From NCBI RefSeq assembly GCF_002078355.1, contig NZ_CP015363.1, positions 868,001 through 932,000 on the forward strand: a stretch of DNA of 64,000 nt. The letters run 5' to 3'. The notes below the pieces were generated by a model, which saw only the letters and a program-made list of their open reading frames with translations, was not told the origin of the DNA and searched no databases. Each line of letters begins with the position of its first letter. The stretch's first letter is position 1. The translations under genes were made by a program, and so were the position numbers. Source of the DNA: Ferroplasma acidiphilum. GTDB taxonomy: Archaea; Thermoplasmatota; Thermoplasmata; Thermoplasmatales; Thermoplasmataceae. Shown piece by piece: positions 1 through 64,000 of this stretch.

Positions 1-290
1 TTTATTACATCATAATGTCATTAAATCATCAAAATAATAACATTATTAAGTAATAAATAATGTACTAAAATGCCTTAATATTTTCGATCTATTGCAATAT
101 ATAGAGACTGGAGTTGCCAAATATAACAGCTTGTGTGCAATAGCGAAAAACGCGATAATTTATTTATATGCATTCAGAGTCTACAAAAAATGGTTAATAA
201 GACCTGAAGACATACAATAACTATTGAGATGGGGCGCTCGAATAATTTTATACGGACTATTCAATATACTTCACCGCGGAGGGTATAGAG

Positions 291-464
291 GTGACAAAAA
301 AATATATTTACATTGGCGAAAGCAGTGACTTAGGGTTATCAGAGGGGAGTCCCAGAGTTGTAATAATATCATTACTTATTACTGATAAATTCAATAATAG
401 TGATACACATTATATAGAATTAATCGACAATAATAAATTCCCACAATACTGTATAGATTTATGA
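291..464 (+). pseudogene. DUF3800-like protein, N-terminal remnant
   Basis: A short reading frame starting with GTG just after a good ribosome-binding site (GGAGG at 279-283) and ending at TGA 462-464, 57 codons. The translation begins VTKKYIYIGESSDLGLSEGS, which resembles the N-terminus of DUF3800 proteins (consensus like 'YIDESGDLGF..'), where the Asp of DESGD is usually an active-site acidic residue. Here that D-E-S is G-E-S, and the protein stops long before the usual 200 or more residues. I see no continuation in the other frames downstream. It is best read as a decayed fragment; family assignment rests only on this short N-terminal match. Confidence 0.4.
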
Positions 465-691
465 AAGAAAAAAGAATGGACCAGTGCAGGCTGGTACTTT
501 CTCTGTGCACCTCAAGGTACACTTGACCAGTCTGTCTTACCTGTTAATAAACATTAATGAACCTGATATAAACTTAGCTGCAATTTTTAAGGTAATTTTT
601 CAATTCATTATCTAACATATATCTATCACTATTGTCTAAACAATAAACCTCAATTTATATTTTAGAGTGCCTAAGTTCATAAACATTTTAG

Positions 692-720
692 TATACTTTC
701 AAGTAATATACTTTCAAGTA
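692..720. repeat. Tandem 14-bp direct repeat before the ATPase relic
   Basis: TATACTTTCAAGTA occurs twice, at 692-705 and 707-720, and the start codon of the ATPase relic follows at 722. Each copy contains the palindrome TACTTtcAAGTA. Two adjacent palindromes directly abutting a start codon could be a dimer-binding operator or a promoter duplication. No regulator gene is visible nearby. Confidence 0.55.
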
Positions 721-721
721 T

Positions 722-1150
722 ATGATATTCATTGATAGAATAAATGAATTAAAAGCGTTAAATGACAGGTATGACAGCGGCAAAGCAGAATTTATAGTAA
801 TTTATGGTAGGCGACGTGTTGGCAAAACTGAACTATTGAAACAATTTATGAACAATCATGATTGGATAATATTAACCATGTGGAATAATCGACAAAGATA
901 TAATTTAATAGGTTCTTTAAACTATTAAGTAATTTTGACGACTACGTTTTAAGCAAAAATTCACTGAATAATTTGTTCCTCTATTTAAATATTTATGTAA
1001 TAAATCACTAAAAGAATAATTAGTATTTGTAATTGATGAATTTCAATATCTGGTAAAAACTGATAGTTCATTATTATCAAAATTGCAGGGTTACTGAAAA
1101 AATGCAAAAGTATTACCATTATTTTCTGGCACTGATTGTTTCAATAAAAA
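722..1150 (+). pseudogene. Archaeal AAA ATPase (COG1672-like), degraded
   Basis: The first 68 codons (722-928) encode an N-terminus with a clear Walker A loop, IYGRRRVGKTELLKQF, preceded by FIDRINELKALN. This is the standard opening of the archaeal ATPase family often encoded in mobile or genomic-island contexts. The frame closes at 928, but a Walker B-like stretch, VIDEFQYLV, is still legible near 1030-1056 in another frame, followed by in-frame stops. Family members are normally 350-450 aa, so this is a frameshifted and truncated copy. Its likely ancestral role was an ATP-dependent regulator or partner of a nuclease domain at the missing C-terminus. Confidence 0.7.
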
Positions 1151-1183
1151 TTAATACAATCAATCGATAACAATAGGAAAGCC

Positions 1184-2413
1184 ATGGCAAAACACATTAT
1201 GAAGGGATTTGACAGTTTATTACCCTATAAGTCCGCGCTTTCCATATTCAAGGGAGAAAAGTGGACCTACCCTGATTCTATCCAGCTCACTCTTGATAGT
1301 GCAGGTGGAAAAATTTCATCCGGGGAAATAATATCCACTGTAAATATCCCTGATAAAAATAAATCCGCAATGGATGGATATGCATTAAAATCAATAGATA
1401 CTTTAAATGCTACACCGGCAAATCCTGTTAAACTGGCACTGAAAGGAACTATTGCAGCGGGGGATACTCCAGAAGAAATCGTAAAAGATGGGACATGCAT
1501 GGAAATCTATACCGGTTCAATAATGCCTGAAGGCAGTGATGCTGTAGCAAGGGCAGAAAATTGTGAAGTAATTGGAAATTGTATCTATGTTTATTCTTCA
1601 GTAAATAAAGGAGAAAATGTTGCACCTGCTGGTGAGGATTTAAAAACAGGTGATACAATACTGGGTAAAAATAGTTTGATATATCCGCAGAACCTTGCGG
1701 CCCTGAAATCTATCGGAATTTCTAAGGTAAATGTCTATGGCAATATCTCAATTGGCGTTATAAATACAGGAAAGGAACTTATAAATAAACAGATAGAAAA
1801 CTCAACCGGCATGCTTCTAAGGACATTTTATACCAGCAGCTTTACAGAAACAATAGATGGGGGCATAGTGGATGATGATGAAAAATCCATAGCTTTAGCT
1901 GTGCGTTCCATGATAGAAAAATGCAATATACTCATAGTCACAGGAGGGAGTAGCCTGGGAAGGAGGGATATGACCACCGATGCACTCTCTGGCGAAGGAA
2001 AAATGCTATTCTCGGGCGTATCCATAAAACCAGGAAGGACAATAGGATTATTTAACATAAAAAATAGGCCTGTATTATCAGTTTCCGGGCTTCCAGTTGC
2101 TGCCCTTCTATCCTCCATGATATTTGTAGATAGCTATATAAAAAATATATACAGGGTAGACTATATACATAGAGCCAGTTCGATACTGGATGAAAGCATA
2201 CATAACAGGGCAGGGTTTACCACATTTCAGATTGCAAGAACATACGCAATAGATGGAGAATTGCATTCAATACCATTGAACACTAAAGTTTCAGGTAACC
2301 TTTCCGCCATTATTAAAGGCAATTCAATAATAAAAATAGATGAGAATCTGGAAGGTATTCCACAGGGTTCAAGGGTTAATATTTACATAATAGGTGATAT
2401 AAAATGGGATTGA
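1184..2413 (+). CDS. moeA: Molybdopterin molybdenumtransferase MoeA (first copy)
   Basis: 409 aa. MoeA inserts molybdate into adenylylated molybdopterin to give Mo-cofactor. The family motif MDGYA is present in SAMDGYALKS, the glycine-rich substrate loop appears as GGSSLGRRD, and the C-terminal signature of the MoeA/MogA-like domain as SGLPVAALLSS. Length is normal for MoeA with its four domains. The ATG at 1184 is the first good start, after the ATPase relic. The gene overlaps moeA2 by 10 nt, so the two are probably translated from one message that also includes mobA. Archaea commonly carry two moeA genes, suggested in the literature to separate Mo and W or different cofactor forms; which this copy serves cannot be told from sequence. 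Confidence 0.92.
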   Translation: MAKHIMKGFDSLLPYKSALSIFKGEKWTYPDSIQLTLDSAGGKISSGEIISTVNIPDKNKSAMDGYALKSIDTLNATPANPVKLALKGTIAAGDTPEEIVKDGTCMEIYTGSIMPEGSDAVARAENCEVIGNCIYVYSSVNKGENVAPAGEDLKTGDTILGKNSLIYPQNLAALKSIGISKVNVYGNISIGVINTGKELINKQIENSTGMLLRTFYTSSFTETIDGGIVDDDEKSIALAVRSMIEKCNILIVTGGSSLGRRDMTTDALSGEGKMLFSGVSIKPGRTIGLFNIKNRPVLSVSGLPVAALLSSMIFVDSYIKNIYRVDYIHRASSILDESIHNRAGFTTFQIARTYAIDGELHSIPLNTKVSGNLSAIIKGNSIIKIDENLEGIPQGSRVNIYIIGDIKWD

Positions 2414-4158
2414 TATTTCATGATCTGACAAAATTCCAGGATGCACTGGAGATAATAAAAAAGAATATGGTAGAATTAAAGGACGCAGAGGAAGTATCGC
2501 TTTACAATGCTACAGGAAGAATTTCGGCCGAAACCATATTCAGCAATAATAACCTTCCATTGTTTTCCAGATCGCAGGTTGATGGCTATGCTATTATAGC
2601 AAGTGACATAAAAGGAGCATCATACGACTCTCCTGTAAGCTTAAAACTTGCCGGTGAAACAAATATAGGTGAAAAGGCAGTGAAATTTCCAGGGAGTGGA
2701 AAATGCATCAAGGTTCCAACCGGTGGCGTAATACCGGTAGGTGCCGATGCCATGGTGCCCTTTGAAGATACAAAGCAGGAAGGGAATTCTATACAATTTT
2801 TCCATGAAGTGAACCGGTTCAACGAGCTTTCCAATGCTGGCATAGATGTGATTAAGGGAGAGAAGCTATTAGACAGCAATGTCATAATTGACCCCAGAAA
2901 CATTGCAGTTCTTGCTTCCACTGGAATTGGCAAAATAAAAGTAAAAAGGAAACTAACTATTGGAATTGTGTCCACAGGAAATGAGCTGCTTTATCCAGGA
3001 ACTCCATATAAAGAAGGAAAAATATTCGAGTCGAACAGCCTCTCCATTAAAGCTGAACTTTCTAAATACCCTGCTTTCAATGTAAATGATTATGGAATTA
3101 TTGAAGATAATTATGATAAAATCAAAAATGCAATAGACGGGTCCATAGAGGAAAACGACGTTACACTTACCATTGGTAGCACTTCGGCAGGGGACCACGA
3201 TATGGTATACAAGATACTGGGTGAGAAAACGCCTGGAATTATATTCCATGGAATAAGGGTAAAGCCTGGAAAACCTGCTATTTTTGCTATGTCCGGTGAA
3301 AAAATAATTTTTGGCCTTCCAGGATTTCCCGTTTCGTCTATGATGATACTTTATTCGCTGGTTATGCCGAACCTGTTCAGGAAAACAGGCTATGAATTTT
3401 CAGAGGTTGCAGTTGATGCAATAACAGGGCAGCGCTTTGAATTGCATCAGGGAAATACCGACCTATTACTCATAAAACTTGTAAAGCATGGTGAAACGTA
3501 TAAAGCCTACCAGGTACCGGGAAACTCCGGCTCAATATCAAGAATAAGCAAGGCTACCGGCTATTCCATTATAGATTCAAGGACCTCTTTTATGGATATT
3601 AATTCAAAAATCAATGTTAAGCTATTTACAGGAAATATTCCATCCATATTGATATACGGGCAGTATCTCCCTGCAATGGAAAAACTTCCATCTTCGGTCT
3701 CTGGGCTCTCAACCTTTGTGGAGTCTGGATTCAATGAAATAAAGCGTTCCATGGAAAATGCAGATGCTGATGTTTACCTCTGGAACTATGAAGAGTTGCC
3801 AGATGATAAGAACTACGACTCATCAATAACCATAGAAATACCATATGGTATTGCATACACTGAAGAGAATTATAGTACAATGGCTATACCATACCGTGGA
3901 TCGGGGCTTTATGAGAAATCTCTTGCCATTGCTGAAGGCGTGGACCTTACATATCTTGACAAGCCTGAAATAATATGTGATTACGTGAAGAACAGGCGCT
4001 GTGGTGCAGGAATTACCTATAGAGAATATGCGGAGCTCTACTCATTAAAATTCATTGAAAAGGGAAAAATAACGTTCCATGTCTATATCAATAAAAACAG
4101 CACTAAGTTTAATGAATTGAAAGAGGCCTTTAATTCAATTGCCGGTAAAACTAGATGA
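2404..4158 (+). CDS. moeA: MoeA (second copy) fused to a PBP-like domain
   Basis: 584 aa. Residues 1 to about 400 are a second MoeA: SQVDGYAI (the MDGYA motif with V for M), GSTSAGDHDM (substrate loop) and GLPGFPVSSM. From about 415 to the end a different domain follows, starting ILIYGQYLPAMEKL, which resembles the periplasmic-binding-protein-like domain (PBP_like, PF12727) found at the C-terminus of many archaeal MoeA proteins and thought to sense molybdate or tungstate. There is no signal peptide, so the domain is cytosolic. The start overlaps moeA1 and the stop overlaps mobA by 4 nt (ATGA), so the genes are coupled. The two copies are clearly divergent, an old duplication rather than a recent one. 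Confidence 0.92.
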   Translation: MGLIFHDLTKFQDALEIIKKNMVELKDAEEVSLYNATGRISAETIFSNNNLPLFSRSQVDGYAIIASDIKGASYDSPVSLKLAGETNIGEKAVKFPGSGKCIKVPTGGVIPVGADAMVPFEDTKQEGNSIQFFHEVNRFNELSNAGIDVIKGEKLLDSNVIIDPRNIAVLASTGIGKIKVKRKLTIGIVSTGNELLYPGTPYKEGKIFESNSLSIKAELSKYPAFNVNDYGIIEDNYDKIKNAIDGSIEENDVTLTIGSTSAGDHDMVYKILGEKTPGIIFHGIRVKPGKPAIFAMSGEKIIFGLPGFPVSSMMILYSLVMPNLFRKTGYEFSEVAVDAITGQRFELHQGNTDLLLIKLVKHGETYKAYQVPGNSGSISRISKATGYSIIDSRTSFMDINSKINVKLFTGNIPSILIYGQYLPAMEKLPSSVSGLSTFVESGFNEIKRSMENADADVYLWNYEELPDDKNYDSSITIEIPYGIAYTEENYSTMAIPYRGSGLYEKSLAIAEGVDLTYLDKPEIICDYVKNRRCGAGITYREYAELYSLKFIEKGKITFHVYINKNSTKFNELKEAFNSIAGKTR

Positions 4159-4700
4159 TTGCCATAATATTTGCTAAAAACAGCCAGAGGCTTCAAAACA
4201 AGCACAATATGGAAATATGCGGCGAGAAAATGATAGATCGTATTTCCCGGATACTCTCTGAAACAGGGCGTTTTAGCAGTATAATACTATTCACAAAAAA
4301 TTTTTCACTTAAATCAAAATTTGCAGTAACAGAAGAAGACAATACTGATGGCATACTATTTGATTCAATTCTCTATTGCATTGAAAGGTATCATGAATTC
4401 CTTGCAATAGGCGGGGATATGCCATATATAGATAAGGGAAGCATAGAGAACATCCTTGATAATTATAAAGGAAATAGTGTGGCGTATATGTCAGATAATT
4501 TTTATCAGCCCCTTTTTGCAATATACTCCACGGATGTGGAGCAGCCCATGTTAAAATATCGGAAGAACGGTAAGGGAAGCATAAGAAAATTCATGGATGA
4601 ATACAGTGTGTCATATATAGAAGGTGATCAAGAAAAACTAAAGAGCATAAATACAGAGAAAGACCTTATAGAAGCGAGAAAAAATCTAAGGTGCCTTTAA
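4155..4700 (+). CDS. mobA: Molybdenum cofactor guanylyltransferase (MobA family)
   Basis: 181 aa, the usual MobA size. MobA transfers GMP from GTP to molybdopterin, giving the guanine dinucleotide form that formate dehydrogenases need. The nucleotidyltransferase hallmark GGDMPY, with the metal-binding Asp, lies in the middle of the protein. The N-terminal nucleotide-binding loop is weak (IIFAKNSQRLQNKHNM rather than the classical LAGG.SRRMG.dK), but order and spacing fit. The start overlaps moeA2 by 4 nt. The 3' end overlaps the 3' end of the convergent mobB by 15 nt. Its place between moeA2 and mobB supports the call despite the divergent N-terminus. Confidence 0.82.
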   Translation: MIAIIFAKNSQRLQNKHNMEICGEKMIDRISRILSETGRFSSIILFTKNFSLKSKFAVTEEDNTDGILFDSILYCIERYHEFLAIGGDMPYIDKGSIENILDNYKGNSVAYMSDNFYQPLFAIYSTDVEQPMLKYRKNGKGSIRKFMDEYSVSYIEGDQEKLKSINTEKDLIEARKNLRCL

Positions 4701-5144
4701 GATAGAAATAATTTTATGAAACTCTTCCGGATATTTTATGGCTCTCCCTTCATAGGTTCTGTTTGTAGCTGTTATCGTATAATCATGCTTTATTGCAAGG
4801 TAATCTTCACTGCCCAGGACAAGAAATTTAATGGATTTGTCGAATGCCCTGAAACCCTCTATAATGAAAATATCAACATCATTTTCTTTTTCTATAATTT
4901 CATCAGGGCTGGTTTCTTTCTCAACCATGCTGTATGTTCTTGACGGTGCTAACCCGTAAATTCTGTAGGCTCCAGCATTCTCCATTTTCCATGTATCTTT
5001 ATATTCAGTATCCAGTGAAATATTATCATGTGGAATGTTTTTGATATACCCTATTTTCATGCTTCCCGATAGTTCAGATATTATGTTAGAGATAATGGTA
5101 GTCTTTCCAGAAGATGATGATCCAAAAAAAGAGAAAATTTTCAT
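4686..5144 (-). CDS. mobB: Molybdopterin-guanine dinucleotide biosynthesis adapter MobB
   Basis: 152 aa. MobB is a P-loop GTPase that assists MobA. The Walker A motif GSSSSGKTT is at residues 8-16, right after the first beta strand (MKIFSFF), as in the family, and the DIFIIEGF strand resembles the family's Walker B region. It is transcribed against mobA, ending 15 nt inside it, an antisense overlap that could couple their expression negatively. Downstream on the same strand direction lies only mobA's 3' end. Conserved length and context make the call secure. Confidence 0.88.
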   Translation of the reverse strand: MKIFSFFGSSSSGKTTIISNIISELSGSMKIGYIKNIPHDNISLDTEYKDTWKMENAGAYRIYGLAPSRTYSMVEKETSPDEIIEKENDVDIFIIEGFRAFDKSIKFLVLGSEDYLAIKHDYTITATNRTYEGRAIKYPEEFHKIISILKAP

Positions 5145-5176
5145 ATTTCCTTATTAATTAAAAATATAAAATTTTA

Positions 5177-5761
5177 TCACAGGAATAAGTGGTATCCCAG
5201 TGCAAAATTAAGTGCCGCGGCAAATGTAAGGTACATTAACCAGGTTCCTGTTATAAGCTGGAACAATGCCTTTCCCCTTCCCCATGCTGGAGAATGGAAG
5301 AGGCTTGCGGGTATATCGTTCAGATATATTATTGCCAGCAATATAAACAGTATCATCACAGGGATATCATGGCCAAGGCCGAAAACCACTGCTCCAATTA
5401 TGGAAATCCAGAGGAACCCAACTGCCATAAACCCATCCACTGTTGTATCTGCACCCTTATATTTATTATATCCCAGCGCAAACCAGTGTACACCATAAGA
5501 TGTAAACGCAAGTCCAGCCATATACAGAATCGGTGTAGATCTGAACGCCGGAAATATTGTCAATCCCAGGAATATATATGTTCCCGCAATAAACTGCATA
5601 AATCCGGGCATAAATATTCCCCAGAGTCCCATTGCATGGTTTATATTGTCATTGTTCTCCTTTGGGAATCTGAAAAATCCAGCACCGCCAAACACGTAAT
5701 AGCCTATTCCTAGGCCAAAGAATCCTATTGCCAGAGGTGGCAAAGCAGCATCCACTACCAT
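5177..5761 (-). CDS. GPR1/FUN34/YaaH-family transporter, probable acetate or formate uptake
   Basis: 194 aa with about six hydrophobic segments. The opening LPPLAIGFFGLGIGYYVFG corresponds to the family motif (NPAPLGLLGFG) in changed form, and the spacing of the following helices (MGLWGIFMPGFMQFIAGTYIFL, YGVHWFALGY) is typical of the AceTr family. Known members (SatP, yeast Ady2) take up acetate and succinate by proton symport through a hexameric channel. Here the gene lies between the Mo-cofactor genes and formate dehydrogenase and is divergent from fdhF, with 86 nt between the starts. I infer that it moves formate or acetate. At low external pH these acids enter as uncouplers, so uptake plus oxidation could be detoxifying; this is speculation. 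Confidence 0.8.
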   Translation of the reverse strand: MVVDAALPPLAIGFFGLGIGYYVFGGAGFFRFPKENNDNINHAMGLWGIFMPGFMQFIAGTYIFLGLTIFPAFRSTPILYMAGLAFTSYGVHWFALGYNKYKGADTTVDGFMAVGFLWISIIGAVVFGLGHDIPVMILFILLAIIYLNDIPASLFHSPAWGRGKALFQLITGTWLMYLTFAAALNFALGYHLFL

Positions 5762-5847
5762 ACATCAAAACGCTTTCATTTAATATAAATATATTGATAA
5801 CCACCTGACTACATTACGAACAAATACCAATTTATAATGTTTTATAC

Positions 5848-8784
5848 ATGTCTTCAGGAAAAATTTTTATTGATGGCATTCCTTTGAATATTAAGGGTGA
5901 CGAAACAATATTGCGGGCAATGATGGATAACAATATAGATATACCACATGTCTGCTACAATCCTGCCCTGGGAGCCATAGAATCCTGCGATACTTGCATA
6001 GTCAATGCCGATGGCAAATATGTCCGTGCATGTACCACTCAAGCTAAAAACAATATGAATGTTCTTTTCAACTCTCCGGATGTAAAGGCCAGGGAAACAG
6101 AGGCTGTGAATAGAATATTACACAACCATGACCTTTACTGCACCGTGTGTGAAAATAACAATGGCGACTGTGCATTGCATAGCGCTGTTGATACCTTACA
6201 GGTAACAAGGCAGAAGTATCCCTTTACCAGCAAGGGATACGAAGCAGATTATTCCAATCCTTTTTACAGGTATGACCCGGACCAGTGCATTCTCTGCGGA
6301 AGGTGCGTGGAGGCATGCCAGGATGTGGAAGTCAATGAAACACTGCATATCGACTGGTCTCTGGAACGGCCAAGGGTTGTCTGGGATGACAACAAAGCCA
6401 TAAACGATTCTTCGTGTGTATCATGCGGTCACTGTGTTACAGTATGCCCTGTAAATGCACTTATGGAAAAATCCATGCTTGAGGAAGCAGGGTATTTCAC
6501 TTCCCTCACCAGGAAAGCAAAGTATAACCTCATAGAGTTTGGAAAAGACCTTGAAAAGCCTGTTGGAAATGGCATGATAATGAAAATTAGCAACATAGAG
6601 GCGAAAATGAGGGAGGAACAGATAAAGAAGACAAAAACAGTATGTACCTACTGTGGTGTTGGCTGTTCTTTCACCATGTGGACCAAGGGGAGAAAAATAT
6701 TAAAAGTACAGCCAGAGGTTGAATCACCTGCAAACGGAATATCCACCTGTATTAAAGGCAAATTCGGATGGGGCTTTGTAAACAGCGAAGAAAGGCTTAA
6801 ATATCCCTTAATCAGGAAGAATGGAAAATTTGTCCAGGCATCATGGGATGAAGCCATTGACTTTGCCGCTAAAGGCCTGAAAAAGGTAGGTGAAAAGTAT
6901 GGCAATGAGTCATTGATGTTCATAGCGTCATCCAAAGGAACCAACGAAGAATCATACCTTCTCCAGAAAATGGCGAGGCAGATATTCCACAATAACAATG
7001 TGGACAACTCATCAAGATTCTGCCAGGCTCCAGCAACAACCGGTCTGTGGAGAACTGTTGGTTATGGTGGCGATGCAGGTTCGATACAGGATATATACAA
7101 ATCAGAACTGGTTATGATAGTGGGTGCAAACACAGCAGAATCACATCCGGTACTTGCAACAAGGGTAAAGAGGGCACATAAATTAAACCACCAGAAACTC
7201 ATAGTATCCGATTTAAGGAAAAATGAAATGGCTGAACGTGCGGATATATACCTTCACCCTTCACCGGGAACAGATATAGTACTCCTATCTGCACTCTCAA
7301 AATATATAATAGACCAGGGATGGCATGACAGAGAATTTATTGAGAAGAGGGTAAATGGCTTTGATGAGTATTATAAGAGTTTAGAGCCATTCACACTGGA
7401 AAATGCATCCAGCATAACAGGAATTCCTGAGAAGCAGATTATCCAAACTGCCGAAATGATACACAGTGTAAAGAGCATGTGCATACTGTGGGCAATGGGA
7501 ATAACCCAGCATTCTGCAGGATCAGATGAATCAACAGCAATATCAAACCTTCTTGTTCTAACAGGAAATTACGGAAGGCCTGGCACCGGTGCGTATCCAT
7601 TAAGAGGACACAACAACGTCCAGGGAGCAAGTGATTTTGGAGCAATGCCCACATACCTTCCGGGATACCAGCCAATAAAGGACAAAGAAGTAATAAAGAA
7701 GTTTGAAAAGGCATGGCATACTGAGTTGCCAACTAAACCCGGAATAGACAACGTATCATGCATTGAGAATATAGACAACGATAAAATCAAGGGAATGTAT
7801 GTAGTAGGGCAGGAAATTGCATCAACAGGGCCCGATTCCAACAAGACCAGGGATTCCCTTGAAAGGCTTGATTTCCTGATAGTAGAGGATGTATTCTTCT
7901 CAGAAACCGCAAAATATGCTGATGTAGTATTGCCTGCATCTGTAAGTCTGGAAAAGGAAGGAACCTTCACCAACACAGAAAGGCGTATACAGAGAATATA
8001 CCAGGTTATGGAACCCTATGAAGAAACAAGGCCTGACTGGGAAATCATCCAGGGAATTGCAAAATCCCTGGGTTATGACTGGAACTATAAACACCCATCC
8101 GAAATAATGGATGAGGCAGCATCATTGTCTCCTATGTTCCATGGAGTATCATACGAGAGGCTTGAGGGATTCAAGAGCCTGCAGTGGCCAATGAAAGAAA
8201 ACGGCGAAGGGTCAGAGTACCTCTATGAAGACAGATTCAATTTCCCTGATGGAAAAGCCAGGCTTTATCCATTATCATACAGGCCGCCACTTAAAGTTTC
8301 AGAGGAATACCCGCTGCATCTTAACAATGGCAGGATGCTGGAGCATTTCCATGAGGGTAATGAAACATTCAAAACAGAAGGGATAAAGGAGAAGGTTCCT
8401 GACACATTCCTGGAAATATCTGAAAAACTTGCCGCTGAGTATAAAATACAAACCGGAGATTTCGTAAGGGTCACATCAAAGTGGGGCAGCATAAAGGTCA
8501 GAGCATTGATTACAGAAAGAGTGAGTGGCAATGAGCTTTACATGCCAATGAATGCTGCATCTGATGACGCAACTGTAAACCTGCTCACATCATACACAAG
8601 GGATCCAGATTCAGATACACCTGCCTATAAGGAACTGCCTGTGAAAATTGAAAAATTGAAGAAAAATGGCGGGAGCCCGCTTCCTGCAAACAATTCCAGG
8701 TACGGAAAGCCGGAACCACAGATTGGAATACTTGTCAGTGAGAAATGGAAGAGGAAAGATTACTCAAAGTTAACGGATGATTAA
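5848..8784 (+). CDS. fdhF: Formate dehydrogenase, molybdopterin catalytic subunit (Cys type)
   Basis: 978 aa, cytosolic (no Tat signal). Domains in order: 2Fe-2S ferredoxin with Cys36, 47, 50, 62; NuoG-like His-Cys cluster with His94, Cys98, 101, 108; two 4Fe-4S clusters with Cys147, 150, 153, 157 and Cys190, 193, 196, 200; a molybdopterin 4Fe-4S domain starting at Cys266 (CTYCGVGC); the large Mo-bis-MGD domain; and the C-terminal dinucleotide-binding domain (LHLNNGRMLEHFHEGNET). The active-site metal ligand is Cys392 in SSRFCQAPATTGL, so no selenocysteine is needed. This is the soluble NuoG-fused type found with a DUF1641 partner (Bacillus YrhE/YrhD). The following DUF1641 start overlaps the stop by 8 nt. 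The natural electron acceptor is not evident. Confidence 0.94.
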   Translation: MSSGKIFIDGIPLNIKGDETILRAMMDNNIDIPHVCYNPALGAIESCDTCIVNADGKYVRACTTQAKNNMNVLFNSPDVKARETEAVNRILHNHDLYCTVCENNNGDCALHSAVDTLQVTRQKYPFTSKGYEADYSNPFYRYDPDQCILCGRCVEACQDVEVNETLHIDWSLERPRVVWDDNKAINDSSCVSCGHCVTVCPVNALMEKSMLEEAGYFTSLTRKAKYNLIEFGKDLEKPVGNGMIMKISNIEAKMREEQIKKTKTVCTYCGVGCSFTMWTKGRKILKVQPEVESPANGISTCIKGKFGWGFVNSEERLKYPLIRKNGKFVQASWDEAIDFAAKGLKKVGEKYGNESLMFIASSKGTNEESYLLQKMARQIFHNNNVDNSSRFCQAPATTGLWRTVGYGGDAGSIQDIYKSELVMIVGANTAESHPVLATRVKRAHKLNHQKLIVSDLRKNEMAERADIYLHPSPGTDIVLLSALSKYIIDQGWHDREFIEKRVNGFDEYYKSLEPFTLENASSITGIPEKQIIQTAEMIHSVKSMCILWAMGITQHSAGSDESTAISNLLVLTGNYGRPGTGAYPLRGHNNVQGASDFGAMPTYLPGYQPIKDKEVIKKFEKAWHTELPTKPGIDNVSCIENIDNDKIKGMYVVGQEIASTGPDSNKTRDSLERLDFLIVEDVFFSETAKYADVVLPASVSLEKEGTFTNTERRIQRIYQVMEPYEETRPDWEIIQGIAKSLGYDWNYKHPSEIMDEAASLSPMFHGVSYERLEGFKSLQWPMKENGEGSEYLYEDRFNFPDGKARLYPLSYRPPLKVSEEYPLHLNNGRMLEHFHEGNETFKTEGIKEKVPDTFLEISEKLAAEYKIQTGDFVRVTSKWGSIKVRALITERVSGNELYMPMNAASDDATVNLLTSYTRDPDSDTPAYKELPVKIEKLKKNGGSPLPANNSRYGKPEPQIGILVSEKWKRKDYSKLTDD

Positions 8785-9217
8785 AATGTCGAAGCCTATA
8801 GAATATGTTGAAACGGAAGAAGATAAATTGCCTGCGATGATACCGGATGAGTACAAGGAAAGCTTCAATAATTTACTGAAAACTATTAAAAGTCTCAATG
8901 ATTCTGGATTTTTAACCCTGGTAAATGCTATGTCTGTAAACTATAAGTACATAATAGACACATTTTCAGAACAGTTCAATTCTGACACGACCAAGAAATC
9001 ACTAACCAATGTAATGAGTGTCTTTGACCTTCTTTCTAAGCTCGATCCGGATATGATGGTAAGCCTTATGAACAGGCTTGGAGATTCCATAAACAATGCA
9101 GGAAAGCCCGAATCCGGCGGTCTAATGTCTATTGTCAGAATGATGAATAGCAGTGATGTTGCAGGTCCAATATCTGTATTATTAAAAATCCTGGCAGGCA
9201 TGTCTGAAAAGAAATGA
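8777..9217 (+). CDS. DUF1641 protein, formate dehydrogenase accessory
   Basis: 146 aa. Acidic, helical protein of the DUF1641 family (Bacillus YrhD/YjgD), recurrently encoded next to NuoG-fused formate dehydrogenases. The conserved C-terminal stretch GGLMSIVRMMNSSDVAGPISVLLKILAGM is legible. It may be a small subunit linking FdhF to its electron acceptor, but the biochemical role is not established for this protein. ATG 8777 overlaps the fdhF stop by 8 nt; an in-frame ATG at 8786, just after that stop, is an equally good start. The stop overlaps fdhD by 4 nt, giving tight fdhF-DUF1641-fdhD coupling. Confidence 0.85.
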   Translation: MIKMSKPIEYVETEEDKLPAMIPDEYKESFNNLLKTIKSLNDSGFLTLVNAMSVNYKYIIDTFSEQFNSDTTKKSLTNVMSVFDLLSKLDPDMMVSLMNRLGDSINNAGKPESGGLMSIVRMMNSSDVAGPISVLLKILAGMSEKK

Positions 9218-10032
9218 GCGGATATATAAAGCGCAAGATTATTCATTCCGTGTCCGGTAGCCGGGAGCAAACATACGATAACGTTACCGTTGAGGAGCCA
9301 CTGGAGATCAGAATATACCATGAAAATGAAACATACAATGTATCTGTAATTATGAGGACGCCAGTGGATGATTTTGCACTTGCTGCCGGGTTCCTATTCA
9401 CAGAGGGAATAATAAAGCCAGAGAATATAATAGATATTAAATATTCCACGGATGCTGGCATATCTGAGAAGGATAATATAGTAATAGTCTCTGTTAATTC
9501 ATTTCAAAAGCAGTTAATCGGAAACAGGAATTTTTATGTTAACTCCAGTTGCGGCGTCTGCGGAAAAACCAACATAAATGATATTTTCCTGAAAACCGGT
9601 CATCTGATTAGCCAGAGGAATAAATTACATTATAATCAGCTGTTGGAACTTCCTCAAATTATGAAAAATAATCAGGAAATATTTAAAAATACAGGTGGTG
9701 TGCATGCCGCTGCTATAATTGATTACTCCGGGAATATTTTATCAATGGGTGAGGATGTAGGCAGGCATAATGCAGTGGACAAAGCAATAGGGAAAATGGT
9801 CTTAAAAGGGATACACAGAAGCCCGGAAGCAGTATTGCAGGTAAGTGGCAGGGCGGGCTTTGAAATTGTCCAGAAGGCTGCTATGTATGGAATTCCTGTG
9901 GTCAGTTCAGTATCTGCACCATCTTCGCTCGCAGTAGAACTTGCAGATGAATTCAATATGACTCTAGTATCATTTGTAAGGGGAAGGAGTTTCAATATTT
10001 ACACCCATCCTGAAAGGATAAGCATGAAATAA
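9214..10032 (+). CDS. fdhD: Formate dehydrogenase sulfurtransferase FdhD
   Basis: 272 aa, full length. FdhD carries sulfur from a cysteine desulfurase to the Mo-bis-MGD cofactor, which is required for activity of formate dehydrogenases. The reactive CxxC is Cys113-Gly-Val-Cys116 in NSSCGVCGKTNI. The cofactor-binding segment GGVHAAAI, the DVGRHNAVDK motif and the SGRAGFEIVQKA region are all conserved. It is the last gene of the fdhF operon (4-nt overlap upstream), followed by about 200 nt of non-coding DNA. Confidence 0.95.
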   Translation: MSGYIKRKIIHSVSGSREQTYDNVTVEEPLEIRIYHENETYNVSVIMRTPVDDFALAAGFLFTEGIIKPENIIDIKYSTDAGISEKDNIVIVSVNSFQKQLIGNRNFYVNSSCGVCGKTNINDIFLKTGHLISQRNKLHYNQLLELPQIMKNNQEIFKNTGGVHAAAIIDYSGNILSMGEDVGRHNAVDKAIGKMVLKGIHRSPEAVLQVSGRAGFEIVQKAAMYGIPVVSSVSAPSSLAVELADEFNMTLVSFVRGRSFNIYTHPERISMK

Positions 10033-10232
10033 AAAATACAAGGTTGCGCGGTAAATGCATAGAATTATTATTATATAAAAATATTTTAGTTACTTTTGGA
10101 TAATCTATTTGCATATTTGCCATTAATAGTTTTAAGTTACACAATTCGTATGAGGTTAAAACAGCTCTGACTTATTGCATGGAGCACATGAAATTAAAAA
10201 ATGCATAACGCAGCCAGTGTGTAATAAACTTG

Positions 10233-11234
10233 TTATGCAGAACCGTTTTCTATACTTTTTTTATATGCATCCCAAAGTTGCCCTAAAATGATATTCCTAG
10301 ATTTACTGTATAACCTAACAAGGATATACGCTGTAAATAGTCTAAATAGCTGTGAAAATGATTCAGGAGTATTTTTGAAAATTCTGAATATGTGCCCTGC
10401 CTTTTGTTTTACTCCGAAAATGTACATATCCATTTCAAGATACGTAATTGTTGAGTCAATTAAAGATAAAGTTTCTTCTGATGTAAACATATTCCTGAAG
10501 GATTTGAATTGATTTAATTTTGTATCTAAAAATTCCAGTTTGAGTTGTATAAATTTTTTAATATCGTCTGTTATAATTACACTTGTGCTATGGTGAAATC
10601 TATATTGTGTCAATCTTTCCTTTCCTTTTAAAGCAATTTTATGTGATTCTAATGCAGACAAGTACATAAAATCATCAGTATTAGAGGTAATTCTAATTAA
10701 GTTTTCAGTATTTATCACATTTTTCATTACAGATATTGAAGAAAGATTGAAAATTATATTATCGATTTTATTATCCCTAATAGGTTCACCATTTTCATTA
10801 ATAGTAATGTGGTCATTGTGATAATACGCAATATTTTGTCCCTTAAATTTTTTATATATAAATTCTAATTTATTGTCAAAGAACATGTCATCATCATCTA
10901 AAAATGATATCACTTGACCCAATGAATTGGTAACTCCAGAGTACAGAAATTCGCCTATTGTGCCATTCATAAATATGCTTTTGATATGGTTTTTATTAAT
11001 GAAATCATCTACTAAATCATCATTAAAATTTTTAACAACAATTATCTCATAATATTCCTTATCCAGAGTTTGGTTTACTGCACTTTTTATTGCGTTTAAT
11101 AAATATTTCCTCCGACTATGTGCAGTAATTATTACACTAATATATGGTAATCCAGCCATTAAACTCGAATAACTTTTGGATATAAAAATATATTTCGATT
11201 GTGCCCAGAATTTTGTGTAAATATAAACATCCAT
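10233..11234 (-). CDS. Family 2 glycosyltransferase
   Basis: 333 aa as an open frame, but the family 2 fold begins with PYISVIITAHSRRKYL, so the likelier start is ATG 11157-11159 (about 308 aa), which also has an AT-rich TATA-like stretch about 25-30 nt upstream. The nucleotide-sugar binding region ends in SFLDDDDMFFDNK, a DDDD run in place of the usual DxD. It is paralogous to the 360-aa enzyme at 13989: both share S-L-G-x-I/V-x-x-F-x-DDDD and Y-Y-H-N followed by an Asn/Gln-Gly turn. Role: sugar transfer in surface glycan or glycoprotein synthesis; donor and acceptor unknown. No membrane segments are obvious except a weakly hydrophobic C-terminal helix. Confidence 0.8.
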   Translation of the reverse strand: MDVYIYTKFWAQSKYIFISKSYSSLMAGLPYISVIITAHSRRKYLLNAIKSAVNQTLDKEYYEIIVVKNFNDDLVDDFINKNHIKSIFMNGTIGEFLYSGVTNSLGQVISFLDDDDMFFDNKLEFIYKKFKGQNIAYYHNDHITINENGEPIRDNKIDNIIFNLSSISVMKNVINTENLIRITSNTDDFMYLSALESHKIALKGKERLTQYRFHHSTSVIITDDIKKFIQLKLEFLDTKLNQFKSFRNMFTSEETLSLIDSTITYLEMDMYIFGVKQKAGHIFRIFKNTPESFSQLFRLFTAYILVRLYSKSRNIILGQLWDAYKKSIENGSA

Positions 11235-11446
11235 ATTCTTAATAATTAGTATACATATTATCTATACTCATTATCGTTATGTAATAAATACTTGCAAATT
11301 TCCTTGGTAATTCTCCATATTCTATCTGTTTAACAATATATTTCACTTTTTATTGTCTAACCAAGCCTTTTCTTTAATTCGGTTTTCCATATCATAGTAT
11401 TTACATAGATACTCAATTTAACATACGATATAAAACTTTACAACTT

Positions 11447-12505
11447 TTATATTTCATAACATTTTTTATAATAATCAAGCATTTTTTCTTTAAAAAGTTG
11501 AAAAGAAAATTGAGGTACAATTTTATCGGCTTTTGAGATCATTTTATCTTTGTTTTCTAAAGCATTATTAATTCCACTGATTAAAGATTGCATTTCAAGA
11601 GGATTTATATATTCTACTGCATCTTTACCAATTTCATGAAAAACCTCTATGTCTGAGGCCACAATTGGGATTCCCGTCGCAAATCCCTCAACAATAGGAA
11701 GCCCTAATCCTTCTTCTATAGACGGCATCAATAAGACGTCACAGGCATTATAAATTTTGTTGAGGTTCTCATTTGAGACATTTTGAAATGTTATGCTATT
11801 ACCAATAGGTGTACCAACCCTAACAAGTGAAAATCTGTCAGGAAGAATTTTCATTGCTTTTTCTATTAAAGCAAGATTTTTTCTCGTGGCATTGTTAGAC
11901 ACCGATAACAATAATATCCTATTATCAGGTAATCCCAGTTCCTTTCTAATTTCATGTTTATGTTGCAGTTTTTCGAAATAGGGTGATACAGGAAGATATA
12001 TAGTTTTAATATTCCCTGTAAAGCCATACTCTCGCAAGGATTTTCCGACATAATTTGAGTTTGTGAGGACATTTTCAAATTCCTTATATCTATCCATATT
12101 CCTTTTCAGAAATCTATTTTTAATTAAAACTATATTATACTTTATCAACTTTTTAAAATTTTTTTCAGTTGATGTGTAACTGGAGTAAATACCCGATTGC
12201 AAAAACGTATACGGGTTATCATGTACTGTCACAATCTGAACTTTTTTAGTTTTAACAGGTGATATTGTTTGATTTGCATAGTGTAAAATATCATAATCTT
12301 TATCATCAAGTTCCTGTCTGAGGAATAATCCTCCTAAACAACTATCTACTCCTATCTGAAATTCGCGTTTCATTAAATTAATTCCATTAAATTCATTATA
12401 TGCATCAAGTACTGAAACATTTTTATTATCAACTTTGCAAAGATTTCTAGAATAGAGCCAGATGGAGCTGAATTTTTGTGATGAATTTATGACCTTAACT
12501 TTCAT
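11447..12505 (-). CDS. Family 4 (GT-B fold) glycosyltransferase
   Basis: 352 aa. The C-terminal Rossmann domain is clear: ILLLSVSNNATRKNLALIEKA, then EEGLGLPIVEGFATGIPIVASDI, the E-x7-E donor-phosphate motif of GT4 enzymes. The N-terminal acceptor domain is divergent. It lies between two other glycosyltransferases on the same strand, separated by more than 200 nt on each side, so each may have its own promoter. Substrates cannot be assigned. Confidence 0.85.
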   Translation of the reverse strand: MKVKVINSSQKFSSIWLYSRNLCKVDNKNVSVLDAYNEFNGINLMKREFQIGVDSCLGGLFLRQELDDKDYDILHYANQTISPVKTKKVQIVTVHDNPYTFLQSGIYSSYTSTEKNFKKLIKYNIVLIKNRFLKRNMDRYKEFENVLTNSNYVGKSLREYGFTGNIKTIYLPVSPYFEKLQHKHEIRKELGLPDNRILLLSVSNNATRKNLALIEKAMKILPDRFSLVRVGTPIGNSITFQNVSNENLNKIYNACDVLLMPSIEEGLGLPIVEGFATGIPIVASDIEVFHEIGKDAVEYINPLEMQSLISGINNALENKDKMISKADKIVPQFSFQLFKEKMLDYYKKCYEI

Positions 12506-12576
12506 TATCAGCTCACAATTAACGTAATAAAAATTAATTTAATAAGTTTTTTCTAAAACCTATGTAAAATATAAAT

Positions 12577-12606
12577 CGATAGTCGTACCGACACGTTCGA
12601 TAGTCG
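12577..12606. repeat. 9-bp direct repeat in intergenic DNA
   Basis: CGATAGTCG occurs at 12577-12585 and again at 12598-12606, 21 nt (two helical turns) apart, in a small GC-richer islet between two divergently spaced glycosyltransferase genes on the minus strand. The spacing suits binding of a protein to the same face of DNA. No other function is visible. Confidence 0.4.
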
Positions 12607-12736
12607 CAGGATGCTACTATGACACAATATTTATTTTTGCAAAGTTTTGCTATATGTAATTTTGAATGAAGTCACATTTCCCTCATTTTTTCTCAATATG
12701 ATTTATTAAATGACGAATGTGCAATATTTAAATAGT

Positions 12737-13825
12737 TCAACTAGATAATAACTCTTTGAATGTACTTTCAATTTCTAGCAAAATTTTTGAGCAGTAAAAG
12801 TCTTCCGCTCTTCTACTTACATTTTTCTTCATTATCTCCATTTTATCGGTATTTTGGACTAAATATTTTATTTTGTCCTCGAATTTTGAGGCATCATGTA
12901 ATAGAAAACCATCAACAGAATCGGTAATTAATTCTTCGGTAGCCGGAATTTTAAAAGATAACGGTATAGCTCCATAGGACATCGCTTCCAGTAATGCAAT
13001 GCTAAATCCTTCATACATGGATGGAAAAATGAATATATCGCTTATCTGGTAAAGATATAAAAGCAGATCTTTGTCAACATATCCCAGGTTAATTACATTT
13101 TTTGCCCTGTTCTCATCCTTATAACCTGCAGTAAATAGGATTACATCATCAAAATTAGAAACGGCATTCTTTGCTATTCCCAGTCCTTTTCTCTCGGGAT
13201 CTATACCTGTCCATAAACAGACAGTTTTATACTCACTCTTCATTTCTGCAATTCTTAGTTTATCAGTTTCTGATATATTTATTGTATCCATTTTATTAAT
13301 GCACGTAGGGATATAATTAATGCTATTTCTACCTGTGTATTCGGAAAAGTATGTCTTAATATGCTTTGAAACTGCTATAATCTTATTTGCCCTTTTACAT
13401 GCAAATATTTCCATATAGCCCAGGAACACTCCTGTAATATAAGAAATAATTGATCTAAATTTAAAATTTTTTATATTCACCATAGTATTTTCTAACATGC
13501 TTCCGTGGAGGGTCATTACCGTTTTCATATTATTTATCAAAGGAATCAAAAATCCATTGTCGCCATTAATGTGTATCAAGTCAAATTCATTTCTATGCTT
13601 TTTAACATAGAAGTACAATCTAATATTATAAATAGATTTCCTCAGAAATTTACCGGTGTATAATTCAATAATATTATCATGTTTCATAGTTTTATTAGTT
13701 GAACTGCATATAATAGTAATCTTGTTGTTTTCCCTTAAAAAATTTGTAATTTTGACAATATAAGATTCAACACCTCCCGAATTTGATTGATATGGATTTA
13801 AAAAACTAACTTCCAGAATCCTCAT
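12737..13825 (-). CDS. Family 4 (GT-B fold) glycosyltransferase
   Basis: 362 aa. It begins MRILEVSFLNPYQSNSGGVESYIVKI, the glycine-rich GG(V/I)E loop of GT4 acceptor domains, and ends with the donor site MYEGFSIALLEAMSYGAIPLSF (E-x7-E). Length and both motifs are normal for the family. It is divergent from the GT2 gene at 13989. The likely role is transfer of a sugar to a lipid-linked or surface glycan in the cytosol at the membrane. Confidence 0.88.
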   Translation of the reverse strand: MRILEVSFLNPYQSNSGGVESYIVKITNFLRENNKITIICSSTNKTMKHDNIIELYTGKFLRKSIYNIRLYFYVKKHRNEFDLIHINGDNGFLIPLINNMKTVMTLHGSMLENTMVNIKNFKFRSIISYITGVFLGYMEIFACKRANKIIAVSKHIKTYFSEYTGRNSINYIPTCINKMDTINISETDKLRIAEMKSEYKTVCLWTGIDPERKGLGIAKNAVSNFDDVILFTAGYKDENRAKNVINLGYVDKDLLLYLYQISDIFIFPSMYEGFSIALLEAMSYGAIPLSFKIPATEELITDSVDGFLLHDASKFEDKIKYLVQNTDKMEIMKKNVSRRAEDFYCSKILLEIESTFKELLSS

Positions 13826-13988
13826 TAACGTTCACATCCACATATACAGGACTAATAATAATATTACTATTTATGTATCAGTTATTTCATGATATTTCCA
13901 ATCCCTGTTTATTGTTATATAGATATCGCGGACGTCATTTTAGCTATAATCACTGTAATATCCCAAAAATTTAGATGAATGCTAAAAT

Positions 13989-15071
13989 GTGTTTCTTCCA
14001 GATTATGCTCAGGTTAAACCTATAAGAATACAGATAAATAATGTAATTGGCAATATTTATAATTATACTACAGATACCCTTGTCATGGTAGATGCCTCTG
14101 TTGTAATATTTGATTATGATAGAAAGGAGTTCATTAAAGATACTATTAAGTCCATAGTCTCTAATATAGGCAATCATAATATTGAAATTTTAGTAATTAA
14201 AAGTTACGAAGATGGAGAAATAGATGAATTTTTAAAAAATAATAACGTTAAATTTGTTACACTTTTAGATAACAAAAGCCAGAGCGATTACATTAAGTGT
14301 GCTGTTAAAGAATCGCTAGGAGAAATATTGATGTTTCACGATGATGACGACCAATTTGCCAACGACAAAATAGGTTATGTATGTAATTTATTCAATCAAC
14401 ATGAAGACCTCGGGTATTACCATAATAATTTTAATACCATAGACCAGGAAGGAAATGCTGTTTATAATAGAAATTATAAAACACCTGAGTTTGCATCTTT
14501 ATACATTAAAAATTCTGAAAAAACACTGTATTTTAATAAAAAAATTAAATTAATAAACTACATTAGACCAGATTTTAATGCTACCTCTATCTGCATTAGA
14601 AAGTCTATCATAACAGATTTTCACAAAAACTTTGAATTTAATGTAAGGCCAGACACATTTCTATTGATCATGGCACTGCTCTCTGATTTATCACTTTTTT
14701 TCGATAATAAAGTGCTTACACATTACAGGTTATATGGAGATAATGTGAGTACTTCATACAATGCACCTGTAACTAAAATGCGTAAAACGTTCATGAAGGC
14801 GTTTTTGGAAGGAACTAAAATTTTTTCCTATTACTTGAATTTTTTAGAAGATACGCCATATTCCTATTACCTGCAATTGCGCATAATTAATCTGAAACTG
14901 GCTTACAATTTCTGGGCGCTGAAGAGAAAATATAAAATTACCCATTCGGAATTAAAAATTATTTTCCAGGCAGATTTGCTACATGAATCTGAATACTATA
15001 TAATATCAATATTGCCCGCTAGATTGAAATTATTAGTGATGAGGTTAGCTTATAATGCTATTAAGGATTGA
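13989..15071 (+). CDS. Family 2 glycosyltransferase
   Basis: 360 aa if read from ATG 13989, but the family fold starts at ASVVIFDYDRKEFIKDTI, and ATG 14085 gives MVDASVVIF directly. A TATA-like sequence at 14055-14067 lies about 25 nt before 14085, fitting a leaderless transcript from there (328 aa). The acidic motif is FHDDDDQFANDK, followed by GYYHNNFNTID, shared with the GT2 at 10233. The C-terminal half is helical and unassigned. Inferred role: transfer of sugars in surface glycan synthesis. Confidence 0.8.
   Translation: MFLPDYAQVKPIRIQINNVIGNIYNYTTDTLVMVDASVVIFDYDRKEFIKDTIKSIVSNIGNHNIEILVIKSYEDGEIDEFLKNNNVKFVTLLDNKSQSDYIKCAVKESLGEILMFHDDDDQFANDKIGYVCNLFNQHEDLGYYHNNFNTIDQEGNAVYNRNYKTPEFASLYIKNSEKTLYFNKKIKLINYIRPDFNATSICIRKSIITDFHKNFEFNVRPDTFLLIMALLSDLSLFFDNKVLTHYRLYGDNVSTSYNAPVTKMRKTFMKAFLEGTKIFSYYLNFLEDTPYSYYLQLRIINLKLAYNFWALKRKYKITHSELKIIFQADLLHESEYYIISILPARLKLLVMRLAYNAIKD
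14055..14067 (+). promoter_or_regulatory. TATA-like element for the GT2 gene
   Basis: ATTTATAATTATA centred about 25 nt before ATG 14085. Spacing matches archaeal leaderless promoters and argues for the internal start over ATG 13989. Confidence 0.45.
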
Positions 15072-15163
15072 ATTTTGAAACAAACTGTTTTTATTATTTT
15101 CGTTCTATTACAATATTAATACCTGTAAATCTATAATAAAAGTAAAATTTTTATTACTTATTA

Positions 15164-15172
15164 TTTTTATAG
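15164..15172 (+). promoter_or_regulatory. TATA box of the mercury module
   Basis: TTTTTATAG centred about 24 nt upstream of the ATG at 15192, with an AT-rich context, as expected for a leaderless archaeal transcript covering the HMA gene and merA. Confidence 0.5.
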
Positions 15173-15191
15173 AAGTATGTAATAATATCTT

Positions 15192-15422
15192 ATGACAAAA
15201 ACAATCGAACTGAGGGTATACGGTATGACATGCGACGATTGTGTGGAGCATGTTTCCAGCGGTTTAAAGAATGCAAACGGTGTAAATGACGCCTCCGTTT
15301 CACTTAAGGATGGTATGGCAGTTGTCAGAACTATAGATAAAACGAATCCCTATGATCTCATAAAACTGGATGTCTTTAAGGGCCAGTACAGGGCACAGGT
15401 AAGGAGTGTTAAAAATGACTGA
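15192..15422 (+). CDS. Heavy-metal-associated (HMA) domain metallochaperone
   Basis: 76 aa, one HMA domain. The metal-binding motif is GMTCDDC (Cys14, Cys17), with the ferredoxin-like beta-alpha-beta pattern following (NGVNDASVSLKDGMAVVRT). Such proteins bind Hg(II) or Cu(I) through the two cysteines. The gene overlaps merA (8 nt with the preferred merA start), so it most likely acts as a cytosolic mercury carrier that hands Hg(II) to the reductase; in many bacterial MerA proteins this domain is fused to the enzyme's N-terminus, but here it is separate. There is no signal peptide, unlike periplasmic MerP. Confidence 0.85.
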   Translation: MTKTIELRVYGMTCDDCVEHVSSGLKNANGVNDASVSLKDGMAVVRTIDKTNPYDLIKLDVFKGQYRAQVRSVKND

Positions 15423-16797
15423 ATATGATCTGGCAATCATAGGCTGGGGAGCGGCGGGTTTTGCAGCGGCTATAAAGGCAAGTGAGCTAACATCTAACCA
15501 GATGAAAATAGCTTTGATCGGTACTGGTGAGTTGGGTGGTACCTGTGTAAACGTTGGTTGTGTTCCCTCAAAGTTTTTAATAGAGGCGTCCAAGAATTAT
15601 AAGGAGGCGAAAAGTCCAGCATATGCCGGTATTACATCTTCTGCAACGATTGATTTTTCAGAATTTATGGAATCTTTAAATAAATTTGTCTCCGGAGAAA
15701 GGGAAACAAAATATACAAATGTAATGAAAAATTTCGAGAATATTGAGCTGATAGATGGTCTTGCAAAGTTCGTGGATAATAATACCATCTCGGTAAACAA
15801 CACGGAGATCAAGGCAACCAATTTTATTATAGCTACAGGCTCCAGGACATTTATACCTGAGATCAGGGGGTTAACAGATTATTATACCAGTGATACAGTG
15901 TGGGAGATGAGAAAACTTCCGGGAAAGTTAGCTGTCATAGGTTCCGGAGAAGTGGCACTTGAACTGGCATACGCCTTTTCAAATTTCGGATCAGAAGTTC
16001 ATATATTTAACAGGTCTAACAGGATACTGAAAGGGTTTGATGATGATGTTAATAGCCAGTTGACGGCTGCCTTAAAATCCAACGGAATAGTGTTCCATCT
16101 TGGAGTCAACTTCTATGAAATTAAGAATGAGGATGGCAAGAAAGATATAGTTACATGGACAGGGACATTTGGCGATTTCGATGAAATCATAGTCGCAACC
16201 GGAAGAATGCCCAACATCGATGGACTGGACCTCAGGGCAGGGGGAATTACAGCAGACAATGGCATTGTTGTTAACCCTGATTTCAGAACAACAAATCCGA
16301 AGATATATGCAGCAGGAGACTGTGTAAGGCAATCACTTAAGCTTGAAACACTTGCAGGAAAAGAGGGCGTAATAGCTGTAGAGAATATTCTTGGAGGCAA
16401 TAGAAAGATCAATATGCAGGAAGTCCCGTGGGTAGTTTTCACAGAACCAAATGTTGCATCAGTTGGATACACTGAAGCTGAACTGAAAAAGAAACATATA
16501 GAATATGATGTACGTATAGTAGAATTGAAGAATGTGGTAAAAGCAAATATTCTCAACAGTTATACTGGTATTGCCAAAATAATATCAGGAAAGGACAAAA
16601 AAATTCTGGGCATTCATGTGATAGCACCCATGGCAGCGGAATTTATAACAGAAGGTGTATACCTCATTAAGAACGGTTTAACCTACGATGACCTTATAGA
16701 TACAATACACGTATTTCCGACTGTGGCAGAATCAATTAAAATCACAGGCCAGGCATTTATAAGGGATATATCAAAGATGAGCTGCTGTATGGATTGA
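15406..16797 (+). CDS. merA: Mercuric reductase MerA
   Basis: 463 aa as the longest frame; ATG 15415 (MTEYDLAIIGWGAAG) places the FAD-binding strand at the N-terminus and is preferred. It is a flavoprotein disulfide oxidoreductase: FAD loop GWGAAGFAAA, redox pair CVNVGC (Cys44, Cys49 from the internal start), NAD(P)H loop IGSGEVALELA, and second FAD motif YAAGDC. The C-terminus reads KMSCCMD; the paired cysteines there are diagnostic of mercuric reductase over dihydrolipoamide dehydrogenase, because they bind Hg(II) before reduction to Hg(0). It has no fused HMA domain; that is supplied by the gene immediately upstream. No merR-like regulator is visible. Confidence 0.9.
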   Translation: MLKMTEYDLAIIGWGAAGFAAAIKASELTSNQMKIALIGTGELGGTCVNVGCVPSKFLIEASKNYKEAKSPAYAGITSSATIDFSEFMESLNKFVSGERETKYTNVMKNFENIELIDGLAKFVDNNTISVNNTEIKATNFIIATGSRTFIPEIRGLTDYYTSDTVWEMRKLPGKLAVIGSGEVALELAYAFSNFGSEVHIFNRSNRILKGFDDDVNSQLTAALKSNGIVFHLGVNFYEIKNEDGKKDIVTWTGTFGDFDEIIVATGRMPNIDGLDLRAGGITADNGIVVNPDFRTTNPKIYAAGDCVRQSLKLETLAGKEGVIAVENILGGNRKINMQEVPWVVFTEPNVASVGYTEAELKKKHIEYDVRIVELKNVVKANILNSYTGIAKIISGKDKKILGIHVIAPMAAEFITEGVYLIKNGLTYDDLIDTIHVFPTVAESIKITGQAFIRDISKMSCCMD

Positions 16798-16857
16798 TAT
16801 ACTAACTTTTTTTGTTATGGGAAATCTTATATTAACATTTTTAATAACTAACAATAA

Positions 16858-18444
16858 ATGTCACATTTAAAAGTAATTACAAATATTGCCAGTAAGTTAA
16901 AAAATGATCCGTACTTTCTATGGATTTTCATTGTGTCACTAGTATTTTCAATATTGTTCACAGTTTATTCTTCAATGGCATTTAACCTTGTAGAGATGAC
17001 CGGCTGGGACATGGGTATTTATATGCAGGCGTTGTCATCTGGTATTTCCGGGCATCTTTTCTATTCTGCACTTGTTCCAGGGAGTTATCTAGCCGAGCAT
17101 TTCTCACCTATTCTCTTCATCTTATTGATTCCGTACTATTTATTTCCATCGGCATATACCCTTATTGTACTACAGTCATTTGCCATAGGATTTTCAACAC
17201 TTGTTCTTTATCTGCTTTCAAAGGAAATACTTCAAAGAATAGGGATTATCAAAGCAGGGAAATGGCTTAATGCTTCAACAATCTCATTTATAATATCGAT
17301 GGCATATATCATGTCTCCATTAACCGAAAGCCCGGTTTTTTTTGATTTTCATCTAATGGTTTTTTTGCCGCTTTTCTTCTTTCTGGCTATCTATTCATTT
17401 ATCAAGAAGAAATATATACTTAACATCATATTCCTGGCTTTAATAGTATCAATCCATTCAACCTTTGTATCTATCGCGTTGATGGCAATATTATTTGAAA
17501 TATTTCTAAACAGGACATTTATGATAACCAGCAATCATTCAGTGGTCAGGGGGTCCATTTATTTTTTTATTTCCCTTGCGATTTTAGTGCCTTATTTTAT
17601 ATTTGCGGGAATATTGAAAGGGGATATTGCAGGAGTACCTGTCTCAGTATTGAGCATACACGTTAGCGGGTCAGTAGGCCCGACAACTCTGGTTATTGAT
17701 ACATTTACCAATCCTGTGCTTGTCCTGCATCTCCTTGTACAGAATTATATTTTAAAACTTACACTATTATTTTTCGCATTCGGTGGATTCGCATTTTTAT
17801 TCATAAGATATCCAGCGTCCATATTAACATTTGTACCTTATATTATCTATTCCATGTTCTCTACTTACCCCTCATATTATACCATTGGGTATCAATACAC
17901 TATGATATTTATTCCTATGGTCGCTGTCAGTGGGGTAGTCGGTATGTATATATTGGTAAAGAGTCAGATGCACAGACCTTCATTTAAATTACAACTCCGT
18001 ATGGCTCTTAGTGTTATAATAATCATAGCAATACTGGGATTTTCAATTGCAACACCAATAGTATCTGGTGATGCTAATTCTAATAGCATATACACCTCAG
18101 CTACCCATTATGGAAACGACACATATATGAATCAGGTCATATTCGAACACGAAATTGCAAATTCAATTCCAAAAAACGCAACCCTGGTTACAGGCAATGG
18201 TTTATTCCCATTATTTGGGAATGACCTCAATGCCACAGCCTTTCCCTACACAACAGATGTAATAATAAAGGGAGATTACTATCAATATCTCGTTGAGAAC
18301 CAGAATAGTATATGGTCGAGTGAACCAACCCATATCTCAGGAACAAACATATCGTTAAATATGCTGGAGCATGAATATATGGCCTCTGGTAATTATACAG
18401 TATACGCACATAATTATGGCATAATTGTACTGAAGAGAAATTAA
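16858..18444 (+). CDS. DUF2079 integral membrane protein
   Basis: 528 aa with roughly ten membrane helices. The region DMGIYMQALSSGISGHLFYS..LAEHFSPILFILLIPYYLFPS matches DUF2079, a family distantly related to GT-C glycosyltransferases. The Asp of WDMG and the EHFSP motif are the likely catalytic-loop residues, and an extracellular C-terminal part with several Asn-x-Ser/Thr sites follows residue 390. A TATA-like CTTATATTAA lies about 25-30 nt upstream of ATG 16858. Given the neighbours, it is probably a membrane enzyme of glycan assembly; the substrate is unknown. Confidence 0.82.
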   Translation: MSHLKVITNIASKLKNDPYFLWIFIVSLVFSILFTVYSSMAFNLVEMTGWDMGIYMQALSSGISGHLFYSALVPGSYLAEHFSPILFILLIPYYLFPSAYTLIVLQSFAIGFSTLVLYLLSKEILQRIGIIKAGKWLNASTISFIISMAYIMSPLTESPVFFDFHLMVFLPLFFFLAIYSFIKKKYILNIIFLALIVSIHSTFVSIALMAILFEIFLNRTFMITSNHSVVRGSIYFFISLAILVPYFIFAGILKGDIAGVPVSVLSIHVSGSVGPTTLVIDTFTNPVLVLHLLVQNYILKLTLLFFAFGGFAFLFIRYPASILTFVPYIIYSMFSTYPSYYTIGYQYTMIFIPMVAVSGVVGMYILVKSQMHRPSFKLQLRMALSVIIIIAILGFSIATPIVSGDANSNSIYTSATHYGNDTYMNQVIFEHEIANSIPKNATLVTGNGLFPLFGNDLNATAFPYTTDVIIKGDYYQYLVENQNSIWSSEPTHISGTNISLNMLEHEYMASGNYTVYAHNYGIIVLKRN

Positions 18445-18602
18445 AATAATAACAATATTGTACTTGTAGATTCTAGTATGTCTGGATAACCCACTCATAA
18501 TATTAATTTTTCCCGAATTCTTCAGAAAAATAATTATAACAAATTTGCCTTTGCTAATTTATTGGAAGTGAGTATAAAATATATTTGACTGTTAAAGAAA
18601 AA

Positions 18603-18613
18603 TTATATATAAA
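18603..18613 (+). promoter_or_regulatory. TATA box of the broken GT4 gene
   Basis: The sequence TTATATATAAA lies about 23-25 nt before TTG 18631. This supports 18631 as the original start of the gene that now contains a stop codon at 18730. Confidence 0.5.
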
Positions 18614-18630
18614 CATTCTATCGGTTTCTA

Positions 18631-19854
18631 TTGAGAATAGCAATATTTGCAAATGGAAAATTATTTAACCGTGTAGGTGGTGCTCAGAAGCATATGCGTG
18701 GGGTTATTGAAAGGCTTGCTACACATTATTAAGTATATTATTTCCCTGAACCACAGGCATATATTGATAGCTCCAGCCACAACTCTGAGTATATAGAACA
18801 CCTGGCGAAACTTAAAGTTGTGATAAGCCCATATTTTATGGAATATAAAGGAGATAAGATAAATATTAATGATATTATTGAAAAATACTCTAAAGACATA
18901 AGTACATGTGAATTAATATATGATCTTGATTTTCAGTATTATTTTGAGAATATAAAATATGGAGGGGAGCTTTCATTATTAATGAGCAATAAAACAGGTA
19001 AAAAGCTTGGTGTGTGTCTGCAGGATCTTGATGATGTGAATATGCATTTTGTGCCAGAAATTTACTCCGGGTATAAATTTGCTAGGATTGCCCCTAAATT
19101 GTCTGGCCTTGTAGCTGGAATTGCCCTTTATGACTATACAAATAGAAAATTAACCATGTTAAAACTTACCGGTGCAAGGAACCTTGGATTTATTACTATG
19201 GTTAACCACTCATATACAACAAATATGAAAATTAATTTTAAAAATATATACCTGCTTGAACCGTCAAATGCCCTTGATACCGGAATAAAAAACTTCAGAG
19301 GGAAAGAAAAGGAAAATAAAATTATATTTTTTGCAAGGCTTGTGTATAGGAAGGGAATATTTGATTTCATTTTAATCGTAAAGGAAATAGTAAAAAGTTT
19401 AAGAGTAGAAGTAGTAGTAGCTGGCCAGTTCCAGCATTCCTATGAGGAACGTTATTTTTTTGCACTATTGTCAAAATACCATCTGGAGAAATTTGTCAAA
19501 TATAAAGGAAAATTAACAGATGATGAACTTTACAGTGAACTTTCCACAGCTAAGGCAATGGTATACCCATCACATAGCGATTCATTTTCCATATCTATAC
19601 TTCAGGCTATATACCTTAATACTCCTGTTGTAGCATATGATATAGCTGGCATTTCTGTTTATAAAAAATTCAACTGCGTAAAACTTGTAAAGGAATTTGA
19701 TACAACAGCCATGGCAAAAGCAACAATAGATATCCTGAATGGGAAAGAGATAGAGTTCAGCGATCCTGCACTTGGTAGTTTTATTGAAGAACACAACAGC
19801 TGGGACAGAGTTGCCAGTGCGCATATGGAAATTATTGATAAATACACAAACTGA
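18631..19854 (+). pseudogene. Family 4 glycosyltransferase interrupted by one in-frame stop
   Basis: Reading from TTG 18631 gives LRIAIFANGKLFNRVGGAQK, a normal GT4 N-terminus with its glycine-rich loop. TAA at 18730-18732 (codon 34) interrupts it, after which the same frame runs without a break to 19854 (407 codons in all). The C-terminal domain carries the usual signature (FFARLVYRKGIFDFI, and YPSHSDSFSISILQAIYLNTPVVAYD, the E-x7-E region with the first Glu replaced by Asp-Ser). The remaining long frame from ATG 18820 lacks the acceptor-domain start. It is either a recent pseudogene, a sequencing error, or a case of read-through. The single lesion suggests it is young. Confidence 0.8.
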
Positions 19855-20167
19855 TAGTGCGAATATTAACGCTTGATTCGATCTTTAGCTTCTATAAGTT
19901 TTTGGCATTCAATATTATCACTTTTAATGTATTAACCTACATCCTCTTACTCAAGTAATCATTCCATATATTCGCCTTTAGCTTAGTGGATTTCTAATAC
20001 TCAAAGTTTTACATGTTATCAAACAACGTTCAAAGGATTTCTATAAAACTATAGCTCTCTACGACATATAAAGAAAACAAATGCAATTTAAGTGATTAAG
20101 AATAATAAATTTATAAATGAATTAATTACGGGATATCACACACTGAACTCAGCATAATTAACCTGAA

Positions 20168-21601
20168 TCATTGCTGTGTGCGCCGTGCCTTTCTCTCACT
20201 ATCTTCCTGTTCGATAGTATCCATCTGCACTTTATTTTTCCTGCTATAGGTTATGATAATAGCAAGTATTATCAATCCGGGAAGGAATATATACGCCGCT
20301 GATAATGACCATACCAGGTCGATTAATGAATAATATATTGCTATACCGATCATTACCGATGCAGCTGTAGGTGCTATTATATGTGTCACTGGATTTAATT
20401 GTTTTAGCCTGTGCATTAAAACAGGGAGAGTTTCGTTTACTATTATGTGATAGGACAGGGTGAATACAGAACCAATAATTGAATTGATAACCAGTAAATC
20501 AAATAATCCATTATTTTCTCCATAGTAGTATACCAGCGGAACCAGCCCCAGGCTTATGCCTACTACAGCTACAACAAATACGGCTATGACAGCCATATAC
20601 GGGCTGCGGTATTCTTTATGTATTTTTGTAAAGGTTTTTGGCAATATGCCATCTCTTGCCAGGGAATATAGGTCTCTAGCCGCACTGTTTCCGAATATCA
20701 CCGTTGAAATAAGTGCAGAAACCAGGAATACACTGAATGCCAGTAAAGTTATATATATGCCATAATAACTATCGGTTACGTATAATCCTGGAGCAAAATA
20801 TGCCAGGCCTGCTGGAAGGTTGGGACCCAATCCTCCAACATTAGCGTATATAATAAATGTATCATAGGCTATCATTATAAGGAGCGATGTAACAATAGCC
20901 TTTTTTATAGTTTTACCTGGCGTTTTTGTTTCCTCGGCAAGTACAACTATAGAGCCATAACCTGAGAATGCAACAAAACCACCAGTGACCATCCCAAGGA
21001 AAAACCCATGGAATCCGTTTGTAGAATTAAAGATATTAAAGTACTGGATTCCATTATATGGTGATTTGATTACTATGGCTGCTGATAATGTTAAAAAGAA
21101 AGCAAGATCAAATAATCCTACTACTATGGCTATTTTCTGGCTGTAATTTAATGCTAATATTCCCACTACCAGATAAATTACCGAAGTTATGAATGAAACA
21201 AGGACAACGAATACGAATGGTAGGGTATAGCCAACCATTACCTCCAATCCTATATAGAGAAACCATCCAAGAAGAATGCTGGAACCTATAATGCTGCTTA
21301 AAACCATAAACAGGTAATAAAATCCAACGCTTTTGCTTAAGTATTTATTATGTGTTGCAACTTCCACATATTTGTAATAACCTCCGGCATTGCTAACTTT
21401 TTCGGAATAAATATAAACTGCTATAACCGCAAGGAAAAGAATTGCACCGCCAATTAAAAATGTAAGTGGGGCTGTCTTACCGGCATATTCCATAGCACTG
21501 GCACCGGTGAATGCAAATGGCCCTGCAGGTGCAATAACCATTATGGCATAGAATACAAGGCCCCAGAAAGTCATGCTATTTCTGTTAAGAGCATTATCCA
21601 T
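20168..21601 (-). CDS. APC-superfamily amino acid permease
   Basis: 477 aa with about 12 membrane helices. It begins with the APC helix 1 pattern (FWGLVFYAIMVIAPAGPFAFTG) and has the conserved helix 6 region GFVAFSGYGSIVVLAEETKTPGKTIKKAI, where the E-E-x-x-x-P motif of amino-acid permeases is clear. The C-terminus is a charged cytoplasmic tail. It is next to a second APC permease with the same orientation, but 186 nt separate them. The substrate cannot be read from sequence; peptide- and amino-acid-fermenting Thermoplasmatales carry many such permeases. Confidence 0.88.
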   Translation of the reverse strand: MDNALNRNSMTFWGLVFYAIMVIAPAGPFAFTGASAMEYAGKTAPLTFLIGGAILFLAVIAVYIYSEKVSNAGGYYKYVEVATHNKYLSKSVGFYYLFMVLSSIIGSSILLGWFLYIGLEVMVGYTLPFVFVVLVSFITSVIYLVVGILALNYSQKIAIVVGLFDLAFFLTLSAAIVIKSPYNGIQYFNIFNSTNGFHGFFLGMVTGGFVAFSGYGSIVVLAEETKTPGKTIKKAIVTSLLIMIAYDTFIIYANVGGLGPNLPAGLAYFAPGLYVTDSYYGIYITLLAFSVFLVSALISTVIFGNSAARDLYSLARDGILPKTFTKIHKEYRSPYMAVIAVFVVAVVGISLGLVPLVYYYGENNGLFDLLVINSIIGSVFTLSYHIIVNETLPVLMHRLKQLNPVTHIIAPTAASVMIGIAIYYSLIDLVWSLSAAYIFLPGLIILAIIITYSRKNKVQMDTIEQEDSERKARRTQQ

Positions 21602-21787
21602 AATTCAATCAGACAGAATTAATATTTAAATAATTTATAAAGCGTGAATATATGCAGCATTATCAGCATTCGTTTATACCTATTTGGTTAATAATGAATT
21701 ATATATAATAGATACTATTTATATGTATTTAATTTCATTGGATAAAGTATCAGTTCTACATTGCGGGACTTATACAGTAAAGATATG

Positions 21788-23110
21788 TTATTTAAACAGT
21801 TCCTCTTTAATTACCTTATCCCTTTTAAGTTCAATGAAGAAATAGTACAGCATAAACAGCAATAGTATTATTACAACCCCGATATCCAGTGCTTCCCTGG
21901 GCATGCCGAGTATGAATACAATCAGCAGGATTATTCCGGCAATAATAGTAAATGGATACAGTGGAGTTTTGAAGGTTCCGAATTTCTTAATCCTCCTGAA
22001 ATGTATTATTGCAAAGCTTGCTACTAAATAAGATAAAAGCAATCCAAAATTGCTTATTGCGGCTATAATATAAATATTCCCGGAGAATAGCATAACTATC
22101 CCGATTAATGATGAAATAATTACACCATTAACTGAAACATCCTTTTTATAGTTGAAATTACGGAAAAATTTTGGCAAAAGCTTGTTGTCACCAATCTGGT
22201 ATAATATTCTGGAAGATGTCATAATCATGGCAAGGGTGGCGGAAGTTGTTGCAATAAGGGCACCTATGGTCACAAGCAAATAGATTGAATAGGGTGCATG
22301 GACATATTTTAATGCAAATGCAAGCGGATCAGCCGATATGGTATATTTAGAAGCAGGTACCATGAGGATAAGCGCCAGTACCACTAAAATATAAAATACC
22401 ATACTGATTACTACAGATAGAATTATGGCCTTTGCTGCTTTATTGGCTCCACCCTTTACATCTGATGTGAATGTTGAAATGGACTGGAAACCTGAGTATG
22501 CAAAAAACACTGCAATGCTGGCAGCAAATATAGCAGATATATTGTCTTTAGCAACCGGTGTAACAAAATTTGAAGTGTTCAGTGATTTAGTTGTGTATGC
22601 AAGAATAACTGCAGCAATCACAAATATTGACAGTATCGCCAATTTTACCATAACAAGGTAAAAATCAGCCTTTGCAGCCTTCTTTATTCCTACTATATTT
22701 ACAATTGCAAGCACAAATATCAGAATAATGGCAAATATTATGGGATAATAACCTGTGTGCAACCCTACCAGGGAGCCAAGATATGACCCGAAGCCCAATG
22801 CAATTGCCGCTATGGCTGTGGAGAAGCTGAAATATAGCAATATGCCAGTAATAAAACCCATTTCACTGCCAAAAGCCTCATAAATATAGGAAAAAGAAGC
22901 ACCTTTTGCGTGGGGCATTATTGAACCCAGTTCACCTAATTCCATTGCAATAATAATTGCAAGTACTCCAACAAGAACAAAAGCTATAAGTGCATTAGCC
23001 CCTGCCAGTGCTATGGTAGTGCCACTTAAAACAAATATGCCTGCGCCTATAATAGCTCCCAGCCCCACTGCCGTTGCCACAGGAACACTGATAAATTTCT
23101 TATCTTTCAT
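21788..23110 (-). CDS. APC-superfamily amino acid permease
   Basis: 440 aa with about 12 membrane helices. Helix 1 has the G-A-I-I-G-A-G-I-F motif (AVGLGAIIGAGIFVLSG) typical of amino-acid/polyamine antiporter-type APC proteins, and helix 6 has FFAYSGFQSISTF. The protein differs strongly from the neighbouring permease, so the pair is not a recent duplication. The intergenic DNA upstream (23111-23320) includes an inverted repeat at 23174-23197. Confidence 0.88.
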   Translation of the reverse strand: MKDKKFISVPVATAVGLGAIIGAGIFVLSGTTIALAGANALIAFVLVGVLAIIIAMELGELGSIMPHAKGASFSYIYEAFGSEMGFITGILLYFSFSTAIAAIALGFGSYLGSLVGLHTGYYPIIFAIILIFVLAIVNIVGIKKAAKADFYLVMVKLAILSIFVIAAVILAYTTKSLNTSNFVTPVAKDNISAIFAASIAVFFAYSGFQSISTFTSDVKGGANKAAKAIILSVVISMVFYILVVLALILMVPASKYTISADPLAFALKYVHAPYSIYLLVTIGALIATTSATLAMIMTSSRILYQIGDNKLLPKFFRNFNYKKDVSVNGVIISSLIGIVMLFSGNIYIIAAISNFGLLLSYLVASFAIIHFRRIKKFGTFKTPLYPFTIIAGIILLIVFILGMPREALDIGVVIILLLFMLYYFFIELKRDKVIKEELFK

Positions 23111-23173
23111 TTAAGTATAAAAGATTATCCCGGTACAGTAAATAAATATTGTTGTTTATTAATTTTCTGAACT

Positions 23174-23197
23174 GGCCAATTCAGTATAATATTGGCC
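23174..23197. repeat. Inverted repeat GGCCAAT / ATTGGCC
   Basis: GGCCAAT at 23174-23180 and ATTGGCC at 23191-23197, 10-nt loop, in the spacer between the APC permease start and the YbjQ-family gene. It could be an operator or a weak hairpin; nothing else decides. Confidence 0.35.
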
Positions 23198-23320
23198 GCA
23201 TGCACATACCCTTAAACATTTACATTCAATATAACATGATTGAATACAAAAAATAATATACACATGATACATATTTTTTTATGGCAAAAATATTAATTCT
23301 AGCACGGAAAGGAATCCTAC

Positions 23321-23671
23321 ATGACTAATATTCAGGATGTAATTACGGTCACCACACCAGAGGTATCGGGCATGATTGTCGTGCGCACGATTGGCACAGT
23401 ATTTGGGATCGTGGTAAGGAGCCGCGGATTGGGAGGCAATGTAGTAGCGGGGCTCCGGTCTCTTGCAGGTGGAGAGATCAAGGAATATACTGCTATGTTG
23501 ACTGAGGCCCGTACCCATGCGGTCGGACGGATGAAGGCCAATGCCAGTGAACTGGGGGCTAATGGAGTTGTTGCTATGCGATTTGACTCCTCAGAGATCG
23601 GCCAAACCATGAGCGAAATTGTAGCATATGGGACAGCAGTGGTGCTGGAGCCAGTCTCCGGGAATCATTAA
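23321..23671 (+). CDS. YbjQ/UPF0145 (DUF74) family protein
   Basis: 116 aa, complete. The family signature G-x-V-V-R-S-R-(G/S) appears as GIVVRSRGLGGNVVAGLRSLAGGEI, followed by GANGVVAMRFDSSEI. The fold is a small pentamer-forming domain of unknown function; some members bind metals or membranes through fused modules, but none is present here. Base composition is strikingly GC-rich compared with all neighbours, and its codons are unlike the rest of the window, pointing to recent acquisition from a higher-GC organism. No operon partners are visible. Confidence 0.88.
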   Translation: MTNIQDVITVTTPEVSGMIVVRTIGTVFGIVVRSRGLGGNVVAGLRSLAGGEIKEYTAMLTEARTHAVGRMKANASELGANGVVAMRFDSSEIGQTMSEIVAYGTAVVLEPVSGNH

Positions 23672-23764
23672 GAACTCCACTGTTACCCGGGCGATAACCA
23701 TACGGGAATTTATAGCCTATATGCAATGCTATTCAGATATTCTATATTAATGGTTTAAAAGAAC

Positions 23765-24097
23765 TTATTTGATTTCTTCAATATTATCTGAAAATCTTTT
23801 ATACCAGTCGAGTCCATTATTATCTACTATATGTAATTCAACAGGCGCATCGATATACTTTAACACTTTAATATTTATTTCATCTTTTAAGTCCTTATTA
23901 CTTTCCAGCACCAGTATATCTATATCACTTGAAGCGGTTGTATTTCCTGTTAAAACAGATCCAAAAACGAAAACCCTTGCATTATTATCTATGTTTTTGA
24001 CTAATCTATAAACTTCTTTGCACGCTTCCCGATAATTTTTTAGATAATTTAATTTTTTTAACTCATATTCTATTGACATATTTATTAAATACCTCAA
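23765..24097 (-). CDS. Minimal nucleotidyltransferase (MNT), antitoxin of a HEPN/MNT pair
   Basis: The best start is ATG 24077-24079 (MSIEYELKKL, about 104 aa); the frame extends to 24097. The nucleotidyltransferase core motif is VFGSVLTGNTTASSDIDILV, i.e. G-S-x(9)-D-x-D, followed by a third acidic strand (APVELHIVD). In characterised pairs the MNT protein inactivates the HEPN RNase by AMPylating it. It overlaps the upstream HEPN gene by about 17 nt, so they are co-translated. Confidence 0.88.
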   Translation of the reverse strand: MRYLINMSIEYELKKLNYLKNYREACKEVYRLVKNIDNNARVFVFGSVLTGNTTASSDIDILVLESNKDLKDEINIKVLKYIDAPVELHIVDNNGLDWYKRFSDNIEEIK

Positions 24098-24449
24098 CTA
24101 TAAATTTATATACATTTTTTGTTTCTTTTTCGTCAAATTCAAACGGCATATACCTCGCAGAAATATAAGCATCTGTTAACCTGCCTATATAAAGTAAATC
24201 CTTCTCATTATTAACAAGGTCTTTTATATTATCATCTAACTCGGATAATTTATTTATTAATTCTTTCAATGAATGTGTTCTTGGATAGTAACCTAATTTT
24301 ATTAGCATCTTATACTTTAAAATTAACTCACAATATTGCTCAAGATTAAAAATAGCAAGGTCATATTTTTTAATATCTATTAAGTGTCCTCCTTCTTCAA
24401 GAAAATCACTGGCTCTTTTCCTTAAAATTTCAGCTTCACTAAATGACAA
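24063..24449 (-). CDS. HEPN-domain protein, toxin of a HEPN/MNT pair
   Basis: 128 aa, all-helical. The pattern RASDFLEEGGHLIDIKKYDLAIFNLEQYCELILKYKML is the first two helices of HEPN proteins of the COG1895/COG2250 type, and a C-terminal AYISARYMPFEFDE matches their conserved '.ARY' segment. A canonical R-x4-H RNase motif is not evident; YPRTHSLKEL supplies an Arg-Thr-His that may or may not be catalytic. It is paired with the MNT gene downstream (overlap). Type VII toxin-antitoxin systems use this arrangement. Confidence 0.85.
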   Translation of the reverse strand: MSFSEAEILRKRASDFLEEGGHLIDIKKYDLAIFNLEQYCELILKYKMLIKLGYYPRTHSLKELINKLSELDDNIKDLVNNEKDLLYIGRLTDAYISARYMPFEFDEKETKNVYKFIVEVFNKYVNRI

Positions 24450-24726
24450 TTATATCCTTTTAATATTTTATAGCCTTATTTAAATATTATGTATAATTCT
24501 GTGCCCATCCCATGTTGGGTTGTGACAATAGTTATTTGTACTGATATAGCGTATTTTTTTGAATATTTGCTTTATTTTCCCTGTACGTTTTAGTATGTGA
24601 TCATCTTCCTAGATAAATGCTTTGATTTAAGCTCTTCTCTTTTATATCGCTATTTCCCTCTTCAAAATCTAGGAAGTTTTTATCTTAATACTCATATCAT
24701 TTATTCTGCTCATTCAAAGAGACAAC

Positions 24727-24803
24727 ATTCTCTGTTGTTAACGATTAAATTTATTGGTAACAGAGGGGTTTATATTTACACATAATTACATACACAACCT
24801 CTA
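24727..24803 (-). mobile_element. IS256-type left-end relic
   Basis: The stretch ending ...TACACATAATTACATACACAACC is the reverse complement of the left terminus of the complete IS256-type element at 41126-42418 (GGTTGTGTATGTAATTATG...), with the subterminal CTGTTACCAATAAATTT also recognisable. No transposase coding sequence remains beside it. Confidence 0.7.
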
Positions 24804-25017
24804 TATATAAAATTGTCGTAATTTCTCCTATGACTGAAGTCATAGCTTCCTTGCGAGGGGATCGTGAATTACAGTACATTGATTTGTTATGCGCAGGAGC
24901 CGGGAAGTATAATAACCAGTATCTGGTGTCTGAAACGTAATTTATTTGAATAAAAGCCAAATCAAATATTTGTTATATAATTAAAGTAAAAAATATCTTA
25001 AAATTAAAATTTAATAA
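24804..25017. other. Intergenic DNA with a perfect 8-bp hairpin
   Basis: CTATGACT-GA-AGTCATAG at 24829-24846 is a perfect palindrome, followed by GCTTCCTTGCGAGGGG. Read on the minus strand this resembles the right-end hairpin of IS200/IS605-type elements, but no TnpB-like frame precedes it. The rest shows nothing recognisable. Confidence 0.3.
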
Positions 25018-25897
25018 TTAAAATAATTTTATTCCGGCCATAAACATCGAGGTTATTGACGCATACATAGAAAGGTCTGAGGCTGTGGATGTACCTCCTC
25101 CTTTGTATGAAATATACATCACATTATAGAAATATTCTACAAATGGATTCCATACAAAATTGTGTACGTAAGGCTGTACGAAGTATATATCATCAGGAAC
25201 CGGCAGCCACATATATGCATACTGGTCGTATGTAAGGTTCTGTACATGGTACATAGCCTTCTCCTGGGCAGATACATTTTCGAAATCCAGGGTAGAGAAT
25301 ATAGATTGCAGCGATGAATTGTCTACCCATGCCTTATTCCCTATCCCACCGTTGGACACGTCCATGACCGGTATAAGTTGCTGTCCGACTGCATCAGAGT
25401 AATCAGGCTCCCATGCCAGATCCACGAAATGTGGGGTCACATTAGCTGTTGACCATCCACCGACTATAGATTCTGTTACAAGTTTGGTATTAAACGTCAA
25501 TCCAATCTGTGCAAACGAATCTATTGCTGCTGTGAGCTGGGCGTTCTCTATACTCGTTGCAGGCGATAAGCCTGTCAGTGTAAATGTGTGAGAAGCTAAA
25601 TTTTTCCCGCTCAGGTTTCCAACTCTAGTTCCATTTGCCAGTTTTACGTAGAAGCCCATTTGCTGGCCAGCTAGTGATATATTCTGAGCTGCACCTTTCA
25701 GATCCTGGGTAGGCAGTGAATAGTTATTTGGATTGTAGAATGCATTTCCATAACTTGGCGAGAGCGGTCCGAGTTCCTGGTAAGCTACGGATGTACCGTT
25801 ATAATTATTATCATACACTTCAGCTTCAGCAGTATAATTCAATGCGTCGTATAAAGCTTGTCTGAAATAATAGTGTGTTGCATAATTCATTCTAATT
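25018..25897 (-). pseudogene. ABC transporter peptide-binding protein, C-terminal remnant
   Basis: About 290 aa remain. The text YFRQALYDALNYTAEAEVYDNNYNGTSV and HFVDLAWEPDYSDAVGQQLIPVMD is typical of the C-terminal half of family 5 (oligopeptide) solute-binding proteins. The N-terminal half, including the signal peptide, is missing: in the reading frame the sequence hits a stop just upstream of 25890. The C-terminus also lacks the normal archaeal Ser/Thr-rich linker plus membrane anchor, ending instead in an unrelated GIKLF. The gene is therefore cut at both ends, with mobile-element relics on both sides (IS256 relic left, IS4-type element right). No permease or ATPase genes are nearby. Confidence 0.8.
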
Positions 25898-25939
25898 TAA
25901 TAATTATCCCATAATAAATTTAAAACTTAAAAGGAAAAC

Positions 25940-25963
25940 CCCCTATATAGTGAAATATAGGGG
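25940..25963. repeat. 9-bp stem hairpin between the peptide-binding remnant and an IS
   Basis: CCCCTATAT at 25940-25948 pairs with ATATAGGGG at 25955-25963, loop AGTGAA. It lies between the broken end of the peptide-binding protein gene and the IS at 25995. It may be the end of an older element whose arrival cut the gene. Confidence 0.5.
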
Positions 25964-25994
25964 TGATTTGCTTTGACCCCACAAATCAATAATA

Positions 25995-27454
25995 ACCTAA
26001 ACTCTGAGCTTATTTAGGGAACATTTGAATTATTATCCAGTATTTGGCGAAAGATTTATTTGCTTATATGTGTTCCCTATATACAGAACATGACAAGGGA
26101 GATAAAAAAGGTTGGAAAATATAATTACGTTTATGAGAGCAGCATGGTATGGGATTCAGAACACAGTAAAAGGCACAAGGTTTCCAAATATGTTGGAAAG
26201 GTAATTAATGGTGACATAGAGAATCCTAAAAAAGTAAGGGAGGTTGTATCAATCCATGGAATATATGAGATTGGCCACCTTGAGCTCATATTCTCCCTTA
26301 TGAAGGATGTATTGTCATTATTAAGGGAAGAATATCCTGATGATTATACGAAAATTGTTGCTTTCTCCCTCAACAGGCTAATATTCCCTTTGCCGTTGAA
26401 GTCCATAAAATCATGGATAGAGAAAACATGGCTTTCCAGGACAATACATGAACTATCACCAAAATCATTGTCATCTATGTTAAAGCGCATAGGGCAGGAT
26501 CAGGATAAGCAGAAGAGTATCTATATGAAACTGATGAAAAAGAATGAGGTCATAGCCTATGATACATCAGCCTTATTCTCCTATTCACCTGGAATAAGGA
26601 TGGCAGAGTTCGGGCATAACAACAATGACATCAATCTTCCAATGATAAGGATCATTATGGGATTTTCAAGGTTGAGGAATGAGCCATGCTATATCCGCCT
26701 GGTACCTGGAAGTATTGCAGATATTGATACATTAAGAAAGACGGAGGAAGAGCTCTCACCGGGAACTCTATTTGTTATGGACCGTGGATTCATAGATGAC
26801 AATAATTTTAGCAAAATGGATACGAATGGATTGTACTTTATAACACCATTGAAAAGGGATTCAAAGCTCCCTGACTATTCCATAAATGGAGATAATTTCT
26901 TCATGTTCAGAAAAAGGGCTATAAGATACTCTTCCACTACTATAAAAAACTATGATATTCATGTATTCGAGGATATATTGCTCAGAGCCATGGAGGAGAA
27001 TGAGTACTATTCGCTTGTTGACTCCGGGAAGAAACCTGTATATTCACCTGAAAAGGCAGGAAAGATTGCACTTATCACCAATGTAAGGGAAAAGCCGCAA
27101 TCAATATTTGAATTATACAAGTTCAGGAATGACATAGAGGAATCATTCGATGTATTCAAGAATCTTTTGCAGGTGGATACACCATACCTGAGGGATGATG
27201 ATACATTAAAAGGGTATGTATTTGTTTCTTTCATATCCCTCATTGCATATTACAGGCTCTTGAAGTTGTTAAAGGCAAAGAAAATCAATAATAAAATTAG
27301 TGTAAAGGATGCTCTTCTGCAGCTGTCAAAGATATACCTTACTGATGTTGGAGATAGAATAATAATGGCAGAGATACCAAAGAAAGTCAGGGAACTTGCT
27401 GAAATCCTGGAACTTAAACCGGAGCTGTTCCCTAAAAATGTGCCGAGTTAAGGT
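25995..27454 (+). mobile_element. IS4/IS1634-type insertion sequence A
   Basis: Bounded by imperfect terminal inverted repeats: ACCTAAACTC...TTTAGGGAACA on the left and, on the opposite strand, ACCTTAACTC...TTTAGGGAACA on the right, 1460 bp. No target duplication is visible (left flank ...AATA, right flank TCCAT...), so one flank has probably been rearranged after insertion. The transposase stop codon lies inside the right terminal repeat. Confidence 0.8.
26060..27451 (+). CDS. IS4/IS1634-type transposase (element A)
   Basis: 463 aa. Three catalytic blocks are visible: AYDTSALFS (first Asp), VMDRGFIDD (second Asp) and YKFRNDIEESFDVFK, a perfect Y-x2-R-x3-E-x6-K signature of the IS4 superfamily carrying the Glu. 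The N-terminus YNYVYESSMVWDSEHSKRHKVSKYVGKV is typical of IS1634-like proteins. ATG 26090 (MTREIKKVGKYNY) may be the true start. It is apparently intact. Elements B (31709) and C (39569) encode divergent relatives. Confidence 0.9.
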   Translation: MLICVPYIQNMTREIKKVGKYNYVYESSMVWDSEHSKRHKVSKYVGKVINGDIENPKKVREVVSIHGIYEIGHLELIFSLMKDVLSLLREEYPDDYTKIVAFSLNRLIFPLPLKSIKSWIEKTWLSRTIHELSPKSLSSMLKRIGQDQDKQKSIYMKLMKKNEVIAYDTSALFSYSPGIRMAEFGHNNNDINLPMIRIIMGFSRLRNEPCYIRLVPGSIADIDTLRKTEEELSPGTLFVMDRGFIDDNNFSKMDTNGLYFITPLKRDSKLPDYSINGDNFFMFRKRAIRYSSTTIKNYDIHVFEDILLRAMEENEYYSLVDSGKKPVYSPEKAGKIALITNVREKPQSIFELYKFRNDIEESFDVFKNLLQVDTPYLRDDDTLKGYVFVSFISLIAYYRLLKLLKAKKINNKISVKDALLQLSKIYLTDVGDRIIMAEIPKKVRELAEILELKPELFPKNVPS

Positions 27455-27584
27455 TCCATTTATAATACATCCCACTGCTTATTGAATATTTCCTGCATGT
27501 TTCAATAACCTTTCCAGTATCTTCTATTTCTTTTATTATTGCAAGTTTTTCCTCTGCTTTCCATTTTCTTCTTTCACCCATCAT
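27455..27584 (-). pseudogene. IS3-type orfA helix-turn-helix remnant
   Basis: On the minus strand, ATG 27582-27584 opens MMGERRKWKAEEKLAIIKEI and continues through ETCRKYSISSGMYYKW, the recognition-helix pattern of IS3/IS911 OrfA proteins. The frame ends exactly at the boundary of element A (27454/27455), so insertion of A cut it after about 43 codons. It differs in sequence from the orfA at 36288. Confidence 0.7.
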
Positions 27585-27679
27585 ATACCATTCCCCCTTA
27601 TGTTATATATTTTACTTAATATATAATTGCCTCTATAAGAAGACTTTGTATCGTCATTTAAGGGGGCAGACCAATAACA

Positions 27680-27718
27680 GGGGGTTTATATTTACACAAA
27701 ATTCGGGACACAACCCGC
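27680..27718. mobile_element. Isolated IS terminus resembling the IS256-type ends
   Basis: GGGGGTTTATATTTACACAAAATTCGGGACACAACCC resembles the right terminus of the IS256-type element (...TACACAAAATTATGGACACAATC). No transposase is attached to it. It is one of several orphan copies of this end in the window. Confidence 0.5.
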
Positions 27719-27930
27719 ATGTCTCTAATAATAATGCAGAATATCATTAATTTTTGAATAAATAGCATGATTTTATTTTCTATTCAACCACAATTATATA
27801 CCAATGTTGCTTTATGAGATACAAAACTTATGAATTTTTCAGTATTATCAGAACATTAAAAATATAATGTTTATAGCTTAGGCTAATGATGCAATAATTA
27901 TGAATATATTTTCATGCGATTATTATTCAT

Positions 27931-28818
27931 TCATCCATTGTTATTCATTATTCTCTTCCATTTTCTATTTCCCATGGCTATTAAAAAGTCCATGAGTATG
28001 ATATGTGATAAACCACAGATTCTCCTTATAAGATTAATAAGGATCCATAGATTATATACCAGTATAGAAAAGAAATATAAACAATACCTTATAACCATTC
28101 TATTTGAATGTGTTTTTTCCCTTATATCTATTTTCCTTGATTGGTAACCATTCTCTATGCCCCATCTTTTTCTATATAATTCTGCAAGTTCCATAACATT
28201 ATTTTCATTAACATTAATATTTGTATAAAAAGAGAAATCATGCTTTTTGTCTGAATAATATATAATATGGACAAAATTAGAATAAGTTTTGTTTAATGAC
28301 CCTATATTATCCCTTATTACAGTGAATAGAAATTCATTGCCATATATGTCTTTACAGTATTTCAGATCCATATTCTTAAACTTTTTAACCTTATTGTTAT
28401 CCTTTGTAGGTATAATATATTTCAATTTCATTGAATTTACTGTATTCATAACATTGGAATCTAAGTAGCCTCTATCCATTAATACTGTATTTATTTTAAT
28501 CCCAGGTGACAATGCATGCCCTATAAGCATTCTAACTTCCTTTGCATTGCCAATTCCATCCAGTGGATGCTTTATTATTCCTGATAATGCAAATCTGTTA
28601 TTGCCTACACAATCCAATGTTGCAAACCTGTATGCCATGTCTGTGCCTCTAAATTTATGGAATGGTGCATCTATTAAATATTTATTATCATTGCCTGTAT
28701 ATGGCTCATCATGCTCATCTATTGCTACATTAACAGGCTTATTGAATATATTTAATTCTATAGCCATTTTAACAGTATTGCCAATAAGCATTGTTAATAC
28801 TGAATATTTGTTCGCTTA
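27931..28818 (-). pseudogene. ISH3-like DDE transposase, C-terminal part
   Basis: About 290 codons. Catalytic Asp candidates are VNVAIDEHDEPY and NTVLMDRGYLDS, and the Glu block YRKRWGIENGYQSRK is the Y-x2-(R)W-x-IE pattern of ISH3/ISC-type archaeal transposases. In-frame codons (A-N-K-Y-S-V-L-T) continue upstream of the first ATG right to the border of the IS630 element. The N-terminal part lies beyond that element at 29998-30258. The gene is inactivated by the insertion. Confidence 0.8.
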
Positions 28819-29998
28819 ATTCATATACTATTATATCTCATCCATTTTATACTTCCATCTGAAGATTACCGGGGACCTGTTAATTTCTTCAAAGTACTTA
28901 TCAATCCTTTCCTTCAATTCATCAATGGTATTTACCCTGATCTCACGTAGCATGGTTCTGGCAAGCTTGCTGAACAGCATTTCAACAATGTTCAGCCATG
29001 AACCATGCTTAGGGGTAAAGACAAACTCAAACCTGTTCGGGACTGTTAATAAATATTCCCTTGTTTTATCTGATGTATGAACCTTCAGGTTATCCAGTAT
29101 TATCCTTATTTTTTTATTTTTTGTATATGATGAATCCAGTTTCTTAAGGAATGCTATGAAATCATCGCTGTTGTGTGTTCTGCTGACTATCTCGGTAACA
29201 ATGCCTGTATGCAGGTCTATCCCTGCTAAAAGCGATAGGGTGCCTAATCTCCTATACTCATAATCCCTTGTTACAGAAGGGTGTTTTCCGGGAACAGGAG
29301 GAAGCTCTTTAGATGTCAGGGATATTGCCTGTATTCCTGGTTTTTTGTCAAATGATAATGTTACTGTATCCCTTAGCTCGGGTATTATAACACCATTGTT
29401 TACCATATCAATTTCCTTATATACATGGAGCACAGTAGCCATCTTTTCCTCAAAATTATTGTCCCTCTTTTCCACATAGTACCTTACCTTATGTGGCTTT
29501 ATCTCTGCATTGTTTAATATTTCATATACAGTTGACCTGCTTATATTCTTAAGTGAAGGATTATTCTTCCTTATATAGTCTACCATTATCGTATATGACC
29601 ATAGCTCATCAGGATAACCATGATCTGATGGCTTTGTGCATGCAAGGTTAATGATCCATGCCTTATCATCATCTGTTATTATTCTGGGCTTTCCAGGCCT
29701 TGGAAGGTCATTCAATGCAGCATCCAGCCCAAATTCCCTTAACTTTGAAAGGCATTTCTTTACTGTATTTTTGTTAATATTGTTTCTTGCTGCAATTCTG
29801 TCATCGCTGTAATCCTCGAGGTAATCAAGTATAATTGATAATCTTATTACCTTTCTCTTCTCCTCCTTCATTGATGATTTAATTCTCCTGAGTTTATCAA
29901 GATCTTCATCTGAAACGTCAGGCTTCGGGTATTTTCTTTTAAAAACCATTTCTATCATAAATATAATACAAACAGATATATAAATATAGACTATTAAT
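28819..29998 (-). mobile_element. IS630-type insertion sequence inside the ISH3-like gene
   Basis: Proposed limits use the TA duplication typical of IS630/mariner elements: TA at 28817-28818 and TA at 29999-30000, flanked outside by TTCGCT and AGCGAA. With one TA removed the host becomes TTCGCTTAAGCGAA, a perfect palindrome, and the ISH3-like frame joins in phase, although with a TAA codon at the joint. Alternative limits that count TTCGCTTAATT as the terminal repeat (28811-30006) put the host frame out of phase. Confidence 0.7.
28831..29958 (-). CDS. IS630-family transposase
   Basis: 375 aa, apparently intact. The N-terminal winged HTH reads DDRIAARNNINKNTVKKCLSKL, followed by the linker LNDLPRPGKPRIITDDDKAWI common in this family. 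The catalytic blocks are ...TLSFDKKPG (first Asp), IILDNLKVHTSDKTREYL (second Asp) and PKHGSWLNIVEMLFSKLAR (Glu), i.e. the DDE_3 core. Members move by cut-and-paste into TA. Confidence 0.92.
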   Translation of the reverse strand: MIEMVFKRKYPKPDVSDEDLDKLRRIKSSMKEEKRKVIRLSIILDYLEDYSDDRIAARNNINKNTVKKCLSKLREFGLDAALNDLPRPGKPRIITDDDKAWIINLACTKPSDHGYPDELWSYTIMVDYIRKNNPSLKNISRSTVYEILNNAEIKPHKVRYYVEKRDNNFEEKMATVLHVYKEIDMVNNGVIIPELRDTVTLSFDKKPGIQAISLTSKELPPVPGKHPSVTRDYEYRRLGTLSLLAGIDLHTGIVTEIVSRTHNSDDFIAFLKKLDSSYTKNKKIRIILDNLKVHTSDKTREYLLTVPNRFEFVFTPKHGSWLNIVEMLFSKLARTMLREIRVNTIDELKERIDKYFEEINRSPVIFRWKYKMDEI

Positions 29999-30258
29999 TA
30001 AGCGAATGATAATCTAGCTTCATATAACCTTTTAAATAATGTGTCTCCTGATGGAGTATGTATGGTATTGTAATTCCTTACATATGTTTCTATATACATT
30101 TTATTTGCTATAGCATTCCTTATTGTATTTACAATATCTCCTGAACTGTATTTTGACTGTGCATGTATATTATTTGAAAAGATACTGGCCATCCGGGAAG
30201 AGTAAAACTTTTTAACCTTATTGGCATTTAAATCCGGAGGGATGATGTTGTTGATCAT
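29999..30258 (-). pseudogene. ISH3-like transposase, N-terminal part
   Basis: About 86 codons, MINNIIPPDLNANKVKKFYS to EARLSFA, ending at the IS630 border. The helical N-terminal region with SPSGDTLF-like text (TIHTPSGDTLFKRLYEARLS) is that of ISH3-type enzymes, which carry a conserved 'G.t...R...' element before the catalytic domain. It belongs with the C-terminal part at 27931-28818. Confidence 0.75.
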
Positions 30259-30422
30259 AATTCAAAATTATTCCCTCCAATTTTAATTTTGTCATAAACT
30301 TAATTTACCTTGTAATAGATAAAACTACATAGATTTACAAAGAAATTAAATTAAATGGTAAGACATGCGGAGAGACTGAGTTATTCATAATATTCATATA
30401 TTATAAACCGATATGCATTATA

Positions 30423-31244
30423 ATGGATTATGAATACAAAAAAAGGGAAGAAAAATATCTATCACTTGATGCAAAAGTAAATATATCTAAAGTTGTAATT
30501 GATGACGCTATGGATGACTTTATCCGTCCAGCAGTCTTATGGTCTGCTGGAAAAGATTCTACAGTTGTGCTGGATCTTGTAAAGACGGTAGCCAGAGATC
30601 GAAAAATGGCTATTCCACCGGCAATATTAATAGACCATGGCCAGCATTATGATGAAACCTACAAAATGGTTAAAGATATATCAAAAGAATGGGGCTTTAA
30701 GGTTATTTATGCCAGAAACGATAATTTTTTATCCAAAGTTGATAACAATAGAGTAAACGTTGATGACTTGAATGAAGATAACCATGAAGAATTAAGGAAA
30801 ATTAATTTTGATTTCAGCAAAAAATATATAGATTATGGTTTGGAAACACTGGAAGGGAACCACCTCCTCAAAACGGCTCCGTTTAACGATGTTATACGTA
30901 GGTACAGATTTGACAGCCTTTATACAGGGGTAAGGTGGGATGAAAATGAAGCCAGGTCAAATGAAGTTTTTATCTCTGAGAGAACTGACCCTGACCATGT
31001 GAGGGTGCAGCCTGTTATAACTTTCAGGGAGAAAGACATATGGAAATATATGTTTGATAATAAATTGCCAATACATCCATTATACTACAAGGGCTACAGG
31101 TCAATAGATGGCAAATATGATTCCACCAAAACCAGCGACAGTCCTGCATGGGAACAGGATCTGGAAAATACGGCTGAAAGGGCTGGAAGGGCACAGGACA
31201 AAGAAAATATGATGGATCAACTTAGAAAGTTCGGGTATATGTAA
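30423..31244 (+). CDS. CysD/PAPS-reductase family PP-loop protein
   Basis: 273 aa. The PP-loop nucleotide-binding motif is SAGKDST at residues 41-47. The C-terminal segment ERAGRAQDKENMMDQLRKFGYM closely follows the C-terminus of the ATP-sulfurylase small subunit CysD (..RAGR..D......KREGYF), more than that of PAPS reductases, and no C-terminal catalytic Cys of PAPS reductase is present. No CysN GTPase subunit is encoded nearby. It is followed with a 1-nt overlap (TAATG) by the sulfatase-family gene, so the two were co-transcribed. It is probably an adenylyl-transfer enzyme activating sulfate or a related oxyanion. A TATA-like CATATATTATAAA lies about 24 nt upstream. Confidence 0.72.
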   Translation: MDYEYKKREEKYLSLDAKVNISKVVIDDAMDDFIRPAVLWSAGKDSTVVLDLVKTVARDRKMAIPPAILIDHGQHYDETYKMVKDISKEWGFKVIYARNDNFLSKVDNNRVNVDDLNEDNHEELRKINFDFSKKYIDYGLETLEGNHLLKTAPFNDVIRRYRFDSLYTGVRWDENEARSNEVFISERTDPDHVRVQPVITFREKDIWKYMFDNKLPIHPLYYKGYRSIDGKYDSTKTSDSPAWEQDLENTAERAGRAQDKENMMDQLRKFGYM

Positions 31245-31708
31245 TGAAACCACATATAATAATAATTTTAATGGATACTTTGCGGAAAGATGCCTTTGAT
31301 AAATGGTTAAAGGAATACAATGGAAAATACAAATCAATAGTTGAAAATTCATTTATATTTGAGAATGCAAGGTCTCCCTCTTCGTGGACTTTGCCTTCAC
31401 ACATTTCTTTATTTACAGGTTTGTACCCATCCGAACATGGAATACATGAATTATATAATAAGTACAGGGTACTGGATGTTATAAAGATGTCCACAGAATA
31501 TAAGGGAAAGCTTTTAATGGATTTGGCTAAGGAAAATGGATATTATACATCTGGATTTTCATCAAATTCCATTCTTTCATATTCAGGTGTTCCTGACCAT
31601 TTTAACAATTTTGTCCATATTCAATCGAAATTCTTTGAGCCAACAGGAAAGTTTAATCTAAAAGCGTTTTTATCCAGAGAGGATATGGATAAATATTTAC
31701 AGATTAAA
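31244..31708 (+). pseudogene. Sulfatase/alkaline-phosphatase superfamily gene, 5' part
   Basis: 155 codons. The start MKPHIIIILMDTLRKDAF carries the metal-binding Asp11, and SPSSWTLPSHISLFTGLYPSEHG is the nucleophile region of the sulfatase superfamily, with Ser/Thr where classical sulfatases have the formylglycine Cys. The frame is cut at 31708 by element B. The other half is at 33235-34163. Joining them with one TTAAA copy gives an uninterrupted 462-aa protein. The presence of Ser/Thr rather than C-x-P-x-R suggests a phosphodiesterase or phosphotransferase (like LtaS or OpgB) as an alternative to a sulfatase. Confidence 0.85.
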
Positions 31709-33234
31709 CCTTAACTCTTCATTTTTTACGTAATATGTCCAGGTCTACCCCTAATTTTGATATGAGTTCCTTTGCCTTCTTCGGTATTTCGCTTACCATC
31801 TCAGTTTTCCCTGTACTGTATATTTTTATCCTGGAAAGAATGAGTAGAATATCCCTCACACTGTATTTTCCATCTATCGTGTTAAGTACCTGGAAATGCA
31901 GGTAAAGTGAGAGTAAATTCAAAAACATGTAGGATGAAAGCATGTGATCATCTCGGATATATGATCTATCTGCTTCAAGGTCATTCTTGTATACATTGAA
32001 AGCGTATTCAACATATTCACGTTCTTTGTACAATCTGTATATCCGTTCCGGTTCATCAATAATATCGGATAAAAGGTAAAGCTTTCCAAAATCACCGGAA
32101 TGATCGTAGTATGATGATTTTGACCTGATATTGTCATGGATTCTTATGAGGTAGTCCCTCTCCTCCTCTGATTTCAGGACAGGGTCTTCGAATACATATA
32201 CACCATTCTCAGGCTTCCAGTACTTCACAGGCTTTCCATTGTACATGAAAACATTAAGGAAATCACCGCTTTCCGGTATAATGGAAGAATTCCTCCTCAA
32301 TGGTATGATGTAGCTAAGATGCCTCCTCTTCAGCTTTTTAATATTGTCTGCGGAGAAGAAGCCCTTATCTGCTACTATAACGCATCTTTCCACGCCTGCT
32401 ATGTCTATTGTATTTGCCATAGCTGATACATCCCTTATTGAGCCTGGAAGTATCCTTATGAATGTGGGTACAGTCCTTGTTGATGAGAACAGCATCATTA
32501 CATTGATCTGTGGAAGGTGTATCTCCTTTGAATTATGGCCAGGCTCAAGGAATGATATGTTCTCTGACCTGGAGAATATTGCTGTTGAATCCATTAAAAC
32601 ATACTCGCCCTTTTCTGTGAGCTTTCTCATTACTGCTACCATGCCTTCCTGTGGCAGTGATGACAGCATTCCTGAAATGGACCCGGGAGACATGGATTCA
32701 TTATACATTCTTGAAAGGTATGTTTTCTCATATAGATACCTTAAGGACTTCATTGGTAGCGGCTGTATATCCCTGAGTATTACATATATTATTATCCTCT
32801 CATACATATATGGAAATACCTGCTTCAGTACCGGGAGTATTGTCTTCCCTGCTATTCCATACAACAATGCAATATTTCCATATTCATAGTCCCCACTTAT
32901 GCCTGAAACATCGCTTTTCTTTATTATTCCAGCAGGTGTTACAACCCCAAGGTATTTCCCTGTCACTTTCTTTGCCCTTTTTAGATCCTTATCATACCTG
33001 CTTGATGATTCATATGCATAATACCTGTCACCGAACCTCCTTATCTCTATCCCCTTCCCCTTATGTTTCAATACCCAATCTGGCATATTATTCATATAAC
33101 GTATATATACGTAATATGTATATAAATATTTCTCTAATCAAATGTGGTAATAAACCCGGTAAAACACTAACTTACTATTACATAGATGGAGAGAGAAAAT
33201 GTGACATATAACGTAAAAAACTAAGAGTTAAGGG
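31709..33234 (-). mobile_element. IS4/IS1634-type insertion sequence B
   Basis: 1526 bp. Ends: CCTTAACTCTT..TTTTTTACGT on the left and its imperfect inverse on the right (from the minus strand CCCTTAACTCTT..TTTTTTACGT). Flanked by a 5-bp direct duplication TTAAA at 31704-31708 and 33235-33239. It sits inside the sulfatase-family gene, whose two halves join in frame when the element and one TTAAA are removed, which confirms the limits. Confidence 0.92.
31719..33095 (-). CDS. IS4/IS1634-type transposase (element B)
   Basis: 458 aa. Catalytic blocks: VLMDSTAIFSRSENIS (Asp), CVIVADKGFFSADNIKKL (Asp) and YKEREYVEYAFNVYK, an exact Y-x2-R-x3-E-x6-K motif. The N-terminal RFGDRYYAYESSSRYDKDLKRAKKVTGKYLGVV is shared in pattern with elements A and C, so all three are one family but highly diverged. 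No lesion is visible; the enzyme may be functional. Confidence 0.92.
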   Translation of the reverse strand: MNNMPDWVLKHKGKGIEIRRFGDRYYAYESSSRYDKDLKRAKKVTGKYLGVVTPAGIIKKSDVSGISGDYEYGNIALLYGIAGKTILPVLKQVFPYMYERIIIYVILRDIQPLPMKSLRYLYEKTYLSRMYNESMSPGSISGMLSSLPQEGMVAVMRKLTEKGEYVLMDSTAIFSRSENISFLEPGHNSKEIHLPQINVMMLFSSTRTVPTFIRILPGSIRDVSAMANTIDIAGVERCVIVADKGFFSADNIKKLKRRHLSYIIPLRRNSSIIPESGDFLNVFMYNGKPVKYWKPENGVYVFEDPVLKSEEERDYLIRIHDNIRSKSSYYDHSGDFGKLYLLSDIIDEPERIYRLYKEREYVEYAFNVYKNDLEADRSYIRDDHMLSSYMFLNLLSLYLHFQVLNTIDGKYSVRDILLILSRIKIYSTGKTEMVSEIPKKAKELISKLGVDLDILRKK

Positions 33235-34163
33235 TTAAATCAAAAGTAAAGGCGGCACAATTTCTCATCAAAAAACACCCTTTAAAAGCGGCTGTATACA
33301 TTTCCATGATACTGTTCAGGCACGGCGATCCAACATATAAAGGTTATAAAGAGATCCTGAAGAGCTTTGCAGATTCAACACATTTTATCTCTCCACAGTT
33401 TTTTTTCTTCAACTTTATGGAAATGCATGACCCATATATTAAGCATGTTGGTGATGTAAATACAAAAATCGAATACGCATTTGGCTATAAAAAATTAAAC
33501 AATAGAACATTAAATAAAATGAAAGAGATATATTTTACCCAGGCAGGTAAAATAACATCCATATTTGATGCAATAATATCAAAATTAATTGATGAAAAAC
33601 AGCTGGATAATTCAATTGTTATAATAACATCAGATCATGGGCAGGGTTTTAACGAAAAGGGATATGTAGGACATGGAATATATAATTATGACGAAATATC
33701 AAGAATACCTCTATTTATACATATCCCTTCAAGTCTAATAAAAGTAAACCAATATGATAAATATACAAACACAGGTTTGGTAAATTTATTTGATTTTATA
33801 AAAGATATAATAGCAAATGAGAATGTTTCACTAAGGAAGTTAAAATCTGAGATAGTGTTATGCGAATCATATGGTATTCAGGGTGATATACATCTATCCC
33901 CAAAGTATGAGAATAGACCGGATTTTAATAAAATTAAAAAAAAGATAGATATTCCACGCAAAACTCTGTTTAAAGGCAATATAAAATTAACTTTAAATGC
34001 AGATGGAACTGTGGAAGAATTCAACGGAAATAGATATGATTACAGAGAATTGACAGATTATTTATCAATTTTTAATGTGGATAAATACTTCAAAATCCCT
34101 GAAAATGAAGAGACAAGCCAGAAATATAATAATAAAAATATTAATGGAATGAAATATTTATAA
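33235..34163 (+). pseudogene. Sulfatase/alkaline-phosphatase superfamily gene, 3' part
   Basis: Codons from TCA 33240 read S-K-V-K-A-A-Q-F-L-I-K-K before the first ATG at 33306, in phase with the 5' part. The metal-site block IVIITSDHGQGFNEKGYVGHG (Asp-His and a second His) is intact, so the ancestral enzyme had a full active site. The tail after residue 400 (reconstructed numbering) is specific and unassigned. A shortened protein from ATG 33306 would lack the nucleophile and one metal ligand and would be inactive. Confidence 0.85.
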
Positions 34164-34443
34164 GCTAAATATAAAACAGGATACAACCCTATAAGATTAT
34201 TGCGTTAATGTTCTGCTTTTCCCATTCTATAGCAATTTTCCATAGTAACGGGTGTACATCCATAGCATATATCAATCAATCAATTTTTTCTGTATTTTAT
34301 TAAATTCATATTCATTTTCATTAATTTCATTGGTATATTCTACATTGATAGTCTACATTATTTTCTGTAAATTGTAAATAACCTTACTGTCTGTTAATTT
34401 CCCCCATAAATGCTATATGAGAAATAACCTATACTAAAAATCA
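34164..34443. other. Intergenic DNA before the IS110 element
   Basis: AT-rich, no gene or clear structure seen. It probably includes the left border of the IS110 element, which cannot be fixed because these elements lack inverted repeats. Confidence 0.4.
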
Positions 34444-34580
34444 ATCTGGATTTATCCAGATGTATAGGGAGGGGGAGTTAATAATAACTGTACTTACGTA
34501 CTGTTCTGTGAATCTCCCCTGATTCATCATTGCTAATAAGCATTCTCTTTCCAATGGGAAAGTAATAGGTGTATGCTTAA
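34444..34580 (+). ncRNA. Candidate IS110 bridge-RNA region
   Basis: This stretch lies directly upstream of the IS110 recombinase start, where IS110-group elements encode their bridge RNA. Visible stems: ATCTGGAT-TT-ATCCAGAT (34444-34461); GGGGAG (34472-34477) with CTCCCC (34514-34519), enclosing small hairpins; CTTTCC (34547-34552) with GGAAAG (34557-34562). This hairpin plus two loop-bearing stems is the general layout of such RNAs. The recombinase downstream is truncated, so the RNA, if made, would be an orphan. Structure is read by eye only. Confidence 0.4.
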
Positions 34581-34623
34581 TGAATCTTTAATCCCTGTAT
34601 ATGTATGGGTGGAGGAAATATAA

Positions 34624-35322
34624 ATGTTGTCCGTAGGTATAGATACGCATGAAAGAATACATTATGCAGAAATACAGGATGAAAAAGAAAACAGGCTATG
34701 GCATGGTAAAATAAGGAATATAAAAGAAGATTTTGAATTTCTAATAGATAAAATAAAGAAAATAGAGAATAATAATAATGGTAAGGTTCAATTTATATTT
34801 ATGAACCCCACAGGGAATTACCATATTCCATTGAAATATTTCTTAGAGAATAATAATTTTACTGTATATATGGTAGATGCAAGGAAAACATTGCATTTAA
34901 GAAATATGATGAACCTTAATACTATTAAATCTGACAGTGAAGATGCACATGTATTAGCAGCAACACCATGGCATGATCCAAGATACAGGGAATATACAGG
35001 CCATAACAGATCTTCATTGTCCAGTATTTCAAGGGAAAGGAATGTTGTTGTTAAAAGTATTACTGCAATTAAAAATTATATACATAGTGACCTCGCAGCT
35101 GTATTCCCTGAATTTACAGATTTGTACAGTATTGATTCTTCAACAGGATTAGCAATACTATATGAATATGCAACACCGTATAATATTGTAAATGCTGGTA
35201 TTGACAATATTATAAAATTAATAAAAAAAGCCAGTAAAGGCCATTATAATATGGAAGATATCAATAAACTAATGGAAATATCTGAAAACAGCATAGGAAT
35301 ACCTGATGAAGATGATGCATGA
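34624..35322 (+). pseudogene. IS110-family recombinase, truncated
   Basis: 232 codons of about 400. It starts MLSVGIDTHERIHYAEIQDE with the first RuvC-like Asp in GIDTH; the DEDD core continues with KSDSEDAHVLA. The usual Glu of the 'EPTG.Y' block is Asn here (MNPTGNYHIPLKYFL). The C-terminal Ser-containing Transposase_20 domain is missing because an IS3 element begins at about 35325. It is therefore inactive. Confidence 0.85.
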
Positions 35323-35350
35323 TCTGTTCCCCCAAAATTTGGACAGTTTT

Positions 35351-36288
35351 TTAGTGTAATATTGAGACACTTTCATTCCTCCTGCTTATATTAATTTTCC
35401 TGTTTTTCAATCCCCTTTCTTTCTTTTTCTTTCTCTCTTCCAGAAACTTATTCCTGAATTCCTCACTGCTGTTCCATTGCTTTTCAAATTCTACAGGTGT
35501 TAAATAGCCTATAGAAGAATGTGGCCTGTAATTATTGTAATCATTGAATGCGTATTCTATTAATTCCTTAGCATCTTCATAGCTTTCAAGGTCATTCTCC
35601 ATATATAATCAGTTTTCAATGAATTGTGGAATGATTTGATATCCCCATTGTCCTCAGGTGTCTGCTTTTTAATGTATTCACGTTTAATATTCAGTAACCT
35701 TACAGTATCTTTAAAGCTTTTAGCTATATACTGTGTTCCATTGTCTGTCCTCAGTACCAGATTGCTAAGATTGGAATTACTGTACCTTATTGCATATGCC
35801 TCTTCTATTGGCCTTATACAGTCATTAGCTGTGCATGTCCTTGAGAAATTATATGAGATCCATCTTTTGGAGAAGCAATCCTTTACAACCATTAAATAGT
35901 ACATCCCATTATATGTGCTTACATAGTGTATATCTGTTTCCCATAGCTGGTTTAGAGCTGAAGGCTTTGTTAAATTCCTTTTGTTTGTCCTGTTCTTATG
36001 CTTTGCATATGGTAATTGTAAATTCCTAGATTTTATAATTCTCCTTACTGTTTTTATGTTTATATTTATTCCTTCATTCCTTAATACAGCCCATATTCTC
36101 CTGTGCCCGTATGTCACCCTATTTCCTGATATATCCAGTACCTTATTTATTGTATTTTCAGGTATCCTGGATTTCCTATGCTTTGCTGTAATTTTCCTGT
36201 TATAGTAGATGTATGATCTCTGTATTTTAGCAATTTTAGAGAGCCTTGATACTGATAGCTTATTCCTAAGGTTATTTACTGCTTCCAT
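35351..36288 (-). pseudogene. IS3-family transposase OrfB with a 1-nt frameshift
   Basis: The RNase-H-like integrase core is legible: HTH_21 and rve domains with QLWETDIHYV (Asp), LRTDNGTQYIAKSF (Asp) and TPEDNGDIKSFH (Glu). The first frame runs from 36288 to 35560 and the rest (ENDLESYEDAKELIEYAFNDYNNYRPHSSIGYLTP) continues in another frame to 35351. The break is near 35600, where ATATATGGAGAATGACC probably lost one G after TGG. The C-terminal YNNYRPHSSIGYLTP block is normally required, so the enzyme is inactive as written unless the shift is a sequencing error. Confidence 0.82.
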
Positions 36289-36557
36289 TATCTCTTCCCT
36301 CTGTAATTTTTTTTTAATTCGTCTATAACTAAAGCCTGGTCACCTACCAGCCTCTTTAATTTCTCAATCTCCTTCTCATACCCGTTATTTCCTCCAGAAC
36401 CATAGAATCCCTGTTTTCCCGATTCTATAAATTTATCCCTCCATTTATAGAAGCTGGCTATAGATACTCCATGCCTCCTGCATAGCTCTGCTATATTATT
36501 TGATGTAAATGATTCCATTACTATTGCTACCTTTTCATCTGCTGTAAATTTCTCCAT
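36288..36557 (-). CDS. IS3-family OrfA (HTH_Tnp_1)
   Basis: 89 aa. It opens MEKFTADEKVAIVMESFTSN and continues IAELCRRHGVSIASFYKWRDKFI, a helix-turn-helix that binds the IS ends, followed by a leucine-zipper-like helix (YEKEIEKLKRLVGDQALVIDELKK). It abuts orfB, and a programmed -1 shift between the two is usual in IS3 elements; a run of T (A on the minus strand) near 36310 could be the slippery site. Confidence 0.88.
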   Translation of the reverse strand: MEKFTADEKVAIVMESFTSNNIAELCRRHGVSIASFYKWRDKFIESGKQGFYGSGGNNGYEKEIEKLKRLVGDQALVIDELKKNYRGKR

Positions 36558-36645
36558 TATATCACCTCATTATATTCCAATTTATATTTATCAATTTCTA
36601 TATATTCCGCTTGATAACTGTCCAAATAATAAAGGGTACGCACCA

Positions 36646-36795
36646 TCTATATTCTCAAGAGCCGATATGTTTATATCTGTATTTTCCATATTTTATTACC
36701 TCCCTGATCAAAAGAGGTATCCTTCTCTGTTATTTAATGATTAAATTCATTGATAACAGAGGGGTTTATATTTACACATAATTACATGCACAACC
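36646..36795 (-). mobile_element. IS256-type element, left-end fragment
   Basis: Minus-strand copy of the left end of the complete element at 41126: terminus GGTTGTG.. at 36795, the ribosome-binding region AGGGAGGTAATAAAATATGG, and the first codons MENTDINISALENIDG. The similarity then stops at the IS3 border. The rest of this copy is gone. Confidence 0.85.
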
Positions 36796-37492
36796 TTATT
36801 AACTGCTTATTCAGTAATTCCAGTGTTTCAATGTTTATATCTATGTCGTATTTTACTGCATTATTTGTATTGCTGTTTATTAAGATATTTCTTATTTCAC
36901 TGTGTTTACTATTACTGATATATTTTATTTTATAATTGTTTTCAATGATTTTTTCTATATTATTTATTATACCAATAAAATACTTAGAATCTGTATTTAC
37001 TATATCAGTTAATCCGGGGTATAATAAATCTAAATCCCTTATTAGCTGGTTCTTTATCATTGCTATTTTCCTGTTTATTCTTACATATGTGTATACCTAT
37101 TCCTTAAGATTTGTGTAAGTATTTTCAGTATTTTTTTCCATAGTAATTATATTGTTTTTACGTATTATAATATATTTTGCTATTGCTTCTGCATCTATCT
37201 TGTCTGTCTTATTCTTCCTTATCCTTGAACTCTTCAACAGCTTTGTTTCCATTGGATTCAATAGTATTATATTGCAATTATTGTTTATTAGATACGTATA
37301 CAGGTTAACATGGTATATCCCTGTGGATTCTATACCTATTTTTATATTTTTATATTTCTTTATTATTCTTAGAAATTCACTGAAACCATTGTTGTTATTT
37401 ATTAATATTCCCCTTTTTATTACACTCAATTCACTATCTATAATGCAGTAATCAAACTTTTTCTTGGCCAGAGCTATTCCAACATATATCAT
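36796..37492 (-). pseudogene. IS110-family recombinase, degenerate second copy
   Basis: Starts at ATG 37490-37492 as MIYVGIALAKKKFDYCIIDS. The catalytic Asp of the GID block is Ala (VGIALAKK), while IGIESTGIYHVNLYTYL and KTDKIDAEAIAKY keep Glu and Asp. The first frame ends at 37097 (TNLKE), and the next part (MIKNQLIRDLDLLYPGLTDI...) is in another frame down to 36796, where an IS256 terminus begins. It is inactive by frameshift, truncation and loss of a catalytic residue. Confidence 0.8.
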
Positions 37493-37821
37493 ATAACCTC
37501 CAGACCAGTTCATACTATTCCTTCCCATATTCCAACAGTCTTGCTTATTATCGGTGCATTTGCACAATATACATTATTTTTATACCTGAATATGAAAAGG
37601 GAAATACATACTATCTAAGGTGGATTAAACCACAAGGAGAATTCAGTATTCCCTGATCATTGCCATAATGGAGTTATGGTTAAAATCATTATACAAGCAT
37701 TTGTATAAGAGGTTATATATTCGCTTGTTATATAATATTACCCTAATAGAAGTAGAATGAATCAGAAGATTAAAGAATGAAAATAGATTAAGGTTTAATA
37801 TAAGATAAAGGTGAAAATGAG

Positions 37822-38718
37822 ATGAATTTTTATATAGAGTCCTTCAAGAGATATAGAAAGAATTATGTAAACTATTTCAGTGTTATGTATAACTTAAGAA
37901 AAAATAAATCAATCATTAAGGTAAAATTAAGAGATGGGCAAATACATAACTGGAGTAACTGGAAAGTAAAAATGTACAACGCTATTACCTTAAAAGCACA
38001 TTCTAATGTTAATATCGACGTCAATTCTAATGACGACTTGATTGCCGGAACCATTAAATTCACATATAAAAAAAGGCCATTGGTCTTCTCGGTAGATGAA
38101 TGGACTGATATAATAGAAGTATTCATCGAAGAAGGTTATAAATTTTTGGATGTAGAAAATGAAAATGTTATTGATATTGGCACCAATATAGGTGATTCAA
38201 CTATATATTTCGCGGTGAGTAATGCTAAGAGAGTTTTAGGACTGGAACCATATCCTCACTCTTATTCGATAGCATTAAAAAATCTTGAACAAAACGATAT
38301 CGGAAAAGAAAAAGTTATTTTGTTGAACGCAGGGTATGGGGAAGATGGTTTGATTAAGGTTAAAATGGACGTAACCAATACTCACGGCACTAATTTAAAA
38401 TCTTCCAATGAGGGAACGGAAATCAGGACAATATCTCTAAAGACACTATTAAAGGAGTATGATTATGAGAGTCCAGTTTTAAAGATGGATTGTGAAGGCT
38501 GTGAGTATAATTTACTTAAAGAGGATAATGATACATTAAAAAAATTTAAAAGAATGCAAATAGAGTATCACTATGGTTATGAAAAATTAAAGGAAAAACT
38601 TGAAAATTGTGGGTTTGATGTAACGTTCACAAAACCAGTACAGATTTATAACAAAGATGCAAGCAATCCAAATATGGTTATTGGTCAGATCTACGCAAAA
38701 TTACCTAACGATTCCTAA
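37822..38718 (+). CDS. FkbM-family SAM-dependent methyltransferase
   Basis: 298 aa. The SAM-binding block is VIDIGTNIGDSTIYFAVSNAKRVLGLEPYP (G-x-N-x-G with the acidic E-P), followed by ISLKTLLKEYDYESPVLKMDCEGCEYNLL, the K-(M/I)-D-(C/I)-E-G motif diagnostic of FkbM enzymes. The first ~100 residues are specific. FkbM enzymes O-methylate sugars or glycolipids; location among glycan genes agrees. It is the only gene between IS blocks at 37568-38720 with no sign of damage. Confidence 0.88.
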   Translation: MNFYIESFKRYRKNYVNYFSVMYNLRKNKSIIKVKLRDGQIHNWSNWKVKMYNAITLKAHSNVNIDVNSNDDLIAGTIKFTYKKRPLVFSVDEWTDIIEVFIEEGYKFLDVENENVIDIGTNIGDSTIYFAVSNAKRVLGLEPYPHSYSIALKNLEQNDIGKEKVILLNAGYGEDGLIKVKMDVTNTHGTNLKSSNEGTEIRTISLKTLLKEYDYESPVLKMDCEGCEYNLLKEDNDTLKKFKRMQIEYHYGYEKLKEKLENCGFDVTFTKPVQIYNKDASNPNMVIGQIYAKLPNDS

Positions 38719-39006
38719 TATCAATGTTAACATGATTAATTGAATATCCCTGGGCTAATTCTTCTCGAGGAAGTTGGATTAGATACAAGAAAATAGACAC
38801 TTATATTAGATTATTGAATTAAATTTTACCTATTATTTTCTCCTTGTATGTTATGTTGAAATTCGCTTTTCTCACAATTAAAAATATAATATAAAATTAG
38901 GTTTTGTTAATTTGTTATTATGCATTCTTACTTTCACCGGACTCGTTGATGTCATTGTGTTTATTAATAAGTTCTTTAATTTTTTCAAAACCTATATTTA
39001 TTTTTT
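38719..39006. other. Intergenic DNA
   Basis: AT-rich, 288 nt, between the FkbM gene and the convergent CBS-HEPN-like pseudogene end. No hairpin of note and no frame that resembles a known protein. Confidence 0.4.
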
Positions 39007-39563
39007 TTAGTTTCTACTATTCAAGCACGTTTCTACATATGATATGATATTTTGGCAAGTTTTTAAGAAGTCTACCCATTTTGTAATGTCATAAATTTTC
39101 TTTTTTATTATTTGCTTTTTTGAATGCATTATATAATTTCTCAGATTTTTGTATAATGTTATTTTATTACCATCAAGGTTAACATTCTCTTTAAATTTTA
39201 TTATTTGATCATCGCTGAGCATTGAAATAAGCTCTCTAAATAAAATTAATTCGTCATAAAAATGGAGTTCATCGAGTACATTTGTTTCAATATTGTTTTT
39301 CTTGTTACAATCAAACCGTTTTATTGCATCTCTTATATGTTTCTCTATACAGGGTACCTTAATTTTCATACTTTCTAGGAAATTTTTAAGTTCTTCTTCG
39401 TTATTGCCATACTTGTTTTTACATTTTAAATATTCACGTATTGCGATTTCGCAGTAAGCTATTTGTGTGTAAATTGCGCTTAAAACTAATGGCTTATTAA
39501 GATCTGAATAGTGAATCATATTTGTTATTTTGTTACCGGTCAAAACGAAATAGAAGTCTTTAT
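39007..39563 (-). pseudogene. CBS-HEPN-like gene, C-terminal segment
   Basis: The largest remaining piece of a gene split by two insertion sequences. Upstream of TTG 39541-39543 the frame stays open (N-K-D-F-Y-F-V) to the duplicated TTAAA at 39564-39568. The first residues GNKITNMIHYSDLNKPLVLSAIY match the end of a CBS domain (..G.iT..Dl.kp). A helical domain follows, containing LRNYIMHSKKQI: R-N-x3-H is the R-x4-H RNase motif of HEPN proteins. Rejoined to the segments at 41086-41118 and 42419-42666 it gives a 280-aa protein. Confidence 0.75.
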
Positions 39564-39568
39564 TTAAA

Positions 39569-41080
39569 ACCTTAACTCCCCAACTTTTTAGGGAATATAT
39601 TTGTACCTAATTGTTCATCTATCCTTTCGGATGATGCAGGAACCTCTGAAATAATTTCCTTACTGTTGTGTACAATCCTGTAAACCCTTGAATATTTTAA
39701 TAATGCATCCTTTACAGATAATTTATCAGTCAATCCTGCGGCCCTTATTAACACAAATATTGAGTAATATATGTATAATGATACAAATGAAATAAAGAAA
39801 TATCCCCTTATGGAATCATCATTGCTCAAGTATGACTTGTCATTTTCCAATTCATTCTTCATAGCATCAAATGACTGTTCTATCTCTTCCCTCTGCTTAT
39901 ACATTAGGTATATATTTTCAGGTTTGTCATCTATATTTGACAATATTGCAATCTTGCCGAATACTTTAGATGCACTATTATAATCATCCTGGCTCTTCTT
40001 ATTGTCAGCTATCAATGATATGAATGTATTTGCCTCCTCTGACATCAACAGCTGGTCCTGAAATATGTATACATAATATTTTCCATATTTATATGATGTA
40101 CAAAGTATTCCCCTGTCCCTGTACATGAAGCTTGACTTGAATATAGCATTATAATCAATAATCTTATTATTCCTCCTCAATGGCATTATGAATTTATTAT
40201 TTATTTCATCCGCTAAGGAATATGATGCAAACCCCCTGTCCATTACTAATACTCCATTAAAATTAATCTCTTCCAGTACCTTCCTTAAAGATTTTATATC
40301 CCTTACAGAACCATCCAATGATTTAAGGAAAACAGGCTTATAGTAATCTAAGTCAAATACCATTGCAATATTTATCTGTGGTATATACTCATGCTCATGG
40401 TTATGCCCCTTCTCTGCCATATTTATATTCTCTGACCTTGAGAATATTGATGATAGATCAAATGCAAGCTTCATGGAATCGTGCATTAAATCATTGAATA
40501 GATCATACTGGCTGCTGATATCTGAACCTGTTTCAATAAGAAGGTCTGTCAATGTATTGGGCGATACATGCGCATTGATATATCTGGACATGTACAGTTT
40601 ATCCCATCTTTCCTTAATGCTTTTCATCGGTGTATAGCTTATTAGCCTTACCACTGACATTGCATATATTGATTCCCATGTATCCGGGAAGTATTTCTTC
40701 AATAGTTTTATTATATCCTTTGATACAGAGTATATTAATTCTGAATTTCCATATTCATACACAGACCTGGAATTGTCATTGCTTACTATGCCATTCTCTG
40801 TAATTCTTCCAATGTAATCAGATACTTTCCTTGCACCATGCTTTTCCTTATCATATTTAGTTGTTGAATGGTATAAATAATAATTGCCGTTTAGCCTCTT
40901 CACCTCAAGTGGAATCTTCCTTTTCCTTTTTTCTTCTTGCAGTACATCCTTTACCCATTCTTCCATATACCCTATATAGGGAATATATAATATTAATGTT
41001 TGCATTGCTATATAACTGTAAAAACATAATGACTAAAAATAATAATGGATGTATTCCCTATAAATTTGTGGAGTTAAGGT
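39569..41080 (-). mobile_element. IS4/IS1634-type insertion sequence C
   Basis: 1512 bp. Terminal repeats ACCTTAACTCCCCAA..TTTAGGGAATA (left) and, on the other strand, ACCTTAACTCCACAA..ATAGGGAATA (right). A 5-bp target duplication TTAAA is at 39564-39568 and 41081-41085, the same target as element B. It interrupts the CBS-HEPN-like gene; excision of element plus one TTAAA restores the frame. Confidence 0.93.
39572..41005 (-). CDS. IS4/IS1634-type transposase (element C)
   Basis: 477 aa. Catalytic blocks LAFDLSSIFSRSENINM (Asp), GVLVMDRGFASYSLADEI (Asp) and YKQREEIEQSFDAMK, an exact Y-x2-R-x3-E-x6-K motif. The N-terminal YYLYHSTTKYDKEKHGARKVSDYIGRI matches the pattern of elements A and B. The stop codon TAA is part of the terminal repeat. 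The gene appears intact. Confidence 0.92.
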   Translation of the reverse strand: MQTLILYIPYIGYMEEWVKDVLQEEKRKRKIPLEVKRLNGNYYLYHSTTKYDKEKHGARKVSDYIGRITENGIVSNDNSRSVYEYGNSELIYSVSKDIIKLLKKYFPDTWESIYAMSVVRLISYTPMKSIKERWDKLYMSRYINAHVSPNTLTDLLIETGSDISSQYDLFNDLMHDSMKLAFDLSSIFSRSENINMAEKGHNHEHEYIPQINIAMVFDLDYYKPVFLKSLDGSVRDIKSLRKVLEEINFNGVLVMDRGFASYSLADEINNKFIMPLRRNNKIIDYNAIFKSSFMYRDRGILCTSYKYGKYYVYIFQDQLLMSEEANTFISLIADNKKSQDDYNSASKVFGKIAILSNIDDKPENIYLMYKQREEIEQSFDAMKNELENDKSYLSNDDSIRGYFFISFVSLYIYYSIFVLIRAAGLTDKLSVKDALLKYSRVYRIVHNSKEIISEVPASSERIDEQLGTNIFPKKLGS

Positions 41081-41118
41081 TTAAAAAATAATTAAAAGTT
41101 TCTAATATTCCATACGAT
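41081..41118 (-). pseudogene. CBS-HEPN-like gene, middle segment
   Basis: Only 33 unique nt plus one TTAAA remain between elements C and IS256. Read on the minus strand in the reconstructed frame it supplies S-Y-G-I-L-E-T-F-N-Y-F-L-N, which links ...NDLISE of the N-terminal piece to KDFYFVLTGNKIT of the C-terminal piece. Confidence 0.75.
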
Positions 41119-41125
41119 TCTGAGA

Positions 41126-42418
41126 GGTTGTGTATGTAATTATGTGTAAATATAAACTCTCCTGTTACTAATGAATTTAATCATTAAATAACAGGAAAGT
41201 ATACCTCTTTTGAACACAAGGAGGTAATAAAATATGGAAAATACAGATATAAACATATCGGCTCTTGAGAATGTAGATATAGATAGAATATTAAAGGAAG
41301 CAATAAAAGAGAAAATAGAGAAATTAATGGAAACAGAATTAAATGCATATCTAGAGGAAAATCCAGGAATAAAGAATGGAAAATATAAAAGAGATTTAAA
41401 GACAAAGTATGGTGAAATAAAACAGTTAAATATCCCCAGAGACAGGGATAGCAATTTCCATACAAAGGTAATAGAGCCCTATAACAGATCAATAGGAATA
41501 GAGGATCTTATAGTATCAATGTATTCCAATGGAATATCTACAAGGAGAATAGCAGGTATAATGGAGGATATTTTAGGAAATAAATATTCTAAATCTACTA
41601 TATCAAGAATAACAGATTTAACCATAGAAGAGGTTTATAAGTTTGTTAACAGGCCTTTAGATAAACGGTATATAGCAATATTCCTGGATGGATTATTCTT
41701 CTATTTAAGAAGGGGAAATGTGGATAAAGAGCCAGTTATATTTGCTTTAGGAATTAAAGAAACTGGAGAATACGAAGTACTGGGATTCTATTTAACAGTT
41801 AAAGAATCACATAATAGTTATAAGGAAGTATTAGAAGACCTTTATAGCAGGGGATTAAAGGAGCCATTATTGATTGTAGCAGATGGAATAAAGAACTTAG
41901 ATGAGGAAGTAATGGAAATATATCCCAGATCAGAATTCCAGCTATGTACAATACACTATACCAGGGGATTAAAATCCAATGTAAGGGAGAGAGATATTGA
42001 GGAAATATCTATAGACGCAAATAAAATGTTTAAATGTGACAGTAAAGAAGAGGGTATAATAAAATTCAATGACTTTAAATATAAATGGGAGAGTAAGTAT
42101 CCTAAGGTAATATACAATACTGAAAAGAATCTGGGAAAGCTATTAAGGTTCTATAATTATCCTTCCAGTATATGGAGATCATTGAAATCTACCAATGCTA
42201 TAGAACGGTTAAATGGAGAGGTAAGGAGAAGGGTAAAAACAATATCATCATTCCCTGATGAGGATTCAGCAATGAAGGTATTCTATTATAAGTCAATAGA
42301 ATACAATTCAAAGCATGCATTCAGGAAGATGAACGGATACTATAAATGCAAGGATGAAATAAAGGAAATGTTCAATAAGCGGTATCCTTTATAAATACAC
42401 AAAATTATGGACACAATC
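41126..42418 (+). mobile_element. IS256-family insertion sequence, complete
   Basis: 1293 bp. Left terminus GGTTGTGTATGTAATTATGTG, right terminus (other strand) GATTGTGTCCATAATTTTGTG. Direct duplication TCTGAGA at 41119-41125 and 42419-42425. Excision with one duplication restores the reading frame of the CBS-HEPN-like gene. IS256 elements usually duplicate 8 or 9 bp; only 7 match here, with the eighth base differing (T/C). Confidence 0.9.
41234..42394 (+). CDS. IS256-family (mutator-type) transposase
   Basis: 386 aa, intact. Catalytic residues lie in YIAIFLDGLFFYLRRG (Asp), LLIVADGIKNLDEEVM (Asp) and STNAIERLNGEVRRRVKTI (Glu), the order and spacing of the mutator/IS256 DDE fold. The conserved C-(x)-H block is QLCTIHYTRGLKSNV. 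The N-terminus MENTDINISALENVDIDRIL is found again, truncated, at 36646-36700. Strong ribosome-binding site AAGGAGGT at 41217-41224. Confidence 0.93.
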   Translation: MENTDINISALENVDIDRILKEAIKEKIEKLMETELNAYLEENPGIKNGKYKRDLKTKYGEIKQLNIPRDRDSNFHTKVIEPYNRSIGIEDLIVSMYSNGISTRRIAGIMEDILGNKYSKSTISRITDLTIEEVYKFVNRPLDKRYIAIFLDGLFFYLRRGNVDKEPVIFALGIKETGEYEVLGFYLTVKESHNSYKEVLEDLYSRGLKEPLLIVADGIKNLDEEVMEIYPRSEFQLCTIHYTRGLKSNVRERDIEEISIDANKMFKCDSKEEGIIKFNDFKYKWESKYPKVIYNTEKNLGKLLRFYNYPSSIWRSLKSTNAIERLNGEVRRRVKTISSFPDEDSAMKVFYYKSIEYNSKHAFRKMNGYYKCKDEIKEMFNKRYPL

Positions 42419-42666
42419 TCTGAGATCAAGTCATTTGGTTTAATTTTTATAATTTTATTGCGATTTTGGGCATTTGAGTCATAATACTCTTCAATATTAT
42501 CATTCTCACCTTTTATTGGAACTCTATCATAATTCTGAGTCTTATTGATTTGTATTGCATTTTTTTCACTTTGGGCTATTATTATAGGATTAGAAATATC
42601 TACTATCTTAAACATTTCATTAATTCTGGACAATAGATAATCAGATTCAATTTTATTTTTTGTCAT
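42419..42666 (-). pseudogene. CBS-HEPN-like gene, N-terminal segment
   Basis: Starts at ATG 42664-42666 and reads about 83 codons to NDLISE at the IS256 border; any frame continuing past 42419 reads the IS terminus and is spurious. RINEMFKIVDISNPIIIAQS..NAIQINKTQNYDRVPI resembles the first half of a CBS domain (strand, helix, strand with a terminal PV/PI). Combined lengths of the three host pieces, 248, 38 and 557 nt, total 843 nt, exactly 281 codons including stop. Confidence 0.75.
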
Positions 42667-42774
42667 TTCATATTCGCCTTTGTCTTATTATAAACATTAA
42701 ACGTTTTTACTTTTTTAATTTTTCCGTTGTTGATCAGATAATATTCTATTTTAACATTCATCACAGCGTTTTAT

Positions 42775-42905
42775 GTTACCATAAACTCTCGTGTTATCAA
42801 CGAATTCAATAATTAAATAACAGGAAAGTGTGCCACTTCTGAGTATCAGGACAATAATATATGTGATATGAGGATAGAGATATACAGAATATAGAAATCG
42901 GAGAT
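42775..42905 (+). mobile_element. IS256-type left-end relic
   Basis: ATAAACTCTCGTGTTATCAACGAATTCAATAATTAAATAACAGGAAAGTGTGCC follows the subterminal region of the complete element (ATAAACTCTCCTGTTACTAATGAATTTAATC...), with decay after position 42850. No coding sequence survives. Confidence 0.7.
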
Positions 42906-43109
42906 ATTGATAAAAGAGTTAGGAACTATACTCTTATCATGCATTCAGTGTGATGAACGTATACCAAACAGCACCGATTAAATGAGTGAAATTGAAAAAA
43001 GACATACTTAATAAAGATATTATATTATTGAAGCGAACTATATGGATCCTTTGAATTGCAACCTATGTTATTTAAAACATTAATAAATATCTAAACTTGA
43101 TACACATAT

Positions 43110-43790
43110 ATGAAAGATAAGCCCAAAAATTATAATTGTCTAAAACAAATAAAAAGTGCAATTTACCTAAGTAACACTCGTGGAGAAATAGGTAGAAAAG
43201 AAAGAGATTTGGAAGCCGATAAATTGCTAATAAAATATTTTAATAATTGTGACTTTGCTAGCATTGAATCGGACATTATCTCAATTGTATTTATTGATAC
43301 AACTACAACGTTAACTCAGGCCATAGAATCATATAGGTATGGTCAATTTGATTCTTCTATGGTGATGATTAGAAGTGCAATAGATGCAGCAACTTATGCT
43401 TCTATAACTATGGAACCAGTATATGATCATAATTTAAAAAAATTAATTTCAATAAATCCTATTGATGGTATTAACGGTTATAAAAAATATAAGAAATTGG
43501 ACAGAAGAATGAAAAAAATAACTGATAAAAAATTCTTAACCCATAATGAAACCGATGAACTTTTAAAGATTAGAAACGAAGGAAACTTTTCAGCTCATTA
43601 TTTCAAGATTAAAAACGATCATTTTAATGATATTATAAAAATATATGAAACAAAACACGAATTACCCGAAGACTTACCTAGACAATTTACAACGGAAAAG
43701 GATAATCAAAGTAACCTGTTACGGGCTTTTGAGATAATAACAACACTACAGAATAATTATTTAAAATTTTATAAAATTGCATCATCTTGA
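43110..43790 (+). CDS. HEPN-like helical protein of unknown function
   Basis: 226 aa, not assigned to a named family by eye. The core reads QAIESYRYGQFDSSMVMIRSAIDAATYASI, the helix pair found in DUF4145-like and other HEPN proteins, followed by LLKIRNEGNFSAHYFK, which corresponds to their 'lR..GN.aaH' block (Arg to His). This motif is the RNase site of HEPN toxins and defence proteins. The remainder is charged helix. It converges on the PIN-membrane gene with 140 nt between stops. Atypically AT-rich codons. RNase activity is inferred only from the motif. Confidence 0.55.
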   Translation: MKDKPKNYNCLKQIKSAIYLSNTRGEIGRKERDLEADKLLIKYFNNCDFASIESDIISIVFIDTTTTLTQAIESYRYGQFDSSMVMIRSAIDAATYASITMEPVYDHNLKKLISINPIDGINGYKKYKKLDRRMKKITDKKFLTHNETDELLKIRNEGNFSAHYFKIKNDHFNDIIKIYETKHELPEDLPRQFTTEKDNQSNLLRAFEIITTLQNNYLKFYKIASS

Positions 43791-43930
43791 CTCGCTGATC
43801 TGGCATAATTTATTTTAGTTATTAATACATCATCCAGAATTGCACATATAATTTAAAAGTACAAACACAACTTTGGAGATAAACTGAGTCAATATTTGTA
43901 TTAAATTGTTTCTAAAATTCAGCGCACTTG

Positions 43931-45019
43931 TTAGCTCTCTTTGTTTAGAATATCTACCATGTCATATATAGATGATATCATAGCATTTCCGGCATTAATA
44001 AAATAAGGACCGAGATCCTCTTTAAGCATGGTGGAGAGGTCTACTGTTCCTTTAATAAGACTTATCAGCGCATCTTTAGCATATATAGAGTGCGTTTTAA
44101 TCCATTCAGATAAATCATCTACTATATTAACAGCTTGATTTCGTAGATTTTTGGAAAATGAAAAGGCAATTATAGTTCCGATTATGGAACCTATTGCTAT
44201 GTACCCTACCCAGGCAGGTAGTTTCCCTAATAAACTAATAAACCCACTTATTCCAAATGTTGTAATAGAAATAATAAATAACAATAGCTCCGTAAAAACT
44301 TTATACAATATTGAGAGAAGGAAATAGATAGCTTCCGTACCGACATATGCCGCCCCTGTTACTATTGAGAGTGACAAAGATCCTGCTTCCACTGATACTA
44401 TTAATTCAACCGCAGTACCTAATTCATACCTTTTCATTGTGCTAATTCCATTAAATGCTTTTTTATCTCGCGTTATAATCTTATCAATTCCTAATCCAAT
44501 TCCTACCTTTAAAAAATGTACGTCATTATTATATTTATCTCTAAATTCGGATAACTCTAAATTTTCAATATTTAATTCATTATCATCTACTATTTCTATT
44601 TTTGAAAGTAGTTTTTTAGCCTGCTGAAGGGCAAGATCCATTGAACATTTCTCAGGAAGGCCTCTTGTAATCTGTTCATATACTTCGTCTTCAATTTTTC
44701 TGGGTGCGTACAATTTAACAAATGGTGAAGAAAAAATTCTTTCAGTAGACGAAAATTTACCCGAACCGACTCTGAAAGCATCTTTAACTATTATATTTGA
44801 GTCTACAACAAATTTTAATTTGGGAGCTGGTTGTTTATTTTCATTAAAAAAAAGTTGGTCGATCATATGCTCTCTAATAAATTCATATGCATCAGGTGGT
44901 AGTTCCCGAGAGACATTGGAGATAACCTTTTTTGTTTGATCATAATCCTTAAAAAGAATTTTCCAGTCATCAGGAAAATATGTATATAAATCTTCTATAA
45001 ATTGATTTTTTTCATTCAT
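43931..45019 (-). CDS. PIN-domain protein with C-terminal membrane segment
   Basis: 362 aa. Residues 66-200 look like a PIN nuclease: KFVVDSNIIVKDAF (first Asp, residue 73), YAPRKIEDEVYEQI (Glu), YNNDVHFLKVGIGLGIDKIITRDKKAF (Asp pair), i.e. the D-E-D-D active site. From about 213 to 290 there are two or three strongly hydrophobic helices (AIYFLLSILYKVFTELLLFI; WVGYIAIGSIIGTIIAFSF), then a soluble amphipathic tail. The first 65 residues are a helical N-terminal domain. PIN proteins of the VapC type are about 130 aa and soluble, so this fusion is unusual. No adjacent VapB-like antitoxin is seen. Confidence 0.75.
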   Translation of the reverse strand: MNEKNQFIEDLYTYFPDDWKILFKDYDQTKKVISNVSRELPPDAYEFIREHMIDQLFFNENKQPAPKLKFVVDSNIIVKDAFRVGSGKFSSTERIFSSPFVKLYAPRKIEDEVYEQITRGLPEKCSMDLALQQAKKLLSKIEIVDDNELNIENLELSEFRDKYNNDVHFLKVGIGLGIDKIITRDKKAFNGISTMKRYELGTAVELIVSVEAGSLSLSIVTGAAYVGTEAIYFLLSILYKVFTELLLFIISITTFGISGFISLLGKLPAWVGYIAIGSIIGTIIAFSFSKNLRNQAVNIVDDLSEWIKTHSIYAKDALISLIKGTVDLSTMLKEDLGPYFINAGNAMISSIYDMVDILNKES

Positions 45020-45175
45020 TTATGGTAATTTAATTAGTGCGCATATAAAAATGTTTTCTATTGGATTATTCTCTGTGATAATGCAAATTGGCACATATTA
45101 TTACATCTTTGTGGATATAAGTAATCTGGTAACAAATTTTGGTCAATGCATCGTGATAAAAATAAGAAGAATTTC

Positions 45176-45198
45176 ATTATTATTATTATTATTATTAT
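45176..45198. repeat. ATT trinucleotide repeat
   Basis: Seven ATT units plus AT in 23 nt, the only clean microsatellite in the window. Confidence 0.9.
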
Positions 45199-45402
45199 CA
45201 TTTCCTTAAGATTCTAAAAATAGTTAGAATACAAATAATATATATGTTCTGCCTTATTCAAAATTTAACTCTTACTTAGTTTATAACAAATTAATACATT
45301 CATCCTAAAAAGAGTTGATACTTATAAACTCTCATTTCTATCGACTAAACACAGGATTACTCTGACATATTCTGTATAATAATGGCCGCTCTAATCTCTT
45401 TT

Positions 45403-45480
45403 CTCGTTCCGAGATAGGTCAATTATATAGAGCGAACTGTTGCTCATTCGTGGTTTGTACCACATATCACCTTCTCGGCT
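45403..45480. ncRNA. Candidate structured RNA with a three-way junction
   Basis: Closing stem CCGAGATAGG (45409-45418) pairs with CCTTCTCGG (45470-45478), nine base pairs with one bulged A. It encloses two hairpins: GAGC (45430-45433) with GCTC (45442-45445), and GTGGT (45450-45454) with ACCAC (45459-45463), loop TTGT. The GC content is much higher than in the surrounding DNA. A TATA-like TGTATAATAA at 45373-45382 would start transcription near 45403 on the plus strand. The strand is not certain since the stems fold either way. No known RNA family was recognised. Confidence 0.4.
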
Positions 45481-45999
45481 CTCCCTAGAAAATATTTAAG
45501 AATTTAATAATTCGTTTCTCCATTGAAATATGGCTTAATTTATCAAAGAGTGCGAAAAGCTGCTTAATGATAATTTTGTACATTTTCATCCATTAAAAAA
45601 CACTTTACAAAAATATTGTAATATTATACATTTAATATATAACTATATAAATTATTATGTTATTATTATAATTATTTTATATTAATAGAAATATATTCTA
45701 TAAAAATATTATTTAGCTTTAATTTTAATACTAAATATATCTACTAATTAATTATAATAGTGCAGATAAAATTAATAAATCGGTTTAAATCGATGCATTA
45801 AATTTAATCTATCGTTGGTATATTTGCCTATAAAACGAGAACATTAGCCTTAAATTGTTTGTAAATTTGCAAAATATAATAATCAATTACACTAAATTAT
45901 AGGCAATAAAATCAAGCCAGACCATATCATCCTAATAGGCCTTGAAGGTTTTATTAGGCCATGGCGAGTACCATAATCATCATAAACTTCCAACAAATC

Positions 46000-46140
46000 C
46001 ACTGTAAACCACGCATTTTCAATCCTCTTCACCAAATTCCCCAAATCCCCAAATAATGCCGTATAACAAACGTTATACAGCGTTTTTATTGCGATTATTT
46101 AGATATTACAGAGAATACGTAATTTACAGGGTTTACAGTG
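46000..46140. repeat. Inverted repeats in the CRISPR-side spacer
   Basis: CACTGTAAACC at 46000-46010 and its exact inverse GGTTTACAGTG at 46130-46140 bracket 119 nt. Inside lies a second palindrome, GTATAAC-AAAC-GTTATAC (46061-46078), and the short iterations CCCCAAAT. Could be the ends of a tiny non-autonomous element, an operator region or an origin-like site. Confidence 0.45.
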
Positions 46141-46641
46141 AGTAATAATATTTACCAGGGGGCCTGGAACTATGAAGGCTGGAATATGTGCCAGGAATAT
46201 TATTGTTTATAGTGTTTATCCTGAGTATTTTAGGCTATGGAATGTTCCGGGCAGTAAAGTCTGTTATGAAATTTATTAAGATCAATGGAGAAATATAGAC
46301 ATAATTGATTATTATATATGAAGCGTTTATAAACAATTTAAGAGCATTATTTCTCAATCCCCGGTAAAATATGCAGGGCAGGAGCGAAATTTGTTTAACG
46401 AATTACGTAATATATTTGATTTTATCTTGCATATTATAATTTATTAATATATATATTTGTATATTAAATAATGTCTATTAAAATTATATATAAATAATAA
46501 TTATAGATACATATTTATAATAATATAATAAATTAATAATTATAATGTATTAATTGATACAATTATATATTAAATAGTAAATAACTTTCTATTTTTTTAA
46601 TGTGTTTTACAAAATGTAAAATGGTAGAAAAATATCGCTAC

Positions 46642-46763
46642 ATAGAAAGCTCACTCATTCGATAAACTGATAGTGTTGTTTAGTGAGACTCAATACTTCG
46701 GAGTTTTAAGATATTATATGGGAAAACTAGGGACAGGAACTCCCGGATAAGTTCATTTTCTAT
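46642..46763. other. Possible second structured region
   Basis: ATAGAAA (46642-46648) can pair with TTTCTAT (46757-46763), enclosing CTCACT (46650-46655) with AGTGAG (46682-46687) and GGGA with TCCC near 46720 and 46741. The outer stem is A/T-rich and may be chance. Confidence 0.25.
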
Positions 46764-47195
46764 ATTGTCCGATATCGGTGATTATGTCTAGTACTACATA
46801 TGTAAGATTTTTATATTTCAGTTATTTTGGTTCTCATGAATGTGGGCGATTTATTTTTAGGGTTGTTTATTCTGTCCATTACCTTCTTCCACTGAAATTT
46901 TCTTTGATTCATCAGATTGAGCTGTGCCTATTAATTTAGGGCTGTTACAATTAGGAATATATAAATATATAAAAAGTGCCTTATATTCGAGATTTTCGAC
47001 AGATATACCGAGATAGAGGTATTTATAAATTAACTTGATTTATTCGGCAACATAGCCAAGCTTATATCGATATAATGTTAAAATATAATAATGAGGGTGC
47101 CTCTGAAGATATAGTGAAATAAAAGTTTCATTAACGCGACTATATAATTCTAGACGCCCAAATTTATATGAGGTGTACCAGAAAAGGCCATCTGC

Positions 47196-50100
47196 TTCTT
47201 AATCCTAATAAGGTTCTATTTTATCATTATTTTTCTTTTTCTCCCCGGATATATCAATACCATTTCAATCCTATTAAGGTTCGATTTTATCTTCATTAGT
47301 TTTTATGGAAATGGTAGAAACCTTTGTCTTTCAATCCTAATAAGGTTCTATTATATCTATCCATAAAATGCCGTTCGGGTTTACATTTCCCTGCTTTCAA
47401 TCCTATTAAGGTTCGATTTTAATTTTTAGCGGTGTTAGTTTTCCTTTATATCTAATATTCTTTCAATCCTATTAAGGTTCGATTTTAATATTGCTACCCC
47501 CAACTTTATCATCCCCTGCATAAAACTTTCAATCCTATTAAGGTTCGATTTTAATATTCTTGGCATGCCCCAATTTTGAGAGCATTGTCATCTTTCAATC
47601 CTATTAAGGTTCGATTTTAATGAGTATCCTTACTATACCTGCCACTGTGCCACTACATTCTTTCAATCCTATTAAGGTTCGATTTTAATCAGGGTAGCAC
47701 AACCGCCTTAAGGCAGCTTGAATGGGCTTTCAATCCTATTAAGGTTCGATTTTAATGCATTAGGGGGAGCAGCTGCCTTAGTAATTGGTAGCACTTTCAA
47801 TCCTATTAAGGTTCGATTTTAATAAAATTCACAAAGTTTATATAAGTCTCAAAAATTACTTTCAATCCTATTAAGGTTCGATTTTAATGCTGCTACTGCT
47901 ATAATGCCTAAGGCAAAAGCAACTTACTTTCAATCCTATTAAGGTTCGATTTTAATCAATTATTTTCCAAGCCCTCAAGATCCCTTTGACCGCTTTCAAT
48001 CCTATTAAGGTTCGATTTTAATTTTTTTACCACCACTTTTTTATTTTTTTGTTTTATCTTTCAATCCTATTAAGGTTCGATTTTAATGTATTACCTTGAA
48101 ATTGCATAAGCTATTCCGATTATCTTTCAATCCTATTAAGGTTCGATTTTAATCACTGGACAGCGAGGAGGAGGACCTGCGATGGGATGACTTTCAATCC
48201 TATTAAGGTTCGATTTTAATCATACCCTCTTAGAAATAACAGGGTAGTACAGAAGGCTTTCAATCCTATTAAGGTTCGATTTTAATTACGAAGGGGAAGA
48301 ATGTTCTGGGGTGTGCATGTTATCTTTCAATCCTATTAAGGTTCGATTTTAATTATATCAGGTAAAATACCGTCCATTATTTTCTCAAATCTTTCAATCC
48401 TATTAAGGTTCGATTTTAATTTGATAAAAAAATATTGCATTAAAGATGCGGATTTAACTTTCAATCCTATTAAGGTTCGATTTTAATTGGAAAAAATCAG
48501 AAAGAATGCCAGGGTCTTTAAACTTTCAATCCTATTAAGGTTCGATTTTAATTCGGTGATAAAAAATGAAGTCTGAATTTGAAATAAGGCTTTCAATCCT
48601 ATTAAGGTTCGATTTTAATGATGTATCTGATGACTGTTATGATGCGCAGAGCGATCTTTCAATCCTATTAAGGTTCGATTTTAATTTTTTATCATGAGGA
48701 GACAATGCAGTAATAAAGAATCTTTCAATCCTATTAAGGTTCGATTTTAATAAAAAGTGTTGACAATCCACGACCTTTAGGAATGACTTTCAATCCTATT
48801 AAGGTTCGATTTTAATCATTTTCAACACGTGTTGTTACATCATGACCAAAACCTTTCAATCCTATTAAGGTTCGATTTTAATTCATATCGATAACTCAAT
48901 CATTAAGTACCTATGATCTTTCAATCCTATTAAGGTTCGATTTTAATTCCACTGTGAAGTAATGGTTTACCCATCCTAATGTCTTTCAATCCTATTAAGG
49001 TTCGATTTTAATTAATGAGATAAACACAGTAATTGCAACATTCAGCTATCTTTCAATCCTATTAAGGTTCGATTTTAATTTCCTGTTTCATTGACTGCCA
49101 ATATTCGTCTTTAAGCTTTCAATCCTATTAAGGTTCGATTTTAATTTCCAGTCATACGTAAATGCAGAAGAATCAGGATCTGACTTTCAATCCTATTAAG
49201 GTTCGATTTTAATTAGATACTGCTTTTGTCCAGGATATGATGATACTACTTTCAATCCTATTAAGGTTCGATTTTAATGAAGAATTGGAATATATAAGCG
49301 AACATATTAAGCAGCCTTTCAATCCTATTAAGGTTCGATTTTAATGAGAATATGGATAATACTGAATTTATAAATTGTGTACTTTCAATCCTATTAAGGT
49401 TCGATTTTAATATTTAGTGCTGTGTTAACCTGAAGTTGCTTAAAGCCACTTTCAATCCTATTAAGGTTCGATTTTAATGCTATTTTTCCTATCTGTTCCT
49501 TTATGTCTGCAGTCTTTCAATCCTATTAAGGTTCGATTTTAATTCGATTGCAACGGTACAATTATCATATCATCATTCCCCTTTCAATCCTATTAAGGTT
49601 CGATTTTAATGACAAATAATATCGCCAATGCGACAAGTCCGGCTATCTTTCAATCCTATTAAGGTTCGATTTTAATCTTCATTATCAATAATTCCTTTAG
49701 ATTTTCAGTGTACTTTCAATCCTATTAAGGTTCGATTTTAATAATTAAAAAAGTTAAAAGTGAGCCTAACATAGCACTCTTTCAATCCTATTAAGGTTCG
49801 ATTTTAATTATATCCGTCACTACCTGATTATGTTCTACCGGTTTCTTTCAATCCTATTAAGGTTCGATTTTAATTAAATATTCTTTTCTATCTGACATTT
49901 TTGCCACCTTACTTTCAATCCTATTAAGGTTCGATTTTAATATATTATTTGTCGTGAAAAGAGTAAGTTTCTTATCACTTTCAATCCTATTAAGGTTCGA
50001 TTTTAATTTTAATGAAGAATACAGACCATGCATTGTTTAAGGTCTTTCAATCCTATTAAGGTTCGATTTTAATCCAATGGAGGTGAGAAATTGAAATTTT

Positions 50101-53100
50101 GCTATATAACTTTCAATCCTATTAAGGTTCGATTTTAATTCGCCAACGGAACCGCAACATTCTCATCAATATCAACTTTCAATCCTATTAAGGTTCGATT
50201 TTAATTATTCTCAGAATCCATTTCTCCTCACCTTATTCTTACTTTCAATCCTATTAAGGTTCGATTTTAATATTTGTATGTAAAATCTATATGATGCCCA
50301 TTATAATCTTTCAATCCTATTAAGGTTCGATTTTAATAGTTTTTGCACATTTCACTATCGCTTCTTAATTCCACTTTCAATCCTATTAAGGTTCGATTTT
50401 AATTTATATTCTGATGAGCTGGATTTCAATACTAATTTAGACTTTCAATCCTATTAAGGTTCGATTTTAATTTGCCATCCCCTTCATTTCCTGCGAATTT
50501 ATCTATCTCTTTCAATCCTATTAAGGTTCGATTTTAATTTCTTCATCCGGTTCATACACTGTTGATTTGACGGCTTTCAATCCTATTAAGGTTCGATTTT
50601 AATGCAGATGTTACTTCCGGCTGGCCTGCTCTGGATAACTTTCAATCCTATTAAGGTTCGATTTTAATGTAATAGCTGCAGCAAATCCTATAAATTCAAT
50701 ATTTCTTTCAATCCTATTAAGGTTCGATTTTAATTTTATTAGGATTCGTATTTCTTTTCAAATTTAAAAACTTTCAATCCTATTAAGGTTCGATTTTAAT
50801 CATTCTATATCCCCCGTAAAATTATAGTTTATATATGTCTTTCAATCCTATTAAGGTTCGATTTTAATAAAGACACAGCTTAGAAAAATACACATCCATG
50901 GCTTCTTTCAATCCTATTAAGGTTCGATTTTAATATTGCATGGTTGCCTAGTATTGCCCAGATAACATCACTTTCAATCCTATTAAGGTTCGATTTTAAT
51001 TGGGTCGCCATCTTCATATATATCGTATAATATTTCTTTCAATCCTATTAAGGTTCGATTTTAATATGTATATGCGGGCAAGAAGGGCAAAAGAGAAAGC
51101 TCCTTTCAATCCTATTAAGGTTCGATTTTAATGTACAGAGGATACTCGATCGGCTTATATTCATAAGACTTTCAATCCTATTAAGGTTCGATTTTAATCC
51201 TGCATCTGTAGGATTGTGGCTTGCACTTATTGTCTTTCAATCCTATTAAGGTTCGATTTTAATGAAAATGCAGGCCTTATAACATAATCTCCGAAATCAC
51301 TTTCAATCCTATTAAGGTTCGATTTTAATGAAACTATGATTGTAATATAGATAGATCCGGAACAGCCTTTCAATCCTATTAAGGTTCGATTTTAATTATA
51401 GACTGCCCGAACCCGCTGAATGACATTGATATCTTTCAATCCTATTAAGGTTCGATTTTAATGAAATACATAGCTTCCATCTTCGGATTTATAGATGACT
51501 TTCAATCCTATTAAGGTTCGATTTTAATGAGTTTGATAATGAAGTAATGGCCCTAATTATATCCCTTTCAATCCTATTAAGGTTCGATTTTAATTTCGTC
51601 TTTCCTTTCCTTCCTGGACTTTCTACAATCTTTCAATCCTATTAAGGTTCGATTTTAATTATATTCAATTTAACATATTGCATAAAGTTTATATGCCTTT
51701 CAATCCTATTAAGGTTCGATTTTAATACTGTAAACCCTAAACGTAAACCCGTTAACCCTATACACTTTCAATCCTATTAAGGTTCGATTTTAATGAGGAT
51801 GTAGCACCTGATACTGCACTCCCGTTTAGGCTTTCAATCCTATTAAGGTTCGATTTTAATTTGTCAGCAAACGGTGCAACCGGATCTGCAAACATCTTTC
51901 AATCCTATTAAGGTTCGATTTTAATACATCAACGATTATGTAATACCATATGTCAACAAATACCTTTCAATCCTATTAAGGTTCGATTTTAATAAGATGT
52001 AGAACCTGATGCCAATTGCGAATTAGAAGCTTTCAATCCTATTAAGGTTCGATTTTAATTGGATATGTTGAAACATACCCTTAAAGCGTGTATCCTTTCA
52101 ATCCTATTAAGGTTCGATTTTAATCATACCCTACTGGGTAGACATAGCCTGGGCGCATTATCTTTCAATCCTATTAAGGTTCGATTTTAATGGTCCTGTT
52201 CTCCTTGTGGTTGTCATCGGAGTATCATTCTTTCAATCCTATTAAGGTTCGATTTTAATCTATAAATAATCCTAATAAAGAAGCTACCGTTTTAACTTTC
52301 AATCCTATTAAGGTTCGATTTTAATGTGCAGTCGCAACAATGTTCCAGAGCTTCGGATTCTCCTTTCAATCCTATTAAGGTTCGATTTTAATGACTTGCT
52401 CTTTGTCTGATTCTCGGCTTTCTGAATACTTTCAATCCTATTAAGGTTCGATTTTAATTCAATAATTCCACAACAGATAATCGTGGACAGGATAATCTTT
52501 CAATCCTATTAAGGTTCGATTTTAATGGGTTATGGACTGCTGATATTGTAAGGGTATATCCTGCTTTCAATCCTATTAAGGTTCGATTTTAATTATAGTC
52601 ACTGCCACCCAGCACTGATGAAGAAAATTGCTTTCAATCCTATTAAGGTTCGATTTTAATTGCAGTCGCAACAATGTTCCAGAGCTTCGGATTCTCCTTT
52701 CAATCCTATTAAGGTTCGATTTTAATTATTGAATAATTTGTTGAAGCAGAAAATGATGTTGTACTTTCAATCCTATTAAGGTTCGATTTTAATTAGTTAA
52801 AGATAAATTGATACAGGAAAATTAATATTACTTTCAATCCTATTAAGGTTCGATTTTAATCTACTATTGCAAAAAATATTACATCCGGTGTTAAAACTTT
52901 CAATCCTATTAAGGTTCGATTTTAATATCCAATGATTATTATAGATACTACTAATCAATTTACTTTCAATCCTATTAAGGTTCGATTTTAATAAGAGATC
53001 AAGAGGAAATATAAAGAGTCAAGGAAAACTTTCAATCCTATTAAGGTTCGATTTTAATATGTTTCATCTTATGATATCACACATAGCCATACTCTTTCAA

Positions 53101-56100
53101 TCCTATTAAGGTTCGATTTTAATCTGTTATTTTCTCTCTCATTTTATCATCTTATTTTTGCTTTCAATCCTATTAAGGTTCGATTTTAATTCTCTCTCAT
53201 CTCTGTTGTTTGTGTTTTGTTTTTCCACTTTCAATCCTATTAAGGTTCGATTTTAATCTGGATTTCATGAGTATAGACAGCTATATATTCAATATCTTTC
53301 AATCCTATTAAGGTTCGATTTTAATCAGAGATTATCGCCCTTGTGCTATGGATTATTGAGACTTTCAATCCTATTAAGGTTCGATTTTAATCCAATTTAG
53401 ACCATACAACAAGAGATGTTGAATTTACTTTCAATCCTATTAAGGTTCGATTTTAATAAACTTCAGGAATCTCTGTTGCCAGGAAAGAGGCAGAACTTTC
53501 AATCCTATTAAGGTTCGATTTTAATATTATATCCAAAAGCAAATATAAAGGTGTATTATGCTTTCAATCCTATTAAGGTTCGATTTTAATGAATATTATT
53601 CGCTTGAGCTATTGAGAGCATATGGACTTTCAATCCTATTAAGGTTCGATTTTAATCTTCTTTTAAATCATCTTTTTCCTTTTTTAAATCATACTTTCAA
53701 TCCTATTAAGGTTCGATTTTAATATTTATCATCCAAGTTTGGATGGCTTCTCCGTGTATGCTTTCAATCCTATTAAGGTTCGATTTTAATCCAAGAAAAT
53801 AGCATACATAAACCCATACGATGTAATACTTTCAATCCTATTAAGGTTCGATTTTAATGATACGCCACCTGATATGTATTTTCCGACATTTCCAAACTTT
53901 CAATCCTATTAAGGTTCGATTTTAATATTTCTTAATTTCGTCATTAGGTAATACCAATTGACTCTTTCAATCCTATTAAGGTTCGATTTTAATTATTTAA
54001 AAATGTCCTGAAACTTGAAGATGCCATAGAACTTTCAATCCTATTAAGGTTCGATTTTAATCATATATAACCTGTCCTATGCATATTTGCATATCTAACT
54101 TTCAATCCTATTAAGGTTCGATTTTAATCCACGGTAAGGTTGTAATTTGAAATAGATGTGGCAAGCTTTCAATCCTATTAAGGTTCGATTTTAATCAGTG
54201 CTGTCATTATTCTCCGGCATTCTTGGATCCATCTTTCAATCCTATTAAGGTTCGATTTTAATCAGGAAGTCCAGAAGGATATTTTAACAGCTTATGAACC
54301 TTTCAATCCTATTAAGGTTCGATTTTAATCTGTATATTCCCATGCGTACCCGCAATGAGTACACCGCTTTCAATCCTATTAAGGTTCGATTTTAATTACA
54401 AGACCTTATAAGTATGTCCTGGAAAGGTACAACTTTCAATCCTATTAAGGTTCGATTTTAATCCATTGCCTGTCCTAAATCTGTAAAGGCTGTTATAAAC
54501 TTTCAATCCTATTAAGGTTCGATTTTAATAGTAGTGAACCCCGAAAGCCCTAATTCCGTTATAATTCTTTCAATCCTATTAAGGTTCGATTTTAATCCCT
54601 ATACGGAAGTTTCCCACCTTTCCCAACTACAACACTTTCAATCCTATTAAGGTTCGATTTTAATTTTAATAACAGTAAGGTCTCCGGGTGCTTCAAATTT
54701 CTTTCAATCCTATTAAGGTTCGATTTTAATTGTATAGTGGACAAAATGCAACTCATACAGTTACAATCTTTCAATCCTATTAAGGTTCGATTTTAATTAT
54801 TCTTTCAGTGAAGTTTTTGAGCATTTAATTGAAGCTTTCAATCCTATTAAGGTTCGATTTTAATTAACGTGGAACCACCAAATTTAGTAGAAATAACTAC
54901 TTTCAATCCTATTAAGGTTCGATTTTAATTGGATAAATACCAACTACGATGAGCCAGACCTGGACCTTTCAATCCTATTAAGGTTCGATTTTAATTCAGG
55001 TGCGAGTACTGCAGTGTTGTCGGATGTTGACTTTCAATCCTATTAAGGTTCGATTTTAATCCATATAATGGCATATCGGGCAATTCGTGTAAAACTCTTT
55101 CAATCCTATTAAGGTTCGATTTTAATTATAATTTATCATGGTCTTTTTTGATAAATTTCTTCTTTCAATCCTATTAAGGTTCGATTTTAATCGCAATAAG
55201 CCGACCGGAAAGCCGCATTTCACGAAGCTTTCAATCCTATTAAGGTTCGATTTTAATAAGTAATAATATTAATATTGTCTTAAAGTCTTAAAAACTTTCA
55301 ATCCTATTAAGGTTCGATTTTAATGAGTAATTACTCTACTCTGTGGGTACATTTGCAATCTGCTTTCAATCCTATTAAGGTTCGATTTTAATTAATAATT
55401 CTTTTTAAAAAGGACTATAACGGAAAAATGCTTTCAATCCTATTAAGGTTCGATTTTAATGATATAATGAAACCGACAACAGCCGAAAGCGTAGAGGCTT
55501 TCAATCCTATTAAGGTTCGATTTTAATTCATCACAGACCCTTGTAATCTCTGAGATAAACTCCTTTCAATCCTATTAAGGTTCGATTTTAATTGATGATT
55601 GCAGGGGCGACAACCCCCTGGGTAATAACCTTTCAATCCTATTAAGGTTCGATTTTAATTTTGAAGTCCTCGGATACAGTCGGTGTTCCATACCAGTACT
55701 TTCAATCCTATTAAGGTTCGATTTTAATACAGCAGAAATATCAGGCGGTACAGGCCCATATAACTTTCAATCCTATTAAGGTTCGATTTTAATCAGATGT
55801 CTTCAATGCAACAATTTCAGGAGGAACCTTTCAATCCTATTAAGGTTCGATTTTAATCAGATAACCAGTGGTTCAGCATCGGCAATTGATTGTTCTTTCA
55901 ATCCTATTAAGGTTCGATTTTAATTAGAAGTACAGAAGCGGCATGTAAATCAGCAATGACTTTCAATCCTATTAAGGTTCGATTTTAATCAAATGGCCAG
56001 AACATCCAGGGAATGGATATAAAACTTTCAATCCTATTAAGGTTCGATTTTAATGATAATTTCACCTCAAAGGTGGTTGGCCCTGAAGTAGAACTTTCAA

Positions 56101-56192
56101 TCCTATTAAGGTTCGATTTTAATGCAATATAAAAATCTGCTATGATATCAGTTTTCTCCCTACTTTCAATCCTATTAAGGTTCGATTTTAAT
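47196..56192 (-). CRISPR. Type I-D-associated CRISPR array, 136 repeats
   Basis: I count 136 repeats of 30 bp and 135 spacers, mean repeat-to-repeat distance 66.4 bp (spacers about 35-38 nt). In transcribed (minus-strand) orientation the repeat begins ATTAAAATCGAACC and ends AATAGGATTGAAAG; the ...ATTGAAAG end is the typical 5' handle of archaeal crRNAs, and the leader with cas2 lies at the right end. From 47394 rightwards the repeats I checked are identical. The three leftmost (47196, 47262, 47328) carry 7, 3 and 5 mismatches and form the oldest, leader-distal end. One spacer occurs twice (52326-52362 and 52661-52696). Reading frames of 60-100 codons across the array repeat the peptide LKSNLNRIES and are artefacts. 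Confidence 0.98.
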
Positions 56193-56296
56193 CCGTTCCT
56201 AATATCCTTAATTTTACAATGTTTATAAGTATTTCTTTTTATCAAAAATGTAGAAATCGGATATTTGACATAAGGTATATAAAGGATTGACACAAA
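56193..56296 (-). promoter_or_regulatory. CRISPR leader with TATA box
   Basis: 104 nt between the cas2 stop and the first repeat. On the minus strand ACTTATAAAC (56221-56230) is a good archaeal TATA box, about 33 nt from the first repeat, so transcription should begin some 6-7 nt before it. The A/T-rich remainder has no gene. New spacers would be added at 56192/56193. Confidence 0.75.
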
Positions 56297-56557
56297 TTAG
56301 ATTATATTAGAAAATTCGTAGGATACTCCGAGCTTAATTCTCCTTACAAGTTTTTCGTCTCTCAAAATAAAAAACTGAATAGAGTCCTCAGACTCTATAA
56401 TTTTATCTTTTAATTTATCCCTTAATATTCTAAGATTTGCCCATCCTATTTCGCCCAGAAATACAGAATTTTGAACACGTATTAAATAGAGAGCGCATAT
56501 TTTTCTAATTGAATTTACCCGTTTTTCATTGATATCATATGTTAAAACAATCCACAT
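56297..56557 (-). CDS. cas2: CRISPR-associated endonuclease Cas2
   Basis: 86 aa. Ferredoxin-fold opening MWIVLTYDINEKRVNSIRKIC, with the conserved Asp after the first strand (YDI), and LIRVQNSVFLGEIGWANLRIL, the usual 'QnSVF.g.l' second strand. Cas2 dimer bridges two Cas1 dimers in the spacer-integration complex. The gene abuts cas1 (start directly after the cas1 stop) and is the last of the operon before the leader. Confidence 0.95.
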   Translation of the reverse strand: MWIVLTYDINEKRVNSIRKICALYLIRVQNSVFLGEIGWANLRILRDKLKDKIIESEDSIQFFILRDEKLVRRIKLGVSYEFSNII

Positions 56558-57517
56558 TTAATCCCTCATAATGTATGGCTTATAAGTTTTATTTTCCATA
56601 ATGTGCTTTTCAATTTTGTATAGTTCAATGCGGATTAAAAACCTATAAGAAACTTTCCTTCTTAAACTCGCCGAATACACCGTTTCCCTTAATTTATTTT
56701 CAAATTCTTCCAGGACCTTCTTTTTTCCATATTCATTTAAAAATATCCCATTATCATCGATAAAATCTGTTTTTTTCATTATTTTGAGGTTAATTAATTT
56801 TAAAATAACCCGGTCACAGAGTACTGGTCTGAATATTTCCGCAACATCCAGTGAAAGGCTACTTCTACGTTCTCCTGGCTCATGAAGGAAGCTTATCTCC
56901 GGAGATAAATGGGTACTAAATATTTGCGCCCCTACGATACCATAGAGAACAGAGTATAGATAACTCATCATAGAATTAATATAGTTCCTTGGCGGTTGCC
57001 TTGTTCTTGAATCTATTTTAAAATCATCCGGAAGTTTTGTATCGAGTAGTTCCAGATACTTTATGTGTATATTTCCCTCAACTCCCATCAATTCCTGAAT
57101 AGTGCGAGAATTTTCTATTTCCTGTAATGGTAATTTTATCTGGCCTATTTTGAGTCTTTGAAGTAACCTTTTCATATTTTTTCCTGCTCCTAAAACGAAT
57201 TTTTTTGCTAATTCTATTCTTAGTTCCGGATTGTTATAAAACTCAGCCTGGTGTGACAGGACAAAACCGCTTTGAAGAAAATTTTCAGGATATATACTTG
57301 ATATATACCAACCATGCTGGGAATATAAGAATACCGGGATTTTTTTGTCCGATAATAATTTAAGTACGGGGGTAGTAAAGCTAATATTGCCAAATATTAA
57401 GATTTCATCTATAGTCTCTATTGGAATGTCTATATTTTGATTTTTGTTGGAGAATCTTACAGAATCGCCCAATTTAAACAATGATCCGGAATTTATTAAA
57501 TAATATGTATCACCCAT
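56558..57517 (-). CDS. cas1: CRISPR-associated integrase Cas1
   Basis: 319 aa. The metal-binding active site is complete: Glu147 in GVEGNIHIKYLELL, His212 in SFLHEPGERRSSLSLD, and Asp224/Glu227 in LDVAEIFRP. The N-terminal beta domain (YYLINSGSLFKLGDSV, IDEILIFGNISFTTPVLKLL) is normal. Cas1 inserts new spacers at the leader end of the array. It is 5 nt after cas4 and contiguous with cas2. Confidence 0.97.
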   Translation of the reverse strand: MGDTYYLINSGSLFKLGDSVRFSNKNQNIDIPIETIDEILIFGNISFTTPVLKLLSDKKIPVFLYSQHGWYISSIYPENFLQSGFVLSHQAEFYNNPELRIELAKKFVLGAGKNMKRLLQRLKIGQIKLPLQEIENSRTIQELMGVEGNIHIKYLELLDTKLPDDFKIDSRTRQPPRNYINSMMSYLYSVLYGIVGAQIFSTHLSPEISFLHEPGERRSSLSLDVAEIFRPVLCDRVILKLINLKIMKKTDFIDDNGIFLNEYGKKKVLEEFENKLRETVYSASLRRKVSYRFLIRIELYKIEKHIMENKTYKPYIMRD

Positions 57518-57522
57518 TTATA

Positions 57523-58035
57523 TTACCCCCAGCAGAAAGAACTATAGCTACACCCGTGATTGCAATAATAATTCCTAATCGGGTCTGGAATTATTTCATT
57601 GCGTAGTTTTTCTAATTCTGTGTACACTGTATTTAGTTCGTTTATTGCATCCTCATCTAATTTTATTATCTTAATGTCTTTTGAACCAAGTGTGTGGATT
57701 TCGCCGTTTTCTACGGTATATCCTTTTGTTCTTAAAATGTTCATATAATGCAAAACCTGAAAAATGTCTCCTGGCAAAACTTTCTTTCCTCTTTTAAACT
57801 CGTGAACTATATAATTGTCATTAGGAGTAATTTCCAGATTATCTAGAACATTTCTACCGAGTTTTATATTTGTGAATCCGTACCTACGTTTTTTCTTGCT
57901 TAAGTAGTCGCCGTGTGCTACAAACTGATTTTTATCAATAATATAAAAATTTTTTAATGACATCCACGCCCTTCGCCTGCAGATAAAATAATAATTTATG
58001 TCCGTGCCTTTTATATTAAGTATGTCAACATTCAA
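57523..58035 (-). CDS. cas4: Cas4 exonuclease (adaptation module)
   Basis: 170 aa. The iron-sulfur ligands are visible: Cys19 in YYFICRRRAW and Cys158, Cys162, Cys168 in YYCNHGCSYSSFCWG. RecB-type nuclease motifs VHEFKRGKKVLPGDIFQVLHYM (the E-x-K/Q-x3..Y motif) are present. Cas4 processes prespacers and sets PAM and orientation. It overlaps cas3' by 4 nt. Confidence 0.93.
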   Translation of the reverse strand: MNVDILNIKGTDINYYFICRRRAWMSLKNFYIIDKNQFVAHGDYLSKKKRRYGFTNIKLGRNVLDNLEITPNDNYIVHEFKRGKKVLPGDIFQVLHYMNILRTKGYTVENGEIHTLGSKDIKIIKLDEDAINELNTVYTELEKLRNEIIPDPIRNYYCNHGCSYSSFCWG

Positions 58036-59873
58036 TCTTCCACCTCCATTGATAATCTCTCATAATCTGCTGTAGCCATAATAATATCTTTCAATGATTC
58101 TATAAACGATTGATATTCCGCTATATCAGAAGTGGTATCTCCGATGCACTGGCGCATTTTATCTATAATATATCCTCTAGCTTTATATGGTGAAACATCC
58201 CGGAATGGAACAGACTGGGAATAAAACGGAAGACCTGATACAGATACATTAAAATCATAATCAGGTCTATCATTAAATCCCTTCACCAGTATAACACCAT
58301 TATTTTCATTTATGATAATTTTATTTTTTCTGGCCCATATATAGTCATATTGAAATTTTACTTTTTCCTCAATATCAAATCCCTCGACTTTTCTAGTATC
58401 AGGAATAAAACTTGTAATGGATGTGTAGTACTGTTCCCACCATGAAATAATTTTCTTTATTTCAGGGACTTCCCTTATGGCATTATAATACAATTTCGTA
58501 TCACTTTGCATTTTTTTAATAAACTCAAGAGTGTTTCTCGTTCTATAATATTGGGAAAAGAATCCAGCACCATCCCTATCTTTATTTATATTGTCGTTTA
58601 TAACTATTTGAAGCTTATAGGAAAAATATTGAGAAATAAGAGAAGCATATACCCCTATGTACCTTGCTGAATACTTTAAATTTTTTGGTGGAAGCTTCTT
58701 AGCTGCGAAATCAAATAAATCATCAATAGTATTTATTTTACCTATATCGTTAACGTTACCTATAGGATTTTTAAAAATAATATACAGATTGCTGCTATCA
58801 GTGGAATTTCTTCCTATCCTGCCCACTCTTTGAATAAAATTTTTGATGTCAATGCCAGGTTCTATCACATAATTATTAAAATACCGTGGCGGATTAACTC
58901 CCTGTTCTATTATGTTTGAACCTATAATTATCCTCAATTTCCTGTTTTTGAATATTTCTTTGTATAAAAGATACCCCGAATCGTGATAAGCACTTATCAT
59001 ACCTATTTCGTCTTTATTTATTGAAGAAGCGGCCAAAACATTGTATATACTCTGGATGTTTCTAATTGAATCAGCTATTATGAACCAGTAGCCATTTTTT
59101 AGTAACCCGATCCTGTCCTTAATAAAATCTGTGATATTATAAATTGCTGGAATAGTTACATTCAATTGGCCCTGTAAAATACTATTGTCAGGAGATTTCT
59201 TATATTCACGCTCCGCGCTTATTTCCAGCACATTTTTTTCATCAAACAGCAATCCTACCAAATTTTTAAAATAGTTCGGAATAGTGGCACTTGAGAACAT
59301 AATTTTTATATTATTATTAATAAGCTTTAAAATTGCTAGAATTATATTGATCTGATCCCTTGAATAAACGTGAACCTCATCTACAATAATTAACCGCAAG
59401 CCATCCTTTAGTAAATCTGTCAATGAATCGTTGAGTTTGTAATATTTGTACTTATTTAATATTAGGTAATAAAAAAATTCTGGATTAGAAATGCATATTT
59501 TGCTTCCCGATAGGAGTTCTTCAATCACCTTGTCTTTGGTTATATCCTGAAAACCTTCTTTTTTATGTTTATCTAGTAGCTGGTTTACTGATTTTGCATT
59601 TAATAATGAAACTCCTATCGGCACATTATTAAAATCCTGATATACGTCTTCAGATAGAAGATTATTAGGCAGCAGGATCATAATAAACCCATCCACCACC
59701 ATATTTTTAAAACCGAATGTTTTACCAGAACCGGTGGGAGCAGATAATAACGCTACCCTCTTTTTATTTGAATAATCAGCGAATTCTTTCATTCTTTCCT
59801 GAAATGGATGTAAAGTACCACTGGATGATAAATATGATTCATTGATAGAGAAAATTATGTCAATGGTAGACAT
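58032..59873 (-). CDS. cas3: CRISPR helicase Cas3' (no HD domain)
   Basis: 613 aa. Superfamily 2 helicase: Walker A SAPTGSGKT (44-52), DEVH (165-168), SSAT (194-197) and FIQRVGRIGRNS (motif VI). No histidine-aspartate nuclease domain is present at either end; in type I-D that activity sits in Cas10d, whose N-terminus carries the HD pair. Length matches stand-alone type I-D Cas3'. It overlaps csc1 by 14 nt and cas4 by 4 nt. Confidence 0.93.
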   Translation of the reverse strand: MSTIDIIFSINESYLSSSGTLHPFQERMKEFADYSNKKRVALLSAPTGSGKTFGFKNMVVDGFIMILLPNNLLSEDVYQDFNNVPIGVSLLNAKSVNQLLDKHKKEGFQDITKDKVIEELLSGSKICISNPEFFYYLILNKYKYYKLNDSLTDLLKDGLRLIIVDEVHVYSRDQINIILAILKLINNNIKIMFSSATIPNYFKNLVGLLFDEKNVLEISAEREYKKSPDNSILQGQLNVTIPAIYNITDFIKDRIGLLKNGYWFIIADSIRNIQSIYNVLAASSINKDEIGMISAYHDSGYLLYKEIFKNRKLRIIIGSNIIEQGVNPPRYFNNYVIEPGIDIKNFIQRVGRIGRNSTDSSNLYIIFKNPIGNVNDIGKINTIDDLFDFAAKKLPPKNLKYSARYIGVYASLISQYFSYKLQIVINDNINKDRDGAGFFSQYYRTRNTLEFIKKMQSDTKLYYNAIREVPEIKKIISWWEQYYTSITSFIPDTRKVEGFDIEEKVKFQYDYIWARKNKIIINENNGVILVKGFNDRPDYDFNVSVSGLPFYSQSVPFRDVSPYKARGYIIDKMRQCIGDTTSDIAEYQSFIESLKDIIMATADYERLSMEVED

Positions 59874-60519
59874 CTAAAATTTCCTCCATTGAATAATAAC
59901 CCATAAGAAAATACTGTAAAATTAAATGCGATACATATTCATTTTTATTTATTTTTAACGTCTTGCCAAGAATATTTTGTATTGTATATGCATTTATAAC
60001 ACCCTTAAAGTTTTTATCGCATTTATCTACTTTCAATATACCAGTTTTGTTGTTTCCAACTCTAATAAGTTCAGGCAATTTGGAGGAATCGAAATGTTTC
60101 TCATCATATACCAGGAAAGAATAAAATATATTTCCGGGTTTTAATGGCTGGACGAAAAAGAAATTTTTGTACATCAATTGACCTGTCTTAAAGTTTGGGT
60201 GTACATTGGAACCATTGTAATCCGCCCCCTGCATGGTATTCCTTATCATATTTTTCATATATATGGTATTATCTCCCGTCCCAAATGCCAGTTTCGCAGG
60301 TACTCCTACAGTTAACCAGAATTGGAAATCCAGCAACTCTTCATATGTGGGTTTGCTCTTCCCTGGTTCAGGAAGTTTAAAGAGTCCCATTTGCCTTAAA
60401 AATGCATATTTTAATGCAATATCACCAATAAAGTTGGAACTACGCATACCACCGGCTGCGGCGGAATAGAAATATTGAATTGGCGATAATGCAGTCATTT
60501 TAAGTGGCAATATTTTCAT
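59860..60519 (-). CDS. csc1: Csc1 (Cas5d-type subunit of the type I-D complex)
   Basis: 219 aa. The region ALSPIQYFYSAAAGGMRSSNFIGDIALKYAFLRQMG follows the N-terminal signature of Csc1 (Cas5 of type I-D: '..yya..e.g....IgN.aL.YAl'), and length agrees. Csc1 caps the 5' handle end of the crRNA in the Cascade-like complex. Its place between csc2 and cas3' supports the assignment. Sequence conservation is low, so the identification is partly by context. Confidence 0.82.
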   Translation of the reverse strand: MKILPLKMTALSPIQYFYSAAAGGMRSSNFIGDIALKYAFLRQMGLFKLPEPGKSKPTYEELLDFQFWLTVGVPAKLAFGTGDNTIYMKNMIRNTMQGADYNGSNVHPNFKTGQLMYKNFFFVQPLKPGNIFYSFLVYDEKHFDSSKLPELIRVGNNKTGILKVDKCDKNFKGVINAYTIQNILGKTLKINKNEYVSHLILQYFLMGYYSMEEILDVYH

Positions 60520-60523
60520 TTAA

Positions 60524-61492
60524 TCACTTCCAGAATTCCTGCCAGTCATTTTCCATTTTGACATTAAGTGTCTCACAAAGAGCAATAAGAGATTCACTGC
60601 TGGATTTTATATCCCACGTATCCTTCAAAAAGGAAGTGAGTTCATCTCCTGCTAATATATTATCTTCACCGTAGGATTCTTTCATAGATTGCAATACATC
60701 ATTTTCTGGATTATATTCAGAAGTCTCCCAATCCTTCGATAAAATTGAATAGGAAGAAATTGGCTTTTCTCCCTTCGAAAATCCAATTGAGATAATATGA
60801 TTTGCCACGTTATCACCAAGAATTGCGGTTCGAGCACCGTATCGTGTAGTTCCAAGTATTGCGATTAGTTGTAATTGCAATAGTTCCAATGAACAATTTT
60901 CCAGGGAAATAAATCTGATAAATTTCACCCCTGGTTTTATATACGGTATACTATATATTGCGTTAGATTCAGTTTTTCCATTTGAATTATGTAGTATGGT
61001 TCCATCTTCTGATAATGTATTGTGGGTAAGTCTGGTAGAGATTTCTCCACTTGGTTCAAAGCTGTAAGCCCAATCGTAGAAACTTCTGGATGCTATTGAA
61101 CCCATATTGTCCCCTGAACCTATTGATGAATCGCCAAATAACAAACTGGTAGGATTTTTTAATGGAGCCTTTGACTTATTCATATTTCTTGAGTACTCTG
61201 GCGGGATTATTCCATTAACCTTCCTTAATTCAGAAAGCAAATAGCTCCTTTCCGCAGCTCTCCATTTCTGGGCAGGTACTAGACATCTTTCATCACCGTA
61301 TATATTTTCACTGGTAAGCTCCGTTGCCTCATTGTTTCTGGATATCAAAAATCCGGTAGTTTCAGAAACTATACCTATTTTAATATATATTCCATGGTTC
61401 TTTTTAAGATCCAAATTTTCTGTTTTAACAAGCAATCCTTTTTTTATTATTTCGTTCATTTTTCCATCCATTTTTCCATTCATTTTAATCAC
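60524..61492 (-). CDS. csc2: Csc2 (Cas7d backbone subunit of the type I-D complex)
   Basis: 322 aa. It shows the Csc2 order: an RRM-like start (HGIYIKIGIVSETTGFLISRNNEATELT), VPAQKWRAAERSYLLSELRKVNG, a glycine-rich RASRSFYDWAYSFEP-like block (IASRSFYDWAYSFEPSGEISTRLTHN), and SFENCSLELLQLQLIAILGTTRYGARTA-like text (RFISLENCSLELLQLQLIAILGTTRYG). Csc2 polymerises along the crRNA. The N-terminus carries a near-exact tandem (MNGKMDGKMNE), leaving the start uncertain among several ATGs. It overlaps cas10d by 8 nt. Confidence 0.85.
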   Translation of the reverse strand: MIKMNGKMDGKMNEIIKKGLLVKTENLDLKKNHGIYIKIGIVSETTGFLISRNNEATELTSENIYGDERCLVPAQKWRAAERSYLLSELRKVNGIIPPEYSRNMNKSKAPLKNPTSLLFGDSSIGSGDNMGSIASRSFYDWAYSFEPSGEISTRLTHNTLSEDGTILHNSNGKTESNAIYSIPYIKPGVKFIRFISLENCSLELLQLQLIAILGTTRYGARTAILGDNVANHIISIGFSKGEKPISSYSILSKDWETSEYNPENDVLQSMKESYGEDNILAGDELTSFLKDTWDIKSSSESLIALCETLNVKMENDWQEFWK

Positions 61493-63995
61493 TCTTATTT
61501 CGTTTCATATCTGAGGCAAGTTCATACTCGATCTCAAAAGCATCTACAAGATAGCTTCTGGTAATACCAGCAGGGATTTTCCCCTTAAATTCCTCATTTA
61601 TAAGAGAAAATAGCAGATCCGTAAACTGTAATATATTTTCACTGTGAGGTTTTAGATCAAGATCTGGTCTATCCCGTTTCAATAATCTTTCCAGGTTTTT
61701 AGACATATAACCGGAAACAAAATCTTTCAAGTCTGAGAGCTCATTAATTTTTGTTTCCGCTTTCATTTTCTCCATAACTTCCAGGCTATCTCTTACCATC
61801 CATCCTCTTTCGCTGCCACTGCTTTTACGAGGTAATCTACGCAATTCGGCTGCTGTTTCACCTAATTTTTCTATTTTTTCCATTTTATCACCTTTGTTTC
61901 CATAAACCAATTTTCTCATCAAGTCTATCTTATCTTTTCCAGATAATATATTATGATACCCATTAAAAAATTGGCCATGAACATAATAAGAAAGCGAGAA
62001 ATTGTCCCTCAAATAATCCTTTATTATCACAGAGGCATTGTCATAATCAAATTTATTATTCTTTCTAGCTGCATTCAAAAAGAAATATATCTCCTTTTTA
62101 ATCAGAGAAATATTATTACATCTAATTTTATTCCATCTCATACCATTCAATAGTGAACTTTCCAGTTCTACAAGTATAGTCTCATTCCAGGAGTTATAAA
62201 ATATGTTGTTAGAAAAAGATAATAATGCATGCAACTTGGACCTCAATGCTATCTCAATAACATTTACGAGATATCTTAAAATATCACTATCTTTTTTAGG
62301 GTCGTTGAGATATATATAGTAGGTAGAATCAAAAAGAAAATTATCCAGTTTGGCATTCGCATCATCAAGCGTAAGTACAATGTTATTTACCTTTAAGTCT
62401 GATTCCACATTCGAAGATAACTTCAAGAACTTATCCATATTCATAAATGGTATAGCACCTGGAAATGACAGAAATAATATAGCCGATGAATATTTTGCCC
62501 CAACTTTAGGTGCCAGTACATGCCTGAGGGAAAATTCATATATTGTGTATGGATCGATTTTTCCATTTGATATCCCGGACGTTGGTAGTCTGTTATTAAA
62601 CGAGTTTGTTCCTAATCCAAATAAATTTTCAATATGCGCGGCAGTCTTTGCCGGATAGCCGCTAATCATGGACATGGATATTTTATCTGGCACTGCAGGT
62701 AGGTTAATATTGTTTACATTGAGGATTATATTAATTATTTCCGATACTATTTCTTCGTTATTTTCACTTTTTGAACCTGCATTTATATCTGTTAAAATAT
62801 CACTTTCAATATTGTCCCAGTTTATTTTATTATTTTCTTTACCGGCTAGTAGCAGTGGGATCAAAAATGCAGATTTAGATTTATTATTTTTCGGGAGAAA
62901 ATTTTCCAGTATAGAAATATTGTCATCCAGAATATCATCCAGTTTGTTCCTTATCATGTATGCCTGTTCAGATTTAAGTGTTGTTTTGAGCTGGACATAC
63001 CTGATATAAAATGCATGCAGGCGCTCCTGTATTTTACCGGATTCTTCCATATCTATCGAATTACTGTCATAGTATGTTTCAGCTTCAACGTATTCCCTCA
63101 CACTTCTGGGAGTGCGCTTCTTGTTCTCCGGCATATCTTTGTGAAAATTTATTGAAAAAGACTCAAGATTAGCTATGTGGTCAGAGTATATTTCAGCGTT
63201 ATGCCGCATTTCATCCCGTAATGGAATATTTTCGAGATGCAGTACCTGTTTAAATTTTGTGCCGTCGGCTACGAATTTTAAAAGTATTTCTTTATTAATT
63301 GAACCTATGTTGGAGCTGGATATATCTATTTTCCTATCTGTTAATGTTATTCCGTTTTCCAGGTGAGCCTTGATGCCAATTTCCCTTGTTAGTTCATTAG
63401 CTAGAATTTTAACATCCAACGAAATTGCAGTATCTCTCACATAGTATATCGAATTCAAAGTGCTCCATAAATAAAACCCGTTATTTTTTTCTATATTTTG
63501 TATTATTATTTTCTTCAAAAACGATGAAGTGGTTATAAATGTTGTATTTGTAATGTTGATTTTCTGAATTCTAGATTTTGGAATACATGGCGCATTGTTA
63601 AAATATATATCTTTTATATTATCGTTATTATCGGAAAATATGCTTGATAGAGTATCCGCCAATCTAGAAAAACTGCTCTCAAATTGAAGATTATGTTCCA
63701 GACTCACGTCAATAGAATTAGAAATATACTGTGTTCCTTTCTCAGTTGCGAACGCTATGAAATAAACATCATCTTTTGATAATTCCAATTCTGCCATTAT
63801 AGAAGAGAACTTTTCCAATTGTGTATCAAGTTCTGATTTGTCTCGCATATATTTGTTTTCCTCATAATTAGATAACTTATTAAAATCATGGAAGAGATAT
63901 CCAAAAATTGATCGTTTTAGCTTCTTGGTAATATTTTCTATCTCCTCTTCGGGATTTTTATTTAAGTATTTGTAGTCAAATACTTTGAGAGCCAT
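61485..63995 (-). CDS. cas10d: Cas10d/Csc3, large subunit of the type I-D complex (5' end may be cut)
   Basis: 836 aa from the first ATG, which lies only 5 nt from the window edge; the real start may be further upstream. The HD pair is His36-Asp37 in FGYLFHDFNKL, typical of the N-terminal HD nuclease of Cas10d, complementing the HD-less Cas3'. A LFGLGTNSFNNRLPTSGISNGK stretch and the C-terminal helical domain agree with Csc3. The protein selects PAM and cuts target DNA in type I-D. The assignment rests on the HD motif, length and operon order; a polymerase-like palm motif is not obvious by eye. Confidence 0.8.
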   Translation of the reverse strand: MALKVFDYKYLNKNPEEEIENITKKLKRSIFGYLFHDFNKLSNYEENKYMRDKSELDTQLEKFSSIMAELELSKDDVYFIAFATEKGTQYISNSIDVSLEHNLQFESSFSRLADTLSSIFSDNNDNIKDIYFNNAPCIPKSRIQKINITNTTFITTSSFLKKIIIQNIEKNNGFYLWSTLNSIYYVRDTAISLDVKILANELTREIGIKAHLENGITLTDRKIDISSSNIGSINKEILLKFVADGTKFKQVLHLENIPLRDEMRHNAEIYSDHIANLESFSINFHKDMPENKKRTPRSVREYVEAETYYDSNSIDMEESGKIQERLHAFYIRYVQLKTTLKSEQAYMIRNKLDDILDDNISILENFLPKNNKSKSAFLIPLLLAGKENNKINWDNIESDILTDINAGSKSENNEEIVSEIINIILNVNNINLPAVPDKISMSMISGYPAKTAAHIENLFGLGTNSFNNRLPTSGISNGKIDPYTIYEFSLRHVLAPKVGAKYSSAILFLSFPGAIPFMNMDKFLKLSSNVESDLKVNNIVLTLDDANAKLDNFLFDSTYYIYLNDPKKDSDILRYLVNVIEIALRSKLHALLSFSNNIFYNSWNETILVELESSLLNGMRWNKIRCNNISLIKKEIYFFLNAARKNNKFDYDNASVIIKDYLRDNFSLSYYVHGQFFNGYHNILSGKDKIDLMRKLVYGNKGDKMEKIEKLGETAAELRRLPRKSSGSERGWMVRDSLEVMEKMKAETKINELSDLKDFVSGYMSKNLERLLKRDRPDLDLKPHSENILQFTDLLFSLINEEFKGKIPAGITRSYLVDAFEIEYELASDMKRNKSD

Positions 63996-64000
63996 TGCTG

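Follow-up and report, generated by a model that had tools for sequence, protein, structure and literature searches.

A spacer held twice in one type I-D CRISPR array of Ferroplasma acidiphilum, with lengths one base apart, as a probable re-capture of a single target site

The DNA analysed here, referred to as the window, is a stretch of 64,000 nucleotides of Ferroplasma acidiphilum (contig NZ_CP015363.1, positions 868,001 to 932,000). It holds a long CRISPR array, CRISPR1, and an adjoining cas operon on the same strand (Table 1). Three degenerate repeats lie just upstream of the array on the plus strand, and the final base of the presumed leader is a G in the crRNA sense. The combination of Cas10d, Csc1 and Csc2 that characterises type I-D is present, Cas10d being recognised by the PADLOC model Cas10_Id (with no match in NCBIfam or Pfam) and the other two by TIGR03159 and TIGR03157. 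The adaptation genes, on the other hand, do not score as type I-D, as Cas1, Cas2 and Cas4 (56297-58035) favour PADLOC models labelled I-B over those labelled I-D. From these profile matches the operon looks mixed, with a I-D effector and I-B-like adaptation genes, its spacers still having a GT PAM; the adaptation part varies between systems and alone does not define the subtype. Outside the window, the second array of the genome contains a spacer of 62 nt (G000:C1:939461-939522) with an internal tandem repeat of 26 nt, 13 nt of which are CRISPR repeat sequence; it looks like the product of slippage at a short ATATAT match.

Table 1. Features of the CRISPR1 locus, in window coordinates
Feature	Position	Strand	Basis
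CRISPR1 array, 132 spacers (34-39 nt) between 133 identical repeats of 30 nt	47394..56192	-	agrees with PMC5473848
Spacer S58, 37 nt, older copy (farther from the leader)	52326..52362	-	direct reading and script
S57-S54 and the repeats between, separating the two copies; none duplicated elsewhere in either array	52393..52630	-	
Spacer S53, 36 nt, younger copy; S58 without its last (leader-distal) base	52661..52696	-	direct reading and script
Presumed leader, about 104 bases, between cas2 and the first repeat	56193..56296	-	position only; function putative
cas2, 86 aa	56297..56557	-	PADLOC Cas2b, E 2.1e-22
cas1, 319 aa, I-B type	56558..57517	-	TIGR03641, E 2.5e-106
cas4, 170 aa	57523..58035	-	PADLOC Cas4, E 8.4e-32; TIGR00372 under its cut-off
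cas3' helicase, 613 aa	58032..59873	-	PADLOC Cas3 of CAS-I-D, E 1.8e-19
csc1 (cas5d), 219 aa	59860..60519	-	TIGR03159, E 3.6e-23, over cut-off
csc2 (cas7d), 322 aa	60524..61492	-	TIGR03157, E 4.5e-17, over cut-off
cas10d (csc3), 836 aa	61485..63995	-	PADLOC Cas10_Id, E 2e-62

Within this array one spacer occurs twice. Read on the plus strand, directly and by script, S58 is GTGCAGTCGCAACAATGTTCCAGAGCTTCGGATTCTC, and S53 is the same sequence minus its first G, which means that, read in the crRNA sense, S58 has one additional C at its leader-distal end. In numbering from the leader, the two spacers are separated by five repeats and the four spacers S54-S57. The initial annotation, made from the letters alone, had described the pair in this way, and the two readings confirm its lengths and positions, the additional G at the left edge of the longer copy and the spacing. 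The differing base falls exactly at the spacer-repeat junction and outside any homopolymer. When the 132 spacers of CRISPR1 and the 30 of the second array were compared all against all (162 spacers, 13,041 pairs), the next-longest substring common to any pair was 12 nt, so that an identity of 36 nt is not a matter of chance. The same comparison revealed no other duplicated spacer in the two arrays, S54-S57 included, and a search of the whole genome with the 36-mer gave no further site at up to 3 mismatches beyond S53 and S58. The pair therefore has the form associated with independent re-acquisition, namely two spacers, not in tandem, that match one target and differ in their ends or lengths.

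A search with the whole array across 41 genomes, including its own, returned short and nearly exact matches in another genome of the same genus (G005). The matched stretch recurs at an offset of 29,431-29,432 bases (about 29.4 kb), the contig ending inside the second copy, and encodes an MCM helicase and a large protein with PKD domains. It may represent a provirus or a similar element; no capsid gene was identified in it, and IMG/VR yielded no relatives of three of its proteins. Twenty of the 132 spacers match the fetched stretch at 9 mismatches or fewer, five of them perfectly, while a control with one shuffle per spacer gave none at this threshold and two at 11 mismatches. A related stretch is present at 515-555 kb of the same genome, and by translated matching 35 of 131 spacers score at least 41 against either of the two; S53 was left out of this count, as it was from the length, clustering and translated PAM counts, to avoid double-counting the pair. 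A few of the weaker translated matches may be due to chance, since 300 random 36-mers of the host reached maximal scores of 40 against the first stretch and 44 against the second. The tandem arrangement of the element, from G005:C1:1810694 onwards at the end of a one-contig genome, could be real or an assembly overlap. Spacer S7 (55729-55763) has two matching sites, separated by 246 bases, in the large PKD-repeat gene and could therefore target two places of one virus.

These matches orient the array. Among the close ones (at most 5 mismatches, n = 15), GT occupies positions -3/-2 on the leader-proximal side in 11 (G at -3 in 13, T at -2 in 12), and nothing comparable was seen on the opposite side of the same 15. 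The translated matches repeat the pattern, with GT in 20 of 35 vs 2 of 35 at the mirrored place, S58 itself being among the 15 that do not have it. Both sets agree with a GTN PAM 5' of the protospacer, as expected of type I-D, for which GTN is given as the interference PAM in PMC10212523. As GT lies on the leader-proximal side, the end that S53 and S58 have in common is the PAM end; the earlier proposal that they share the leader-proximal, PAM-side end is thereby borne out, the array being read on the minus strand. Two other spacers could be slipped captures: S6 (55794-55827) itself begins with GTT, its match having no GT at -3/-2, and S120 (48221-48256) has a perfect match at which GTA is moved one base outwards.

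The alignment of S53 and S58 with the element is a distant one, with 12 mismatches for S53 and 13 for S58, and falls at about 1818505-1818541 in G005. The site is in frame with an open reading frame of 137 aa, in which the spacer would read AVATMFQSFGF and the element reads SIVMMFQSFGF. Of 77 genomes of the family, 10 contain relatives of this reading frame, and the own genome is not one of the ten; the homologous site lies in a small, conserved gene of the element. On the coding strand, S58 has its additional base at the second position of the codon preceding AVA. That codon encodes Q, R, N, D, G, S or T in recognisable relatives, with a coding-strand G at the position of the extra base in two independent homologous loci only, and the homologues were dropped as a test of the extra base because the codon varies too much. 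The homologous site in G005 has ATG at -3 to -1 and not GTN; a paralogue elsewhere in that genome (533.8 kb; L039) has the codons TCA ACA there, which is GTT in the crRNA sense. Further, S72 (51397-51432) targets the same gene directly beside the S53/S58 site (ISMSFSGFGQSI vs IGEVFSGFGQSI) and was apparently taken from another variant of the element.

The protospacer itself was sought more widely. It was not found as an exact match in 117 genomes of the order, and the 36-mer is absent at up to 3 mismatches from the 116 other than the own genome. Exact and codon-degenerate searches of IMG/VR gave nothing convincing, and the same holds for phage and plasmid records, against which whole-array queries (8,000 of 8,799 bases) returned weak matches only (best E 0.2). 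Four matches to unrelated bacteria from a degenerate search of genome contigs were read as chance. As for sister strains, a genome of the same species (G061) has a single weak match to the array and no comparable array; strains Y-T and fer1 are described as having unrelated CRISPR systems (PMC5473848), and strain ZJ is reported to have no arrays (PMC12350378).

In all likelihood, S58 and S53 are two separate captures of one site that were afterwards trimmed differently. Both would have been taken, at different times, from a single PAM-flanked site of an element related to the one of about 29 kb in Ferroplasma. Cutting at the same PAM would give the common leader-proximal end, and trimming of the PAM-distal end that differed by one base would give 37 and 36 nt. 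The two events would then be independent, and the extra C (crRNA sense) would presumably come from the protospacer. Judged by the 131 other spacers, two captures differ in length with a probability of 0.73, and by exactly one base with a probability of 0.43. No special process is needed for a same-site pair, since 0.20 such pairs are expected by chance for 33 spacers and the 2,684 GT sites of the element. A cell that holds S58 should, however, resist an unchanged site, and the second capture therefore requires acquisition that is leaky or fed by interference.

A different origin of the pair is duplication by recombination between identical repeats, with a subsequent one-base indel at the spacer-repeat junction; a block of five units could, for example, have been duplicated in tandem and four of them then lost, or gene conversion could have produced the copy. 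The 133 repeats, being all identical, would allow recombination, and the 62-nt spacer of the second array, with its 26-nt internal repeat, indicates that rearrangements do occur in these arrays. Recombination predicts, however, copies of equal length, whereas here a base differs exactly at the junction and away from any homopolymer, and no intervening spacer is duplicated. A later indel at precisely this place is unlikely because the repeats are all identical: with 0 changes in their 3,990 bp, the rate is bounded at about 7.5e-4 per bp, or about 1.5e-3 for two junctions. The resulting ratio for two captures vs duplication is a few hundred before priors, and falls if the uniformity of the repeats is maintained by gene conversion, which would loosen the mutation bound. 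Recombination is thus an unlikely source of the pair. The preference of the initial annotation for capture twice over recombination is upheld in part, being favoured by the PAM side, the length spread and the identical repeats, while recombination is disfavoured and no more than that.

It is also conceivable that the same fragment was captured twice and that S58 owes its extra base to the array, the integrase having cut one base into the leader and gap repair having copied that base. By reasoning from the integration scheme, such a slip would put the base at the leader-distal end, where it is seen; the present leader, however, ends in G and the extra base is C, and a copied leader base was rejected on this ground, which makes the slip very improbable. 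Long arrays of identical repeats are difficult to assemble. An assembly or sequencing error in the repetitive array, of which one assembly of the strain was examined, is the least credible source of the difference, given that the genome is a complete single contig (1,826,943 bases), that the window agrees with the repeat count and spacer sizes published in PMC5473848, and that no homopolymer surrounds the differing base.

In the element, S47, S52, S55 and S58 match sites no more than about 1.6 kb apart, and S67, S71, S77 and S78 match sites no more than about 460 bases apart. Permutation tests on the array order found close pairs to be more frequent than expected, with p values of 0.0003-0.046 for 24 spacers at a stricter score and 0.0055-0.14 for 32 at a looser one (18 settings), and a simpler adjacency test gave p values of 0.03-0.30 (8 values); as several settings were used, all values are given here and the smallest p is not taken as the result. 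Array neighbours therefore tend to lie near each other in the element, weakly suggesting bursts of capture from one virus, or priming. The same clustering could arise if the element is unevenly conserved, since its conservation determines which spacers can be mapped at all. A tentative and rather doubtful possibility is that targeting by the S58 crRNA fed degraded DNA to Cas1-Cas2, which then yielded S55, S53, S52 and S47 from within about 1.6 kb, S53 being the S58 site itself. If true, this would amount to evidence from nature that adaptation in a type I-D system can be primed or driven by interference. The 2023 review states that data on priming in type I-D are lacking and names it among the open questions (PMC10212523), and no study of it is named in the titles and abstract openings of the papers found by a search from 2023 on; nothing on spacer lengths was found in the parts seen of the Haloarcula priming paper (PMC3936756). 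Should the clustering of neighbours hold, it would bear on whether type I-D systems prime.

Overall, the pair is a clean but ordinary example of protospacer re-capture, a kind of event that is already known. Its value lies in holding the same target twice, with the PAM end fixed and the other end off by one, and hence in being a natural record of cutting by a machinery that would be precise at the PAM and loose at the other end. The by-products, namely the orientation of the array, its PAM and a candidate target element, are more useful than the pair itself. The element is a candidate target for up to about a quarter of the array; in 2017 the targets of this array were given as unknown. No published report of this PAM, orientation or candidate target was recognised in literature searches, judged by titles and abstract openings except for the papers cited here.

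The array corresponds to CRISPR1 as described for F. acidiphilum Y-T, with the same repeat counts, repeat size, spacer sizes and assignment to subtype I-D; that report gives all CRISPR1 spacers as different, whereas S53 and S58 differ by one base only, and found none of the spacers to match a virus or plasmid (PMC5473848). Matching spacer pairs, one of them with different lengths, are likewise known from Sulfolobus islandicus, where they were read as separate captures from one place of a virus or plasmid, and matches that differ in length or are offset were taken as signs of independent acquisition (PMC2946923). There the pairs were sought between coexisting strains and 37 of 41 were offset, whereas in F. 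acidiphilum the two copies stand in a single array of a single strain and have one end exactly in common. A mechanistic counterpart comes from the type I-D genes of Synechocystis, which were studied in Escherichia coli and carry out adaptation by Cas1, Cas2 and Cas4 (PMC10212523). The present system differs from it in being archaeal, in having adaptation genes that score best against I-B-type models, and in being known from its sequence alone. It resembles that account in the following: spacer size varies by 5-6 nt and the interference PAM is GTN, as in CRISPR1 here, and Cas4 cuts the PAM end while an unidentified nuclease trims the other, the PAM-distal end being the one at which S58 and S53 differ.
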